DNA of 64,000 nt from Capsicum annuum (Eukaryota > Streptophyta > Magnoliopsida > Solanales > Solanaceae), in NCBI RefSeq assembly GCF_002878395.1, contig NC_061121.1, forward strand, positions 12,028,121-12,092,120. Reading direction: 5' to 3'. Position 1 is the first letter of the stretch. The number at the start of each line of letters is the position of its first letter. A program made the position numbers and the translations under genes. The notes under the pieces were generated by a model. The model made no database searches. It was not told the DNA's origin and saw nothing but the letters and a program-made list of their open reading frames with translations. Below, in pieces: positions 1-64,000 of the stretch.

Positions 1-2
1 AA

Positions 3-164
3 GTTTTGAATGACTTTCTAGTCAGATCGTTCCTGCGTTTCGGATATAAAGTCTCCTTCAAAGCTTTAGACAAAGGTGCTATTGAGATATTGGGCCCTTA
101 TGGTATCTCATACACATTCCGATGATTGGCTGAGAGAATAAGTCAACTTCAAAGTGGATTTGTT
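3..164 (+). pseudogene. nad5: nad5 exon fragment, nuclear mitochondrial insertion
   Basis: Frame 3 reads 54 codons matching the region of plant mitochondrial NADH dehydrogenase subunit 5 (respiratory complex I) that precedes its last intron; visible pieces include '[19 protein letters not shown]' and 'LAERISQLQSGFV'. A TGA stop at 123-125 replaces the expected second arginine codon, as CGA to TGA would give, which fits cytosine decay in methylated nuclear DNA. The reading ends exactly at a GTGCG group II intron start. The exon is cut on the left by the window edge. Because the neighbours are nuclear retroelements, I call it a nuclear copy (NUMT). Recognition and exon identity are from memory of the protein; an actual mitochondrial contig is unlikely given the rest of the window. 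Confidence 0.85.
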
Positions 165-1235
165 GTGCGAAGAGTGCTTTATGACCCGTGGTTGCCTGCC
201 TGGTGGGGGCGGCTCCTCCGTTGTGGGTAAATGGGAAACCCGACTCTACGAACCCGAGGAAAGGCTGCACAGCAGTAGTAGGGGCATTAAGACCAAAGCT
301 TTTTATAGTGCTAGAAGGAATGCAAGTGAATGAATCCAATCCTCTAGCGAGTAAAGTGCTTATGCCCCTTTAGAGATAGGGGGAGCAAAAGAGCTCGTTC
401 TTCCATTTTGAGATCTTTATATTCGTAAGATCATAATAGAGTCCCTTTACTTTCTATTATATTAGTCAAGCGCTAGCACCCTACAACTAGTATAGTATAG
501 CAGAGCAGCCAGCTTCAAAGCTTTCCTGAAACAAATAAGAAGTATTCTAAAAAAAGAGAAAGGTTAGGGGGCTGAGAAGCTCTTGCTTGCTGTTTGTTGT
601 CTACTTCGCGAGCCTTCACTGCCCCGTTCTATAACTTCCCTTCTTTAGTCCGTCCACGAGGCTGTAAAAAGAGAGAAAGGGGCGGCTATCTAGCCAGAGT
701 CATTTCGGTTATATGCCACGAGGTCCCTATGGACAAGGGGACAAGTGAATCATCACTTTTGGGCTCAGGCAGCCCTCTACCATCTATCCCATTGCATTCC
801 ATCGTCTCGTATTGTACTGTGCCATATCAGACCAGATAGATCTATTGAGTGAGAGAAAGGGAGAAAACTCAAATTAGATATTCTTTTTATATTGATAGGG
901 ATCCCCATTCATTTCTAGATTACCGTCACTACGGATTTATTATCCCTACCTAACTACATGGTAGTGGTCTAGGGAGCACAATTGCTAGAGCACGGGAGAA
1001 TGTTGAGTAATGATTTCAGCAAGAGCAACCAGACGAACTACTATAGTGAGTCTAGTGACTACTAGAGTAGAGTTAAGTCAAAAGGTATGGTATAGTAGCC
1101 TTTTCGAATGAGCCTCTGGGATCTCCTGTAAACCCCCATGATGTGGTAAAGAGAGGATATTAGGGGAAGCAGTGAGTGGAGATTCCCCTGCAGAGAGCCG
1201 GATGAGGGGAGACCCTCACGTCCGGTTCTGAGGGC
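165..1235 (+). other. Group II intron (nad5 last intron), truncated at its 3' end
   Basis: Directly after the nad5 reading comes GTGCGA, the group II 5' splice consensus. About 1 kb later lies a domain V (listed separately). Domain VI and the downstream exon are missing: after 1228 the sequence degenerates into C and A runs (about 1236-1262), taken as the junction between organellar DNA and nuclear flank. No open reading frame in this stretch is convincing, as expected for a plant mitochondrial intron without a maturase. It is not expected to be functional in the nucleus. The intron number is inferred from its position in nad5. Confidence 0.75.
1195..1228 (+). ncRNA. Group II intron domain V hairpin
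   Basis: A 34-nt hairpin, the standard domain V length. The outer stem pairs GAGCCGGA with TCCGGTTC (one G-T pair), the inner stem pairs GAGGG with CCCTC, and GAGA forms the tip. The AGC catalytic triad is near the 5' side. Part of the nad5 intron copy, hence a relic here. Confidence 0.8.
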
Positions 1236-1607
1236 GCCCTCCCCCCCACCCCCAAAAAAAAAATAGTTTCTCATGATCTATCTAATTCTCAGTTAGTAAA
1301 AAAAAAAAGAGTTTCTCATGTTTCTTGTTGTTTTTGAGTCTTTGTAATCTATTTTTCATTGTAAGCCTACTTTTTCGAGAGAAGCTTGTGTAGACATTTA
1401 TTTTAGTGAGCATTTCTTTTGTCATGTGAAAGATGTATCAGCTAGAATTAGTTGATAGTTGTGCTAGAGCAGTCATGCATGTATCAATTAGAGTAATTAG
1501 TTGGTCAAGCAAATTAGCAATAGAGTTATTGTATGTTAATAGAGTTGTTGCATGGATGTAGTGATTAAGAGTTTAATCCTAAAGATTATAAAAGTTTGTA
1601 ATCAACG
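1236..1607. other. AT-rich interval, no gene seen
   Basis: Homopolymer C and A runs, then AT-rich DNA with a short repeat 'agtttctcatg' (near 1264 and 1310) and a TATA-like 'attataaaagtttgtaatc' at about 1584-1602. Probably noncoding 3' sequence of the LTR element that follows. No reading frame is supportable. Confidence 0.4.
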
Positions 1608-1838
1608 TTGTTTGAAGTTAGTAAACTAAAAAAAAACTACAAGATAAATTATGATTTTACTCCCTTGATCTATGATACGGTTGTACCAAGCTATCCAATA
1701 AGTTCACGACCATTCACACGTAGCCAAGCTTGGGAGTTACAAAAACTCCAAGCTATGTTCATGCAAATGGACGTGTGTGAGTTGGTAACTGAGACTTCCA
1801 ATGGATTAAATATTTTTAAGTGTGAAGAGGAGCCTTGA
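1608..1838 (+). pseudogene. Possible C-terminal tail of an LTR-retrotransposon polyprotein
   Basis: A 76-codon open stretch with no ATG of its own. It contains 'RPFTRSQAWELQKLQAMF', which resembles the TRS-x-A-x-x-L-Q tail of some plant Ty3/gypsy polyproteins after the integrase. The stop lies 2 bases before the proposed LTR start, and the purine-rich 'gtgaagaggag' just upstream could be the polypurine tract. Upstream catalytic domains are absent, so it is at most a remnant. The assignment rests on one motif and its position; a gag fragment or chance ORF is possible. Confidence 0.4.
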
Positions 1839-1840
1839 AG

Positions 1841-2456
1841 TGTAATAAACTTAGACTCCAAGGCCACCCCTTGGCAAGGGTAGGATGGTTATTTTGTTAT
1901 CTCACTTTGTGGACTAATATAAATAGACAGTGTTAGGGTTATTTTGAGTAGTTCATTCATATTTTGAAAGACAACAAACACTTGTAATACTGTGGAACTT
2001 CTCTCTTCCATTGGAGAAGCCCCAATTTTGAAAACTCACTAGTAGAGTAATACTAGTGTTGTCTCTTGGCTAGAAACTAGGATCTTGGGGTTCTTTGAGT
2101 TCCTCTTGGTCCAAGTAAGAACTATGTATTGAAATTCATTAATTAGGGTCCTTTCTCTTGTTAGGGTTCTTAGATCATTGAATACTGTGTGTCAAGTTAC
2201 TATCCCTCTTGTAATCTTGTTTATCTAGTATTGTTCGAATATTGAAGTCTAGTGAAGCCGTGTGGGGCTCTTTTGATTCACTAGTATTATTATTGACTTG
2301 CTGGTTCTTGTGTTAATATCATCTTCTTGTTCTAAAAAAGTGACTCTTGAAGACTAGTGAAGCCGTGTGTGGCCTATCGATTCACTAGCACTTGTTGTTC
2401 ATCTTATTGTTCTTGTTGTTGTTTGTTTCTTGTGTTGTGAAGTTGATCTTGTATCA
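1841..2456 (+). mobile_element. LTR of an unclassified LTR retrotransposon
   Basis: Starts TGTAATAAAC and ends TGTATCA (TG...CA), is followed within 2 bases by a primer-binding-like site, and contains a TATA-like 'taatataaatag' at about 1916-1927. It holds an internal near-duplicate with 'agtgaagccgtgtg' at about 2252 and 2355. The second LTR is not in the window, so boundaries come from these signals alone. Confidence 0.5.
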
Positions 2457-2458
2457 TT

Positions 2459-2470
2459 TGGTATCAAATC
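2459..2470 (+). other. Primer-binding site, initiator tRNA-Met type
   Basis: TGGTATCAAATC differs at two positions from the common plant retroelement primer-binding site TGGTATCAGAGC, and sits 2 bases after the proposed LTR end. Confidence 0.5.
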
Positions 2471-3054
2471 TTATGGTTGATTTTGTTCCAACAAAATCAA
2501 TCTTGAGCTTGGTAGTTGAAAAATACAAAAAAAAAAGTTGCTGAAATCTGAAAATTCCAAAATAAAAAAGAAATCTGTCCATCTTATTCTTGGCCGAGAA
2601 AATTGTGTTGCGTTGTTGTCTTGGCCGAGAATGGTGTTTGTGTGTTTAGATCTAAATGTTCTTTTATTTTGTCTAGTTTTTTTCTTGTGTTGATTTCTTT
2701 CTCAATTACACAAAAGGTTTCTAAAGCTAAATTCAGCTTAACATATTGACATTGCTATTTGAAGTGGTAGTATGATGAACTTGAAGTAGGCTGAGTTGTG
2801 TGTTGTTGTTGCTTGACGTTTAAAGTGGGTTGTTGTTGGTAAATTGTGGTTGTGTTCTTGAAGTATTGTTGTGGTATTCATCTTGATTTTCTCCTCATCT
2901 CATATCTTGACCACTGTAAATACTAAAATAGATCCAAAAAGGTTGCAAGACAAAGTTGTAAAGTTGTTTGCGAGAAGACTTGCCAACATCACTTTCTTAA
3001 CTTTACAACCACTTTTCGTTAAAATAAGAAGCCTTGTCTTGTGGAACTAGTAAA
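2471..3054 (+). other. Retroelement leader, no gene seen
   Basis: T- and G-rich sequence rich in 'ttgttgtt', with the short direct repeat 'cttggccgagaa' (about 2590 and 2620). Looks like the untranslated leader behind the primer-binding site. No reading frame survives before the assembly gap. Confidence 0.4.
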
Positions 3055-3154
3055 NNNNNNNNNNNNNNNNNNNNNNNNNNNNNNNNNNNNNNNNNNNNNN
3101 NNNNNNNNNNNNNNNNNNNNNNNNNNNNNNNNNNNNNNNNNNNNNNNNNNNNNN
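3055..3154. other. Assembly gap, 100 N
   Basis: Exactly 100 N, a conventional unknown-size gap. It hides the left part of the copia-1 5' LTR: about 126 of roughly 390 expected LTR bases are visible, so the true gap is probably larger than 100. Confidence 0.95.
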
Positions 3155-3280
3155 GGTCTATAAATAGCTACCCTTTTGTACATTTTTATTGATATATTCA
3201 AGTCGTCAAAACAAAAGTACTACTAAAGTTCTCTCATTTCTTTAAGTTTGATATTGAGATTTTATCTTTATTTTATAACA
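3155..3280 (+). mobile_element. copia-1 5' LTR (right part)
   Basis: Matches the 3' LTR at 41530-42200, with TATA-like 'tctataaatag' and the end 'ttataaca'. Unlike the 3' LTR it is not split by MITEs at 'aaaagta'. Followed by 'agttattagcacgatact', a copia-type primer-binding candidate. The left part falls in or beyond the N gap. Confidence 0.75.
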
Positions 3281-4296
3281 AGTTATTAGCACGATACTCT
3301 ACCGTCTCAAAAGTTTGAAGGCTAAGTAAAGAAAATTGGATCAGAATGTGGAGAAGACAGGACCACAACAACTATGTGATCATCACAATTTGAATTTCAC
3401 CTTTCTACTATTTATGATAAGATAAGTATATTATTAAATCATGTTCTTTAATTAAATTTGAAAAGAATTTTGATAATCACAAAGTAGTGATATTGTTATA
3501 CGTTCAAGTTTGAGTTTATTATACTTTGGCCTAATATGTTATAGGTCGAGGGTGTGGTGATGGATTTAAGTCTCATGTCATTAAGAGGGCAAGATATCGA
3601 GTTAGAGTCCCGATGTAATATAATGATAAGATGTTGGGTTTAAGTTCCATTGTTTATTGGTCTAAGACGCCTTAATATAGATAAGACATTGAGTTTCAAT
3701 CTCAATGCATCATATTGATTCCCATGATATAATGATGACTAAGTCAAAATTTTAGTGAAAGTCGTGAAATATTTTTCATTGAACACGCTTCGTTCACTGA
3801 AGTGAATGTGATAGTAGTGCATAATATGTCTGAAAGAAGACGTAATTGAATTTATGAATATGAATGTGGACGTAATAAAGGGAAAACTCTTTTGATACAT
3901 TATATATATGCCTTGATTAGCTCATGAATGAGCAATATCTTGTAAGAGATTCTAAGCTATCATAATTTGATAGGCTTAAGGCACAATTATATTTATCGAG
4001 GAAAATAAAAATTTTGATTATTAAAACTACAGATCCATCAGTGGGGTGAATGTGATAGGAATAACACCTCCAGAAGAGAATTATCGAGAAGAAATATTAT
4101 GAAATATACTCCAAAATAGTAAACTTGAAAATTTATTCATGTTGTAGTAAATATCTGGAAGATAGAATAATCGAGAAGAAACATCATGAAATATACTCCA
4201 AAATAGTAAACTTGAAAATTTATTCATATTGTAGTAAATATGAAATTTACTAAGTAAAATTATATGTCATGGTAAACTTGGAGTTTACTAGTACAA
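3281..4296 (+). other. copia-1 leader and gag region, decayed
   Basis: Internal sequence behind the 5' LTR with no open frame worth calling. Its right end is cut by the gypsy-2 LTR at 4297, and its last 108 bases reappear at 18797-18904 on the far side of that insertion. Confidence 0.5.
4070..4241 (+). repeat. Tandem repeat, about 85 bp x 2
   Basis: Two adjacent copies (about 4070-4154 and 4155-4241) share 'atcgagaagaaa' and 'atactccaaaatagtaaact', with few substitutions and two small indels. A third partial copy lies at 18797 onward. Confidence 0.8.
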
Positions 4297-5935
4297 TGTC
4301 ACGACCCAAAATAGGATCATGGACGCCGCTAAGGAGTTTAGGACTCCAAAGTAAGTCTCTTCAGAATTTTAGAAAATCGAACATATTTTCCTCTATTTTT
4401 GGGCCTAACAAAAAAAATTCCTATCTCAAATCCACAATACAATAACCAAACATCACAACCATCACATCAAACACCAATACCATTCACTAATATCAACGTA
4501 ATGTACCAATACAACCAATAGCAATACGAAATCCATCTCAAAAAATGAGAGGAAGTCAAATACTTCACAAGTCCAAAATTAATGAAAGAATACTCAAAAC
4601 TGTAAAGGCATGACTATGGAGCAACTCTAAGAGTTTTCAATGAACATAACAAGTAAATAAACTGTAGCCCACGTGAACAAATGCGGGGCTTACCAAGAAT
4701 ATGCTACCTCGAGATCTCTAGCCAACGAAATCCTCACCGTCACCTGCGTTCTCTGTAAAACAATAGCGAGGAGTGAGACGCTAGCTCAGTGAGTAATAAC
4801 ACTTAACAACAACTGTTTTTATGGGGACAAGTCATAAAACACTACGAAATAAATGTTCTTTCAGAAAGCAGTGACAATAGATATTCATATGAAAACATTT
4901 TTCAGAATAGTACATATCACTTAAAGTTCATATCAAATCATATTACAAATAAACTTGAATAAAAACACATGTCAAAAATAATTATCTCTCATACAAGTGA
5001 AGAACTTTTATAACAGTAGTGTTCATATCTCAAGTAATGGTAAATATGTCGTGTGAACATCTCAAATATCAAATTTCAGTATCATATCAAGTAAAAGGCT
5101 TACCCCACATGCAATTTCAAAGCATTCGTTAATTCTTGTTTCATCAAAATCATGTATAAAATATGCAAGTTAAGAAACACAAATCATGGAAAGGTTACTA
5201 CTCACTATACTCGTATCTGAGTACCAAACTCGTCACCTGAAGCAATCCGTATGGCTTCCTTCGATCAATCTATAATCACATCATATCGAACCCGAATTAA
5301 TTTCCTTGTTTAGTCTAGTTCATAAAACTTTTGAATACCCAACCCTTGGGGTTGTCATGTTTAACAGTTAATTCGTCGTATCATATCTATCCATGCTATG
5401 AGTAACTAAAATACTCCATAATCTATCACCTTCGTCCCATTCATACAATTTTCTACTTTCATTCTATACTTCAAATTGTCTAAATCAGTGTTTATTCAAA
5501 ACTAAGATAGCTTTACTACCGTTATAATTTTCTTTTGTGGTAATTATTCAATACCAAAAGATTTAAATAAACTTGATTTCAAGAGCGAGCAAGGGAGTAG
5601 AAAATTTTACCTTGAGCCGAAAGGTTCCTCCAAAATTTGTTGAATTTAAAAGCTTCTGACTTTCTGTATTTCTATACTTTTTGGTTGTGAATAACTTCAT
5701 CTCTTATTGGTGTTGTTTCGTCTCCTTGCCTCACAAGGAAGAAATTGGCTTCTGATGATTTCTTTACAATCCCTTAGAACTCCCACTAATCTTCAAATTC
5801 AACAGTTTGAATCCTACAATGTCAAGGTTCCCTTTTGGTGTTATACGCCACTTTTCTTGGGTTTCCTTGTTTTAATTCTTTACTATTTTCATGGCTAAAT
5901 GACCCATTTGCCCTTCTTAAATATGGGGAATTACA
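4297..5935 (-). mobile_element. gypsy-2 3' LTR (minus orientation)
   Basis: On the minus strand the LTR starts TGTAATTCCCC (5935) and ends GGGTCGTGACA (4297). Just outside its minus-strand start is a purine tract (complement of 5936-5948, 'aaggtgggaagaa'), and an integrase C-terminal remnant follows at 6345-6653, so this is the 3' LTR. Bases from about 4341 to 5382 recur at 17756-18790 in the same direction. The 1.64 kb length fits a Ty3/gypsy LTR. Confidence 0.75.
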
Positions 5936-6344
5936 TTCTTCCCACCTTATGAAATTGGCCCAGAATTTAAACAAGTTAGCTCCTGAAGACTTAAATAACT
6001 GTGTATACTTTGAATGCATATCATCATTCAATTCTAAGTAGCTCCTTCAATAATCTGGTTTGTTCACCAGACTCTCACAAACACAATTTCTTTTGACCCT
6101 AATTTTCTTATTTGTCTTACAACCATAACTACCAACTCGTCCGCACACGTCATGTTGTCATGTTCTCATCAGGCTGCATAATCAGAGTCTCAAGCACTTG
6201 AGAGTGGTCATGTATGTATTGTCATTATATAAACACCTGAAACGCTGGATGAAAAATGGCAACCTGAGAGGAAGTGCTAAACAACACACCACAACTACCA
6301 TTCTATCCAATGTCTTTTACAGTCATGTGGATCATGATTTGTAC

Positions 6345-6653
6345 TTAAACTCTTTTCCCAAATAGCATGGTGCCTCTTATAGGCAGACTTGTAGAAATAT
6401 TATCTCCAACTGTTAAATCTAAGACTCTCTTCTTATTATTATAAGACTTGTCTAATTTGTATTGTGCACTATTTCTATCCGATCCATCAAACCTTATCAA
6501 AAGTTCATCGCACCAACTCCGGTCCAATACCTCCGCCTCATTGATTTTAAATCCTTTCAAAGGAGAAAAACATAGCCCAGAAACAAGTGTGCTGATGCTC
6601 AACTTTAATCTGCTAACTAGTCCAACAACTAGAAACAAGGTTAGTAACATCAC
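6345..6653 (-). pseudogene. gypsy-2 integrase C-terminal remnant
   Basis: Reads about 100 codons on the minus strand. The pattern Q-x-x-x-D-K-S-Y-x-x-x-K-R followed by 'LDLTVGD' and 'IRGTMLFGKR' matches the end of Ty3/gypsy integrase (the K-S-Y ... V-G-D ... P-M-x-G-V-x-x-F-G-K region). Integrase inserts the cDNA copy into the chromosome; the catalytic core is not here. Position between the rest of the element and its 3' LTR is as expected. The catalytic part upstream (right) is not recognisable, so this is a dead fragment. Confidence 0.6.
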
Positions 6654-7156
6654 TCTTCATACCTATCCACCTAGACTACTTTAGGTCACAACACATCTTA
6701 GTGGTTCTGAAATGTGGAAGTGCAGTCATAACAATGAGTTCCTCAAGAAGATCATGCCTCTGGCACACAAAAATGGTTACCTACTCAGCGGATAGAATTG
6801 CTATCAGCAATTATTTCCTTCTTACGATTTAAGACCTCATTTCAGTATTTTGCACAATCATTTGTCCTCATATTGAATTGTCTTTTGTGTTCAATCGATG
6901 AAAATTTAGCTTGCACTCAGCACCATGTCTCTAGATACCTGTCCTAAACCTTATACCTTTCCTCTTGAATCCATGCACATTCTTCGCCAGAGTCTCTTTG
7001 TAGGAATAATATCTGTCAACTGTTCATAGATTTTCTAATCAATACATCTTTCCATATGATGTAGAATAGTACAATCCTGTTTGTTTAGCGGGTACATCCA
7101 CCTCTATTGCCAAATATTTTAATCTCTTTGTAGAAAAATGATTATTGAAATTATTA
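6654..7156. other. gypsy-2 internal region, no gene seen
   Basis: Presumed interior of gypsy-2 in reverse, too decayed to translate, ending at the copia-2 insertion. Confidence 0.35.
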
Positions 7157-8109
7157 TGGCAAGAACACACTGAAGTTGAACAAATACCCTCAACACAAGA
7201 TCAAAATGATCTTTCCAAGAGGTATATTTTATATTTCAGAAATATAGATGAAACAGAAATTGTTAAGGCCAAGTCGTCCGAATTTACGGACTTTCCTTAA
7301 GGAAATAATTCCCCTCACTGTACCCGAGGTTGCGGAATTTTCCCTCCCAGGATAAAATGGCCAACAATTCAAGTATAGCAGTACCTCAAATACTTGAATT
7401 CTTCGAACGCACTCTCGGTTTGATTGATCACAAAGAGTATTTAGAAGACAAGAAGATTTATGTGTAATCTCAAATTTTTCATTCTATAACCTGTGGAAGA
7501 AAATAAGTTATTTATAGCCACAACATGCCCCTTCGAAAAGGTGGCATTGGTTCAATTTTAGAGGTATGTCTTTTCCTGAAAATGCATGTTTGTTTATTTA
7601 AAACAGTGCAGTAATTTTCTGAAACAGTACACCTTTTCAAGAACAAGTGCACTAGTTCGAAACAGTGCATTAATTCAGAAACACTACAGCGTTTCGTTGC
7701 ACCAGTTCGAACACAACACTGTTTCATATCGAAATAGTCCAACTGTTCACTGCATGCATGCATAAATAAATGGAACGTTATTGCTTCAGATTGAATTTAT
7801 TTGTTTCTGTTAAATAAAATTTGTCCAAAAAGATAGATCTCATCGATCGATTGCCAAATCCAAATCCAAATCCAAATCCGAGCCGAGCGAGCGACGACGA
7901 CGGCGCGAGGCATCTCTATTTTCTTGCCTCACTTACCATGTGAAGGAAGTGTTTCACTTGATAAACACTTTAAAGTTCTCTTCTTCCACCAATATGGGAG
8001 AAGAGTAAACTTTCCAACTTAAAGAGTACACTTTTCAATTTGGGTGTCTTCTTTCCTTCACTTGATTGTTCCATTTTCCATTCAACACACATATATATAG
8101 AACCCAACA
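7157..8109 (-). mobile_element. copia-2 3' LTR
   Basis: About 950 bp. Shares long stretches with 13022-14146, e.g. 'gaggttgcggaattttccct'. Rich in short motifs 'aacagtgca' and 'cagttcgaa'. Lacks a roughly 90-bp segment found in the other LTR (about 13540-13630). Confidence 0.9.
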
Positions 8110-8629
8110 ATCCCCCACATGAATGGGGAATGGCTATATTTTTCGTAAAAGTTTTACGGACAAGTATGTGATCATCAAGCAAAGACTGATTGCATCTGGA
8201 TAAGTGGGTTTCCCTTTGAACTTTCCGTTGTGAACATGCATCGGATACACTCGGTCAATCTGTAGATTTGACATCTTTGAACCGTCGAGCTTTAATGTAC
8301 ACCTAGAAAACACATGTCATACAACCAGCCTTTTACCATTTATGGTTCTTACGATTTTGTTCTTTTCAGCAATGAACACGTCCCGGTTTTCATGAGAGCT
8401 TAGAGAATAGGCCTTTACTAACATTCTCTTTGAAGCGGTTTCCACTTCGCCCACACATAGGTGATTTCTAAATGTTCAATCCTGTAGATTAAACTATTTG
8501 GTCAAATCTGCCAAATTTAGATAATCATTAAAAGACTTTTCACCTTAAGTCTTATCCTTGTTTACTATATATTATCTATATCATGAGAATGGGTTGGGTA
8601 TTTGACAATGTTGAACCTGTTAGACACAA

Positions 8630-9734
8630 CTTTGTTTGATCTTCTTGAACCTAGCTCTTGGGATCTCCAGTCTGCTAGGTAGAGTTACCGCTATGCTGAC
8701 TTGTGTAGGCCTTAAACCCATTTCCTTGGATATCCTTTCTACTCCTTCTCTAGATAGGCCTTTTGTAAGTGGATCCGACACATTATCCTTGGACTTTACA
8801 TAGTCTACAGTAATAATTCCACTAGAGAGAAGTTCTCTAACGGTATTATGTCTTCATCTTATATGACGAGATTTACCGTTATACATCATGCTCCCTGCCC
8901 TACCTATTGCCGCTTGGCTATCACAGTGTATACATACTGGTGCCACTGGCTTGGGCAATACGAAATATCTTTCAAGAAATTTCGGAGCCATTCTGCTTCT
9001 TCACCAGCTTTATCTAATGCGATAAATTTAGATTTCATTGTAGAGTGAGCAATACACGTCTGTTTGGATGATTTCCAAGAGACTGCTTCTCCACCGATAG
9101 TAAATACATATCCACTTGTGAATTTTACTTCGTTCGATCCGGTGATCCAATTTGCATCACTATATCCTTCAAGTACCGTAGGATATTTATTATAATGCAA
9201 AGCATAATTTTGAGTGTATTTAAGATACCCCAAAACTCTTTTCATTGTCATCCAGTGAGTTTTGTTGGGATTATTCGTGTACCGACTCAATTTACTGATA
9301 GCGCATGCTATGTCTGGTCGTGTACAGTTCATTATATACATTAAACATCCCAATACTCTTACGTACTTCAATTGCGAGTCACTTTCACCTTCATTCTTTT
9401 GAAGTGGAAAGCTCGCATCCAATGGAGTCTTGGCATTACCGAATTCCATATACTTGAACTTGTCAAGTACCTTTTCAATATAATGAGACTGTGACAATGC
9501 TAACCCTTGTGGAGTTCGATGGATTTTTATACCTAAGATCACATCTGCAACTCCAAGGTCCTTCATATCAAACTTGCTCTTGAGCATTCGTTTTGTTGCA
9601 TTTATGTCAAAAATATCTCTACTAATGATCAACATATCATCCACATATAAACATGCAATGACTTGGTGATTTGGAGTGTCTTTAATATAAACACATTTAT
9701 CACATTCATTTATTTTGAATCCGTTTGCCAACAT
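8630..9734 (-). pseudogene. copia-2 reverse transcriptase end and RNase H
   Basis: A 276-codon open stretch (9734-8904), then a frame change and further readable sequence to about 8630. It starts inside reverse transcriptase with '[12 protein letters not shown]' (the YVDD active-site box), continues through '[15 protein letters not shown]', the connection 'YSDANW', and RNase H with '[17 protein letters not shown]'. The enzymes copy element RNA into DNA and remove the RNA strand. The normal acidic residue after the 'STM' box is replaced by K, and the frame breaks at about 8904, so the enzyme is inactive as encoded. Confidence 0.85.
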
Positions 9735-9758
9735 GGTTTGGTCAAACTTCGCATGCCA

Positions 9759-10550
9759 TTATTTTGGTGCTTGCTTTAGTTCATATAATGACTTAATAAG
9801 TTTACACACCTTGTTTTCCTTTCCTGGAACCACAAAACCCTCAGGTTGTTCCATGTAAATTTCTTCCTCCAAATATCCATTTAGGAATGCGATTTTTACA
9901 TCCATTTGATAAATTTGAAGATCATATATCGCCGCCAAGGCAATTAACATTCGAATCAAGGTTATCCTTGTTACTGGCGAGTATGTATCAAAGTAATCAA
10001 GGCCTTCCTTCTATTTGAAGCCTTTTACTACAAGTCTTGCCTTGTATTTGTCAATAGTACCATCCGCCTTCATTTTCCTTTTGAAGATCCATTTAGACCC
10101 TAAAGGTTTATTTCTGGGAGGAAGGTCAACCAATTCCCATGTATGGTTGCTTAAGATTAAATCTATCTCACTATTTACTGCCTCTTTCCAAAAGGATGAG
10201 TCTGACGAAGACATCGCTTCTTTAAATGTTTGAGGCTCATTTTCTAAGAGAAATGTTACAAAATGATCCAAACAAAGTTGACGTTCTTTGACGTGTACTA
10301 CATCTTGAATTTTCTTCATTATGTACATTCTCACTTAGTTCATCTCGGGGTCGTTTAGATCCTCCACTAGACTGTTCATGTCTAATTTTATACGGGTAAA
10401 TATTTTCAAAGAATTCAGCATTGTCTGATTCAATTACCGTATTTTCACTAATATTCGGATGTCCGAATTTATGAACCAAAAATCGACATGCTTTACTACT
10501 CTTAGCGTATCCTATGAACACGCAGTCCACCGTTTTAGGTCCTATCTTAA
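9759..10550 (-). pseudogene. copia-2 integrase C-terminus and reverse transcriptase N-terminus
   Basis: Three overlapping open stretches (10530-10237, 10334-10011, 9959-9759) in changing frames. They show 'DCVFIGYAKSSKACRFLVH' (integrase end), 'EAVNSEIDLILSNHTWELVD', 'PLGSKWIFKRKMKADGTI' and 'YKARLVVKGFK' (start of reverse transcriptase), then 'MDVKIAFLNGYLEEEIYMEQ' with the first catalytic aspartate region. Frameshifts near 10320 and stops near 10010 and 9740 break it. Confidence 0.85.
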
Positions 10551-10590
10551 CCCTTTTAGGTATAGAAACTTGAACCTTCGCTAGACACCC

Positions 10591-11750
10591 CTACACTTTG
10601 AAATATTTCAAGTTAGGTTTCCTTCCTTTCCATTTTTCGTAAGGAATTGATTGTGTCTTACTATGGGGAACTCTGTTGAGTATACGATTAGCCGTAAGGA
10701 TAGCCTCCCCCCATAAGTTTTGTGGCAAACCAGAACTTATAAGTAAGGCATTCATCATTTCCTTTAAAGTTTGATTTTTCCTTTCCACAATTCCATTAGA
10801 TTGAGGTGAATACGGGGCCATAGTTTGATAGATTATTCCATTCTCTACACATATTTGCGCTAAGGGAGATTCATATTCTCCTCCCTTATCACTTCTTATC
10901 ATTTTGATCTTTTTGTCTAACTGATTTCCAACTTTAGTTTTATATTTCCTAAATACATCTATTGCTTCATCCTTACTATTTAGAAAGTAGACATAACAGT
11001 ATCTAGTGCAATTGTCAATAAAAGTTATGAAATACTTTTTCCCACCACGAGATGGTGTTGACTTCATATCACAAATGTCAGTGTGTATTAAGTCTAAGGG
11101 ATTGGAATTCCTTTCAACGGACTTATAAGGATGCTTTGCATACTTCGATTCTACACACGTTTGACACTTTGATTTATTGCACTCAAAATTTGGCAAAACT
11201 TCTAAGTTAATCAGTTTTCGTAACATTTTGTAATTAACATAGCCCAAACGATCATGCAATAAATCATAAGACTCAAGCAAATAAGACGAATTCGAACTTA
11301 TATTCATTTCAACAGTCATTACATTCATCTTATGAAGGCCCTCCGTGAGATAGCCTTTTCCTACATACATTTCTCCTTTGCTAACTACAATTTTTCCAGA
11401 AATGGTTACACATTTGAATCCATTCTTATCTAGAAGTGAAATGAAAATTAAGTTCCTACGTAACTCCGGAACATATAGCACATTGTTCAGTGTCAAAACC
11501 TTACCGGAAGTCATCTTTAGGCAAATTTTTCCTGTTCTCTCCACCTTAGCAGTAGTGGAGTTGGCCATGTAAAGCATTTCTTCTGCTTGAGCTGGAGCAA
11601 ATAACGAGAACAACTCTTTGTTTGCGCAAACATGGCGTGTGTCACCAGAATCCATCCACCATTCACGTGGATTCCCCACCAAGTTGCATTCCGTGAACAT
11701 AGCACACAGATCGTCATAATCTTTGTTGGACTCAATCAGATTCGCTTAGT
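10591..11750 (-). pseudogene. copia-2 protease and integrase
   Basis: 369 codons open (11700-10591). Protease begins 'WWMDSGDTRHVC': the usual catalytic D-S-G-A/T box has D in the fourth place. Integrase has an H...H...C...C zinc site ('LHDRLGYVNYKMLRKL', 'CQTCVESKYAKHP') and a D,D35E core ('DLIHTDICDM', 'IRSDKGGEYESP', then 'QSNGIVERKNQTLKEMM' with the glutamate). This is the best preserved part of the element, but the flanking breaks in gag and reverse transcriptase make the whole non-autonomous. Confidence 0.9.
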
Positions 11751-12708
11751 CCTTTCTCTTCCCTTTCTTCGGGGCTCGACAGTCTGTGGACTTGTGGCCA
11801 ATTTTGCCACAGTTAAAGCATTTTCCCTTGAACTTTTTCTTGGGTTGATTGCTTCTATGTTTAACTTTCTTTCTTTTCTTCGAGTTGTTTTGGTCATCTT
11901 CTACAATATGTGCTCAATTCATTGTAGAATTTCCCTTTGACCTTCTTTCAGCAACTTTATTGTACTCTTCAATACGAAGTCGGACAATAAGATCTTCAAC
12001 GGTCATCTCCTTGTGTTTATGCTTTAAGTAGTTTTTGAAGTCTTTCCACAAAGGTGGTAGCTTCTCAACTATCGCTGCTACTTGGAAAGCATCATTCACA
12101 ATTAAACCTACAAAACAGTTTATGTGAGTATTAAGAACATTTTTAATTTGTTCAACTAAGGTATTTTTCAAAGATATATCTTCTGCTAGGAGATCATGTA
12201 TGATGACTTGCAACTCCTGTACTTGAGAGACAACAGATTTGGTATCAATCATTTTGAAGTCCAGGAACCGTGCAACAAGGAATTTCTTAATTCCCGCATC
12301 CTCCGTTTTATATTTTCATTCAAGTGCCCCCCACAGTTCCTTTGATGTCTTGGTTCCACTATAGACATTGTAGAGGTCGTCTTGGAGACCACTCAGAATA
12401 TAGTTCCTGCAAAGGAAATCCGAATGTTTCCGAGCTTCTACAATAACGAAGCGGTCTTTGTCCAAGGTTCCCTCGGGCACCTCAGGAGCGTCTTCGCTAG
12501 TGAACCATTGTAGACATAGAGTGGTGAGGTAAAAGAACATCTTTTGTTGCCACCGTTTGAAGTCAATGCCAAAAAAGGTTTCGGGCTTTTCCGGCGGTGC
12601 CATCGTTGGCGGAGCATTTGTGCGACTTGATGTGGCAATATTATTTGCCCCCACAGACGTAGTCGCATCCATCATTTGGTTGTCAGTTGTCATTTTTTCT
12701 GTCACCAC
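11751..12708 (-). pseudogene. copia-2 gag
   Basis: Starts ATG at 12708, with a low-complexity N-terminus and then the copia gag domain ('FFGIDFKRWQQKMFFYL', 'LSGLQDDLYNVY', 'SKELWGALE'). It meets a TGA at about 12315 where arginine is expected, and resumes in the same frame ('VVEKLP'-like region reads '[19 protein letters not shown]'). A CCHC zinc knuckle (C-x2-C-x4-H-x4-C) reads at about 11790-11830 in a shifted frame. Gag packages the element RNA. One stop and a frameshift disable it. Confidence 0.85.
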
Positions 12709-13991
12709 AAGACAGAAAACTTAGTATTTTTCAAAATACTATTTATAAAGTTAAATAACTTGAAACAATTCTTCTTGTTTTTGGTTAACGATGAAGTTTT
12801 ATTACTTCGAATCGTTAACCGAATGAACCTTAACTTGTGATGAAGATTTTATGTCTTCTAATCACTAGTTAAATTCAAGCGGAGTAGAAAGACTAAGATT
12901 TAATCTTCAAAAACAAGCAATACAGATTCTGTAAGGTTATTTCCTTAAGATTGTTATCTTCCACAATACGGGTATATAGAATCTGTATAATAGAATAACA
13001 ACTTCAACTCGAGTTCAAGTATGAACAAGAACATAGTGAAGTTGAACAAATACCCTCAACACAAGATCAAAATGATCTTTCCAAGAGGTGTATTTTATAT
13101 TTCAGAAATATAGATGAAACAGAAATTGTTAAGGCTAAATCGTCCGAATTCACGAACTTTCCTTAAGGAAATAATTCCCCTCACTGTACCCGAGGTTGCG
13201 GAATTTTCCCTCCCAGGATAAAATGGCCAACAATTCAAGTATAGCGGTACCTCAAATACTTGAATTCTTCGAACGCACTCTCGGTTTGATTGATCACAAA
13301 GAGTGTTTAGAAGACAAGAAGATTTATGTGTAATCTCAAATTTTTCATTCTGTAACCTGTGGACGAAAACAGGTTATTTATAGCCTCAGCATGCCCCTCC
13401 GAAAAGGTGGCATTGGTTCAATTTTAGAGGTGCGTCTTTTCCTAAAAATGTATGTTTGTTTATTTAAAACAGTGCAGTAATTTTCTGAAACAGTATACCT
13501 TTTCAAGAACAAGTGCACCGGTTCGAAACAGTGCATCATTTCGTTGAAGAGTTGCATCTGTTTGAACCAATGTATATACTATTTCGAAAATCTGCATCTG
13601 CTCAGTCGAAACAATGCATTAATTCAGAAACACTACAGCATTTCGTTGCACCAGTTCGAACACAACACTGTTTCATGTCGAAATAGTGCAATTGTTCACT
13701 GTATGCATGCATAAATAAATGGAACGTTATTGTTTCGGATTGAATTTATTTGTTTCCGTCAAATAAAATTTGTCCAAAAAAATAAATTTCATCAATCATT
13801 TGTCAACTCCAAATCCAAGCCCAAGCCTAAGCAAGCAACAAGAATAGCGTGAGGCATCTTTATTTTCTTGCCTCACTTACTATTTGAAGTAAGTGTTTCA
13901 CTTTATAAACACTTTAAAGTTCTCTTCTTCCACCAATGTGGTAGAAGAGTAAACTTTCCAACTTAAAGAGTACACTTGTCAATTTGGGTGT

Positions 13992-14091
13992 NNNNNNNNN
14001 NNNNNNNNNNNNNNNNNNNNNNNNNNNNNNNNNNNNNNNNNNNNNNNNNNNNNNNNNNNNNNNNNNNNNNNNNNNNNNNNNNNNNNNNNNN
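13992..14091. other. Assembly gap, 100 N
   Basis: Exactly 100 N inside the copia-2 5' LTR, next to a TA microsatellite, a typical assembly break. Confidence 0.95.

Positions 14092-14138
<47 letters not shown>
14092..14138. repeat. (TA)n microsatellite
   Basis: At least 47 bp of perfect AT dinucleotide, truncated by the gap on its left. Confidence 0.95.
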
Positions 14139-14139
<1 letters not shown>

Positions 14140-14146
14140 CCCAACA

Positions 14147-16310
14147 GGAATGTACCAAAATATATTTTTTTTCACTAAATACTATAACATATCTTTCGGA
14201 AACAGCTTAAACATCCAATCCATCTAATTCAAGTATGAAGCAGGAGCAGTAATCAGTTCGAAAGGCATAGGAACTCATAATGCCTTTGCCAAGTTCTAAA
14301 GGTTATTTTAGAGATATCATATACCTTCCTCTCTGATTTAAGTTGATGATAACTAAACTGAAGCTCTACTTCTTTGGAGGTAATGGTATGGACTGCGTAC
14401 ATTTTACCCTCCCCAGACCCCACTATGTAGAAATACACTGGGTATGTTGTTGTTGATAACTAAACTGAAGATCATCAACAAAAGAAAAAATATACAAGGC
14501 ATCTACTTATAACTGGTCAATTACGTCACCTCCACGAGACAATGGGCACTTACTATGTATCATTACCTGGTTCAGTTGTTGCCTTACCCATCCTTGGGGA
14601 TCCTTCTTTTCTTTCCGTTTTTTCTACAACATTGTGCATCATGTGCAATATACTTGGTTAGATAAAACCTTCGGAGGTAAATCCTGCAACTATTCATTTA
14701 GTTCCTTCAAATTCATTGATGCCAAATGATAATAAGGTATCAACATGAGTTATGTGTAGGGTTCCAGGTTAATACCAAAGGTATCTGTCGTACAAAGGAT
14801 GGGCATGTAAGTTCTCAAGAAAATACTCTCATTACTAACATTGTTTCTAAACTTGGCGTCTAATCGCTCTCTCTTTTACCAACTGAGGAACCCAAATAAT
14901 TTTCTTCCATATCTGTTGTGCCAAACAACAAGGTATAACTTTGCGTATATTCGAAACATGATTCCTTTATTCTTTTTTTTTTTTTAACAAAATTAGCCTT
15001 ATTGAGTATCCCTTAACTTACCATTTCGTCCAGTAATCTGGAGTAGCATAATCAGAAGATAATCAACTCATACACATTAACCTGTCTACGTAGATCATGT
15101 AAAGTATAATCATCTCAACTAAAAGAATCTTTTACTCAGCTCAAACTGACAAATTCAATAAAAATTTCAACTGACGGATTTCTTCAACTGTAACAGCAGC
15201 CAAAGAATGAATTAATTTCTCCAGTTATCCTTGATTTCTAACTCTTTGGCCCATATTAAAATCCATGTTGAATGATTTCTGGTTTTAGTTTTTTTTTTTT
15301 CTTCCTTTTTCCATGAATTCTTAGTGGCATGTAGCACGTATATGTTTTCAACCCTTGCAGTAATTTTAACTACCATTAAAGAGGTGTAACACGACAAATT
15401 TTCCAATCTAAGAAACCCAAGTATCATATTTCTAGACATCCATCATCTACATCAATTTCTTAAAATTATCCATCCTGTCTCCAAATCAGCGGTGCTTCTC
15501 TTGTTTGTCTTCCTAACAGTTCTATCTATATCATGTGCTGGCCATATCTTTTCAAGCATGTGTCACGAGCTTTACTTCTCACTGGTGCATCTATGAGTTC
15601 AAAATGTCTCAAGTATCTCATCCAAGACCCTCAGGTCCTTGTTACTATCAGAGCCACTAACCTTTAAACTTTCAATATAGGAACTCTATAAAGACACATC
15701 TATATTCATGTCAAATCCTAGTCAATCTTGGTCACAAATGCCTCCAGCGCCTTATTATTGTCTGGAGTGGCTCAAGGTAAGACTAGTAAAACCTTAGCTT
15801 TAGACCTCAAAATTTTGAAGCCTCAAAAATTTTAATAGTGAACTATATGGTTTCAACTTCATTTGAAATAATAATGAAGATTACATTTTAAAAAATTATG
15901 TTCAAACAAAAAGAGAAAAACCTATCTCATTTTTAAAGAAATATTTTAGAACTTTGAACTAAATAACTCAAACTTTATATCAATAAATAAAATTTTAACA
16001 ACAACATCCAAGTTAATGTATTGGAAACAAAGGGTTAAAATCTTATTAACTAGAATTAGTCCTTACTTTTATTAATAATTATATTAATATGTGAAGTTAA
16101 AGCTCATATGTCTTTTGAAAATACTACACCAATATAATTACTATGCAAGAACAAATAAGATAACTTTAAATTATTACAATAGTATATGTTTACAAGGCCT
16201 CTTATTAAAATTTGGTTTTAAGCCTCTAATTTTATTGAGACACCTCTAATTATTGTCCTTTTTGCATGTCTATATAAGAGCCATAAATTCTCAACAATAA
16301 AAAAATCTCA
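14147..16310. other. gypsy-2 interior or flank, no gene seen apart from a LINE tail
   Basis: Except for the RTE tail at 14364-14454, I recognise nothing coding. 15783-16260 looks like a dispersed noncoding element: it holds 'ctagtaaaacc' and ends '...aagcctctaattttattgagacacctc', and a related ending ('taaggcccttattagagttttgccttaggcctcc') occurs at about 44345-44385. Confidence 0.4.
14364..14454 (+). mobile_element. Short RTE-LINE or SINE 3' tail with perfect 16-bp target duplication
   Basis: 91 bp matching the 3' end of the RTE element at 24595-25473: 'ggtatggactgcgtacat', 'cagaccccacta', 'atacactggg', ending (TTG)n. Flanked by identical 16-mers 'gataactaaactgaag' at 14348-14363 and 14455-14470. 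It is therefore a bona fide target-primed insertion that was extremely 5'-truncated. A SINE sharing this tail is the alternative. Confidence 0.9.
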
Positions 16311-16544
16311 TTGGCTTCAAAAAAGGTAAAACGCCGATGGCTCGTGACAAAAAAAGGTAAAGGTAAAAGGCCGATGGCTCGTGAAATTGAGGAGAGCGAC
16401 GAAGATCTTTGTTTGTTTTGTTCTAGTTTCTACGAGAAACCCCGAGGTGAAAAATGTGTTTTCGAGAGACATGAAATCCCTAATTGGGTCCGTTGTGATT
16501 TAGCCAATTTCAAGAGACTTATCAATAATGATAAAGGGGATTGA
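16311..16544 (+). CDS. Small ORF, unrecognised, basic N-terminus and cysteine pairs
   Basis: The 77-codon frame opens with TTG, not ATG; the first ATG in it is at 16377, within the second copy of the repeat. The N-terminus contains a duplicated block: DNA 'gccgatggctcgtga' occurs at about 16333 and 16371. It is followed by an acidic stretch 'EIEESDEDLCLFCSSFYEKP' with C-x2-C, and further cysteines downstream ('CVFERHEIPNWVRC'). The acidic stretch plus C-x2-C resembles the C-terminal tail of some transposase or PHD-like proteins, but I cannot name a family. It lies between gypsy-2 LTR copies and could be captured host sequence or transposon debris. Expression unproven. Confidence 0.3.
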   Translation: MASKKVKRRWLVTKKGKGKRPMAREIEESDEDLCLFCSSFYEKPRGEKCVFERHEIPNWVRCDLANFKRLINNDKGD

Positions 16545-16719
16545 TCAATTAGCATGGACGTTATCTCTGCTGGAAAATATCTGCACTGAAGCCGTTAACA
16601 GAAGGTGAGGTGAACTTCAAGTTATAATTCAATCTTACTTCTATGGTAACTAAACAGAAGGCTAGTTATAATTCAATCAGTGTTACTTCTATAGTAACTG
16701 AAGCCATCTCTAAAGGCGT

Positions 16720-17045
16720 GTTGATGCTGGTGTCAATGCCAATGTCAAAGCTGCAGTTGCAACTAAGAAAAAGGGCTTTTGGAATAAGTGGTTCCGTAGA
16801 GCTCTAGATGGATGTGTGATGTGTGGAATGGAACTGATGTTGCTGGGCTTTTTCTTGGACTTAAAAAAAAAAGGATAAACAGTCAACTTCAGCAGCAGAT
16901 CATGTTAAGGAACTTCATCAACAACTCGGGCCAGAGGCTTAGGGAACAGCAGATCAGGAAGGCGATCCAAATATGGCAGATTAGGAAGGTGATCCAAATA
17001 TGTCATATCAGGAAGTTGGTGATCCAAATGTGGATGTTTAGTGCA
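16720..17045 (+). pseudogene. Decayed coding fragment with 'EGDPNM' repeats
   Basis: Frame 1 from 16720 reads 'VDAGVNANVKAAVATKKKGF' then 'WNKWFRRALDGC', ending at an A-run near 16861. In another frame 'KQSTSAADHVKELHQQLGPE' follows, then three repeats of E-G-D-P-N-M/V. Two TAG stops stand where the repeat register predicts glutamine (CAG), i.e. C to T changes. It looks like a host gene fragment broken by an indel in the A-run and two stops. I do not recognise the protein. Its place between gypsy-2 LTR copies suggests capture by, or insertion into, that element. Confidence 0.45.
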
Positions 17046-17755
17046 AATCCAAATGTGGACTTTTTATGCGACTCTCATTTTTTTTTTCTTTTGTTTTGTT
17101 ATGTTAATAGGGGGAGGGAGAGGGGAAGGATCTCTGTTTTGGTTACTTTTGTTAACCAGCGTTTCAGTTCCATGAAAAATTGGGTTCTCAATGTAATTTT
17201 TAGTTCATAATCATTGTTATAAAATTATCAACAGTATCTTCATAGTTAAGAAAACATGTCTATACATTATATTGACCAAGCTCTCCAGGGGTTTGACATC
17301 GAGGATATCGCTCTTAATCCTAGGCTACGGCGTGTCCTTTCAATGAAGATAAGTTCCTAAATTATAACACTCTTACATACCTATGGTGGTAAATGAGTAC
17401 TCATTCTGGGAGTGGACTCTATTACATTTCTTATTATGGTACAAAGCCTTGTGTTATCTCTACTTCTTCTTCTTCCAGTTGTGAGGTAACTATTGCCTGC
17501 CATAGGCGACACTTTATGCACATTGAACTTCGGTCTACTTCTAAAGGGTGATCAATTTGAATGAGATGGAACTAGGATATGTAGTGCTATATGCAATTAT
17601 TCGACTCAAATTGATACACACGTAAGGAGGAACAAAAATGAAAGTTAGACACATCCCATCACGTCCTCGCAGAATTATGATTATAGGAATGACCGGCAAC
17701 ATAACCATAATTGAGATTCCACTACTACGTGTTCTCCATAGTCACTGGAATAACC
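17046..17755. other. No gene seen
   Basis: Unassigned noncoding DNA, T-rich at about 17080-17100, up to the second gypsy-2 LTR copy. Confidence 0.4.
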
Positions 17756-18790
17756 TTTAGGACTCCAAAGCAAGCCTCGTCAGAATTCCAGAAAATCGGA
17801 AAGAGTTTTCCCTATGTTCGGGCCTAACAAGAAAATTTCTTATGTCAAATCCACAATACAATAACCCAATATCACAACCATCACACCAAACACCAATACC
17901 ATTAACCAAAATCAACGTAAAACACCAATACCAGTCACCAAAATCAACGTAATATAACAATACCAGCAATCACAATATGAAATCCATCTCAAAAAATGAG
18001 AGGAAGTCAAATACTCCACAAGTCCAAAAATAATGAAAGAATACTTAAAACTCTAAAGACATGACTATGAAGCAACTCTAAGAGTTTTCAAGAGGATGAA
18101 CATAACAAGTAAATAAACTCTAGCCCAGGCAACAAATGCGGGGCTCATTAGGAATATGCTACCTCGAGATCTCTAGCTAACAAAATCCTAACCGTCACCT
18201 ACATTCTCTATAAAAACAATAGCGAGGAGTGAGATAATAGGGACAAGTCATAAAACATTATGAAATAAATGCTCTTTCAAAAAACAGTGACAATAGATAC
18301 ATATGAAAGTATTTTTCAGAATAGTACATATCACTTTAAGTTCTTATCAATCATATTACATATAAATGTGAATAAAAACACATATCAAAAATACTTATTT
18401 CTCATATAAGTAAAGAACTTTCATAACATTAGTGGTCATATCTCAAGTAATGATAAATATGTCTTGTGAACATCTCAAATACCTAATTTCAGTATCATAT
18501 CAAGTAAAAGCCTGCCCCACTGCAATTTCAAAGCATTCATTAATCCTTGTTTCATCAAAATCATGTATAAAATATGCAAATTAAGAATCACAAATCATGG
18601 AAAGATTACTAGTCACTGTACTCATATCGGAATACCAAACTCGTCACCCGAAGCAATCCGTATGACTTCCTTCGATCAATCTATAATCACATCATATCGA
18701 ACACAAATTAATTTCCTTGTTTAGTCTAGTTCATAAAACTTTTGAATACCCAACCCTTGGGGGGTGTCATGTTTAACTGTTAATTCGTCG
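17756..18790 (-). mobile_element. gypsy-2 second LTR copy, truncated at both ends
   Basis: Aligns by eye to about 4341-5382 in the same direction: 'ttaggactccaaag', 'gaggaagtcaaatact', 'tgctacctcgagatctctag', 'cccaacccttgggg', 'ttaattcgtcg'. It lacks the GTCGTGACA end on the left and about 550 bp at its right end. With the left LTR it brackets gypsy-2 plus copia-2. Confidence 0.75.
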
Positions 18791-18796
18791 AATAGT

Positions 18797-18904
18797 AAAT
18801 ATACTCCAAAATAGTAAACTTAAAAATTTATTCATGTTCTAGTAAATATGAAATTTATTAAGTAAAATTATATGTCATGGTAAACTTGGAGTTTACTAGT
18901 ACAA
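18797..18904 (+). repeat. 108-bp host duplicate of 4189-4296
   Basis: Same length as 4189-4296 without indels; I count four mismatches. Both copies end 'ggagtttactagtacaa'. This is copia-1 sequence and flanks the gypsy-2 insertion on both sides, far longer than an LTR-element target duplication. Confidence 0.9.
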
Positions 18905-20930
18905 ATAAGTTCATAAGTTGACATGAACGATTTTGCACATTGAGTGTTACATAACATATATATTAAAGAATTAAAAAATTCTTCGAAGAACATTATGGGT
19001 TCTCAAATTATCCTTCAAATAGTGATGGTAATATTTGTCACTAATGGACATGATGTGAAAGGTCATTGCGCATGTGATTGTCGTGCGACCTAATTTGATA
19101 TAAATTTTATATCTTCCATCAAAATAAAAAATATAAAGTGATGGTGTGCTTGACATTTCAAAATAATGTTGAGGTCTGTCATGGAATATAATAAATTTCA
19201 TGGTATGAGAATGAGTGTCGAATAAAAATTATAAAGCATGTACATATGATTATAGTTCATTCCTTGAAGAGAAGGAAACTTGTGATAAGCATCGTTGATG
19301 CTCGACCATTCTTGAAATGAATGTGTCAAGATGTGATATAATTTATGAATAAGGACATGCTCATGCATGGTTGGATAAGTATCACATATCACCTCTATGG
19401 GTGTAAACGATCATTGATAGCGTACTTGTAGTATGCCATATATGTTTTGATATGTTTATCATGGATTGCCAAAGGGTAAAAGCAAGAAACAAGTCTTATT
19501 TATATAATGTTTTAAGATTATGACCGTACTTATATAATTTTCTCCTTAAAGGAGATGTTCACCATATGAATGGTGTGTGAAATATGTGATAGTAAACAAA
19601 ATTAATTGAGAGCTCCAAAAATGCTTAATAGTTACTATATGGAGGAATGAAACTGTTCATAATATTGGGATTGTAGTAAGTCTCAAAAGAAACTTATTAA
19701 ATTTAAAATAATTGATCAAAAATAAATTTTATTGAGACTATAAATAATGAAAAGATGTTGTATTTTCATATTACTACAATCGAGGCAAGTTATAAATATT
19801 TATGTAAAAGATTATTCATTTTTTTCTCCTATGTGTAACACACAAATATGAGCATGGTGTCAGAGTCACATGCAATAGTAAATTAAAAAAATTACTAAAA
19901 TAAATATCAATTGGCATGATGGTTGACCATCCCGGTTCAAATATGATGCAAAAATTATTGAGAATTCATGTGGTTATATATTGAAGAAATAGGAAGTTCT
20001 TCACGAATTTTGTTGTGCCACTTGTTCTCACAATGAATTGATCATTGTACCAGCTAAGGTTGGGATTATATTTCCTAAAATTTTGGAACATATAAAAAAG
20101 TGAATATGGATCCGTTCGCCTACCATGTGAATCGATTATTATTGTATGGTTTGATGGATGCATCTGTGAAATGGTCACATGTGCTTTTCTATTAACTTAC
20201 AATTTAATTTTTGCAAAGTTGTTTGCTCGAATTCTTAAATTAAGAGCACAATTCTAAACTATAAATTATGTTGATAATGTTGATTGGTTTAGCAAAAATT
20301 GTATGCCTCCAATTCTAGCTAAGTCATTGAATTATGAGAATAAATCTTTCAAAAAAAATTTGGTATGAGATGTTCCATTTAAAATATAATAACATTCGTA
20401 TGCATCAAGCTCACAAGGCTCCCTTTTCACTATTGATTTAGGGTCAGGAATCAAATAATTTTCATGTGCGGTACATGATTCAATTGCTCCACCACAACAC
20501 ACAAAGATGAATTTCAAAATGAGATTGAGATAAATATTAGATTTTCTAAATTAGGGGGAGATATGATTGACAGTTGAAAATTACGTATGAGATAAATTAT
20601 CTATATTCTCATAAAAATATACACGTGAACTTAAAGTTCAAGAGATAACTCATTTGAAAAATGTTGCAAACTAATTTCAGATGTGTTTGCTGGCTCTATA
20701 TAATAATTCAACTGTAAATGCTTCGATGAAAAGTCTGTAAATAGAGTCTATGGCATGCCTGAAACATGGTAGACCAAACGATTTTAAAGGTAAAACTCCT
20801 TAAAGAAAGAAAGGAGCAAATAATCAAGATAGTCATGATAATGAGACAAGTTCTTTGAAAGAGCACCGACATAACATTTCATAAAACCTTGGAAAAAGAG
20901 CTTTGGCATGAATCAAGCTCTGACTTTTCT
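18905..20930 (+). pseudogene. copia-1 gag-pol remnant with integrase traces
   Basis: Continues the copia-1 host after the gypsy-2 block. From about 20130 short pieces in changing frames match a copia integrase region and linker by eye: 'DASVKWSHV', later 'IAPPQHTKM', then 'MACLKHGRPNDFKGKTP' at about 20749-20800, a conserved block between integrase and reverse transcriptase in this copia type. Many stops and frameshifts. Cut at about 20930 by the L1 element. 18905-20040 has no readable domain. Confidence 0.6.
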
Positions 20931-20949
20931 CTAAAAAAAGCTACCAGAT

Positions 20950-21190
20950 AGATCTAGATCTGATCGGATTTGAACTCTGAAGCAAAGTTGTGACCAGTAG
21001 ATTCATGATTCCGGCCGATGGTCACACACCCCCGCCGGCTGACCAAGCTAACAGATCTAGATCTGATTGGATTTGAACTTTGAAGCAGAGCTGCAAGCAG
21101 TACAAAATACAAACCCAAGCATTATAGCAGCCTCCATCTTTCATGATTCCGACCAATGGTCAGCCGCCATCGCTGTCTGACCAATCTGAT
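20950..21190 (+). repeat. L1 5' UTR tandem repeat
   Basis: Two diverged copies: 'agatctagatctgat.ggatttgaact' at about 20950 and 21055, each followed by 'tcatgattccg.cc.atggtc' at about 21004 and 21142 and by '.tgaccaa'. Repeated 5' monomers often act as internal LINE promoters. Confidence 0.75.
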
Positions 21191-23176
21191 TTTCCCCCAT
21201 TACCCTCAGTAACCAACATATCCCAACTCCCAAATACAATCATTCCAAATATCTCTCCTCTAGCTACCTCCTATGCAGCGATCATCCAACCTAATGATTA
21301 TTTGAATAATATTACAAGGACAACGATTGCTGTCGATCCCATCCCAATAAAGAAAGTAGATCTAATAGATGGAATTCTAGTAGTTAAATGGACGGAGCAA
21401 GAAGTCAATAGAATGAACATAATTGAAAACTTGCAATATGCTATTATTGGCAAATTTTCTTATAGTTGGTCAGAATTATCAGAATTAAGAGATTTAATCC
21501 CTAAGCAATGTGGGATTAAAGGTGAATGTAAGATTGGTTTTCTGAGAAATAGACATATCTTAATGAGATTTGATCTAGAAGAAGATTTCATTAATATTAT
21601 GTCTAAGAATGCTTATTACATCAATGCAAAGGATGGTAATTCATATCAGAAACTTCACAAGCAACTGCATGGATCTCATTTCCAGAACCCCTCCCCACCT
21701 TTTTTGTCAAAGAGGCATTGTTCTCATTGGCATCAGCTGTGGGAAAGCCTCTCCATCTTGATTCAGCAACTGTGACAAAACTTGCCCAAGTTGTGCTAGG
21801 GTGAAGGTCCAAATGGATTTGTTAGTAGAGAAACCTCAATTTGTTCACATGGAAATTGAAGATGAATCAGGCAAGGAAAATAGAATATGAAAGTGAAAAT
21901 TCAATATGATTCTTTACCAGCATTTTGTAAAAGGTGTAAACTCCAAGGTCATAGTGAGGTCGATTGTAGGGTGTTATATCCAGAGTTGAGGAAGGACACT
22001 GAATTTCCTGGAGAAACAGAATTATCTGAGCAGCAAAATGCAAATCCAACAAAGGAGAAAGTGGTACACAAGACCCAACAAAGAAATTTTCAACAGTGGA
22101 ATCCAACTAGGAGAAGATTCACATTGGAAAAGGACAAATTTTGTGATAATGCAAGAGATCCAAATGAAGATAACATGACCACTAAAAATCCTTTTGATAA
22201 TTTACCTGAAGACGATGATGATAAGGGAAAAAAAGTAGGGTCTGAAGAAGACACGAGAAGCAGACAATGCGAAAACAATTAATAAGGAAGAACTTACCAC
22301 TCGAAATTGGGTTAACTAAGCTTTTTACAAGAGGAGAGCATTAGATCAAGTGATAAGAAGAATAGTGGTGATCAAGAAGAGGCCCTTACTGATGTTGAGC
22401 CTGTGCAAAAAATGGGCAATGAAGAATCAGATGTGGTATCTACTGTAGAAGTCAGCAGTGTCAAAGAGTAGGGGCAGCAATACTAATAAAATCAGCAAGA
22501 AAATATAGACAACGCAGATATAGGAGCTGATGATCCCGTCAAGGCAAATAGTAACCTGCAGTATGATAATCTGGTGCATAATAATGGAAAAAAAATGGAG
22601 CAGGTGCAACTGCAGCAACAGAAACAATATTTAACAATCCTGCATAACACCAGTGATGAAGAAAGTAACCTGCAGAATGATCAGGAGTAACAACATGATG
22701 TAAATGTGGCCAATAAAGTAAATAATTTACAGATCAGTAATATAAATAAAAATTATGGTGATAAAGGTGAAGATGAAACTCTAGAAGCTGAGAACGACCT
22801 GGTTGACAAGGGTGGGGACAAAACTCTCTCACAGCAACAAATGGTGTTTAAAGGGATGGAGATAAAACTGTTAATTAAACCAGTTCCACAGGCCATTGTG
22901 GCTTTGACAGTTGATTCTCCTGTTAAGGTCCTACATGACATTGTTACACATAATATGGAGGAGATAATTGATCAGCATCAAGTGAAAGTAAATGATGAAA
23001 TAAGCAAGAAAGGTACAGATGAAGATAAAAACCAGCACAATCTCAATCATGCTTTGAAGGTGGCAGATTTATCACCAAATATTCAGTTAAAAGGGAAGAA
23101 GAACAAGGCTAATGCTGAAATCAGTATGCCCACAAGAATTAGTTTTAAAAGAAGTGTTAGATCCACGTATAAATGA
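21143..23176 (+). pseudogene. L1 ORF1 (RNA-binding, DUF4283-like plus zinc knuckle)
   Basis: ATG at 21143 opens 210 codons with 'LVVKWTEQEVNRMNIIENLQ', 'KGECKIGFLRNRHILMRFDL' and 'EEDFINIMSK', the pattern of the plant LINE and gag-like DUF4283 domain. After a frameshift near 21770 a CCHC knuckle follows ('CKRCKLQGHSEVDC') at about 21925-21970, then a long acidic, lysine- and glutamine-rich tail to 23176. ORF1 protein coats LINE RNA in the mobile particle. At least three frame breaks (about 21770, 22285, 22690). Confidence 0.8.
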
Positions 23177-24601
23177 TTTAGAAAGCACTTGTATGGAATA
23201 TTAGATTAGTCAGAAGCCAACATGCTTTTAATAGGGTTCAAATGCTTAACAAACATCACAAGTTCTTCCTCATTGCACTAATGGAGCCTTTTTAGCACAC
23301 GAGACACATTCAAAAGTATAAAAGAAGATTGGGTACGATGTTTTTTAATTACAATCAGAATGGTAAAATTTGTGTGTTCGTGCAGAAAAACATTCAAGTA
23401 CAGATTTTATCAAACTCTGAATAGAAAATTACATTATAGATCACGTTTCAAGCCTCTGGGGATTCCTTTATCTGCACTTTAGTATATGCTAAGTGCTCAG
23501 CACTTGAAAGGCTAAATTTGTGGGATGATATCTATTCACTGAGTCATAATATGAGGTTACCTTGGCTTGTAGGTTGGGACTTCAATGTTATTTTGAATGA
23601 TGAAGAGAATATAGGGGGTCTTCCTGTTTATCCTCAAGAATATGAAGACTTTGCATTTTGTGTGAACTCTTGTGAGCTTTTTGATATTAATTTTAAAGGA
23701 AGTCCATTTATATGGTGGAATGGGAGAGCTGATTCTGAATGTATATTTAAAAGACTCTATAGACTAATGATCAATCAATTTTTCTTGGTCATTTTGGAAA
23801 TGTAGAATTGGAGCATCTTGTAAGAACAGGGTCTGACCATGCACCCATGTTGCTCAATTGTGGGGGTCAGACTACTAATATCAAGAGGTCTTTTAGATTT
23901 CAAAGATGTTGTGAAAGATAATTAGGTTGTAGTTAAGTCCGATGACATTTTTATTTGCTTGAAACAGAAGATGAAGAGGACTAAAGTGGCATTGTCTCCA
24001 TAGATTAGGGAGAGATTTGGAGGTATTTTTAAACAACTGATAATAAGGGAAGATATTGTTAGGATTAAAGGTCTTTTTGAAGAACATCCATCTGCTGAAA
24101 ATAGAGCTATTCTTCAAAAGGCACAGGCTGAGTTCAAACAGTATTTACACTATGAAGAAGAATTTTGGAGACAAAAAGCTGGTGTTCAACGGTTTACTGA
24201 AGGAGACAAGAACACAAAATTTTTTCATAGTCTTGTGAAGGGAAGAAGAAAAAGGTTGCAGATCAAAAGAATCCTTAAAAGGGATGGGATTTGGGCTGAA
24301 CATTCTGAAGAGGTTGCTGGTGAGACTGTGGCCTTCTTTCAAGATCAATTTACTAGTGCAGAGACTGAGACTGACCTTTTTTAAACTGATCATATTTCCA
24401 TACTGGTTACAGAAGATGATGATAATGCCATGTTGAATGTTAATCCTACTGTGGAGGAAATTAAGAAGGTGGTTTTTTAGCTTAGTAGTGATAGTGATAG
24501 TGGGCCTGATGGTTTTACTGGGAACTTCTATCAAGTCTGCTGGGATATTGTAGGAAGAGATATTTTCAACGTAGTGGAGGCTTTTTTTAATGGTTCCGTG
24601 A

Positions 24602-25143
24602 TCCAGAGTAACGGTGAGATTGACGAGGATGTCTCGCACCGTATTGGGGCGGGATGGATGAAGTGGAAACTCGCGTCGGGGGTGCTGTGTGATAAGAAGG
24701 TGCCGCCCAAGCTTAAAGGCAAATTCTACAGGGTGGTAGTCCGTCCGGCCTTGTTGTATGGAGCGGAGTGTTGGCCAGTTAAGAACTCCCACATCCAAAA
24801 AATGAAGGTGGCAGAAATGCGGATGTTGCGCTGGATGTGTGGACTGACTAGAGGGGATAGAGTTCGGAATGAGACTATCCGGGAGAAGGTTGGTGTGACT
24901 TCAGTGGAGTGCAAGATGCGGGAAGCACGATTGAGATGGTTCGGACACGTGAAGAGGAGGGGCATGGATGCCCCGGTCCGTAGGTGTGAGAGGCTAGCGT
25001 TGGATGGTTTTAGGCGGGGTAGGGGTAGGCCGAAGAAGTACTGGGGTGAGGTGATTAGGCGGGACATGGAACAGTTACAGCTCACCGAGGACATGACCCT
25101 AGATAGGAAGGTCTGGAGGGCACGAATTTCGGCAGAGGATTAG
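24602..25143 (+). pseudogene. RTE LINE ORF C-terminal part
   Basis: 180 open codons without the reverse transcriptase core. This is the C-terminal half of the RTE polyprotein downstream of the polymerase fingers and palm, ending at TAG 25141-25143. The single open frame, free of stops, contrasts with the surrounding L1 and suggests that it is the younger insertion. It has no endonuclease or catalytic aspartates, so it encodes no working enzyme. Confidence 0.85.
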
Positions 25144-25455
25144 GGCCAGTTTGGGTCGCTAGTGTAGGGAATTACTTGGTGGGGGTGTTATTCCTGTTAT
25201 GATTCCGTGTTCCGTGTTCCATGTTTTATTACGAATCTGTGTGCTTTCCTCTGCTTTCCTCTGTTTTATATTACTTATGGGTGCCGTATTTATGTTATGT
25301 AATCTGCTTCTGTGCTTTACTATGTGTTTGTGTGGTATCTCGTGCCTTGAGCCGGGGGTCTATCGGAAACAGCCTTTCTACTTCATCAGAGGTAGAGGTA
25401 TGGACTGCGTACATCTTACCCCCCCAGACCCCACTAGGTGGGAATACACTGGGTT

Positions 25456-25473
25456 TGTTGTTGTTGTTGTTGT
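25456..25473 (+). repeat. (TTG)n tail of the RTE LINE
   Basis: Five to six TTG units ending the RTE element, the same tail type as at 14444-14454. Confidence 0.9.
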
Positions 25474-28400
25474 ACTCTTCCCAAATCTATTACTCATACT
25501 AACCTTGTCCTATTGCCTAAGAAAGAAGTTATTCAATTCTTTTCTGATATGAGACCGCTTAGTTTAAGTAATTTTCTTATCAAAGCTATCTCTAGAGTGA
25601 TTGATGATAGGTTGAAAAGACTTCTCCCAATACTAATCTCCCCTAATCAGTCTGGATTTGTTAAGGGAAGAAGCATCACAAAAAATATCCTCTTAGCTCA
25701 AGAAATTATTTCAGATATCAGATTAAGAGGAAAACTAACAAATGTTGTGATTAAGATTGACATATCCAAGGCTTATGATAGAGTGAATTAGGGATTTTTT
25801 TATCAGGGTTATGGAAAAAATGGGGTTTAACAGACTGGTTGTAGATAAAGCGTAGAGATTGGTATCAAATAATTGGTATTCAGTCCTCATTAACGGGCAA
25901 GCTCATGGCTTCTTTCATTCTTCTAGAGGTCTTAAATAGGGAGATCCGCTTTCCTCTGCATTATTTATTTTGGCTGCAGAAGTTCTTTCTAGAGCTTTAA
26001 ATAGTTTGTTCCATAATCAGGATTTCAAAAGATATGGAATGCCTAAGTGGAGTGAGGATATTAATCATCTTTCATATACAGATGATACTATTATATTTTT
26101 TAGTACAGAGAAGAAGTCACTTGATTTGGTTATGGAAAGGTTAGGCTTATATAAAGAGCAATCTAGGCAGAAGATTAATAAAGAGAAGAGTTGCTTCTAT
26201 GTGTATAGTAAAATTACTCATTCTATTGTTCAAATTATTGAGGATTGTACTGGCTTTACTAGGGGAAAGTTTCCATTGACTTATCTTAGTTGTCCTATTG
26301 GCCATGTAAGGAAGAGGAAAATTCACCTTTCTGATCTCAGGAAAAAAGTTCAAGGCAAATTACAGGCTTGGAAAGGGAAACTTTTATCTTTTGATGGTAT
26401 GTCTGTGTTAATTAATATTGTTTTGCAGAGTATTCCCATATACCTCTTATCTGTAATAACACCTCCTAAATGTGTTATTCATGATATGCATAGATTGTTT
26501 GCTAAATTTTTATGGAACTTTAAGGAAGAGAGGAGAAACAAACATTAGGTATCATGGTTTGATATTTGTAAGCCTAAGGTGGAAGGTGGGTTAGGCTTTA
26601 GATCTCTTTTTGATGTGTCCAAGGCAATGTTTGTGAAGCTTTGGTGGATTTTCAAAACTAAAAAGTCAATGTGGTCTATATGTATGTAGAATAAATATTG
26701 TAAGAGACATAGACCACAATTGGTAGAATGGAATGGAGGTTCTCAGACTTGGAAGTTTATGTTAGAAGCCAGGGATTGCGTTGATCAACAGATTTGGTGG
26801 AAATCAAACTGTGGTCATTCTAGTGTATGGTTTGATAACTGGACACAATTGGGTGCCCTGTACTATTATTTCCCAATTTCTCATTCTAACAATTTTGATT
26901 TTGAAGAGGTAAAACAGTTGATAATTCAGGGACATTGGAATGAAAAGCTCATGCTACAATTACTACCAGAAGATGTCTGCAAGCATGTCCAAAATGAAAT
27001 TGGAGTAGTAGAGGATACAGAAGAATGGGACACAACAAGATGGATGTTGACTAGCTCTGGGAAGTTTACTGTTGGAAGTGCTTGGAAGTTATTGAGACAA
27101 GGTAATGATGAACAAGAAATAGCTAAGAAAATTTGGGTGAAAGGAGTTCCATTTAAATTTTCTTTCTTTCTTTGGAGATTGTGGGAAAAAATACCCATTG
27201 GGAGGTTCTTGTCAAGATTAAAGAGGTGAATGAAGCTAAATGTTACTGCTGTAATACTGCAGAAGAAATTTTTGAACACCCTTTTGTGACTTGTTCTACG
27301 GCAAAAAAATTGCGGAACACTTTTGTTCCTATTGCTGATGTGCAGGGACCATTTTTACAGGTTGGAGATACCATACAAAAATGGTGGAGTAAAGAATGTT
27401 CATCAAATCTTAAACCTCTCTTCAAGGCAGTCCCATCATTTATCACTTGGAAAATTTGGAAAAGGAGAAACATAATTTCTCATGGAGGTAAGATGTCTTT
27501 TTATGGTATGGTTATGGAGATCAACAGAAATTTATACCATCTGGATACTGTTAGTTATCCTTGGTTGCAAAACATTCCTAATACTTGGCATCTAATGGTT
27601 CATTTTCTTACTGAATATACACCCATTATTGATTGTATCGTGGTGTACTGGAGATTGCCTAGATTAGGGACTTACAAATATAACTCAGATGGCGCAGTGA
27701 AAGGAGTTGGAGGTCCTAGTGCTGGGGCTTTTGTTATTCAAAATGATGAAGGCAATTTGATTCATGTTGAGTCTTTTCATTTGGGAAATACTTCAGTTCT
27801 AATGTCTGAAGCAGTGGCTTTGAGAAAAGGACTGGAATATTCTATACAACATCAGTACTTACCAGTACAGTTGGAGACCGACTCTTTAATGCTACAAAAG
27901 CTTTTGAATGGAATTTGGGAGGTTCCTTAGAGCATTCTGGTGGAGGTGAAAAGGATTAATGGTCTGACAATGAATGTTGATGCAACAGTGGAGCACATCT
28001 TTACAGAAGGCAACACTCTTGCAGACTATTTAGCCAATCAGTTTTTTTTTTGCAGGCACAACGGATATAATTTATTTAGTTTCCCAAGATTTACCAGCAA
28101 AAGGAAAAGCAATATTACAGTTAGATAAAACACAAATCCTCAATCTTAGAATTAGAAACATTTAAAATAGGAGTTTCAAAGCACAAGCGTAACTGATACA
28201 CATAAAAGAAATACCATACATAGATGATAAAGAAATATTAAGAACAAGACAACATTGAAAAGGCAAAATTTGTACCTGCAAATTTGCACGAGTGGATATA
28301 TAAGGCATTAGGCTGGTTATGCTGAGATGATAATTATTTGTGGCCTTCTTTTGCAGTGGTATTAGCTTCTTGGGGTTTAACCTACAGAGAAGTCCATGGA

Positions 28401-28811
28401 TGAGTAAAATCAAAGTGTAACAGTGCACAAACATAATAGAGGAGAAACTTTTGTTCACATATCTTCATTTGTGGTGTAGCTCTGACTAATCTGAGTTGAA
28501 GAAGTATTCAAAGGTCTGATTTCATGGCACTTGTGAGAGTTTTGAGTGTCTTCAGTGAAATCTGTCCAAACTCGGATTGATTTTGATCTCTGTCTACATA
28601 TTGGAGGTGAGAAAAGGACCCGTTGCTGATGTAGTGACCTTTTCTTTTTAGTTTTTTATGTTTATTAATTTTTTTTCCTTATAACTTATTTGTTTTCTAT
28701 TTCTATTTTCGGGTTGGGTCACTTTTGGGCTCATACCCTTGTAAATATTAAACCTCTTTTATTGTGTAATAAAAGGTCCTACAAACCAACTCTTTGGTTT
28801 AAAAAAAAAAA

Positions 28812-29349
28812 CTTAAATAGTAATGAACATGAAGATATATTCATAAATTATGTCTTATTGGAATGAATGTCAAAAAATCATCGATGATTCTTTGATATAA
28901 TACAACGCTCAATATTATAAATAGTATCGAGAATCTTGAATATAAATCTGTCAAAAATATGAACAGATAAATTATTGGTCAAATAAAAATATGTAATTCA
29001 AGTAGTTTTTTTACTTGAAAAGTGAATATTTGGACTCATAATTCAAAGACCAGAAATATAATGTCAGTGGGCACAAATGATTTACTATGTGGAAAGCAAA
29101 ATTCATAAGATATAAAGTATGACTTATGCCTTGAGGCATAAAGGTTTCACAAAGTTACTGGCGTTATTTTAGGAGAATTCTTCTCCTGTGGTGGATGAAA
29201 CGAGTTTTGTTTCAGCATGACAATATTGAAAAGTTTGAATATGTATAATGAATTATTATCATGTCTACCTTGATAATAAAGATTATATGAAAATCTTTGA
29301 AGAATTATAAATACTATAAAGCAATTTCGTTGAATACTCCAATGAATAT
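28812..29349 (+). pseudogene. copia-1 reverse-transcriptase-region remnant
   Basis: Resumes copia-1 after the L1 poly(A). Short pieces such as 'NEHEDIFINYVLLEWN' fit the linker before copia reverse transcriptase, and decayed sequence continues to the gypsy-1 insertion at 29350. No open frame of useful length remains. The assignment depends mainly on position between the other copia-1 parts. Confidence 0.5.
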
Positions 29350-30360
29350 TGTAATACCTCGTGCGTTTTTAGCTTAATTCAGCTCTTAGTGCTTGCTTAA
29401 GACACTAAGAATCTAAAATAAAACTAAGAGTTGAGACTTACTCTTTTCTAAAACTCCTAAACTTTTATGATGTCATTCCCGACTTTTCCGGCCTTAGAAT
29501 ATCAATTTTAAAGTTTATTCATGATTGGGGCTGTCAAAGGTACATCTCGGGTGAGTTTCAGAATTTTTGGGCAAGCGTAAGGATATCTTTGGAAGTCCAA
29601 AACAACACCTGTGTGCGATTAGCGTGCGACACACGCTCTAGTCCACCCCTAGGGAGCATGCGGCGCACGCTCCATAACACATTCCTGAATTTTTCATCTT
29701 TTGATTTTGCGCATTGGAGGACAATAAGTTCTTTTGTCTCACATCAAAACCGTTATAAACACATAATTTCAGCTTCAAATAGCATAGATACATTATTATT
29801 CACCTTTTTTATCACAAGAACAAAGTACGACAATGCATATCAGCTTAACCCCATTTAGTATACCAGTACTTTCAAAGTACGACTGTATACTCGTTTCTTG
29901 CTCTATGATGTCTCATATCATAGGTTTGGATGCTCAGGTTCTTAACCATACTTAGACGCTCTAGTGCATCCGCATCAGTAGCAGTGATGATTTCTCATGT
30001 TCCGAGGACCATTTATGTTTATTTCAGTTCAATTCAGTAGTCGATCGCAATTAGTTGGGGACCTATCCCATCAACTCCTCAGTCAGTCAGTTAGAGTCTT
30101 TCAGAAATTTCCAGTCAGTTATTTAGGTATCAGATGTTATTGACAGTCTTACAGATATTATTTTTAAATAGTTGTTTTCAGTATTTCGATTTTGTATTGT
30201 TTTCATATTTTAAACCTTATGGAATTTTCAACTAAGTTTCGCACATAGTCTTTGTTATTTTTATATAGTGCTCACGGTAAGTACCAGCAAGAGTTAGCTT
30301 ATAGTCCTTCGGGGCTGTAGGCACCATGCGATGCCTAGGGTGTACTCTCGGGGAATTACA
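29350..30360 (+). mobile_element. gypsy-1 5' LTR, with internal deletion
   Basis: 1011 bp against 2206 bp for the 3' LTR. Both ends match; about 1.15 kb corresponding to 38560-39715 is missing after 'caagaacaaa'. It keeps 'ctatgatgtctcatatcata' and the GC-rich '.gcggcgcacgctcc' block. Ends 'ggggaattaca'. Confidence 0.9.
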
Positions 30361-30364
30361 AACT

Positions 30365-30377
30365 TGGTATTAGAGCC
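30365..30377 (+). other. gypsy-1 primer-binding site
   Basis: TGGTATTAGAGCC, one base from the plant initiator tRNA-Met complement TGGTATCAGAGCC, 4 bases after the 5' LTR. Confidence 0.9.
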
Positions 30378-31277
30378 TAATATTTTAAAGTATCCTAGGG
30401 AGTCTGAAAGCTGCACTGAGTCAAGTCTTGTGCATGGGTGTGAAGCGCGCCACACTTAAGGGCAAGAAGCTATATGATGTTTTAGGAAAGGTTTCCCTTC
30501 TTTCAGTGTCCATATCATGCGATTGAGCATGATCATAATTTATACACTCTTTCTAATCTAATTTCCTGTCACGCCTCAAATCCTATTGGGGCGGACTGGC
30601 ACCCGTAACCGAGGAGGCTCGGGAGAACCAGCTCATAACCTTATACTTCCCATCCATACCTCTATGACAACCCGAAATTCGGACAACATCATGTCGCATA
30701 TAAAAGGAAATAATCACCTGTATAAGCTCGAGTATACATATAGATGTATATACAATACTTGGCCGTTGGAGCCATCACGTCTATTAACAAAATACCACTT
30801 TGACTGTACATTAGGTCTACAAAGCCTCTAGACAATACACAGAGTTAACTAAGGTCGGGACACACCCCGCCATATAACTAACTTCTATATAATACCAAAA
30901 GTGACTGGATATGACACGGAAAGCCCCGAAGCAAACTGGAGCTCACCAAAAGCAGCTGGGTATCCTGGCTCCTGCTTGTGCGGTGTATGAGCTGAGGTAC
31001 CTATGCCTGCAGCATGAAATGCAGGTCCCCCGTGGGGGACGTCAGTACGAAATATGTACTGTGTATGTAAAGCTGTAGATAATCACATATGATATAGGAG
31101 CTCAATAGAAATCAGAAACAAGTAAATAAATCGTAATAGGAGTGGACCACACTTACTAGAACTTGTGATAACCTGTACATTGTATTTATTCAATCACTTT
31201 ACCTTCGTTCTTATCATCTTTGTAATCATTACTGTACTGTACTGTGACCATTAGGCTGCCTCCAGTACATATCAACT

Positions 31278-31379
31278 GGGATCGACCCATGCTAGGCTTA
31301 TGCCACTGGGATACCACCCATAAACACATAAATAGAGATCGACCCATGATAGGCTTATGCCCCTGGGATACCACCCGAT
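31278..31379. repeat. Tandem repeat in solo LTR, about 55 bp x 2
   Basis: 'gatcgacccatg.taggcttatgcc.ctgggataccaccc' occurs at about 31280 and 31338. Confidence 0.85.
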
Positions 31380-33238
31380 AAGAGAGAACTTTCATCACTT
31401 AGTTCAATTAATCTTTGAGATTGTTATTTCGGTTGCCACCACATTTTTGATACTTTGAAACAATGATACATCAATAAGAGACATATAAATAGACCATCAA
31501 TGCAATAACAATAAAGTAAGAACTCATTGGCACATCAATAAAGTGTTTTGGAGTCATCAATGCCATAACAATGAAGTAGGAACTTTTTGGTATATCAATG
31601 AAACGTTTTGGAGTCATTAATAGCACATGGATCTTGTTCGAGTAACCGGATACCTTCTGACATTCATTAGTGCAATAAATATGTAAGATTTAGAAAACAA
31701 GTATTGGAATGTCTTGACATCTTGTAGGGTGGAAACAAGTTCATTGGTAACGTAGGACATTATACAAAATCATTATGGATCACATGTTACTGAATAACTT
31801 TGAAAACTTTCTTAATAGAACAATTGTTCACTTTCATGCCAAAGATATGGTATAGAGTATGCTTTACATACCTGACTGTCAACCTTCAATACTAGTCCCA
31901 AATGGACTTCTCGTCTTTTCGGATTACTTATCTACAATGAACATATATAGCAATCTAGTATTAGCGACCAAACGTCACAATTCAATTATTTGAATTCACC
32001 AAACTAGTGGTTAAGTAGTAAGCCTTAATTACACCATAAAGGGTGTCACTTTAACCCTCTTATACTCCAATTACATTCACATGCCATGCATATTCATACA
32101 ACATCCTTCAATATCAAGTTTGAATTCATTTATCCTTCCAACCAATCCATTAAACCAAATTGAGCCATAGACATAAATAATCATCAATTCAATAGTATAT
32201 CACCATATCCACCTTCCATAACTCAATTACCATATCCACCTTCCACAATTCAATACAACCAAACCATGCAAAATAGTCCATAACCCTATTTCCATCACTT
32301 TTCAATAACAACCAATACATATAATCCTCTATCACACATATACATATGGAAGAGAACAAACGCAAACAATATTCATACCTTAGAATTCACCTCTTGATTA
32401 TGCAATCCTATTTGCACAAATAATAGGTGCCGTTTGAAGCTCTCGAGATGACAAACGCAGTTATCGGATTACTTTGGAATTTCTACGGTTGAATCAAAAG
32501 TAATTTAAAGGTCAAATTTGGATAGGGTTTGTTCTTTCTCAATGATTGATGATGAAAATGAGTTTTTGAACTTATATACATGTATATATACACATATTCC
32601 CGTCCATAATATCATAGGGAATGACCAAAGTGCCTTTAAAATTTAAATAATGTCAAATCTGTCCTTTGGTAGACTGTTTTGATAAGCTAAAGTAGATCGA
32701 CCATAACTCTTTGCTCCAATATCTAATTTAGGTGAAGTTAGCATCGTTGGAAAGATAATTCAAAGGGATTTCATTTCATATAAAGTAGGCCACCCAGTTC
32801 GTCCTGTACAAGGAGTTATGGTCGTTTGAATTTGACCCTAAAAATCTGTTTTGAGAGGCTGAAGTAAAACGAGTATAACTCCTTACTCAGACGTTGGATT
32901 TGGATGAAACCAATTGCATTGGAAAGAAGACTCAAAGATATTTCTTTTCATAGGTCGCAGCTCTCCCAGTTCATTATATTAAGGGAGTTATGATCGTTCA
33001 AATTTGACCCAAAAAATTGGTTGGCCTCAGTAGTTTGTGTGCAGGAAATTTTCCTACACATTTACTATTCCCAATATCCCGGCCACCGTTTTATAGTTTC
33101 GAACGTGCTCGATTATATCCAAAACCTATCCGTTTTTGAAAATCTTTATATCGTTGGAAAGCTTATTCAATAACCTTCGTATGGAACCATCGACGGGAAA
33201 ATTCCGGTATAAATAAAATTAATTCCATATAAATAAGA

Positions 33239-33282
33239 CCAATACACGTACTTGAATACGCCAATACACGTACTTGAATACG
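33239..33282. repeat. 22-bp exact tandem duplication
   Basis: 'ccaatacacgtacttgaata' plus 'cg' twice in a row (33239-33260, 33261-33282), adjacent to the solo LTR end. Confidence 0.95.
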
Positions 33283-33313
33283 GGGTGTTTCATTTCCTTT
33301 TCGTTTACAAAAG

Positions 33314-34190
33314 ATGCCTCCCAGAAAGACTAATGGAAGGAGAAACAGGAATCAGCCTGCACCTCCACCTGTTCAGGAAGATCCCTTGAATGAGCCGGTC
33401 TCTCATGCTGAATTTTGAGCAGCTTTCACTACCTTAGCTCACTCATTAGCATCCCAGAATAATCAGTCGGCTGCCATTCCATTTATTCCAGAAGCCAATA
33501 CTACCGCATCTAGGATTCGGGATTTTACCCAAATAAACCCTCCTCTATTTTTGGGATCTAAGTATGATAAGAATCTACAGGAATTCCTTGAAATGGTTTA
33601 AAAGGTAACTGATATTATGGGTGTGACCTCTAGTGCGAGTGCAGAGTTGGGTACTTATCAGTTACAGCATGTTGCTCACACCTAGTATAAGCAGTGAAAG
33701 AAAGATAGAGGGGCAGATGCGGGACCTGTTGCATGGGAGGAGTTTGCTTCAGATTTTCTAGGTAAGTTTTTTCCCTTGGAATTAAGAGAAGCTAAGGTGA
33801 AGGAGTGTATTAATCTGAGGCAGGGGAACATGAGTGTGAAAGAATATTCTCTTATGTTTACTCGGCTAGTCAGGTAAGCTCCTAATGTTGTGTCTAATGA
33901 TAGGTCTAGGACGAGTAGGTTTATCTCTGGTGTAGCTGATAGCATGGTCAATGAGTGTAGTCCGTGATGTTAATTAAGGAAATAGGCTATTCTAGGTTGA
34001 TGGTCCATGCTCAACTGATTGAGGAGAAGAAGTACAGGGAAAGAGAGAGGAAGAAAAAGAGGGCTAGAATGGGTAGATTCAGTCTTGCTCAGTCGAGGTC
34101 AGAGGGTGGTAACCGTCCTCAATTCCATCAGAAATATTCATCCCTAGCTCTATCTTCAGCTAGTGCGCTAACACTGAAGCTTTGAAATGA
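33314..34190 (+). pseudogene. gypsy-1 gag
   Basis: ATG at 33314, 'MPPRKTNGRRNRNQPAPPP', then the retrotransposon gag domain with 'INPPLFLGSKYDKNLQEFLE' and 'WEEFASDFLGKFFPLELREA', 'ECINLRQGNMSVKEYSL', 'SRFISGVAD' and 'SRLMVHAQLIEEKK'. Stops stand at arginine and tryptophan positions (e.g. TGA at about 33416, TAG/TGA around 33684-33698). A frameshift near 33960 moves the last part to another frame. The protein would form the particle shell. Confidence 0.85.
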
Positions 34191-34254
34191 TATTCGGGAT
34201 AAGGCGTCAGGCCTTAAACTCTAGGGAAGTATGAACAGTGGTCGCAAAAATCCT

Positions 34255-34860
34255 CTTTTCCAGAAATGCGGTAGAAACCATCTAGGTATGTGTAGAGATG
34301 ACACCGATGTATGCTTTAGGTGTTGGAAGCCAGGACACTAGACCAGGGATTGCCCACAGAGTGGTCAGCAGGGTCAGTCCAGTCGTCCCCTAGTTTCATC
34401 CAATCGCCCGACTCAGCAAGGTGCCGCTTCCAGTGCCACTATTGGTCATCGCCCAAATAGATCGTATGCACTTTAGTCCCGACAGGATCAGAAAAATTCT
34501 CGTGATGAGTTTAATGGTAAGTTACAAGTTTTCATTTACATGTTTATGCTTTATTAGACCCCAGAGCTTCTCTTTCTTTTGTAACTCCCTACATAGCTAT
34601 CAATTTCGGCGTTATTCCTGACACTTTAGTGGAACCCTTCTCAGTGTCTACCCCAGTAGGTGTCTCTATTGTAGCCAGACGGGTATACAAGAACTGTCCA
34701 GTCATAATATCTTAGAAAGTTACTTTAGTCGATCTTGTAGAGTTAGAGAAGACTGATTTTGATGTCATTCTAGGCATGGATTAGCTCCACTCATGCTATG
34801 CTTCAGTTGATTGTATAAATGGAGTGGTTTATTTTTAATTTCTGAATAAACCAGTCCTTG
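34255..34860 (+). pseudogene. gypsy-1 zinc knuckle and protease region
   Basis: A CCHC-type knuckle at about 34305-34352 reads 'CFRCWKPGH.TRDC' with one stop inside. Then comes a low-complexity linker and a poorly conserved protease region without a clear D-S/T-G box. Several stops. Confidence 0.6.
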
Positions 34861-34861
34861 A

Positions 34862-35800
34862 ATGGAAGGTGGTGCTTCAACATTTAGGGGTCAACTTGTT
34901 TACCATTTAGTAGTAAGGGAATTTCCAGATGTGTTCCCTGAAGATCTTCCTGGAGTTCCTCCCGGAAGGGAAATTGACTTCATAATAGACCTACTTCCAG
35001 ATACCCAGCCTATCTCTATTTTGTCATATAGAATGGCACCAGCAGAACTCAAAGAGTTGAAAGAACAATTGAGAGACCTTTTAGATAAGGGATTCATTAG
35101 GCCCAGTGTTTCCCCATGGGGCGCTCCAGTCCTTTTCGTGCGAAAAAAGATGGTTCTCTTCGTATGTGTATTAATTACCCTCAATTGAACAAAGTCACCA
35201 TCAAGAATAAATACCCATTTCCCAGAATCGATGACTTGTTCAACCAACTTCAAGGTGATAGTTACTTCTCTAAGATAGACCTCAGATCCGGCTATCGTCA
35301 ACTCAGAGTCAGAGAACGTGATATTTTGAAAACAACTTTCAGAACTCGGTATGGTCACTTCGAATTTCTAGTCATGTCTTTTGATCTTACCAATGCCCCA
35401 AAAACTTTCATGGACTTGATGAACATGGTGTTCAAACAGTACTTAGACATGTTCGTTATAGTCTTCATTGACGATATTCTTAACTATTCCCGTAATGAAA
35501 CTGATCATGCAGACTACCTCAGAATTTTATTGCAGACTCTTGGAGCTCATCAGTTATTTGTCAAGTTTTGTAAGTGTGAGTTTTGGCTAATATCAGTAGC
35601 TTTTCTTGGCTATATAATTTTTGGTGATGGCATTAGAATTGATCCTCAAAAGATCAAAGCTGTGAGAAACTAGCCCAAACCCATTTCTCCATCAGACATC
35701 AAGAGTTTTTTGGGTTTGGCTGGATATTACCAAAGGTTTATTGAAGGTTTTTCGTCTATTGCATCCCCATGCCCAGATTGACTCAGAAAAAAGCCAAGTT
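34862..35800 (+). pseudogene. gypsy-1 reverse transcriptase
   Basis: Starts in the pre-domain '[20 protein letters not shown]' and changes frame at about 35116-35150. Then '[20 protein letters not shown]', '[18 protein letters not shown]' and the active site '[15 protein letters not shown]' (F-I-D-D where Y-I-D-D is usual), followed by '[18 protein letters not shown]'. A stop at 35671 falls at a tryptophan position ('VRN.PKPISPSDIKSFLGLA'). The catalytic aspartates are kept, but frameshift and stops prevent a full product. Confidence 0.9.
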
Positions 35801-35859
35801 TATGTGATCAGATTCTTGCGAGAAAGATTTTTCAGGAGTTGAAGACTTGACTCACCTCA

Positions 35860-36245
35860 GCCCCAATTTTAACATTGTCAAATGGTTCAGACAGGTTTGT
35901 TGTGTATTGTGATGCTTCCAGAGTTGGTTTGGGTTGTGTATTGATGCAGAGAGGTAAGGTCATAGCCTATGCCTCTAGACAGCTTAAGCCCCATGAGAAG
36001 AATTACCCTACTCATGATCTTGAATTAGCAGTCGTTGTGTTTGCCTTGAAAATTTAGAGGCATCATCTGTATGGGGTGCATGTTGATTTGTTCACGGATC
36101 ACAAGAGTTTACAATACGTGTTTTCGCAGAGAGAGTTGAATCTTAGTCAAAGAAGGTGGTTAGAATTGCTGAAAGATTATGATATGAGTGTTTTGTATCA
36201 TCCAGGCGAGGCCTATGTAGTGTCAGATGCCCTTAGTAGATTGTT
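35860..36245 (+). pseudogene. gypsy-1 RNase H
   Basis: '[20 protein letters not shown]' (first catalytic D), '[20 protein letters not shown]' (E), then after a TAG at 36056 '[20 protein letters not shown]' (D) and '[15 protein letters not shown]' (final D). The stop is at a conserved tryptophan. Degrades the RNA of the RNA-DNA hybrid. Confidence 0.9.
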
Positions 36246-36479
36246 ATGGGTAGTGTTGTGCATGTTGAGAATGATATGAGAAATTTGGTTCAGGAGGTTC
36301 ATCAGCTTGCCAGATTAGGTGTTCGTTTAGTAGACTTAGCTGAGGGTAGTGTATGGGATCAAAATAGTTCAGAATTTTTCTTGGTTGTCGAAGTGAAAGA
36401 AAATCAAGATAGGGATCCCAATCTAGTTAAGTTGAATGAGTCAGACGGAGATTAGAGGGTAGAGGTTGTCTCCCAAGAA

Positions 36480-37670
36480 GGAGATGGTTTGCTGCATTGC
36501 CAGGGTAGATTGTGATGCCATGTGTAGATGTCCTGAGGTAGTGGGTCCTTGCAGAAGTGCATAGTGTGTGTTACTCTATTCATCCAGGGGCCACTAAGAT
36601 GTACCGCGATTTGCGGGAACTCTATTGGTGGAGTGGAATGAAGAGGGATGTTGCAGAGTTTATAGCTAAGTACTCTAATTGTCAGCAGGTCAAGGTTGAG
36701 AATCAAAAGCCTAGTGGTTCTGTGCAGGAGTTCAGTATTCCCACTTGGAAGTGGGAAGAGGTGAACATGGATTTCGTGGCAAGTTTGCCTCGCTCACATC
36801 GCCAATATGATTCAATTTGGGTATTATAGATAGAATGACCAAATCAACCCATTTCTTGTCTATCTATACCTCTTATTCAGCCGAGGACTATGCTAAGCTC
36901 TATATTAGAGAGTTGGTTAGATTGCATGGAGTCCCGTTGTCCTTCATTTCAGATAGGGATACTCAGTTTACCTCTCAGTTCTGGAAGGCTTTTCAGAAGG
37001 GCCTTGGTACCCAAATTTATCTCAGTACAGCCTTTCATCCTCAGACAGATGGTTAGGCAGAGAGGACTATTCAGACCTTAGAGGACATATTGAGAGCGTG
37101 TGTTATTGATTTAAGGGTAGTTGGGATGACCACTTGCCTTTGATTGAGTTCGCGTATAATAACAACTATTACTCCAGTATTCAGATGCCCCCATTTGAGA
37201 TTCTTTATGGAAGAAAGTGTAGATCTCCTATCGGTTGGTTTAAGGTAGGGGAGACCGCGTTGATAGGGCCAGATTTAGTATTTGATGCAGTGGAGAAAGT
37301 TCAGTTAATAAGAAAAAGGCTTAAAAAACCCCAAAGCCGAAGAAGTCCTATGCATATGTGAGGAACAAAGACCTTGAGTTAGAGGTTAATGACTTGGTTT
37401 ATTTGCGAATCTCTCCCATGAAGGGAGTGAAGAGATCTGGCAAAAAGGGGAAGTTCAGTCCCCGATATGTAGGCCCTTACAGGATATTAAGTCATTGTGT
37501 AAAGGTAGCTTACGAGCTTAAATTTTCTGCGGAGTTGGCATTAGTCTATCCAGTGTTCCATGTGTCCTTGTTAAAGAAGTGTATTGGTGACCCAGTGGTT
37601 GTAGTTCCCTTAGAAAGTGTAGATGTTCAGAACACTCTCTTACAAAGAATTCCCAGTCAAAATTCTTGAC
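36480..37670 (+). pseudogene. gypsy-1 integrase
   Basis: HHCC zinc site ('HSVCYSIHPGATKMYRDLRE', 'SNCQQVK'; the first C of C-x2-C is replaced by S), D,D35E core ('WEEVNMDFVASLPRS', 'GVPLSFISDRDTQFTSQFW', 'TAFHPQTDG'), then the C-terminal 'LRISPMKGVKRSGKKGKFS'. Stops at about 36828 and 37055, and frame changes around 37120 and 37360. Confidence 0.88.
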
Positions 37671-37820
37671 CATCAAATTCGTAGACTAAGGAACAAAGAA
37701 GTTCCTTTGGTCAAAGTCCTTTGGCGAAACCAGTCTGATGAGGGAGTCACTTGGGAAGCAGAAGCAGACATTCGAACCAAGTACACTCATTTCTTCTTCG
37801 CAAACTCAAACTCAGCTTAA
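37623..37820 (+). pseudogene. gypsy-1 chromodomain
   Basis: 65 codons in a shifted frame: 'ILDHQIRRLRNKEVPLVKVL' then 'WRNQSDEGVTWEAEADIRT'. This is the chromodomain of Tekay/Del-type chromoviruses, which directs integration to heterochromatin. Stop at 37818-37820. Confidence 0.9.
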
Positions 37821-38018
37821 GGTAAACAGTCTTCCTTAGATTTATTCTACTTCATACTCAATTCCAACTGCATATCATTCTCATGTCATTCATGCATACA
37901 TGAATCAGTTCAGCCATGTGTTATGTTTCAAGATTCAGTCATATTTTAGTTGTGCATGTCAGTATATAACCTCAGTCTATAAGTATTCTCAGCTTAACTA
38001 GTCTCATTCGAGGATGAA

Positions 38019-38037
38019 TGTTCTCAAGGGGATATAT
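38019..38037 (+). other. gypsy-1 polypurine tract region
   Basis: 'atgttctcaaggggatata' immediately before the 3' LTR; the core is 'aagggga'. Confidence 0.7.
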
Positions 38038-40243
38038 TGTAATACCCCATGCAGTTTTAGCTTAATTCAGCTCTTAGTGCTTTCTTAAGACACTTAAAAT
38101 CTAAAATAAAACTAAGTGTTGAGACTTACTCATTTCTAAAACTCCTAAACTTCGATGATTTCATTCCCGACCTTAGAATGTCGATTTTAAATTTGATTCA
38201 TGATCGGGGTCAAGGTTTTCAAAGGTACATCTCGGGTAAGCTTCAAAATTTTTTAGCAAGCGTAAGGATATGTTTGGAAGTCCAAAATAGCAGCTGCGTG
38301 CGATTAGCGTGAAACGCACGCTCCAGTCGACCCTAGGGAGCATGCGATAGAGCATGCGGCGCACGCTCCATTCCAGAGCTCCAGAGCATGCGACGCACAC
38401 TCCATAACACGCTCCTAAATTTTTCAGCTTTTGATTCCGTGTATTGAAGGACAATATGGTCTTTTGTCTCACATCAAAACCATCCTAAACACATAATTTC
38501 AGCCCCAAATAACATAGATACATTATTATTCACTTTTTTCCTCTCAAGAACAAACCCTAGCTCTTCAACATTCAAGTTTAACTCTCAAGAAACGCACCAA
38601 GAACTTCACAAATTTTTCAAGCAAGGTATGTTATGTGTTGATTCATGGACCCTTTTCATCCATGGGGTTCAAGAACCCTATTTTCAAGTTCAATTGTGAT
38701 ATTAACATGTATTTATGAATTTTATCCATGAACTTTCATGAATTTTGACTTTATACCATGTTTACAAGTGTTTTTTCGTTGGGATTAGTTCTTGACATGT
38801 TTGGAGAATGAAAATTTCATATTGAAATCCCTAACCCATGATTTTAGTATTGAAGTTATGTTACTATCATGTGTATTAAACTAATTCCATGTTTTAACTC
38901 ACAACCCTCATGTGTTTAATGAAATGCCTCATAGATAAATTTTTAACAATGACTATTTATAATGTTCTCCAAGTTGTATTATGGTTTCAAATGCTCTCAT
39001 GTGTTCTTATTGATATCATTATCGAGTCCTGGGGTTATGAATACCCGAAAACTTAGTTGTTTACTTAGTTTAAATACTTTCAGAAGGGGTTTCGAATACA
39101 GTAGAGCATTATCAGTTTAGTTAGTAAGCTCAGTTTAGTCCAGTAATTAGAGTCAGTTCAGTTCGAAGTAGTATTTAGTACTGAGTTAACCCAGGGATGG
39201 GGACTCACCTGCTAGTTGAGGGTGTGACCTTTAGTAGCAGTCCCTGCATTCCAGAACTACGTAGCCAGAATAGATTGAGACGTTAACCTGCCAGTTGAGG
39301 GTTGACACATATCTCATTTGGGCCCTGCCAGTTGAGGGTGACCCTTAGTCCTTTGGGATAACTCTTCAGTGGATCCATATAGCCATTGTTAGTACCTATG
39401 GCATGGTACTGACACCCTTCCAACTGGGGTTATAGGTTGGACCCCCTCTAAGTTATTTTGGGGCATGTCGGTTAGATGATAGCTCTCACAGTTTTAGTCC
39501 ACTAATCAGTCTAGTACTTAATTTCAGGTTTGCTTGACCATGCCATACAGTCACTAGTTGTGTAATAGCAGTATTTCAGCATGTCGGGTTATAAACTATA
39601 TCAGTTTTATGTTATATGCTTGGTTATGCATTCTCAAATTTTATAGCTTTCATGCATGCTATACATCAGTTATCTTATGCCATACTTATAATTAGTTCTT
39701 ATTCATACACATAAGCCATGCATATTAGTTTAACCCCATTTAGCATACTAATACATTCAAAGTACTAATCGCATACTCGTTTCTTATGCTATGATGTCTC
39801 ATATCATAGGTTCGGACGCCCAAGTTCCTGACGCATTTTGAAACTTCCATACGTCCGCTGCAGTAGCATGGTGAGTCCTCTTGTTTCGAGGACCATTTAT
39901 GTTTATTTCAGTTTAATTCAGTAGTCGGTCGGAGTTAGTTGAAGACCTGTCCCATCAACTCCTCAGTCAGTCAGTTAAAGGCTTTCGAACATTTCCAGTC
40001 AGTTATTCAGTTATCAGATGTTATTGACAGTCCTACAGATATTGCTTTCAAACGGATGTTTTCAATATTTTGATACCATATTATTTTCGTATTTTCTACC
40101 TGATGACGTTTTCAGCTAAGTTCCGCATATGTTCTTTGTTATTTTATATAGTGCTCACGGAAGGTTCCAACATGGGTTAGCTTGTGATCCTTTGGGGTTG
40201 TAGGCACCATGTGACGCCCAAGGTGTACTCTCGAGGCATTACA
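38038..40243 (+). mobile_element. gypsy-1 3' LTR, full length
   Basis: 2206 bp, TGTAATACCCC...GGCATTACA. Contains GC-rich palindrome-like 'agcatgcggcgcacgctcc' repeats at 38338-38400 and a local repeat 'tgccagttgaggg' (near 39210, 39291 and 39328). Confidence 0.92.
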
Positions 40244-40324
40244 ATTATATAGATCACTTAACTTAAAAATAAATCAATTTTAACTTCATGAAAATGATTA
40301 GTACCTACCATGTTTTAGTGCAGT

Positions 40325-41070
40325 TGGTGTACTTATGAATTATGGAGCATTATTTACAAGAATAAAATGATGTTTTACTCGATGCGAGTATAATACGCGC
40401 TTTATTCTTTTTTTCTTTGTTGAGATTTTGTCCTACAAGGTTTTCATGACAAGGTTTTTAATGAGGCAACTAACAATGCGTATTATTGGATGTATACTCA
40501 GAGTATTTGACAAATGAAATATTTTTTCATCGATGAACATACATTGAAAAGGTATTTATGTGATTCACATGAAATTCAATCTCAGATGGGCTATTTACTT
40601 ATATATGAAGATACAACTAAATCATGGCGTTCGCTGAAATATACAACAATTGTCTCTTTTTCAAATCATGCTAAGATAATTGGTATTCATGAAGCAAGCC
40701 AAAAATATGTGTGGTTAAAATCCATGATACATCTCAATCGAGAAAAATATGTCTGGAATGTGATAAAGTGCCTATGATTTTATATGAAGATAATGAAGCA
40801 TGCATAGTGCAATTAAAAGGAGAATTCATAAAAGGAGAGAGTAAAACATATTTTGCCAAAACTTTTCTACTCACATGAGCTCCAAAAGAATGATAATATT
40901 AACATGTGATAGATTCATTTAAGTGACAATATTGCTGATTTATTCATCTTGCGAAAGATTCGTTCAAGTGACAATATTGTCGATTTATTCACCAAGTCTC
41001 TACCAACTGCAACTTTCGAGAACATGGTGCACAAGATTCAGATGCAGAGATTCAAGTCATTAAATTAAAG
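40325..41070 (+). pseudogene. copia-1 RNase H and 3' end of pol
   Basis: 'VGVLMNYG' at about 40324 looks like the conserved block after reverse transcriptase. From 40514 an 87-codon frame shows copia RNase H: 'LKRYLCDSHEIQSQMGY', 'SWRSLKYTTIVSFSNHAKI', 'IGIHEASQKYVWLKSM', then in other frames 'HILPKLF', 'IADLFI' and 'DNIVDLFTKSLPTATFE'. Between the two parts (40385-40500) is a copy of the element's own 3' untranslated sequence. A local 45-bp duplication lies at about 40910-41000. Several stops. Confidence 0.85.
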
Positions 41071-41280
41071 TTTTCATCAGGGGAAGTAAAATACGCGTTG
41101 TACTCTTTTTTCTTTAACCAAGGTTTTGTTCCAATCAAATTTTTCTGGTAAGGTTTTTAATGAGACAACACTAAAGGCGTATTACAAGATGTGTGTACTC
41201 TTTTTCCTTTACTAGGTTTCTTTCCATTGGATTTTTTCTAGTAAGAATTTAATGAAACACACTATCTATTAATGGACATC

Positions 41281-41290
41281 CAAGGGGGAG
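41281..41290 (+). other. copia-1 polypurine tract
   Basis: 'caagggggag' directly before the 3' LTR start TGTTAT. Confidence 0.9.
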
Positions 41291-41610
41291 TGTTATATAA
41301 TATAGATGTCATGTGACATATGTATGTGTGGAATGTCATCAATTAGAAATGATAGTAGTAGTCAAATTGAATGTGAACCCCAAGAGTTACTTGTTCAATT
41401 TGGATTTGAATGCCTAAGGCAGTTGGCCAAACTGCCAAACTTGAAGTTACTTGTTCAATTTGAATATATTTGAATACCTAAGAAAGTTGACCAAGTTGTC
41501 AACTTGATATCAAGTTTGACAACATTATGGAGTAAGTTTGGTAGTCTATAAATAGTCACTCTTTTGTACATTTTTATTGATACTATATCTAAGTAGTAAA
41601 AGCAAAAGTA

Positions 41611-42128
41611 TTGCTTCCTTTATTTCAAAATAATTGAATTGTTGAGCTATTTGTTAATGTCTAAAATAAATGAATTGTCCATTCTTCAAGAGACATATTG
41701 GAAATTTCTTTCAATTTTACCCTTTCATTTAATAAGGTTCTTAAGTACTCCCTCCGTTTCATTTTACTTGACACGATTTGACTTGACACATTGATTAAGA
41801 AAAAATAATAATAACATGGCTACTTACTCCTATTAAATGGTATTTATATTTTAATTTGGAGAAAAAATAATTAATAAGAACAATAAAAAAGAAAAAAATA
41901 AATTATCTTTTCTTAATATGTCAAAAAAGACAAGTAAAAGTAAAAATACAATTAGAAAATTTATAACAAGTAAAATAAAACGGAGGAGTACTTCACATTT
42001 TCTAATAGAGTAGTTTAAGAACAATTAAAAAAGTAATAGTAAAAAGTAACCCACAATTTATATCCTAATATTTCTTCTTAAAAAATGTGTCATACATCAA
42101 CAATTTAATTATTTTGAAATGAAGAAAG
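41611..42128. mobile_element. Outer Stowaway-like MITE in the copia-1 LTR
   Basis: Terminal inverted repeats 'ttcctttatttcaaaataat' and the complement of 'attattttgaaatgaagaaa', with TA target duplication (41609-41610, 42129-42130). The 5' LTR of copia-1 has the uninterrupted site. About 275 bp without the inner MITE. Confidence 0.88.
41748..41988. mobile_element. Inner Stowaway MITE
   Basis: 241 bp with inverted ends 'ctccctccgtttcattttac' and 'gtaaaataaaacggaggag', TA duplications at 41746-41747 and 41989-41990. Inserted in the outer MITE. Confidence 0.92.
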
Positions 42129-42221
42129 TACAAAAATTCTCTAAAATTCTCTCATTTCTTTAAATTTGATATTGAGATTTTGTCTTTATTTTTTATAACA
42201 ATTTACTATTTTGTCATTATA

Positions 42222-42466
42222 CTCCCTCCATTTCATTTTACTTGTTTCAAATTTTTTAATTTAATTCCTTCTTTACTTGTCATTTTTCATAAATCAAGAA
42301 GAGACAAAAAAAAATTCATATTTACCCTTTGCGTTAATTATTTTTTTTTAAATTAAAATGTAAACATCATTTAATAGGAATATTATAATAAATTAATTAT
42401 GTTATTAATTATTTTTTAATTAAAATGTCAAGCTAAATCAAAACAAGTAAAATGAGTCGGAGGAAA
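42222..42466. mobile_element. Stowaway MITE
   Basis: 245 bp, ends 'ctccctccatttcattttac' and 'gtaaaatgagtcggagg', TA at both sides (42220-42221, 42467-42468). Lies 21 bases outside the copia-1 3' LTR. Confidence 0.85.
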
Positions 42467-43168
42467 TATTAATTGTAAAATTGGGGAATATAAGTAGTCA
42501 ACTAAGCTGTGGAAGAATCAATTACTGCTCATCAATGCATTCAAATCATACTCCATTTAGCCATTACTTCCTAAATTTCATTCATTTTTGTCTCCTCATT
42601 TTAAGTCTTTTTTTTCTTTTTTTTGAGGTGGGGAGAAGGGGGGGGGGGGGTTGACTCTGAAGTCCACTACTCTGATGTGACATGATGTAATGCGTACCAT
42701 TTTTTTTCTTCGGAAAATGTTTAATTTCTTATGGAAGTTCAAACGAAGAAGCAAGAAGAAAATTATAGAAGAAACATCAAAAATAAATAAAAATAAAATA
42801 GTTGGATGTATGAACGATCACACATAGAAACACACCTCAATTAAAAAGAAAAAAATCATTCGTTAAAACGTAGTTGATCCCTTTTCTAAAAGTATTTGTT
42901 TCAATTTAATTTTTGTTTTTATTAAGTCAGGAGAATATTATTATATTTTTTTAATATTATCTTTGTCATTAAATGACTAAACAAATTATATATACTCAAA
43001 TGTATACTTTCAAAGCATAATTAGTAAGATTAATTTGATAAAATAGATCCCTAATAAATTATAATTTTTTCCATATCAATATAATAAACCCCCGATACTT
43101 TAAAATGTTGATTGTCAATGTATAATTCTTAAATAAAATTATGACAATTTAAAAGAAATAATTTAAAA
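42467..43168. other. Intergenic, with a 13-G run and a MITE fragment
   Basis: 13 consecutive G at 42638-42650. 42868-43080 matches the interior of the MITE at 46354-46617 ('cattaaatgactaaa', 'taatttgataaaata', 'ccctaataaat'). No gene seen. Confidence 0.6.
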
Positions 43169-43470
43169 GATCATATACAAAGAACTTTATCGTCACTTCA
43201 AAACTGTCCCACCAAAAGAATTAGAAGGTGGGGCAATTTCATTTACATGCCTGACATATTGAGCTTGACTCTTGTTGCTATTTACACATTATTGATTCTT
43301 CATTAGTAAGTTACATTAAAGATCATATACAAAGAATTTTATCGTCACTTCAAAACTGTCCCACCAAAAGAATTAGAAGGTGGGGCAATTTCATTTACAT
43401 GCCTGACATATTGAGCTTGACTCTTGTTGCTATTTACACATTATTGATTCTTCATTAGTAAGTTACATTA
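43169..43470. repeat. Recent tandem duplication, 152-bp unit x 2
   Basis: 43169-43320 and 43321-43470 are almost identical (one substitution seen, 'gaacttta' against 'gaatttta', and the last bases). Very recent or recently converted. Confidence 0.95.
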
Positions 43471-43630
43471 TGTTTACTTTTGCTTCTTCCTAATCCTACC
43501 CATGTGGATGTATGGATGTGTGTTGTCTTATTGTAATTTGTTGTCCTTATGAGTTATGGCCCAATCTGGTCAAGTAGTGCTACGTTTAGACTTGCATTCA
43601 CGAAGGAAGTGTATTAAGCAAGGATGTGTG

Positions 43631-44101
43631 TAAGAGTGGCAACCGACCGGAGCCGATACTACTGGAACCGGAATACCGAATTTTTTGATTGTTTCACACC
43701 GATTCGTTGGTTATTGGTGTGGAATCGTATCGGACTGAACCGACAACTGGATTTATACCGAAAAGACGAACTTCACGTTTTTTCTTAAGTTTAAATTATA
43801 TAATATTTTTTAATATATCTTAAACTTAAAAAATATATATCTTTTAAGTTTAAGTTAATATAATATTTTTAATAAGTTTAATTATATTTATTTAAGTTTT
43901 TTTAAAAAAAAATCAGACGTTAATTATGATGCCATACCGGATCCAGTAAATCTGAACTACCGGAAAAAAGTCACAGTTTGCATCGGTAACGGATTCCGAA
44001 CCATTGTGTACCGATATAGCGGTTGCAATCGGTACCATTGTGTTACCAAAATCGGCGTAACCGGATCGGAACGAAAAATTAAGGTTCCTTTGCCACCCTT
44101 A
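43631..44101. mobile_element. hAT-type nonautonomous transposon
   Basis: 471 bp. Ends 'taagagtggcaa' and 'ttgccaccctta' (inverted, one mismatch). Flanks 'gatgtgtg' and 'tatgtgtg', an 8-bp duplication with one mismatch. Subterminal 'accgg' and 'ccggt' motifs recur. No coding capacity. Confidence 0.85.
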
Positions 44102-44109
44102 TATGTGTG

Positions 44110-44671
44110 TGTGGCAGAGACGAATATAAAATTTTAAACTAGTAAATTTTTGATAAAACAAAACTATTATGTAATAATAATAAATGAAAATTGCGACTTT
44201 CGGATATCATATATTAAAAATATAATTGCAATATTTATTCTTTACTTTATATTTATCCTTTTAATTTTTTTCTCAACACTCATTTTACCACAAGCAAAAA
44301 CCAGAAAAGAAAAAAAAATAGCATTTTCATTAGAGTTTAAACTTAAGATAAGGCCCTTATTAGAGTTTTGCCTTAGGCCTCCAATACATGATTGAGATAT
44401 TTTTATAAATAATTCATTAAGGGTGTGGGCATTTGATATTTGAAACTATATTTCTAAAATTCAATTTCAACAATTTGATATAAGTAGATGTTAAATATCA
44501 AACTTTAAAACTTGGATCCAACACAATGGAACATCCCACATATTTCTTACTAGTAATAGCAATATAGAGACATTTTACGACACAAGCACACATCATATCA
44601 TATCATATCATATATATATATATATATAGTAGAAATCGAAAATGAAACGATCGATCATCCATCAATTGATT
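44110..44671. other. Intergenic and 3' flank of the 44672 gene
   Basis: AT-rich. Fragment of a dispersed element ending 'gccttaggcctcc' (about 44345-44385), 'atcat' pentamer repeats and a (TA)n run at 44590-44629. Confidence 0.6.
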
Positions 44672-44935
44672 TCATTTCTTTCCGTGAAGATCGCGGAAAT
44701 AGTCTTTAGGATTTTTTTCAAAGTCTTCCCTATTCATGTATCCATCTGCTCCTGGTTTTTTCATCAACTTCTTGTTATTTTCATCAACTGAAGACCCCAT
44801 AATTTTACAAATGCCCCATGCAGCAAAACCAACAGCAGCAGCAACAATACCAACTGATTTTATTATTTCACTACTTGTGATCATCTCATTTTCTTTACCA
44901 TTCTCATCGTTGCCTTTGCCATTTGGGTTGCTCAT
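44672..44935 (-). CDS. Small single-span membrane protein, unrecognised
   Basis: 87 residues from the ATG at 44935. A hydrophilic N-terminus (about residues 1-20, N, G, E, K rich) is followed by one hydrophobic segment at about residues 24-45 ('IIKSVGIVAAAVGFAAWGI') and a charged C-terminus with 'GYMNREDFEKNPKDYFRDLH'. There is no signal peptide, so a tail- or signal-anchored protein of an internal membrane or organelle is plausible. A TATA box lies about 90 bases upstream of the ATG, and the leader between them is CT/A-rich without another ATG. Clean frame, balanced composition and a promoter make this a likely real gene. I do not recognise the family and assign no function. Its neighbours on the same strand are the hendecad-repeat genes, to which it is not obviously related. 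Confidence 0.75.
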   Translation of the reverse strand: MSNPNGKGNDENGKENEMITSSEIIKSVGIVAAAVGFAAWGICKIMGSSVDENNKKLMKKPGADGYMNREDFEKNPKDYFRDLHGKK

Positions 44936-45022
44936 TTTGTGTAGTTAATCTTATTTCTCTCTTTCACTCTTTGAGAATTTTATTTTTTGTTATGATGGGG
45001 TAGAGTGACTTCTTGATGCCTC

Positions 45023-45032
45023 CTTATATAGG
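45023..45032 (-). promoter_or_regulatory. TATA box of the 44672 gene
   Basis: Minus strand reads 'cctatataagg', about 90 bases before the ATG, leaving room for a leader of roughly 55-60 nt. Confidence 0.7.
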
Positions 45033-46353
45033 AAAATTTGGTGTTGTCCCGTTGTCCGAGCAGCAGAGTCAGAATTTTCATGATGAGATTCAGAAAATAA
45101 AAAGAAGTAAACATATGTACATAGAAAATAAGGGAATTCACGTAAAAAACAATTTTAATTTGAGTTTAAGTTTGGTGAATGATCGGTGTATTTTCTTTTT
45201 ACATCATCATGTAACTTTTACCTAAGAAATGAATGGATGACATTCTACAACAGATAATAATTACCTGATAGTGATTAAAAAAAACACTGATGATGCACCA
45301 AACTTAAATTCTTTAATTTTATATTTATTTTTAAATTTGTAAGTGAAAGGGCTTCTTGTAAACTCTTTGCACCCGAGCTCCGCCACTGTGTGTGTCCAAT
45401 TCAAAAATAGATCGTTTCATAGTTGGTTATAATTATGCATGTATTAGTACTACAAGGATTACCTATGAGAGATCTATGCACTAGGGATTGACTATACGTT
45501 GTTAGAAATTAAAATAATATATATATTTTCTCAAAACTTATCTATGTACATACTTGTTAGACGAATTTTAAATTGCAAATCAAATATTTTGATGTGTTGA
45601 ATTTTATACACATTTAAAGAATGCTATCAGACATTATACTATCATTTAAGGAAAATGGTCAAATATACTCTTAAATTTTTTATTTTTTCAAGAAAAACAG
45701 GTTCATTTTAGCCATATTACATTTTTGGCTCTAATTAAAGGGGCAGATTTACGGGGCCAATTAAAATAAAACGAATGAAATATTATGCGTAATTTAGTCC
45801 AAACTCTACCGAACCACCCCTTGATGTTTTCATTTTCAAAGACTATTTAATGACTTTGACAAATGCACAAATTTCCTTTTTCGAAAGACTATTTAGTGAC
45901 TTATATTTTCCAAGTTAAACTTTCTCTACTTGCCAATTATTTTACTCCCCCAACTTCAATTTACTTTGTCGTTTCTATTAATATTGTTATTTTAATTTAC
46001 TTATTCAACTTATAAAATTAAAATAAAATTGTTACTCTCTTCGTTTTAAAAGAAGAAGAAGAATTTACTTTTTTAAAGCCCATTTAAAAAATAAATAAAT
46101 TAATCCGTTTAAAAAAGATGACTCTTTCCTATTATGACAATACTTTAATTTCAATTTTTCACGTGATATGTTTAAAACTACGTACAAAATTAAAAGATAT
46201 TTTGGTACATCTGACATAACTTAAGGCTACAAGATTCAAAAGTTTTAGAAGTACTATTTCTTAAAACTCCGTGCAAAATTAAAATATTTCATTCTTTTTA
46301 AAACGATTTCGTCAATTTAAAGTTCTAAAACACAACTCCTCTGGTATAAACTA
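45033..46353. other. Intergenic, contains a segment repeated near 63350
   Basis: 45776-45960 shares 'accaccccttgatgttttcat', 'cttttcgaaag' and '.actatttagtgacttatatttt' type sequence with 63430-63560. 45370-45389 ends 'gagctccgccactg', like one end of the hAT element at 50330-50523. No gene seen. Confidence 0.55.
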
Positions 46354-46617
46354 CTCCCTCCGTTTAGTTTTAATTGGCCCTCTTTCTAAAAATATTTATT
46401 TCAATTTAATTGCCCCTTTTGATGAAATCAAGAGTATTTTGTTATGTTCTTCCAATACTACCCTCAACATTAAATGACTAAATAAAATATATTTACTCAA
46501 ATTTATATTTTCAAAGTACAATTAATAAGGCTAATTTGATAAAATAAACCCCTAATAAATGTTTTCTTAAAGGGAGTGTCAAGTAAAAAAGGGCCAACTA
46601 TTTTGAAAGGAAAGGAG
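46354..46617. mobile_element. Stowaway-type MITE
   Basis: 264 bp, ends 'ctccctccgtttagttttaa' and 'ttttgaaaggaaaggag', with TA flanks (46352-46353, 46618-46619). The interior matches the fragment at 42868-43080. Confidence 0.85.
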
Positions 46618-48279
46618 TAAGTGATTTTTTAAATTATTTTTTAATGTTCAAAATAAGTGAACTTTTGAGTTAGTTTTTAATGTCCAGAATAAGTGAATTA
46701 TTCATTCTTCAAAAGATATGTTGAAAATTTCTTTCAATTGTACTCTTTATTTGCACTGTCTAAATTATGAGTTGCAAGAGACATAATTAATTTCATTTTA
46801 ATATAATTGAAATTTCAAAAATAGTTTGATAAAATTCAAAAGGATTAAACTGTAAAGTAAAGTATAACTTGTGTTCTATTTTTTCCTTTAATAAATATGC
46901 ATTGATGGAAAAAATAACTTATTTTGAATTAAAGATAATATTTGATAAGACTAATTTAACAATATAGAGTAGAACATCTCTAATTAAATATTTTTAACAG
47001 AGGTGTCAAATTAATAGTGTGAAACAATAAAACGAAAAAAAAGATAGAATAACAAAGTGGCACGCAAGCTATTATTTCTTGCATTTTTCTTTGTTGACTG
47101 TGGAAAGTGTAGCACCCTCATTGGGAAAATGTTCCAACATTTTTTGTCAGTTCAAACGAAGAAGCAACAAGAAATTTACCTCCTGTTCGGTAAAAATTAT
47201 AATTTTTTGAATTTAGAGTTGATTTTGGAGTTGTGTTTGACCATAAATATAAATTAAAATTATTTTTAAAATTTTGTGAGAGAAGTATGAGTGAAAAAAA
47301 GTGAATACAATTTTGAAATTGTATTTGAAATTCTCATGGCCAAACACATATAATTTTTCACCTTTTTCACTAAAGTGAAATAATTTTCCGGAAAAAAATG
47401 ATTCATAGCCAAACGGCTACTTAATCTCTTCCTTTCATATTACGTGGATCTGTTGATTTGATATATTATTTTAAGAAAAAAATTGATTAAAAATATATTT
47501 TACTAAATTAATTTTATTAATAATATATGAAAAAAATAAAATACAATGAAGAAAATATGAAAGAAATACAAAAGCAAAAAAGAAAAATGGCTTAACGGAT
47601 AAAGAGATATGTTAGATAATTTATTCTAATACATCATTAATGATAAATTTTACAATTCAAACCCGTAATTTATAAATCATACAAAGATAGCTGGGTCATA
47701 ACTTTTCCCACTGTGAAAGGACTGAAGCTGGGCCATTCATTATTGATTCTTCATTATTAAGTTTGATTATTATTTTCTCGTAAATTTTTACTTACTAGAT
47801 TTTAATTTAGCCTACTCATTAAAAATATAATCAATAATATAATTATTTTATTATGAAACTCTTATTAAATAATATTTACATTGTATTTTAAAATTAATTT
47901 AAAGAAAAAATAATTAATATTAAGAATAAAATAAAAAAAATTGTCTAAATGTATTGTCCTTGTGGATTAGTAATTTGGACTAGTAGTTCAAATGAAAAAT
48001 TCATACTTCCAGTGGTAGATTAAATAAGAAACTCAAAAAATTCATATTTTATTTTATTTTATTTTAATTGGACATATTTTATTTTACATGATAATTAAAA
48101 AATTATAAATTAAATGATAAACTTTATTATTTTTTTCTTTTATCGATATTCATGATATCATGAGATATAAAAATGGACATTAAAATTATAATTGTTCATA
48201 TTTGATGTATACTATTAATTGTAGGAATAAAATAAAAAAAAGATTAATTAATTCGTTGGAAAAGCTGATTAATTAGTTA
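46618..48279. other. AT-rich intergenic, no gene seen
   Basis: Includes 'cagttcaaacgaagaagcaa' at 47149-47168, a block also near 42738 and (diverged) 63935. 47240-47415 has mirrored ends ('gtgtttgaccata', 'atggccaaacac') and may be another small transposon. Confidence 0.5.
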
Positions 48280-48464
48280 GAGCGTGTTTGAATTAATTTT
48301 TCTTTTAAGTGATTTATAAGCCAAATAAAAATCAAAAGTAAATAACAATTAATTTTTGATTTTTTTCTATATTTTCTAAGCCTAAAGTAAAATAACACTT
48401 TTAAAAATTCAAAAAGTGCTTGAAAACCAACATCACCTAAAAATAAGTAATCCAAACACCTATC
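48280..48464. mobile_element. Tourist (PIF/Harbinger) MITE
   Basis: 185 bp with imperfect inverted ends 'gagcgtgtttgaatt' and 'aatccaaacacctatc' and TTA target duplication (48277-48279, 48465-48467). Confidence 0.75.
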
Positions 48465-48844
48465 TTACTGGTAGCCACACACACCCGCTCTGTACAAGTT
48501 GAGATTATTCTTGCTCAAAGATTAAGCAACATTCAAAGATTATTGAAGAACCAATAGTGGTTTTCCTAGCTCATATTAAACATTGATTGATTATCATGAT
48601 CACTAAGGGCTGATCAAAATTAAATAAATTATAAGTCACAATTAACTTTTTTTGTTGGAAAGAAAATATTACTATGGTAGATAGTTACTCCAAATATGCA
48701 TCAATGACACAAAAGGTGGACAATATTAGTATTCATATCCATAGGTATACCATATAGCAATATCTAGTAGAAATTGTCCTACCAAAAGAAGTTCCTAATA
48801 AATCTGCATCAATTTAAAATACCAACTAAATTACTAATAACTAG

Positions 48845-49756
48845 CTACACAAGCATATCACCAGGATAAGCACGAAGTTTAATGAAGTATAATCTTGGAT
48901 TAATCTCAAAACTGGATCTTGGAATTATAATATTTCTCCCAGGAGCTTTCATCATCTTGACAATAGGTTCTTTGCTTCTCCAACAACATGTAAATACAAG
49001 TTTCATAATCTTTATCAGTTCAAAAAACACTGTTTTGAGACCCTCCATTATCCAGGGAAGTAATCCCACATCGCGGTAGCAACAGTATATGAAGAGGGCT
49101 AGAATTAGAGCGATTATGATGTAAGGTAAAGCTACGTGAAACCAGTGATTGATCTTTTCGAGTCTCGTCTCTGGTGGAAACACCTCATCGAACCAATCTA
49201 CAATTTGTCCACATAAACTTTTCACTTGTCCAGTGAAATTGCCAAGTGCTACCAACACTTGCAAACCAAAACTTTTGAACGCTAGTAGCGCTTGACTACC
49301 AAAATTCTTCAGTGGTACTAGTACTTGTCGACATAAACTTTTCACTTGCCAAGTGAAATTGTCAAGCACTGCTAGCGCTTGCAAACCAAAACTTTTTATC
49401 GCTAGTAGCGCTTGACCACCAAAATTCTTTAGTGGTTTTAGTACTTGTTCACCAAATTTTTTCAGCGTAACTAATACCTGCATAACTGAATTCTTGATCG
49501 CAAGTGGCACTTGCCCAAAGAGGTGTTTGAGGGCGAGTGGCACTTGCACGAAAGCTTTTTGAAGGGACAATAGTACGTGCAAACCGAAATTTTTGATGGA
49601 CAATAGCACTTGTCCAACAAAATTTACAGGTTTCATTAGTAGTTGCCCAATAAAATTCATAATCATATGTAACACTTGCCCGCCAAAATTTAGCATCAAT
49701 AGTAGGGCTTCCTTCAATTTCTCCATTACAAAGCTCATAACTTCCTCTATCACCAT
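48845..49756 (-). CDS. Hendecad-repeat membrane protein (single exon, no J domain)
   Basis: 303 residues from the ATG at 49756 (GTG-free start, preceded by an A-rich leader). Residues 23-183 are 11-residue repeats with the pattern N-F-G-x-Q-V-L-L-x-L-K (e.g. 'NFVGQVLLSIK' at 45-55, 'NFGGQALLAIK' at 111-121). Unit 12 is a shortened 7-residue copy at 144-150. A 40-residue super-repeat (111-150, 151-190) duplicates three units plus 'FT.QVKSLC'. Then comes a charged loop ('PPETRLEKINHWFH'), a membrane segment at about 208-228 and a second hydrophobic stretch at 241-258. Such 11-mers can form amphipathic helices that lie on lipid. It shares the 'NHWFH.ALPY.I' segment with the genes at 57484 and 61027. 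No J-domain exon was found downstream. The family is unknown to me; the membrane or lipid role is inferred. Confidence 0.8.
   Translation of the reverse strand: MVIEEVMSFVMEKLKEALLLMLNFGGQVLHMIMNFIGQLLMKPVNFVGQVLLSIKNFGLHVLLSLQKAFVQVPLALKHLFGQVPLAIKNSVMQVLVTLKKFGEQVLKPLKNFGGQALLAIKSFGLQALAVLDNFTWQVKSLCRQVLVPLKNFGSQALLAFKSFGLQVLVALGNFTGQVKSLCGQIVDWFDEVFPPETRLEKINHWFHVALPYIIIALILALFIYCCYRDVGLLPWIMEGLKTVFFELIKIMKLVFTCCWRSKEPIVKMMKAPGRNIIIPRSSFEINPRLYFIKLRAYPGDMLV
49187..49426 (-). repeat. 120-bp coding super-repeat x 2
   Basis: Encodes residues 111-150 and 151-190 of the 48845 gene. 25 of 33 core residues agree ('SFGLQ', 'NFT.QVKSLC'). Confidence 0.85.
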
Positions 49757-50329
49757 TTTCTTTTTTGTTTTTTCTCTCTCTTGATCTCTTTGATAGAAAG
49801 AAAAAGATTATACTAGTAAGAAATAAAGTCACCGTCTCTCTATAAAATAAAAGTCTCTTGTCTATTTTTCCTAGTAATTTCACATCCTTTATTTTCGTAA
49901 TAATGGCATGTGGGACACATCTGCCACCCAACCTTTTTTCCCCCTTTTTTTGTACGAAAGATAATATTATAGTAATATTCTCAATTTTTACTCCCTCATC
50001 TTAAATTATTTTCATGTTTGCTAAAATTTGTCTCAAAACAGTTGGCAGATTTAACAATTCTAGAGATAATTAACTGTTTTTTCAACTATACTGTATTAAT
50101 TAAAAAAGATCATCAAATCAAAATTAAGTAGAATCACATTAATCAATTTACTTCAATTATTAATTATAAAGAGTAAATCATCTAGTATTTTTAAACTATC
50201 ACTAAATTTGTTACGATACATTTCATATTCACAGGGTCTTATTATTCTCTGAATTCAATTTTAATATATTTCTGTCTTCCTTTTTAACTGATGTGGCGTC
50301 TTTTTAGCTGACATGACGCCTTTGATATG
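49757..50329. other. Upstream region of the 48845 gene
   Basis: Minus-strand promoter side: 'gagagaaaaaac' leader and an A/T block 'tataaaataaaa' (49841-49852, + strand), but no convincing TATA box in the minus orientation. No other gene. Confidence 0.4.
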
Positions 50330-50412
50330 CAGGGGTGTATCTACCCTTTGTTGAGGGGGTTCATCCGAACCCCCTTCGACGAAAAATTATGTTATATATA
50401 CATGGTTAAAAT

Positions 50413-50452
<40 letters not shown>

Positions 50453-50523
50453 TGTTGAACCCCTTCGGTTAGTTCGTATGTTCACTTATGAACCCTTTCG
50501 TGAATATCCTGGCTCCGCCACTG
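50330..50523. mobile_element. hAT-type MITE with perfect 8-bp target duplication
   Basis: 194 bp, ends 'caggggtgtatctacc' and 'cctggctccgccactg' (imperfect inverted repeat). Flanked by 'ttgatatg' at 50322-50329 and 50524-50531. Contains a TA run at 50417-50449. Confidence 0.9.
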
Positions 50524-50729
50524 TTGATATGGGTGCTATTTTTATGTAATAAAAGTATCATGTCAGCATAAAAGAGTAATAAAAATACATTAAAATTGAG
50601 TTCAAGGAATAATAGGTATCATGTAAAGTTGAAGTGTCTCGTAAAAATTTTGGTCATAGTTCTAAAGGATATTGGATGCTTATCTCTTAATTTTTCCTTA
50701 AAAATTATGCGTACAAAAGACAAATTTAC

Positions 50730-51788
50730 TTATATATAAGTGAGAATCATAATTTTGGTAGTCCTCACAAGGACTTTTTAGACATTTCACTTTTTTTTTT
50801 AAAGTAAAGTTGCTACACATGTCAAATTTATAGCCTATGGATGATTTCATTTTTCTTGTATATTTTCATTTTTGCCCTCTCCTTTTTTTGTTAAGAACAG
50901 CTCCACTTGATCTTTTATAATTGGTTTCTTTTTGCTATTTATTTGATTGTCATTTAATTATAGCTTCTTTTATTTACTAAAAATAATTACTTTAACTTGA
51001 AGAAAATTATGCCAAAATAACTTTTAATACGAAATTAAAGTTTACAATAAATTTTTACTACACCATTAAAATCTTTTAAAAAACTTATTTAATTTTTTTA
51101 AAAAGATATAAGTACTAAATAGGGCAACTTAATAAATAATATCTTATATTTATTATTTTTATTAGTGGACATTATTAAAAAAGTAAATTAATAATTAAAA
51201 TGGGACGAAAAGTTTATTCTTTAAAGGGCGTGTAAGAAAATAAATATGACAAGTAAATGAGTAATGTATCATTGTAATTCAATTACTATTTAATGTCCCT
51301 ATTCATCATTGTTAAGTTAATTTGTGTTAAGGCTCTAAATTAATATTTTAATTATTTTAATATAAACTTGAAGTCATAGAAATATTTGTTGTATTAAATA
51401 ATTCTATAAGGAAAAAAAAGATTTTTCATCAAAAAAAAATTATTTATCTATACTAACCAATTCATAAAAGTACCGTATTTTTTTATTTATTATTTTTATC
51501 GAATCATAATTATTTATATACTTATTTTCAAAAATTATTTATCTTCGAGAATTATTTATATATCTAATTCTCTAAGAATATATTTATTTCTCAAAAACAA
51601 TATTCTAATTTAAATTATTCAATTATATGATTATGAACTTAAATAATTATGAGTACTTATCAAAGAGGCATGTTTAATATTTCATTAAATAAGATTAGTT
51701 ATAAGATAAAAATATGATATAAATTAATCTTTTATTTTTCTATTCTGAATTTGTGTCCGGGCTTAGCACGGGCCTGAGTGGAACTAGT
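50730..51788 (+). mobile_element. Probable nonautonomous Helitron
   Basis: The right end reads 'gtccgggcttagcacgggcc' then 'tgagtggaaCTAGT': an imperfect hairpin followed 9-10 bases later by CTRRT, as Helitrons have. The left end 'tatatataagtgagaatc' at about 50733-50750 resembles plant Helitron 5' starts but lacks a clear TC. Interior AT-rich, noncoding. The left boundary is uncertain. Confidence 0.5.
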
Positions 51789-51800
51789 ATATACTTAAGT

Positions 51801-52032
51801 ATTAAATTACAAAAAATAACAACACTTTTATCAAATTACATTTTGTAACATATATATTTGTATGTATTTGTATTTTTGTAGCAACAGTTTGCAAAAATAC
51901 AAAATACATATCGATCACAAGGGCAGTAAAAATCATATGTATTTGTATTTTTATAGCAACAGTTTGCAAAAATATAAAATACAACTTGCTATATTATGTA
52001 ATTATAAATTGTTGCTATAAAACTCATAATTA
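51801..52032 (+). mobile_element. Dispersed MITE-like repeat, copy A
   Basis: Matches the reverse complement of 56091-56328 over its length: 'attaaattacaaaaaataac', 'tagcaacagtttgcaaaaat' twice, 'agggcagtaaaaatcatatg', 'aactcataatt'. The two internal 'gtatttgtattttt.tagcaacag' blocks are a tandem repeat. Confidence 0.85.
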
Positions 52033-54053
52033 AGGGGAAACGTATGCTATTTCTGAATTTTGCCCATATAGACATGATATTCAAAAGCCACATGGTGATT
52101 TTTAGGACAAAGTCAAAAATATTATAATAAAAAATTTGAATTGAAAGATTAAGTATTTGAATTTGAAAATAATAATGAAAAAAAAATCATAATTTAAATT
52201 TAAAAATTATAGTTGAAGAGTCCTAAATAAAATCTAACTATTACGCAATAATAATTTTTAAATTTAAATTATAATTTTTTTTTTGCATTATTATTTTCAA
52301 ATTCAAATTATTATTTTTTGCATTATTATTTTCTAACTATTACACAATAATAATAATCTATTAGTAAATAATAGTAGTAGTTACGTGGAGTAGTAAGAAA
52401 ATAAAACAACAACAAATTTCTCCCCAAAATATGCATTCCACTTAAGCTAAATTTCAATTTCAAAACCTATTTTTTGTATCTATATTTCCACAAAATGAGC
52501 ATAGGAGATAATTATATATAATTTTTAAATTTAGTCATGTTTTTTTTAATGTACATTCTTCGTCTATTTAGTTTTTTTTTTTTAATTATTTTTATATTTA
52601 ATGATTAATAATTTATTTTAATTCATCACATATTTAACTCTTTCAAATGTTAATTACATTTAATTTAAATATTAAGTGAAAAGACGATGACAACAACAAC
52701 AATAACAATCTATTTATCTAGAATAGAAAAGACAAAGGCAAAACGTGTTAGGATCAATTTCTATTTCTTAAAATCTAAAAAAATTCAAATCACAACAATT
52801 TGCAAAAACTACAAAATCACAAAATTCTACACAAAATAGATAAATACCAAATCTTATTGATAAAAAAATATAGAAACACTATTACAATATTTTTTAAAAA
52901 AAATATTAAATATGCTTTACAAGTAAATTACATAATTAGAGGGATTAAGCACACGTTTTGGACATATTTTTTTTTTTAAATGTCTCCTCATTTATTTGTT
53001 TTAAAAATCAATTAAATGAGTTTGAGTTCCTAATAAAATGCTAATTATATAATTGTAAAGTTTGAAAATGATACAACTTCTCAAATGATCTCCTATTTTA
53101 AAAATTTTTGAAATTATAAACTATAGATAGATGATAATATTTTAGAATCTTATCTTTTTCTAACAAGCTGATATTATATTCAAATTTGAATTTGACTGAA
53201 ATTTTAGCAGACATAAAAATTCATCTTCCTAAGTTCCAAATATATATCTCCTCCAATGATACATATATCAACGTATTCTTTTGTTGTTAATTATAATATT
53301 TTTAGATTGAGATTTTGCTTATCTCAAATAAATTTTTATGATCGTTTTATTCATAAAGATATTGAAGAATCATTTTTATGCACATTAATAATATTTATTG
53401 CCCCTGTTCTTTTGGAGATCCTTATTGAGATTTTGGATGATTTGATTGCAGGAACTATTCAAAATTATGAGAGGGTATTACACTGTGAATGTATAATATT
53501 CTTTTGTTCTTTCTTAAAATTGTAAAAAAAAATAAAATATTGAATGCTATGCTTATAATATGATCAGTATGATTACAGTGACTACCAATTCAAAGTTGTA
53601 TGGGCCATCAATTATTATCTTTACTTTCATGTTAACGTAAAATTCATCTGTATATACTATTTATTTTATATAATCCTGATTTTCTTAATTTTTCTACTAA
53701 AAAATAAAAGAATTGCAAGAATTTTTATTGAATTTAGATGTGTGTAAGTAGTTATGTATATTTTGGTTGTAGAAAAAGGAGAAGCTATTAGAGAATCGAC
53801 AAGTTATACAACCAAAAGAGTTTTAAAGTTGTATTGAACTTGAAATATTAACTTTGTGTATTAAATAATCAGTAAAAAAAATATTTCTCATATGCGTTCA
53901 CTTGCCGATAACAAGCGTAAAAAAAAGAGATTTATAATAAGTATGTCCAACATAAAATCAATCATTTTTTGAAGAATCAATCAACAATATACAATCTTCT
54001 TTTCTTTCTTCACCTTAAAGTTTAATTTTTTTTGTCCGATATTATGTTATTTT
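52033..54053. other. AT-rich intergenic, no gene seen
   Basis: Very AT-rich with poly-T and poly-A runs; 52130-52340 has mirrored 'aaatttaaattataattt' type sequence. The 89-codon + frame at 53256 has composition typical of chance. Confidence 0.6.
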
Positions 54054-54062
54054 ATATAAAAA

Positions 54063-54773
54063 GAGTAAATATATAATTACCCCAGTGATGTTGGCCGAGA
54101 TTTTTAAAAAGATACCTAAACTTTTAATTCGACCTATTACCCCACGATTCTTACTTAATCCGTTGCAAACACACCATTTTGACCCTCTGCATGTATACAC
54201 GCACCACAGGCGCGTGAAAGGGCTCGAATTTGACTTTTTTGATCAATCAAAAGCGGTCACGTGTAAAATAATTGATATATAATTTATATATGTATATTTT
54301 TTAAATAATATTTATTTATTTTATAAAATTATCCCCCCCTCTCCCACCCCCCCTCCAATCCACCCATCTTTCTTCTTCAACTCAATTCACCATTAAAGTT
54401 TCCATTGAAGCTTTTCTTTTTTTTTAAAAAAAAAATCATTCATTAAAGTTCCATTTTACAATTAAATCATATCATTTAACTACCCACCATTTCTTTTCAA
54501 CACCATTAAAGCTCTTCAACACAATGTCACCATTAAAGCTCCTCCATTGAAGTTTTTTTGTTTTTTTTTTAAAATCATATCATTAAAGCTCCATTTTTCA
54601 GTTAAATCATATCATTTAATTATCTTTAAAACTCAATTCAATCATAAAACTTTCAATTCAATCATAAAACTATTTCTTGAAGTGATTTGAACCAAAAATA
54701 AAAGAAGAACGGGAATGCACGCTACGGAGTGTGGGAGGGGGTTGGGGGTTAGGGGGGAGATGCTGATGGGGGG

Positions 54774-54806
<33 letters not shown>

Positions 54807-55082
54807 AGGGGATGGGGTGGGGGGAAGAGAGGGTGAGTGGGGTGTTAAATTAAATAAAAAGAAAAATTTTATTAAAAAAAATATGAAATTAAACGTAGTT
54901 GACACGTGGCAGCACCTGATTGGCGCGTGTTTTCACTCACTTTGTTGTGACTGAGATTCAGCAAAAAATGGTGCGTTTGCAAAGAAATAAAGAAGAATCG
55001 TGGGGTAATAGGTCGATGTTAAAGTTTAGGTGTCTTTTTGAAAATTTCGGACAAGATCAGTGGTGTAATTATGTATTTACTC
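54063..55082. mobile_element. Mutator-type (MULE) nonautonomous element with perfect 9-bp target duplication
   Basis: 1020 bp with long inverted ends of roughly 110 bp ('gagtaaata.ataattac', 'acctaaactt', 'cgacctattaccccacgatt'). Flanked by 'atataaaaa' at 54054-54062 and 55083-55091. The interior has CT/poly-A blocks and a 31-G run at 54775-54805. No transposase. Confidence 0.92.
54775..54805. repeat. Poly(G) run, 31 bases
   Basis: 31 consecutive G on the + strand inside a G-rich block (54727-54842) of the MULE; it could form G-quadruplex structures, and length errors in the assembly are likely. Confidence 0.9.
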
Positions 55083-55091
55083 ATATAAAAA

Positions 55092-55146
55092 ATGTGATTA
55101 TGCTAACTAATTTAAAGCCAATTGTATAAATTTCATGAAATAGTTA

Positions 55147-55196
<50 letters not shown>

Positions 55197-56090
55197 ATTT
55201 TGAATATTCTTTTTATTTTCTTTAGGGATTCCTTACATATAATTTAGCAAGATTTATTTTTAATAATTTATAATTAGTTTAAAATATGATACAATTGAAC
55301 TTTTTTAAATTTCGATTTATTATTTCAAATGAATAAGTTAGTATTACTTAATGATACTGCCATAAAGAATTCCGCATTTAGTATTATTTAATGATACTTC
55401 CATAAAGAATTCTGCATATCAAATATCTCTCAAATAGCAAAGCGTAGAATTGTTAATATAATCTAATATGTTTAAATTATGAATAACATAATAAGAAAAA
55501 ATATGAATCATAATTTTTTTAGAATTACATGATTGTCTTTTCTAATCGAATGATTAGATGCGAAGGGATTGGAGTGGATGGGGTTGGAGGGCGTGTTTGG
55601 GGAAGGTGTAGGGGCAGGGGCATGGAGGTGGATGTGGAGGGGCCGGGGGGTAGAGGTAAAAAATTTATTTATATTTTTTGCATTTCATTAGAAAATAATA
55701 TGATAGTTGAATATTTTTAAGATAATATGATTTAACATTTTCAAACGAGACATTAAAATATAAAATGATTAAAAATAATATTTTAATATTATTGGTACAT
55801 CGCAAACACATATACTAGGATCAATTAATTTGAGATAAAAAAAAGCATTTAGTTTCCTTCTTTTATACTCCCTCCGTTCCATCCTAATTGACAACAACAA
55901 CTAATTGACACCCCCACTCCCGCTCCACCCGCACCCCCCTAAAAAAGGTTTTAACTTAATAATGAAGAATCAAGTGTCCAAAGAATCTTAAACACTTTCC
56001 AAATCAAAAGTGTTACATCCCTACCTATATTTACATCTCACTTGTGTAGCGTTTGGCCAGGTAGCAAAATTTAGAAATACCATACTTATT
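55092..56090. other. Intergenic with (TA)n and a G-rich block
   Basis: (TA)n at 55153-55193. G-rich 55565-55660 similar in style to the MULE interior. 'tactccctccgttcc' at about 55866, a Stowaway end without a partner. No gene seen. Confidence 0.6.
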
Positions 56091-56328
56091 CCCTAAATTA
56101 TGAGTTTCATAGCAATAATTTCATAATTACATAATATAACAAGTTATATTTTATATTTTTGCAAATTGTTGCTATAAAAATATAAATACATATGATTTTT
56201 ACTGCCCTTATAATCGATATGTATTTTGTATTTTTGCAAACTGTTGCTATAAAAATACAAATACATACAAATACATATGCTACAAAATGTAATTTGATGA
56301 AAGTGTTGTTATTTTTTGTAATTTAATA
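56091..56328 (-). mobile_element. Dispersed MITE-like repeat, copy B (inverted)
   Basis: Reverse-complement partner of 51801-52032, with the same order of blocks. The target duplication is not clear. Confidence 0.85.
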
Positions 56329-57022
56329 CTTATTCTTTCCAACATTTATTTAGCCATTGAATTTGATCCAATTTGAAACGTTAATCTTCAAATACTTTTT
56401 GGAATTTTTACTTAAGACTTCAATTTTTTCCAAATGTCTATCCAAAACAACATAATCACAACTCTAAAATCTCAAATTTTCAAGTTTTAACTTCAAAATC
56501 TAGGTTCAAACCGTAGCTAAAATAGTTGACTTCAGATATACTCTCTTCGGTGCATTATAAGAAAACCGAAACACAAACATAAACTATATTTATCCGCAAC
56601 ATAATATTTAAACTTACTGCAATACACAATCGAATTACTTGACAACATATACTATCACACGTTGTGAGCTAGATTAGATTCCTTCATTTTTCACTAAATA
56701 TTTCAGGTTCGAATCTCATTAAAAGAAAAGATATGGAAATTTCTTTCTATCAGAAAAAATCTTTATGAATTAAAACATGATTGTGATAAATTTTAATTAA
56801 AATAGAAAATTCATGGCCAATTCTAAGACACATTGTACTTTGGTACTTCATACATCACTACTCTTTTCATTTCTGTGATGGTTTTAGCTTGGACAGAATC
56901 CTTAAAAAACTACTCATTCCTAGAAAACAAAGAGTTTTTTATTAATTTATCCTTAATACGGATCAAAATCGGACTAGTAAGTATCAAGTACCATTCTGCC
57001 AAATATAAACCTTATTTCAATG

Positions 57023-57147
57023 TCATAAAGTTGGTAAAAATTTGTCCTTCATTCGAGAAATACGCTTAAACTTAATATCGTATATCAGATTATGAAACTC
57101 TATCCGGGTGAAATTTCATCAAGGCTTTTTTTGTAAGCAACGCGCAC
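57023..57147 (-). pseudogene. Broken J-domain exon (paralog of 59257-59397)
   Basis: A splice acceptor (minus 'gtttcag') is followed by the same exon start as the intact copy ('gtgcg.gttgcttacaaaaaa'). One extra A in the A-run shifts the frame, so the HPD region is out of frame, and about 17 bases are deleted in the middle. The end 'ccaactttatga' still matches. Upstream, intron sequence with 'gctgcatatcc' and then 'cacatcagataaca' shows that the two middle exons were deleted. A dead duplicate of the J-domain part. Confidence 0.85.
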
Positions 57148-57483
57148 CTGAAACGATTATTTGTTCTAAGTAATGTCTCTCGTGCTGTCATTCAACTGAT
57201 AATTCCACAAATAGAAATAGAAGAAAGAGACTGTCATAGAAGAAAGTAGCTGCATATCCAGAAGACTAGCTAATCCTAAGTAAACAAACATGTTGAAATA
57301 TGGGCTTCTTTCTGAACAGGTAAAAAAATCACATCAGATAACACAAAATCTTACTCTTCAAAGTTTATGGTTGACAACACTATCTAAACAGGAAAATCTA
57401 GCCAACTACAAACCAAAATCAATAACATAATGCTCACCTGATATTTTCTTTTCATCACATTAAGAAAGTTACATTATATTACA

Positions 57484-57795
57484 TCAACAAATAGAAAAAG
57501 CTTTATGAGAGTAGACCTTGGTCGGTTCGACCAGTACGTGATAAACTTTAGTAAGACATTCAGCAGTCAAAAGATCAATCAACTTGAGCAGTAATCCATG
57601 ACGGCCGTAGCAACAATATATGAAGAGAGGTAGAGACAACGCGACAATTATGATATCGTGTAAAGCTACATGAAGTTTAGGAATGCTCGGACTAGGCTGT
57701 TGTTCCTCTCTAATCGAAAGATCATTCAAAGTGTCATCAAGTCGAGGACTGCTCGGAGTAGGCTGTTGAGGAATGATCTCCGCAGCACTATAGAA
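57484..57795 (-). pseudogene. Degraded hendecad-family member, membrane part kept
   Basis: Open frame through the ATG at 57729 and upstream to about 57790. It has two copies of a Q-Q-P-x-P-S-x-x-P motif ('QQPTPSSPRLDD', 'QQPSPSIPKLH'), then 'HVALHDIIIVALSLPLFIYC', a membrane segment that aligns with 'HVALPYIIIALILALFIYCC' of the 48845 gene and with the 61027 exon, and a tail ending at 57484. The 11-residue repeats are absent. Together with the broken J exon at 57023-57147 it forms a tandem copy of the 59257-61926 locus. It could still be expressed as an 81-residue protein; I favour a pseudogene. Confidence 0.6.
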
Positions 57796-58324
57796 ACTTC
57801 AACTGACATGCAAACATATCTATACCCACAAAAAGAGTTATAGCAAGTGAGGTGTCAGTACAAACACACGTACTGGTAGGTGTCATCAACCGACCCGAGC
57901 TAGAAACATATAACAACATATAGCAATCAAGAAGAGATCATGACAATATTCACTTAACGAACTTCAACATATTTCAATTCCCAACCTTGCCGCTCTCTCT
58001 TAGCTATGACACTATAAATTTATCCTCAGGGCGTAACTAAATGATACAATACCATGAAACCACTAAACCCATATCTCTTATGCACTCATCTCATTTAAAT
58101 CAGCCTCAAGTATGTATATACACACAAGATAACAAGACTGATTCAAGACATACATTCTATCAACACCTACCTGCAATACATATTCACAAATACATCAATT
58201 TACAGACCACCGGTTATCCTCTTCTTATTAATCCATCTCACGTTACTCATATCAATTCACTTACACTTAGTCAGTCCAATCATCAACCAATCACGTATAC
58301 GCTGATATCACTGAGGTGCTTGAC
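57796..58324. other. Intergenic, no gene seen
   Basis: The 97-codon + frame at 58041 (rich in H, T, S, I) lacks any recognisable motif and probably belongs to the LINE fragment's flank or to chance. Confidence 0.5.
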
Positions 58325-58757
58325 TGTCCTTTAAGTGGCACACATAATGAAAGTGTAAACCACTTTTTTTTTTGAGTGTGGATGGTCTGCTAAGATCTGG
58401 GATAAGCTGCTACAATGGCAAGGATGTCATAGAACTGCCAACTCTTGGCCAGAAGAACAACACTAACACTGGGCAGAACAAAAGAGGTCACCGTCTGCTG
58501 AGATGTATCGTGTGATTCTTGCTGCTGCTATTTACTTCATCTGGCTGGAACGAAGGAAAAGCGTCTTTCAACAGGTGACTAGAAGTACAGAAGTGGTGCA
58601 AAGGTTGATTATACAGGAGACCATGTGTAGAGGACATATGCTACCAAGACTTGCAATGAGACTTCAAGACCTAAACTATTATCCTTCGCTCGTTATGTTT
58701 GCTGTTAGTTCAATAGGGGTATACCGTATACGTAGAGAAGAGATAGAGGACCTGTAA
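58325..58757 (+). pseudogene. LINE ORF2 C-terminal fragment
   Basis: Starts with the zinc-binding reverse-transcriptase tail 'CPLSGTHNESVNHFFFEC', continues 'WDKLLQWQG', meets a TAA at about 58451, then 'VILAAAIYFIWLERRKSVFQ' and a C-terminal tail to 58755. This is the region after the polymerase in plant L1-type LINEs. Orientation is opposite to the neighbouring genes. It lies between the degraded and intact J loci, so it inserted in or beside the duplicated block. Confidence 0.8.
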
Positions 58758-59256
58758 GGCTGGGTTTGTGTCAAGTACGACTGCAAATTTTGATACCGTT
58801 TTGTAATGTTTCACTTGGTAAATAATAAAATGTTACTCACCAAAAATAAAATGCGTTTTTATATAGTAAAAAAAAGATCACCTACTTTTTATATCTTTAC
58901 AGGCCTTGTCTCCATGGTTTGCACACCTTGTGATGCCTCTGGACAAAATCTTACTGCAGATACTCTATTTTTATTGTTAAACTTGGCCTTAAATCAACTT
59001 AAACAGCATGTGCATTGCAGCATATTGCGCGTGAAGTAGAGTTGTAAATTATAATTACTTCGTCACATATACAGTTACCAATGAATTTTTTAAAATTATT
59101 TTACAGCTTTTGTAGAGCAGTTCCTGAAAAAACAAAAGTACATTAACAAAAACATGATGAGAAAAGCTCAGGCATTGAATGCCTATACACAATTTCCATC
59201 CTAAAATGTATAGTCCTTTTCCTGAGAATAAACTACATCTGTATCCTATGTCACTG

Positions 59257-61926
59257 TTATAAAGTTGGTAAGTACTTGTCCTTCATTCGAGAAATAAGCT
59301 TAAACTTCTCCTCTGCTTCTACCTGCTGTCGTATATCTGATTGTGAAGTTTTATCTGGATGGAATTTCATCAAGGCTTTTTTGTAAGCAACACGCACCTG
59401 AAACAAGAATATATTCCAAGTGCTATCATTCTAACTGCGACCAACACTTCACAAATAGAAATAGAAGAAAAAAGCGGTCATATGGAGAAGATAGTCAGAC
59501 AAACCCAAAGTACAACTCCCAAAATCCCTATTAAAGACGCAAGAAATGAAAAGAAGTGGCTGCATATCCTGACCGAAGACTAGCTAACTCTACATAAGCA
59601 GGGACGTGAATCTAGAGAGCCAACAATAAGACGAGACAGTATTGGGAGAAAGATAAAACAGGTGTATAGATCAGAATGCGAAACAAAAGGATCATATGAT
59701 TGCTAAATTACAAGAGACGTAACCAACCACAGAGAAGGGCAAGAGTAAAATAAGATAAGAATGGCAATGCTTCACAAAAGTATGTTCCCTGGAATTATAT
59801 CTATTCAGTATTCTGATATTTTAAAATTACGAAGACTGAAGATATTTAGAGACTGAGCGTAAACAAACCTCATTACTAGTGCCATTACTAACTGTGATTC
59901 CCAACCCGCGCAACACTGATGCCATATCATGGCACGTCTCTTCAAGCTTACTGAGCTCCTTGCCAACTTCGGCTCGTATCTGCTCCTTCAACTTCGTATT
60001 CTCTAGGTCCTAAAAAAGGTTCATCAGATGGTTTATACACTAGGTAAAATCTAAATACGTTGTAATCAGAAAATAAAACAGAGGCAGCATAAGTGGCACC
60101 GGAAGAGAGGTATAAAGAAAATATGAAGATAAAGAGGCTTCAAAAAGCTGCAAAATAGACAACAGAAGAAGCCAAATTGCCATACCTTCTTTTGAGCTTC
60201 TCTCATTTCCTCCACACGCTGCTTTTTCCTCTTCTCGAGTTCTGCTAAACGAATACGTTCAGCCTCCTCTCTTTTCAGCAACTCCTTCAACTTTCTGGCT
60301 TCTTCTTCCTGAATACGTAACAAGCACATCAGATAACAGCACATCTTCTATTTCATCAAAAAGGGGATACACCCCGTGTACAGAGATATACATCAGAATT
60401 ATAAATGTATTGTTCTCTACCAGACATCATCAGCAGATTAGTGTGCAGTTGGTGCTAAAAATCCACATTTATTTTTTGTAATCGAGAAAACCTCAACGGG
60501 TAATGGCACACAGTTCAAAACTCGTATACAATTAGCACGGCGCTCTACCCTTCCCCTCTTAAACACCATGCTTTTATCCGCGGCTCTGTTCGAGCCTGCG
60601 ATGTGTGTCTAAATCACACATGACTGGTTGCGTTCTTGCTACTAGATCAAATCCCTTGCGGCATGCTCAAAAATATGCATAAGAAAAAAATGTCTAAATT
60701 TAGGATTAAGGACGAGAGCGTCCTAGCTGTTCTCTTTAGACATTGTCCACACACAACACCTTGTCAAGACTTATAGCCCACTCTCCCAACCAATGCGAGA
60801 CGCTAACCCACTCTAATACAGTAAAAAAAGTTATGATACAAATAGAACCCCTTCTCAGTAGATTATCATGCGTTATACATGCTTCAAGAAGTTCCATCCA
60901 ACCTAATTATCCTACCTTAAGGTACCTTAGTCTACATACTTTCTAAAATCTTCCTTCAACAATCAACAATAATGATTTTACTAAAACATTACCGTCAGAC
61001 TTTGCAATACAAAAAGTAACCATTACCTCGACTAGTTTTCTAGCACGGAGGTAGCAATAATATATGTAGAGAGCTCGAAACAGCGCAATAGTTATGAGAT
61101 ATGGTAAAGCTATGTGAAACCAGTGATTGATCCTTTCGAACCAATTCACAAGTTGCCCACATAAGTTCTTCACTTGCCAACCAAAATTCTTAAGTGTCAG
61201 TGACACTTGCTCCAAAAAGTTCTGCAACCACAATAGCACTTGGCTATCGAAGTTTTCAAGCCCCAATAACTCTTGCCCACCAAAATTTACCACCTTCTCT
61301 AGCAATTGCACACCAAAATTCACTGAGTTTAGTAGCAGCTCCCAACCAAAATTTACCAGCTTCAGTAACAGTTTCCCAGCAAAGTTTACCGGGTACGATA
61401 GCAGTTGCACAACAAAACATACCGGGTACGATAGCAGTTGCACAACAAAACATACTGGGTACGATAGCAGTTGCACAACAAAATACATCGGGTACAGTAG
61501 CAGTTTCACAACGAAATATACAGGATACAGTAGCAGTTTCACAATGAAATATACCGGGTACAGTATCAGTTTCACAACAAAATATACCAGGTACAGTAGC
61601 AGTTTCACAACAAAATATACCGCATACAGTATCGATTTCACAGCGAAATATACCGGGTACAATAGCAGTCGCACAACAAAATATACAGGATAGAGTATCA
61701 GTTTCCCAACAAAAATTAGTAATCTCCCACCAAAATATACCGGGGACAATAGCAGTTGCACACAAAAAATTAGTAGTTCCCCACCAAAATTTACTAGATA
61801 CAATAGCACTTGTCCAACAGAATCTATCAGGTTCAATAGCTCGTGTACAACAAAATCAACTAGTAGCACTTGTCCAGCAATGTCTACTAAGTTCAGTAGC
61901 AGTTGACTATCAAAATTCATCACCAT
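59257..61926 (-). CDS. Hendecad-repeat, membrane-anchored J-domain protein (four-exon model)
   Basis: Exons on the minus strand: 61926-61027, 60308-60186, 60009-59869, 59397-59257, all joined in phase 0 with GT...AG introns; 434 residues. Exon 1: about 22 eleven-residue repeats ('FVVKLLLYPVY', 'NFGWELLLNSV'), then 'QVKNLCGQLVNWF', 'ERINHWFHIALPYL' and a membrane span at about 270-291. Exon 2: charged helix ('EEEARKLKELLKREEAERIR'). Exon 3: helix 'LKEQIRAEVGKELSKLEE'. Exon 4: J domain with 'FHPDK' (HPD about 401-403) and 'VEAEEKFKLISRM'. J domains stimulate Hsp70 ATPase; the C-terminal exons resemble a plant DnaJ-like family. A co-chaperone bound to a membrane or lipid surface is inferred. Without splicing of intron 1, exon 1 reads to a stop at 60943. 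The N-terminus is unsure: an in-frame TAA lies just upstream, where the repeat predicts Q, and exons beyond may exist. Exons 2-4 are strong; the join to exon 1 is a hypothesis supported by phase and by the duplicate locus. Confidence 0.65.
60345..60942. other. Inside intron 1 of the J-domain model
   Basis: Noncoding apart from the exon 1 read-through tail (61026-60943). No recognisable element. Confidence 0.5.
61381..61710 (-). repeat. Coding minisatellite, 33 bp x 10
   Basis: Ten consecutive 33-bp units, no spacers, e.g. 'accgggtacgatagcagttg'. Each encodes one 11-residue repeat on the minus strand. The units at 61381-61479 are almost identical, so the array has changed length recently. Confidence 0.95.
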
Positions 61927-64000
61927 CAGTAGCACTTATCCACCACTTAAGTTGGTCAGGTGCGGACCAGATATGGCTACGGGTGCTGGAATTCGACTAA
62001 AACATTCAAAATTTTGAAAGATCTTTCAGGTCGTCTTCCTCAAGACCCAACTTCTTCTTAAGGCAACAAAAATGAAGAGACTGCTCAACCACAACGTCAG
62101 CAGTACTAAGTATAATACAATATATGATATGAATGCATTGATGAAGGATTATTCTTGTACCAATTCAAACAATGATGATATTTTCTTCACATAATGTATA
62201 TAACATACATCTTCATATAGTATACACAGCAATTGGCCTGCATATAATTGTTCCTTAGTGAAGAATTATGTTGTTGTTGATTGAGTCAGGGAGTTAGTTG
62301 ACTTGATTGGTGAGCTTTGGGAAAGTTTGTTGGGGTACTTCTGTGAAATTCTGTGGAAGTTACTTTTTGGAAAATGACTGATTATATCCCCTTCATTCCC
62401 TTTAAAATGGAAATAGTATTAATTAAGGATATATTTTATTAAATTAGCCTCATTAATTATAGGTAGTGCTAAAAAGACTATATTAATCTTTTCTTTTAAA
62501 TAGACAAAGTTATTTAATTTTTAAAGTAAAAGGATAAAAATATTTAAAAATTAACTAATTTATAGCGTGAACATAACTTTTTTCTGTTGTAACCAAAAAA
62601 TTTTTTCCAAAATTAAAATTTATATATGTTATGCACTTATTTAATGATAGAAGTAATATGAAAAGAATATGATAAATTTTTCTTGATTTCATAAATTGAA
62701 ATAATTATCTTTAACAAGAGATCAACTAAATTATAGCACCTTTGATTATTGATTTCATTAGCAACTTGTCAGGTTAAAATGGGCGGCCAAATAAAATAAA
62801 ATAAAATGGAGTGAGTATATATTTTATCGCTCAACAAATAACGCACATTTATCTTTATTTCTGGCAGACTTTCATTATTTTGATTTAATTAATAGGGCAT
62901 ACTTGTCCTTCAATTGTGATACTCATTTAACCTTGATCTTCAATACAATTAAAAAATAGTATTTATGAGCTATTTTGTAAGTTGTAGGAAATATTTGAGC
63001 CAAAAATATAATGGTAATAGTATTTTTAAGCCAAAACTATATCAGAGAATAAAATTGATCTCTTTTAAATAATTCAAAGATGCCCCTAATCATACCAAGC
63101 ATCCTCCTTTATAAGAATAATAATTTGAAGGTAAAATTTGAAGTATGAAGTATTTGTGAATATAAAAATTATCTTATTCCACTTTTGATATTTTCTTCAT
63201 CTATTTTTAGTTGTCAATTATTGATTTGACAAATCTTAAGAAACAATGCACTGAGTAATAAATTGTGTTTATCTATTAGTTTTTTACAAATATTAATGAA
63301 CATTTATTTTTAATAATATATTGTGCGAAATCTTTTTCTTCCAACTAAAATAAAACGGATGAAATTAAAACAATATCATGAAATTACCATGTCATACGAA
63401 GATTTACATATTCCTATTTGTACCATCTGGTTCACCAAACGACCCCTTAAATATATTCATTTCCAAAGGCTATTTAAAGAGTTGGCGAATGCAACGCGTT
63501 CCCTTTTCGAAAGGCTATTTAATGACTTGTATTTTCGAAAGTCAAGCTTTCTCCACTAGACTCCCTTAACTGTATTTTGCTTTGTTTTTTATTTATTTAT
63601 AGAGTATCATTAAAATAAAAATAGATCTTCAATCGCATTTGTTCATTTAAATAAAAAATAACTTATCATTTATTTACTTATTTTATCCTTTTATATATAT
63701 TATTCATCACTCAATGCATTTCTCAAGTCATTATATTTATTATATTTAAAGAATCGATATAGTAAAATTATAATTATTATTTATTATTTCTTAATATTTG
63801 GATAAATCAATAATAGATAATCATTATTTCTTGGTTGACTTGTGGTTTGTGAAGTCGACAACTAGAGAGTAGATGTCACAAGTCCAGCTATGTGTACGTA
63901 CCACTCTTTCTCTCAAATGTTTGAGGTTTCTTTTGGAAGTTGAAAAAAAAGAAGCAACAAGAAAACTATGAACCCCTCCAACCCCCAAACACACACACAC
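61927..64000. other. Upstream flank of the J-domain gene and end of window
   Basis: 62006-62107 on the minus strand reads a coding-like stretch ('CCLKKKLGLEEDDLKDLSKF', stop at 62006), possibly a lost or upstream exon. 63353-63590 resembles 45776-45990, and 63905-63970 resembles 47130-47180 and 42715-42765. (CA)n starts at the window end (63989-64000). No clear promoter found. Confidence 0.45.

Follow-up and report, generated by a model that had tools for sequence, protein, structure and literature searches.

The window (the whole stretch of 64,000 nucleotides of Capsicum annuum DNA that was analysed) carries a minus-strand gene that we read, with somewhat better than even confidence, as a nightshade-specific chimera of neighbouring J-protein and hendecad membrane-protein genes, whose product would act as a membrane-tethered J co-chaperone. 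To judge from its sequence relatives, the fusion is probably a real invention of the nightshade family; the copy found in pepper may be functional or decaying.

Gene model and parts of the pepper chimera

The four exons, each with a length that is a multiple of 3, had GT/AG ends and joined in phase 0 into 434 codons followed by a stop (Table 1), so that the minus-strand model with consensus splice sites proposed in the initial annotation was borne out. The succession of parts described there (some 22 hendecads, then a membrane span, a charged helix and, last, the J domain with its HPDK) was likewise recovered from the translation, the periodicity and the DnaJ match. The charged helix (residues 293-366) contained 23 K/R and 20 D/E residues, and HPDK occupied residues 401-404. 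A Pfam search identified DnaJ (PF00226) at residues 378-425, with 28.8 bits against a cut-off of 27.8; no other Pfam family was found on the full protein, and none scored above the cut-off for exon 1 alone or for the standalone protein encoded elsewhere in the window. A comparison with plasmid records gave no match.

Table 1. Positions of the chimera, its parts and related copies in the window
Feature	Position	Strand	Remarks
In-frame TAA	61936..61938	-	just 5' of the proposed ATG; lies in an apparently decayed GQVLL hendecad
Exon 1	61027..61926	-	residues 1-300; hendecad array and membrane span; derived from PF28138-type membrane protein family
About 22 apolar hendecads	61177..61902	-	residues 9-250
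33-bp tandem array, centre of hendecads	61347-61714	-	11.2 copies
Membrane segment	61051..61122	-	residues 269-292; KD peak 1.66
Intron 1, likely breakpoint region	60309..61026	-	GT donor at 61026-61025
Exon 2	60186..60308	-	residues 301-341; charged helix, J-family homology
Exon 3	59869..60009	-	residues 342-388; last part of charged helix, first part of J domain
Exon 4	59257..59397	-	residues 389-434; J domain with HPDK, and stop codon
HPD motif	59353..59361	-	residues 401-403
Membrane-span fragment of second, degenerate chimera copy	57487..57789	-	last exon of C. annuum model P0001
Broken J exon 4 of degenerate copy	57026..57164	-	one base inserted, 17 bases lost, premature stops
Standalone hendecad membrane protein, parent-like	48848..49756	-	intact, single exon, 303 codons, many hendecads; 9.5 kb from chimera

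Two parent families

By homology, exons 2-4 correspond to those exons that encode the C-terminal end of a longer plant J protein. The module that they encode aligned to 87 of the 88 matches of the protein search (the exception being P0088), in agreement with the earlier view that the C-terminal exons belong to a conserved plant J family. Identity over this J module was 51-84% in 85 matches, two near-identical C. annuum models being left out, and 51-82% in the 82 non-chimeric matches; it reached 66-82% against 13 named non-chimeric matches from Solanaceae, in which homology extended over most or all of exons 2-4.

Plant J proteins of the P0007, P0011 and P0015 type, which are uncharacterised, had their charged helix and C-terminal J domain in common with the chimera, but possessed a long, motif-bearing N-terminal region in the place of its hendecads and membrane span. 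One Ipomoea entry of this family is named 'auxilin-like protein 1'. Motifs of the VxxIDV/IIFIDD type were present at least once in 56, and at least twice in 30, of the 82 non-chimeric matches, and in none of the five chimeras. Up to three N-terminal motifs (VVLIDV, VIFIDV or IIFIDD) were observed in P0006-P0014 and in other non-chimeric J proteins. We take motifs of this type to resemble SUMO-interaction motifs.

In an AlphaFold2 model of the C. baccatum chimera (P0003), high confidence was limited to the charged helix and the J domain; the J helices had a pLDDT >80 and flanked the HPD on both sides. The best solved Foldseek match of this model was the auxilin J domain (2qwn_B), with a probability of 0.99 but an E value of 0.2. 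AT5G64360/EIP9, first considered as the Arabidopsis relative, was dropped, as a sequence link to the pepper J family was absent; PMC7940691 names it as homologous to MASH, which is a J protein and in which a transmembrane domain was not detected.

Exon 1 derives, at the level of homology, from the PF28138-type family of small membrane proteins, which is uncharacterised; the PF28138 label is a precomputed annotation carried by most exon-1-type matches and was taken over as given, the Pfam set used here having reported no such match even for proteins that bear the label, so that it seems to lack this model. A profile search started from nine exon-1-type sequences retrieved at least 76 proteins, three of which were the chimeras P0001, P0002 and P0003, and the matches listed came from Acorus, Canna, Persea, Liquidambar and many asterids. 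Among the 73 non-chimeric proteins in these listed matches, 36 were 110-127 aa long, and the strings FPPETR or FPPDTR and APGR occurred in 56 and 67, respectively. Members of the family are usually built from a short amphipathic start and FPPETR or FPPDTR, followed by a membrane span and, as the tail, KMMKAPGRN...YFxxLR. At least two hendecads were counted with a strict regular expression in two of the same 73 listed proteins (P0088, with 10, and P0089, with 11; the standalone window gene and the chimeras were left out of this count), and the short members inspected by eye had about one, versus about 22 in the chimera.

Pepper exon 1 contained a membrane segment homologous to INHWFHxALPYLIIA, and it is this segment (INHWFHxALPYLI), together with the hendecad composition, that it has in common with the family. 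By contrast with PF28138-type proteins, the chimera had neither the FPPETR motif nor the KMMKAPGRN...YFxxLR tail, whether in exon 1 or in the stretch that follows when its frame is read through. The membrane segment was 81% identical in DNA to the standalone gene of the window (over 61139-61050). This standalone gene is an intronless PF28138-type member with relatives across flowering plants, for which no stated function was found.

Chimeric gene models in relatives

The same order of parts was observed in P0001-P0005, which comprise gene models from C. annuum, C. baccatum and Datura, and P0005. The best protein matches of the pepper chimera came from C. annuum and C. baccatum. P0001 (C. annuum) matched 154 residues of exon 1 with 100% identity, started inside the repeats and ran into the degenerate copy; P0002, also a C. 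annuum model, used a different frame for part of exon 1; and P0003 (C. baccatum) is labelled partial. The initial annotation had put forward a new protein architecture. No described protein with a J domain and hendecads was found in the full-text literature searched (journals beyond its coverage may differ), where none of six gene or family identifiers occurred either and a single candidate paper was, by its title, on mitochondrial import. In the text of a pepper DnaJ survey (PMC5410566) the word 'transmembrane' occurs 0 times. Gene models with this architecture (P0001-P0004) were already in public protein sets, and the arrangement is a traceable fusion.

To place the J modules, a tree was calculated from 28 of them, namely that of the window and 27 chosen by hand from the 88 matches. 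The six chimeras formed one clade with a support of 92/93, which is below the starred threshold of 95/80, and none of 500 label shuffles gave a value as low for the chimera grouping. The four Capsicum rows were grouped at 99/97. In this 28-module tree, the branch of the chimeric J modules was longer than those of the canonical J genes of Solanaceae. This grouping fits a single origin of the chimeras.

P0005 was an uninterrupted chimera of 243 aa on a contig of 1,098 bases. Since this contig is shorter than the three introns of the window gene together (1,365 bases), it most likely stems from a spliced mRNA of the chimera in a related plant, the alternative being an intronless retrocopy.

Linkage of the parent families and likely position of the breakpoint

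Seven species occurred in both match tables; their entries were picked by hand, and co-location was read from contigs and locus tags. In five of these seven species, the parent families were located on one contig. The tags were 3 apart in Anisodus acutangulus (006622 and 006625), 9 apart in Cinchona (035975 and 035984), and 11 and 15 apart in Liquidambar (012648 with 012659 and 012663, on 354 kb). In Coffea and Fraxinus the shared contigs measured 33.5 and 44.7 Mb, and linkage there thus means the same chromosome only. The parent matches were on different contigs in the two remaining species, Datura and Anisodus tanguticus, and a further family member was also present elsewhere in three of the five linked species. 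The tags of the Datura chimera (024618) and of a J gene from that species (024616) differed by two, on contigs of equal length. From these gene positions the parents look like old neighbours, for which local duplication would suffice to join them.

When intron 1 was aligned to the standalone gene, its GT donor fell on coding sequence (GGATAATGG), and the donor region GAGGTAATGG was matched by TGGATAATGG. This points to an origin of the donor inside old coding sequence. The 3' part of intron 1 resembled an apparent retained J-gene intron in Solanum verrucosum P0006, a score reached by 12 of 1000 shuffles; it also resembled the degenerate middle copy, in a match made without a shuffle control. 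On the likeness to the J-gene intron, the breakpoint was placed, with modest support, inside the intron of the J gene that precedes exon 2.

Hydrophobicity and variation of the repeats

The hydrophobicity of the pepper chimera had its periodicity peak at 3.65 residues (power 11.8), and the power at 3.667 residues was 8.7, whereas 500 shuffles gave no more than 5.96. The mean KD of the repeats was 1.25 in pepper, 0.70 in the standalone gene and 0.68 in the Datura chimera. Windows of 19 residues with a KD of at least 1.6 made up 33% in pepper, versus 0% in the standalone gene and 1% in the Datura chimera; in the C. baccatum chimera (24%) and in P0005 (35%) their share was near the pepper value. 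The median hydrophobic moment was 0.25 in pepper versus 0.32 and 0.34 in the standalone gene and the Datura chimera, respectively. By these measures, the standalone and Datura repeats look like amphipathic helices lying on a surface, and those of pepper could be partially buried in the membrane. The 'lipid-surface helices' of the initial annotation were thus not established for pepper, because its repeats are so extremely hydrophobic that membrane insertion is as likely as a surface position. The AlphaFold2 model of exon 1 consisted mostly of helices (mean pLDDT 59.3, pTM 0.24), and given this low confidence only the term 'helical' was taken from it.

Among 11 repeat units, the differences by codon position numbered 165, 124 and 111. 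Unique changes comprised 10 synonymous, 16 non-synonymous and 1 stop, versus 9.8, 16.4 and 0.8 expected. Neither the codon-position nor the synonymous/non-synonymous test indicated constraint by purifying selection inside the tandem repeats, whose changes in the pepper copy looked neutral.

Alternative readings of the pepper locus

It is possible, if doubtful, that the fusion works in some relatives, whereas the duplicate in pepper is decaying or drifting neutrally; it would have lost its start region, its repeats would be free to expand and drift, and its J exons would simply not have closed yet. The 5' end bears on this directly. The start that had been proposed lies in a reading frame that was confirmed, but its ATG is internal to the repeats, an in-frame TAA stands just upstream, and the N-terminus of the relatives (EEVMSFVMEKLKEALL) was not found upstream of the pepper chimera, where the score was reached in 181 of 300 shuffles. 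A relict N-terminus was not found upstream of the degenerate middle copy either (91 of 300 shuffles). The neutral-looking repeat changes, the long branch of the chimeric J modules, the broken sister copy nearby and the identity of only 84% between the J parts of pepper and P0003, itself a partial model, point in the same direction. Against decay, the 434 codons showed no stop or frame break, all splice ends were intact and the HPD was kept, whereas exon 4 of the sister copy had accumulated several lesions.

An improbable alternative would be that gene predictors have wrongly bridged two separately transcribed genes, one with the membrane repeats and its end at 60943, the other a J gene that is truncated. 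Indeed, the frame of exon 1 stays open as far as the stop at 60943, and single-exon relatives exist; however, the read-through tail did not contain the KMMKAPGRN...YFxxLR end of the family, the fusion recurred in the Datura and C. baccatum models, and P0005 ran through both parts without a break on its short contig. Moreover, when four non-chimeric J proteins (P0011, P0012, P0015 and P0027) were compared with the window by tblastn, only exons 2-4 and the remnant near position 57 kb were detected, with no earlier J exon.

The stop-free run at exon 1 was 330 codons long, versus a longest run of 197 in 40 Markov-1 resamplings of the window. This test is weak because the 33-bp tandem units keep other frames open too: frames of 199, 188 and 150 aa were open across the exon 1 repeats, and the longest stop-free run of the window (384) was in another frame. 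The main support for the pepper chimera is therefore homology, not the open frame. That exon 1 is non-coding, satellite-like repeat DNA left open by chance, as several open frames might suggest, is very hard to credit, since its frame matches the standalone gene and the relatives in protein, including the non-repeated membrane segment.

Proposed function and comparison with known systems

For the membrane-tethered chimera that we favour, we infer the following course. The C-terminal part of a duplicated J gene (exons 2-4) would have been placed downstream of a duplicated hendecad membrane-protein gene, and a new splice donor inside the coding sequence of the latter, just past the span, would join both parts in phase 0. 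Once spliced and translated in pepper, the chimera would be held in or on a membrane by its span and hendecads, with the ER, the lipid droplet and the plasma membrane as candidates. Basic residues after the span would place the C-terminus in the cytosol, where the J domain is thus expected. The charged helix would hold the HPD-bearing J domain off the membrane surface, so positioned that it might recruit and activate cytosolic Hsc70 locally. With the loss of the N-terminal region of the J parent, and of the VxxIDV/IIFIDD motifs in it, the J domain would have moved from its ancestral site to the membrane.

The available part of a review table (PMC9798423) includes Hlj1, Sec63, DNAJB12/14 and AtERdj among the membrane-bound J proteins. 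Like the chimera, these have a J domain brought to a membrane by a hydrophobic anchor. The anchors given there are tail anchors, farnesyl groups, transmembrane domains, charged residues and a PTEN-like domain, whereas the pepper chimera has 11-residue repeats; this type of membrane anchor is absent from the lipid-interacting J proteins listed in that part of PMC9798423 and, if expressed, would be a candidate addition to them. Among 11-mer-repeat perilipins, Plin4 (PMC5889406) shares with the chimera a long, uninterrupted 11-residue periodicity that fits a 3-11 helix. That paper describes the Plin4 repeat as the least hydrophobic of the helices for which binding to lipid surfaces is known, whereas the pepper repeats are extremely hydrophobic, with the mean KD reported above, and are accompanied by a membrane span and a J domain.

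More tentatively, and rather as a speculation, the chimera might represent a new class of membrane-embedded J co-chaperone, in which tandem-expanding hendecads provide a tunable anchor to membranes or lipid droplets and a J domain taken from a motif-rich, possibly SUMO-linked protein recruits Hsc70. If it is expressed, the locus would offer a clean case of domain relocation, in which both parent families, the linkage that facilitated their joining, a likely intron breakpoint and a new splice donor are all visible. The natural series from about 1 to about 22 hendecads bears on how many apolar 11-residue units are needed for a hold on the membrane.

Other features of the window

The degenerate chimera copy, 2 kb away from the chimera (57789-57026, minus strand), retained a trace of the end of the J-gene intron and of the start of exon 2 near 57312. 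In addition, frames resembling retrotransposon polyproteins (Copia-like, LINE-like and Gypsy-like) were seen by eye at 8904-12720 (minus strand), 21128-27930 (plus strand) and 35101-35673 (plus strand).
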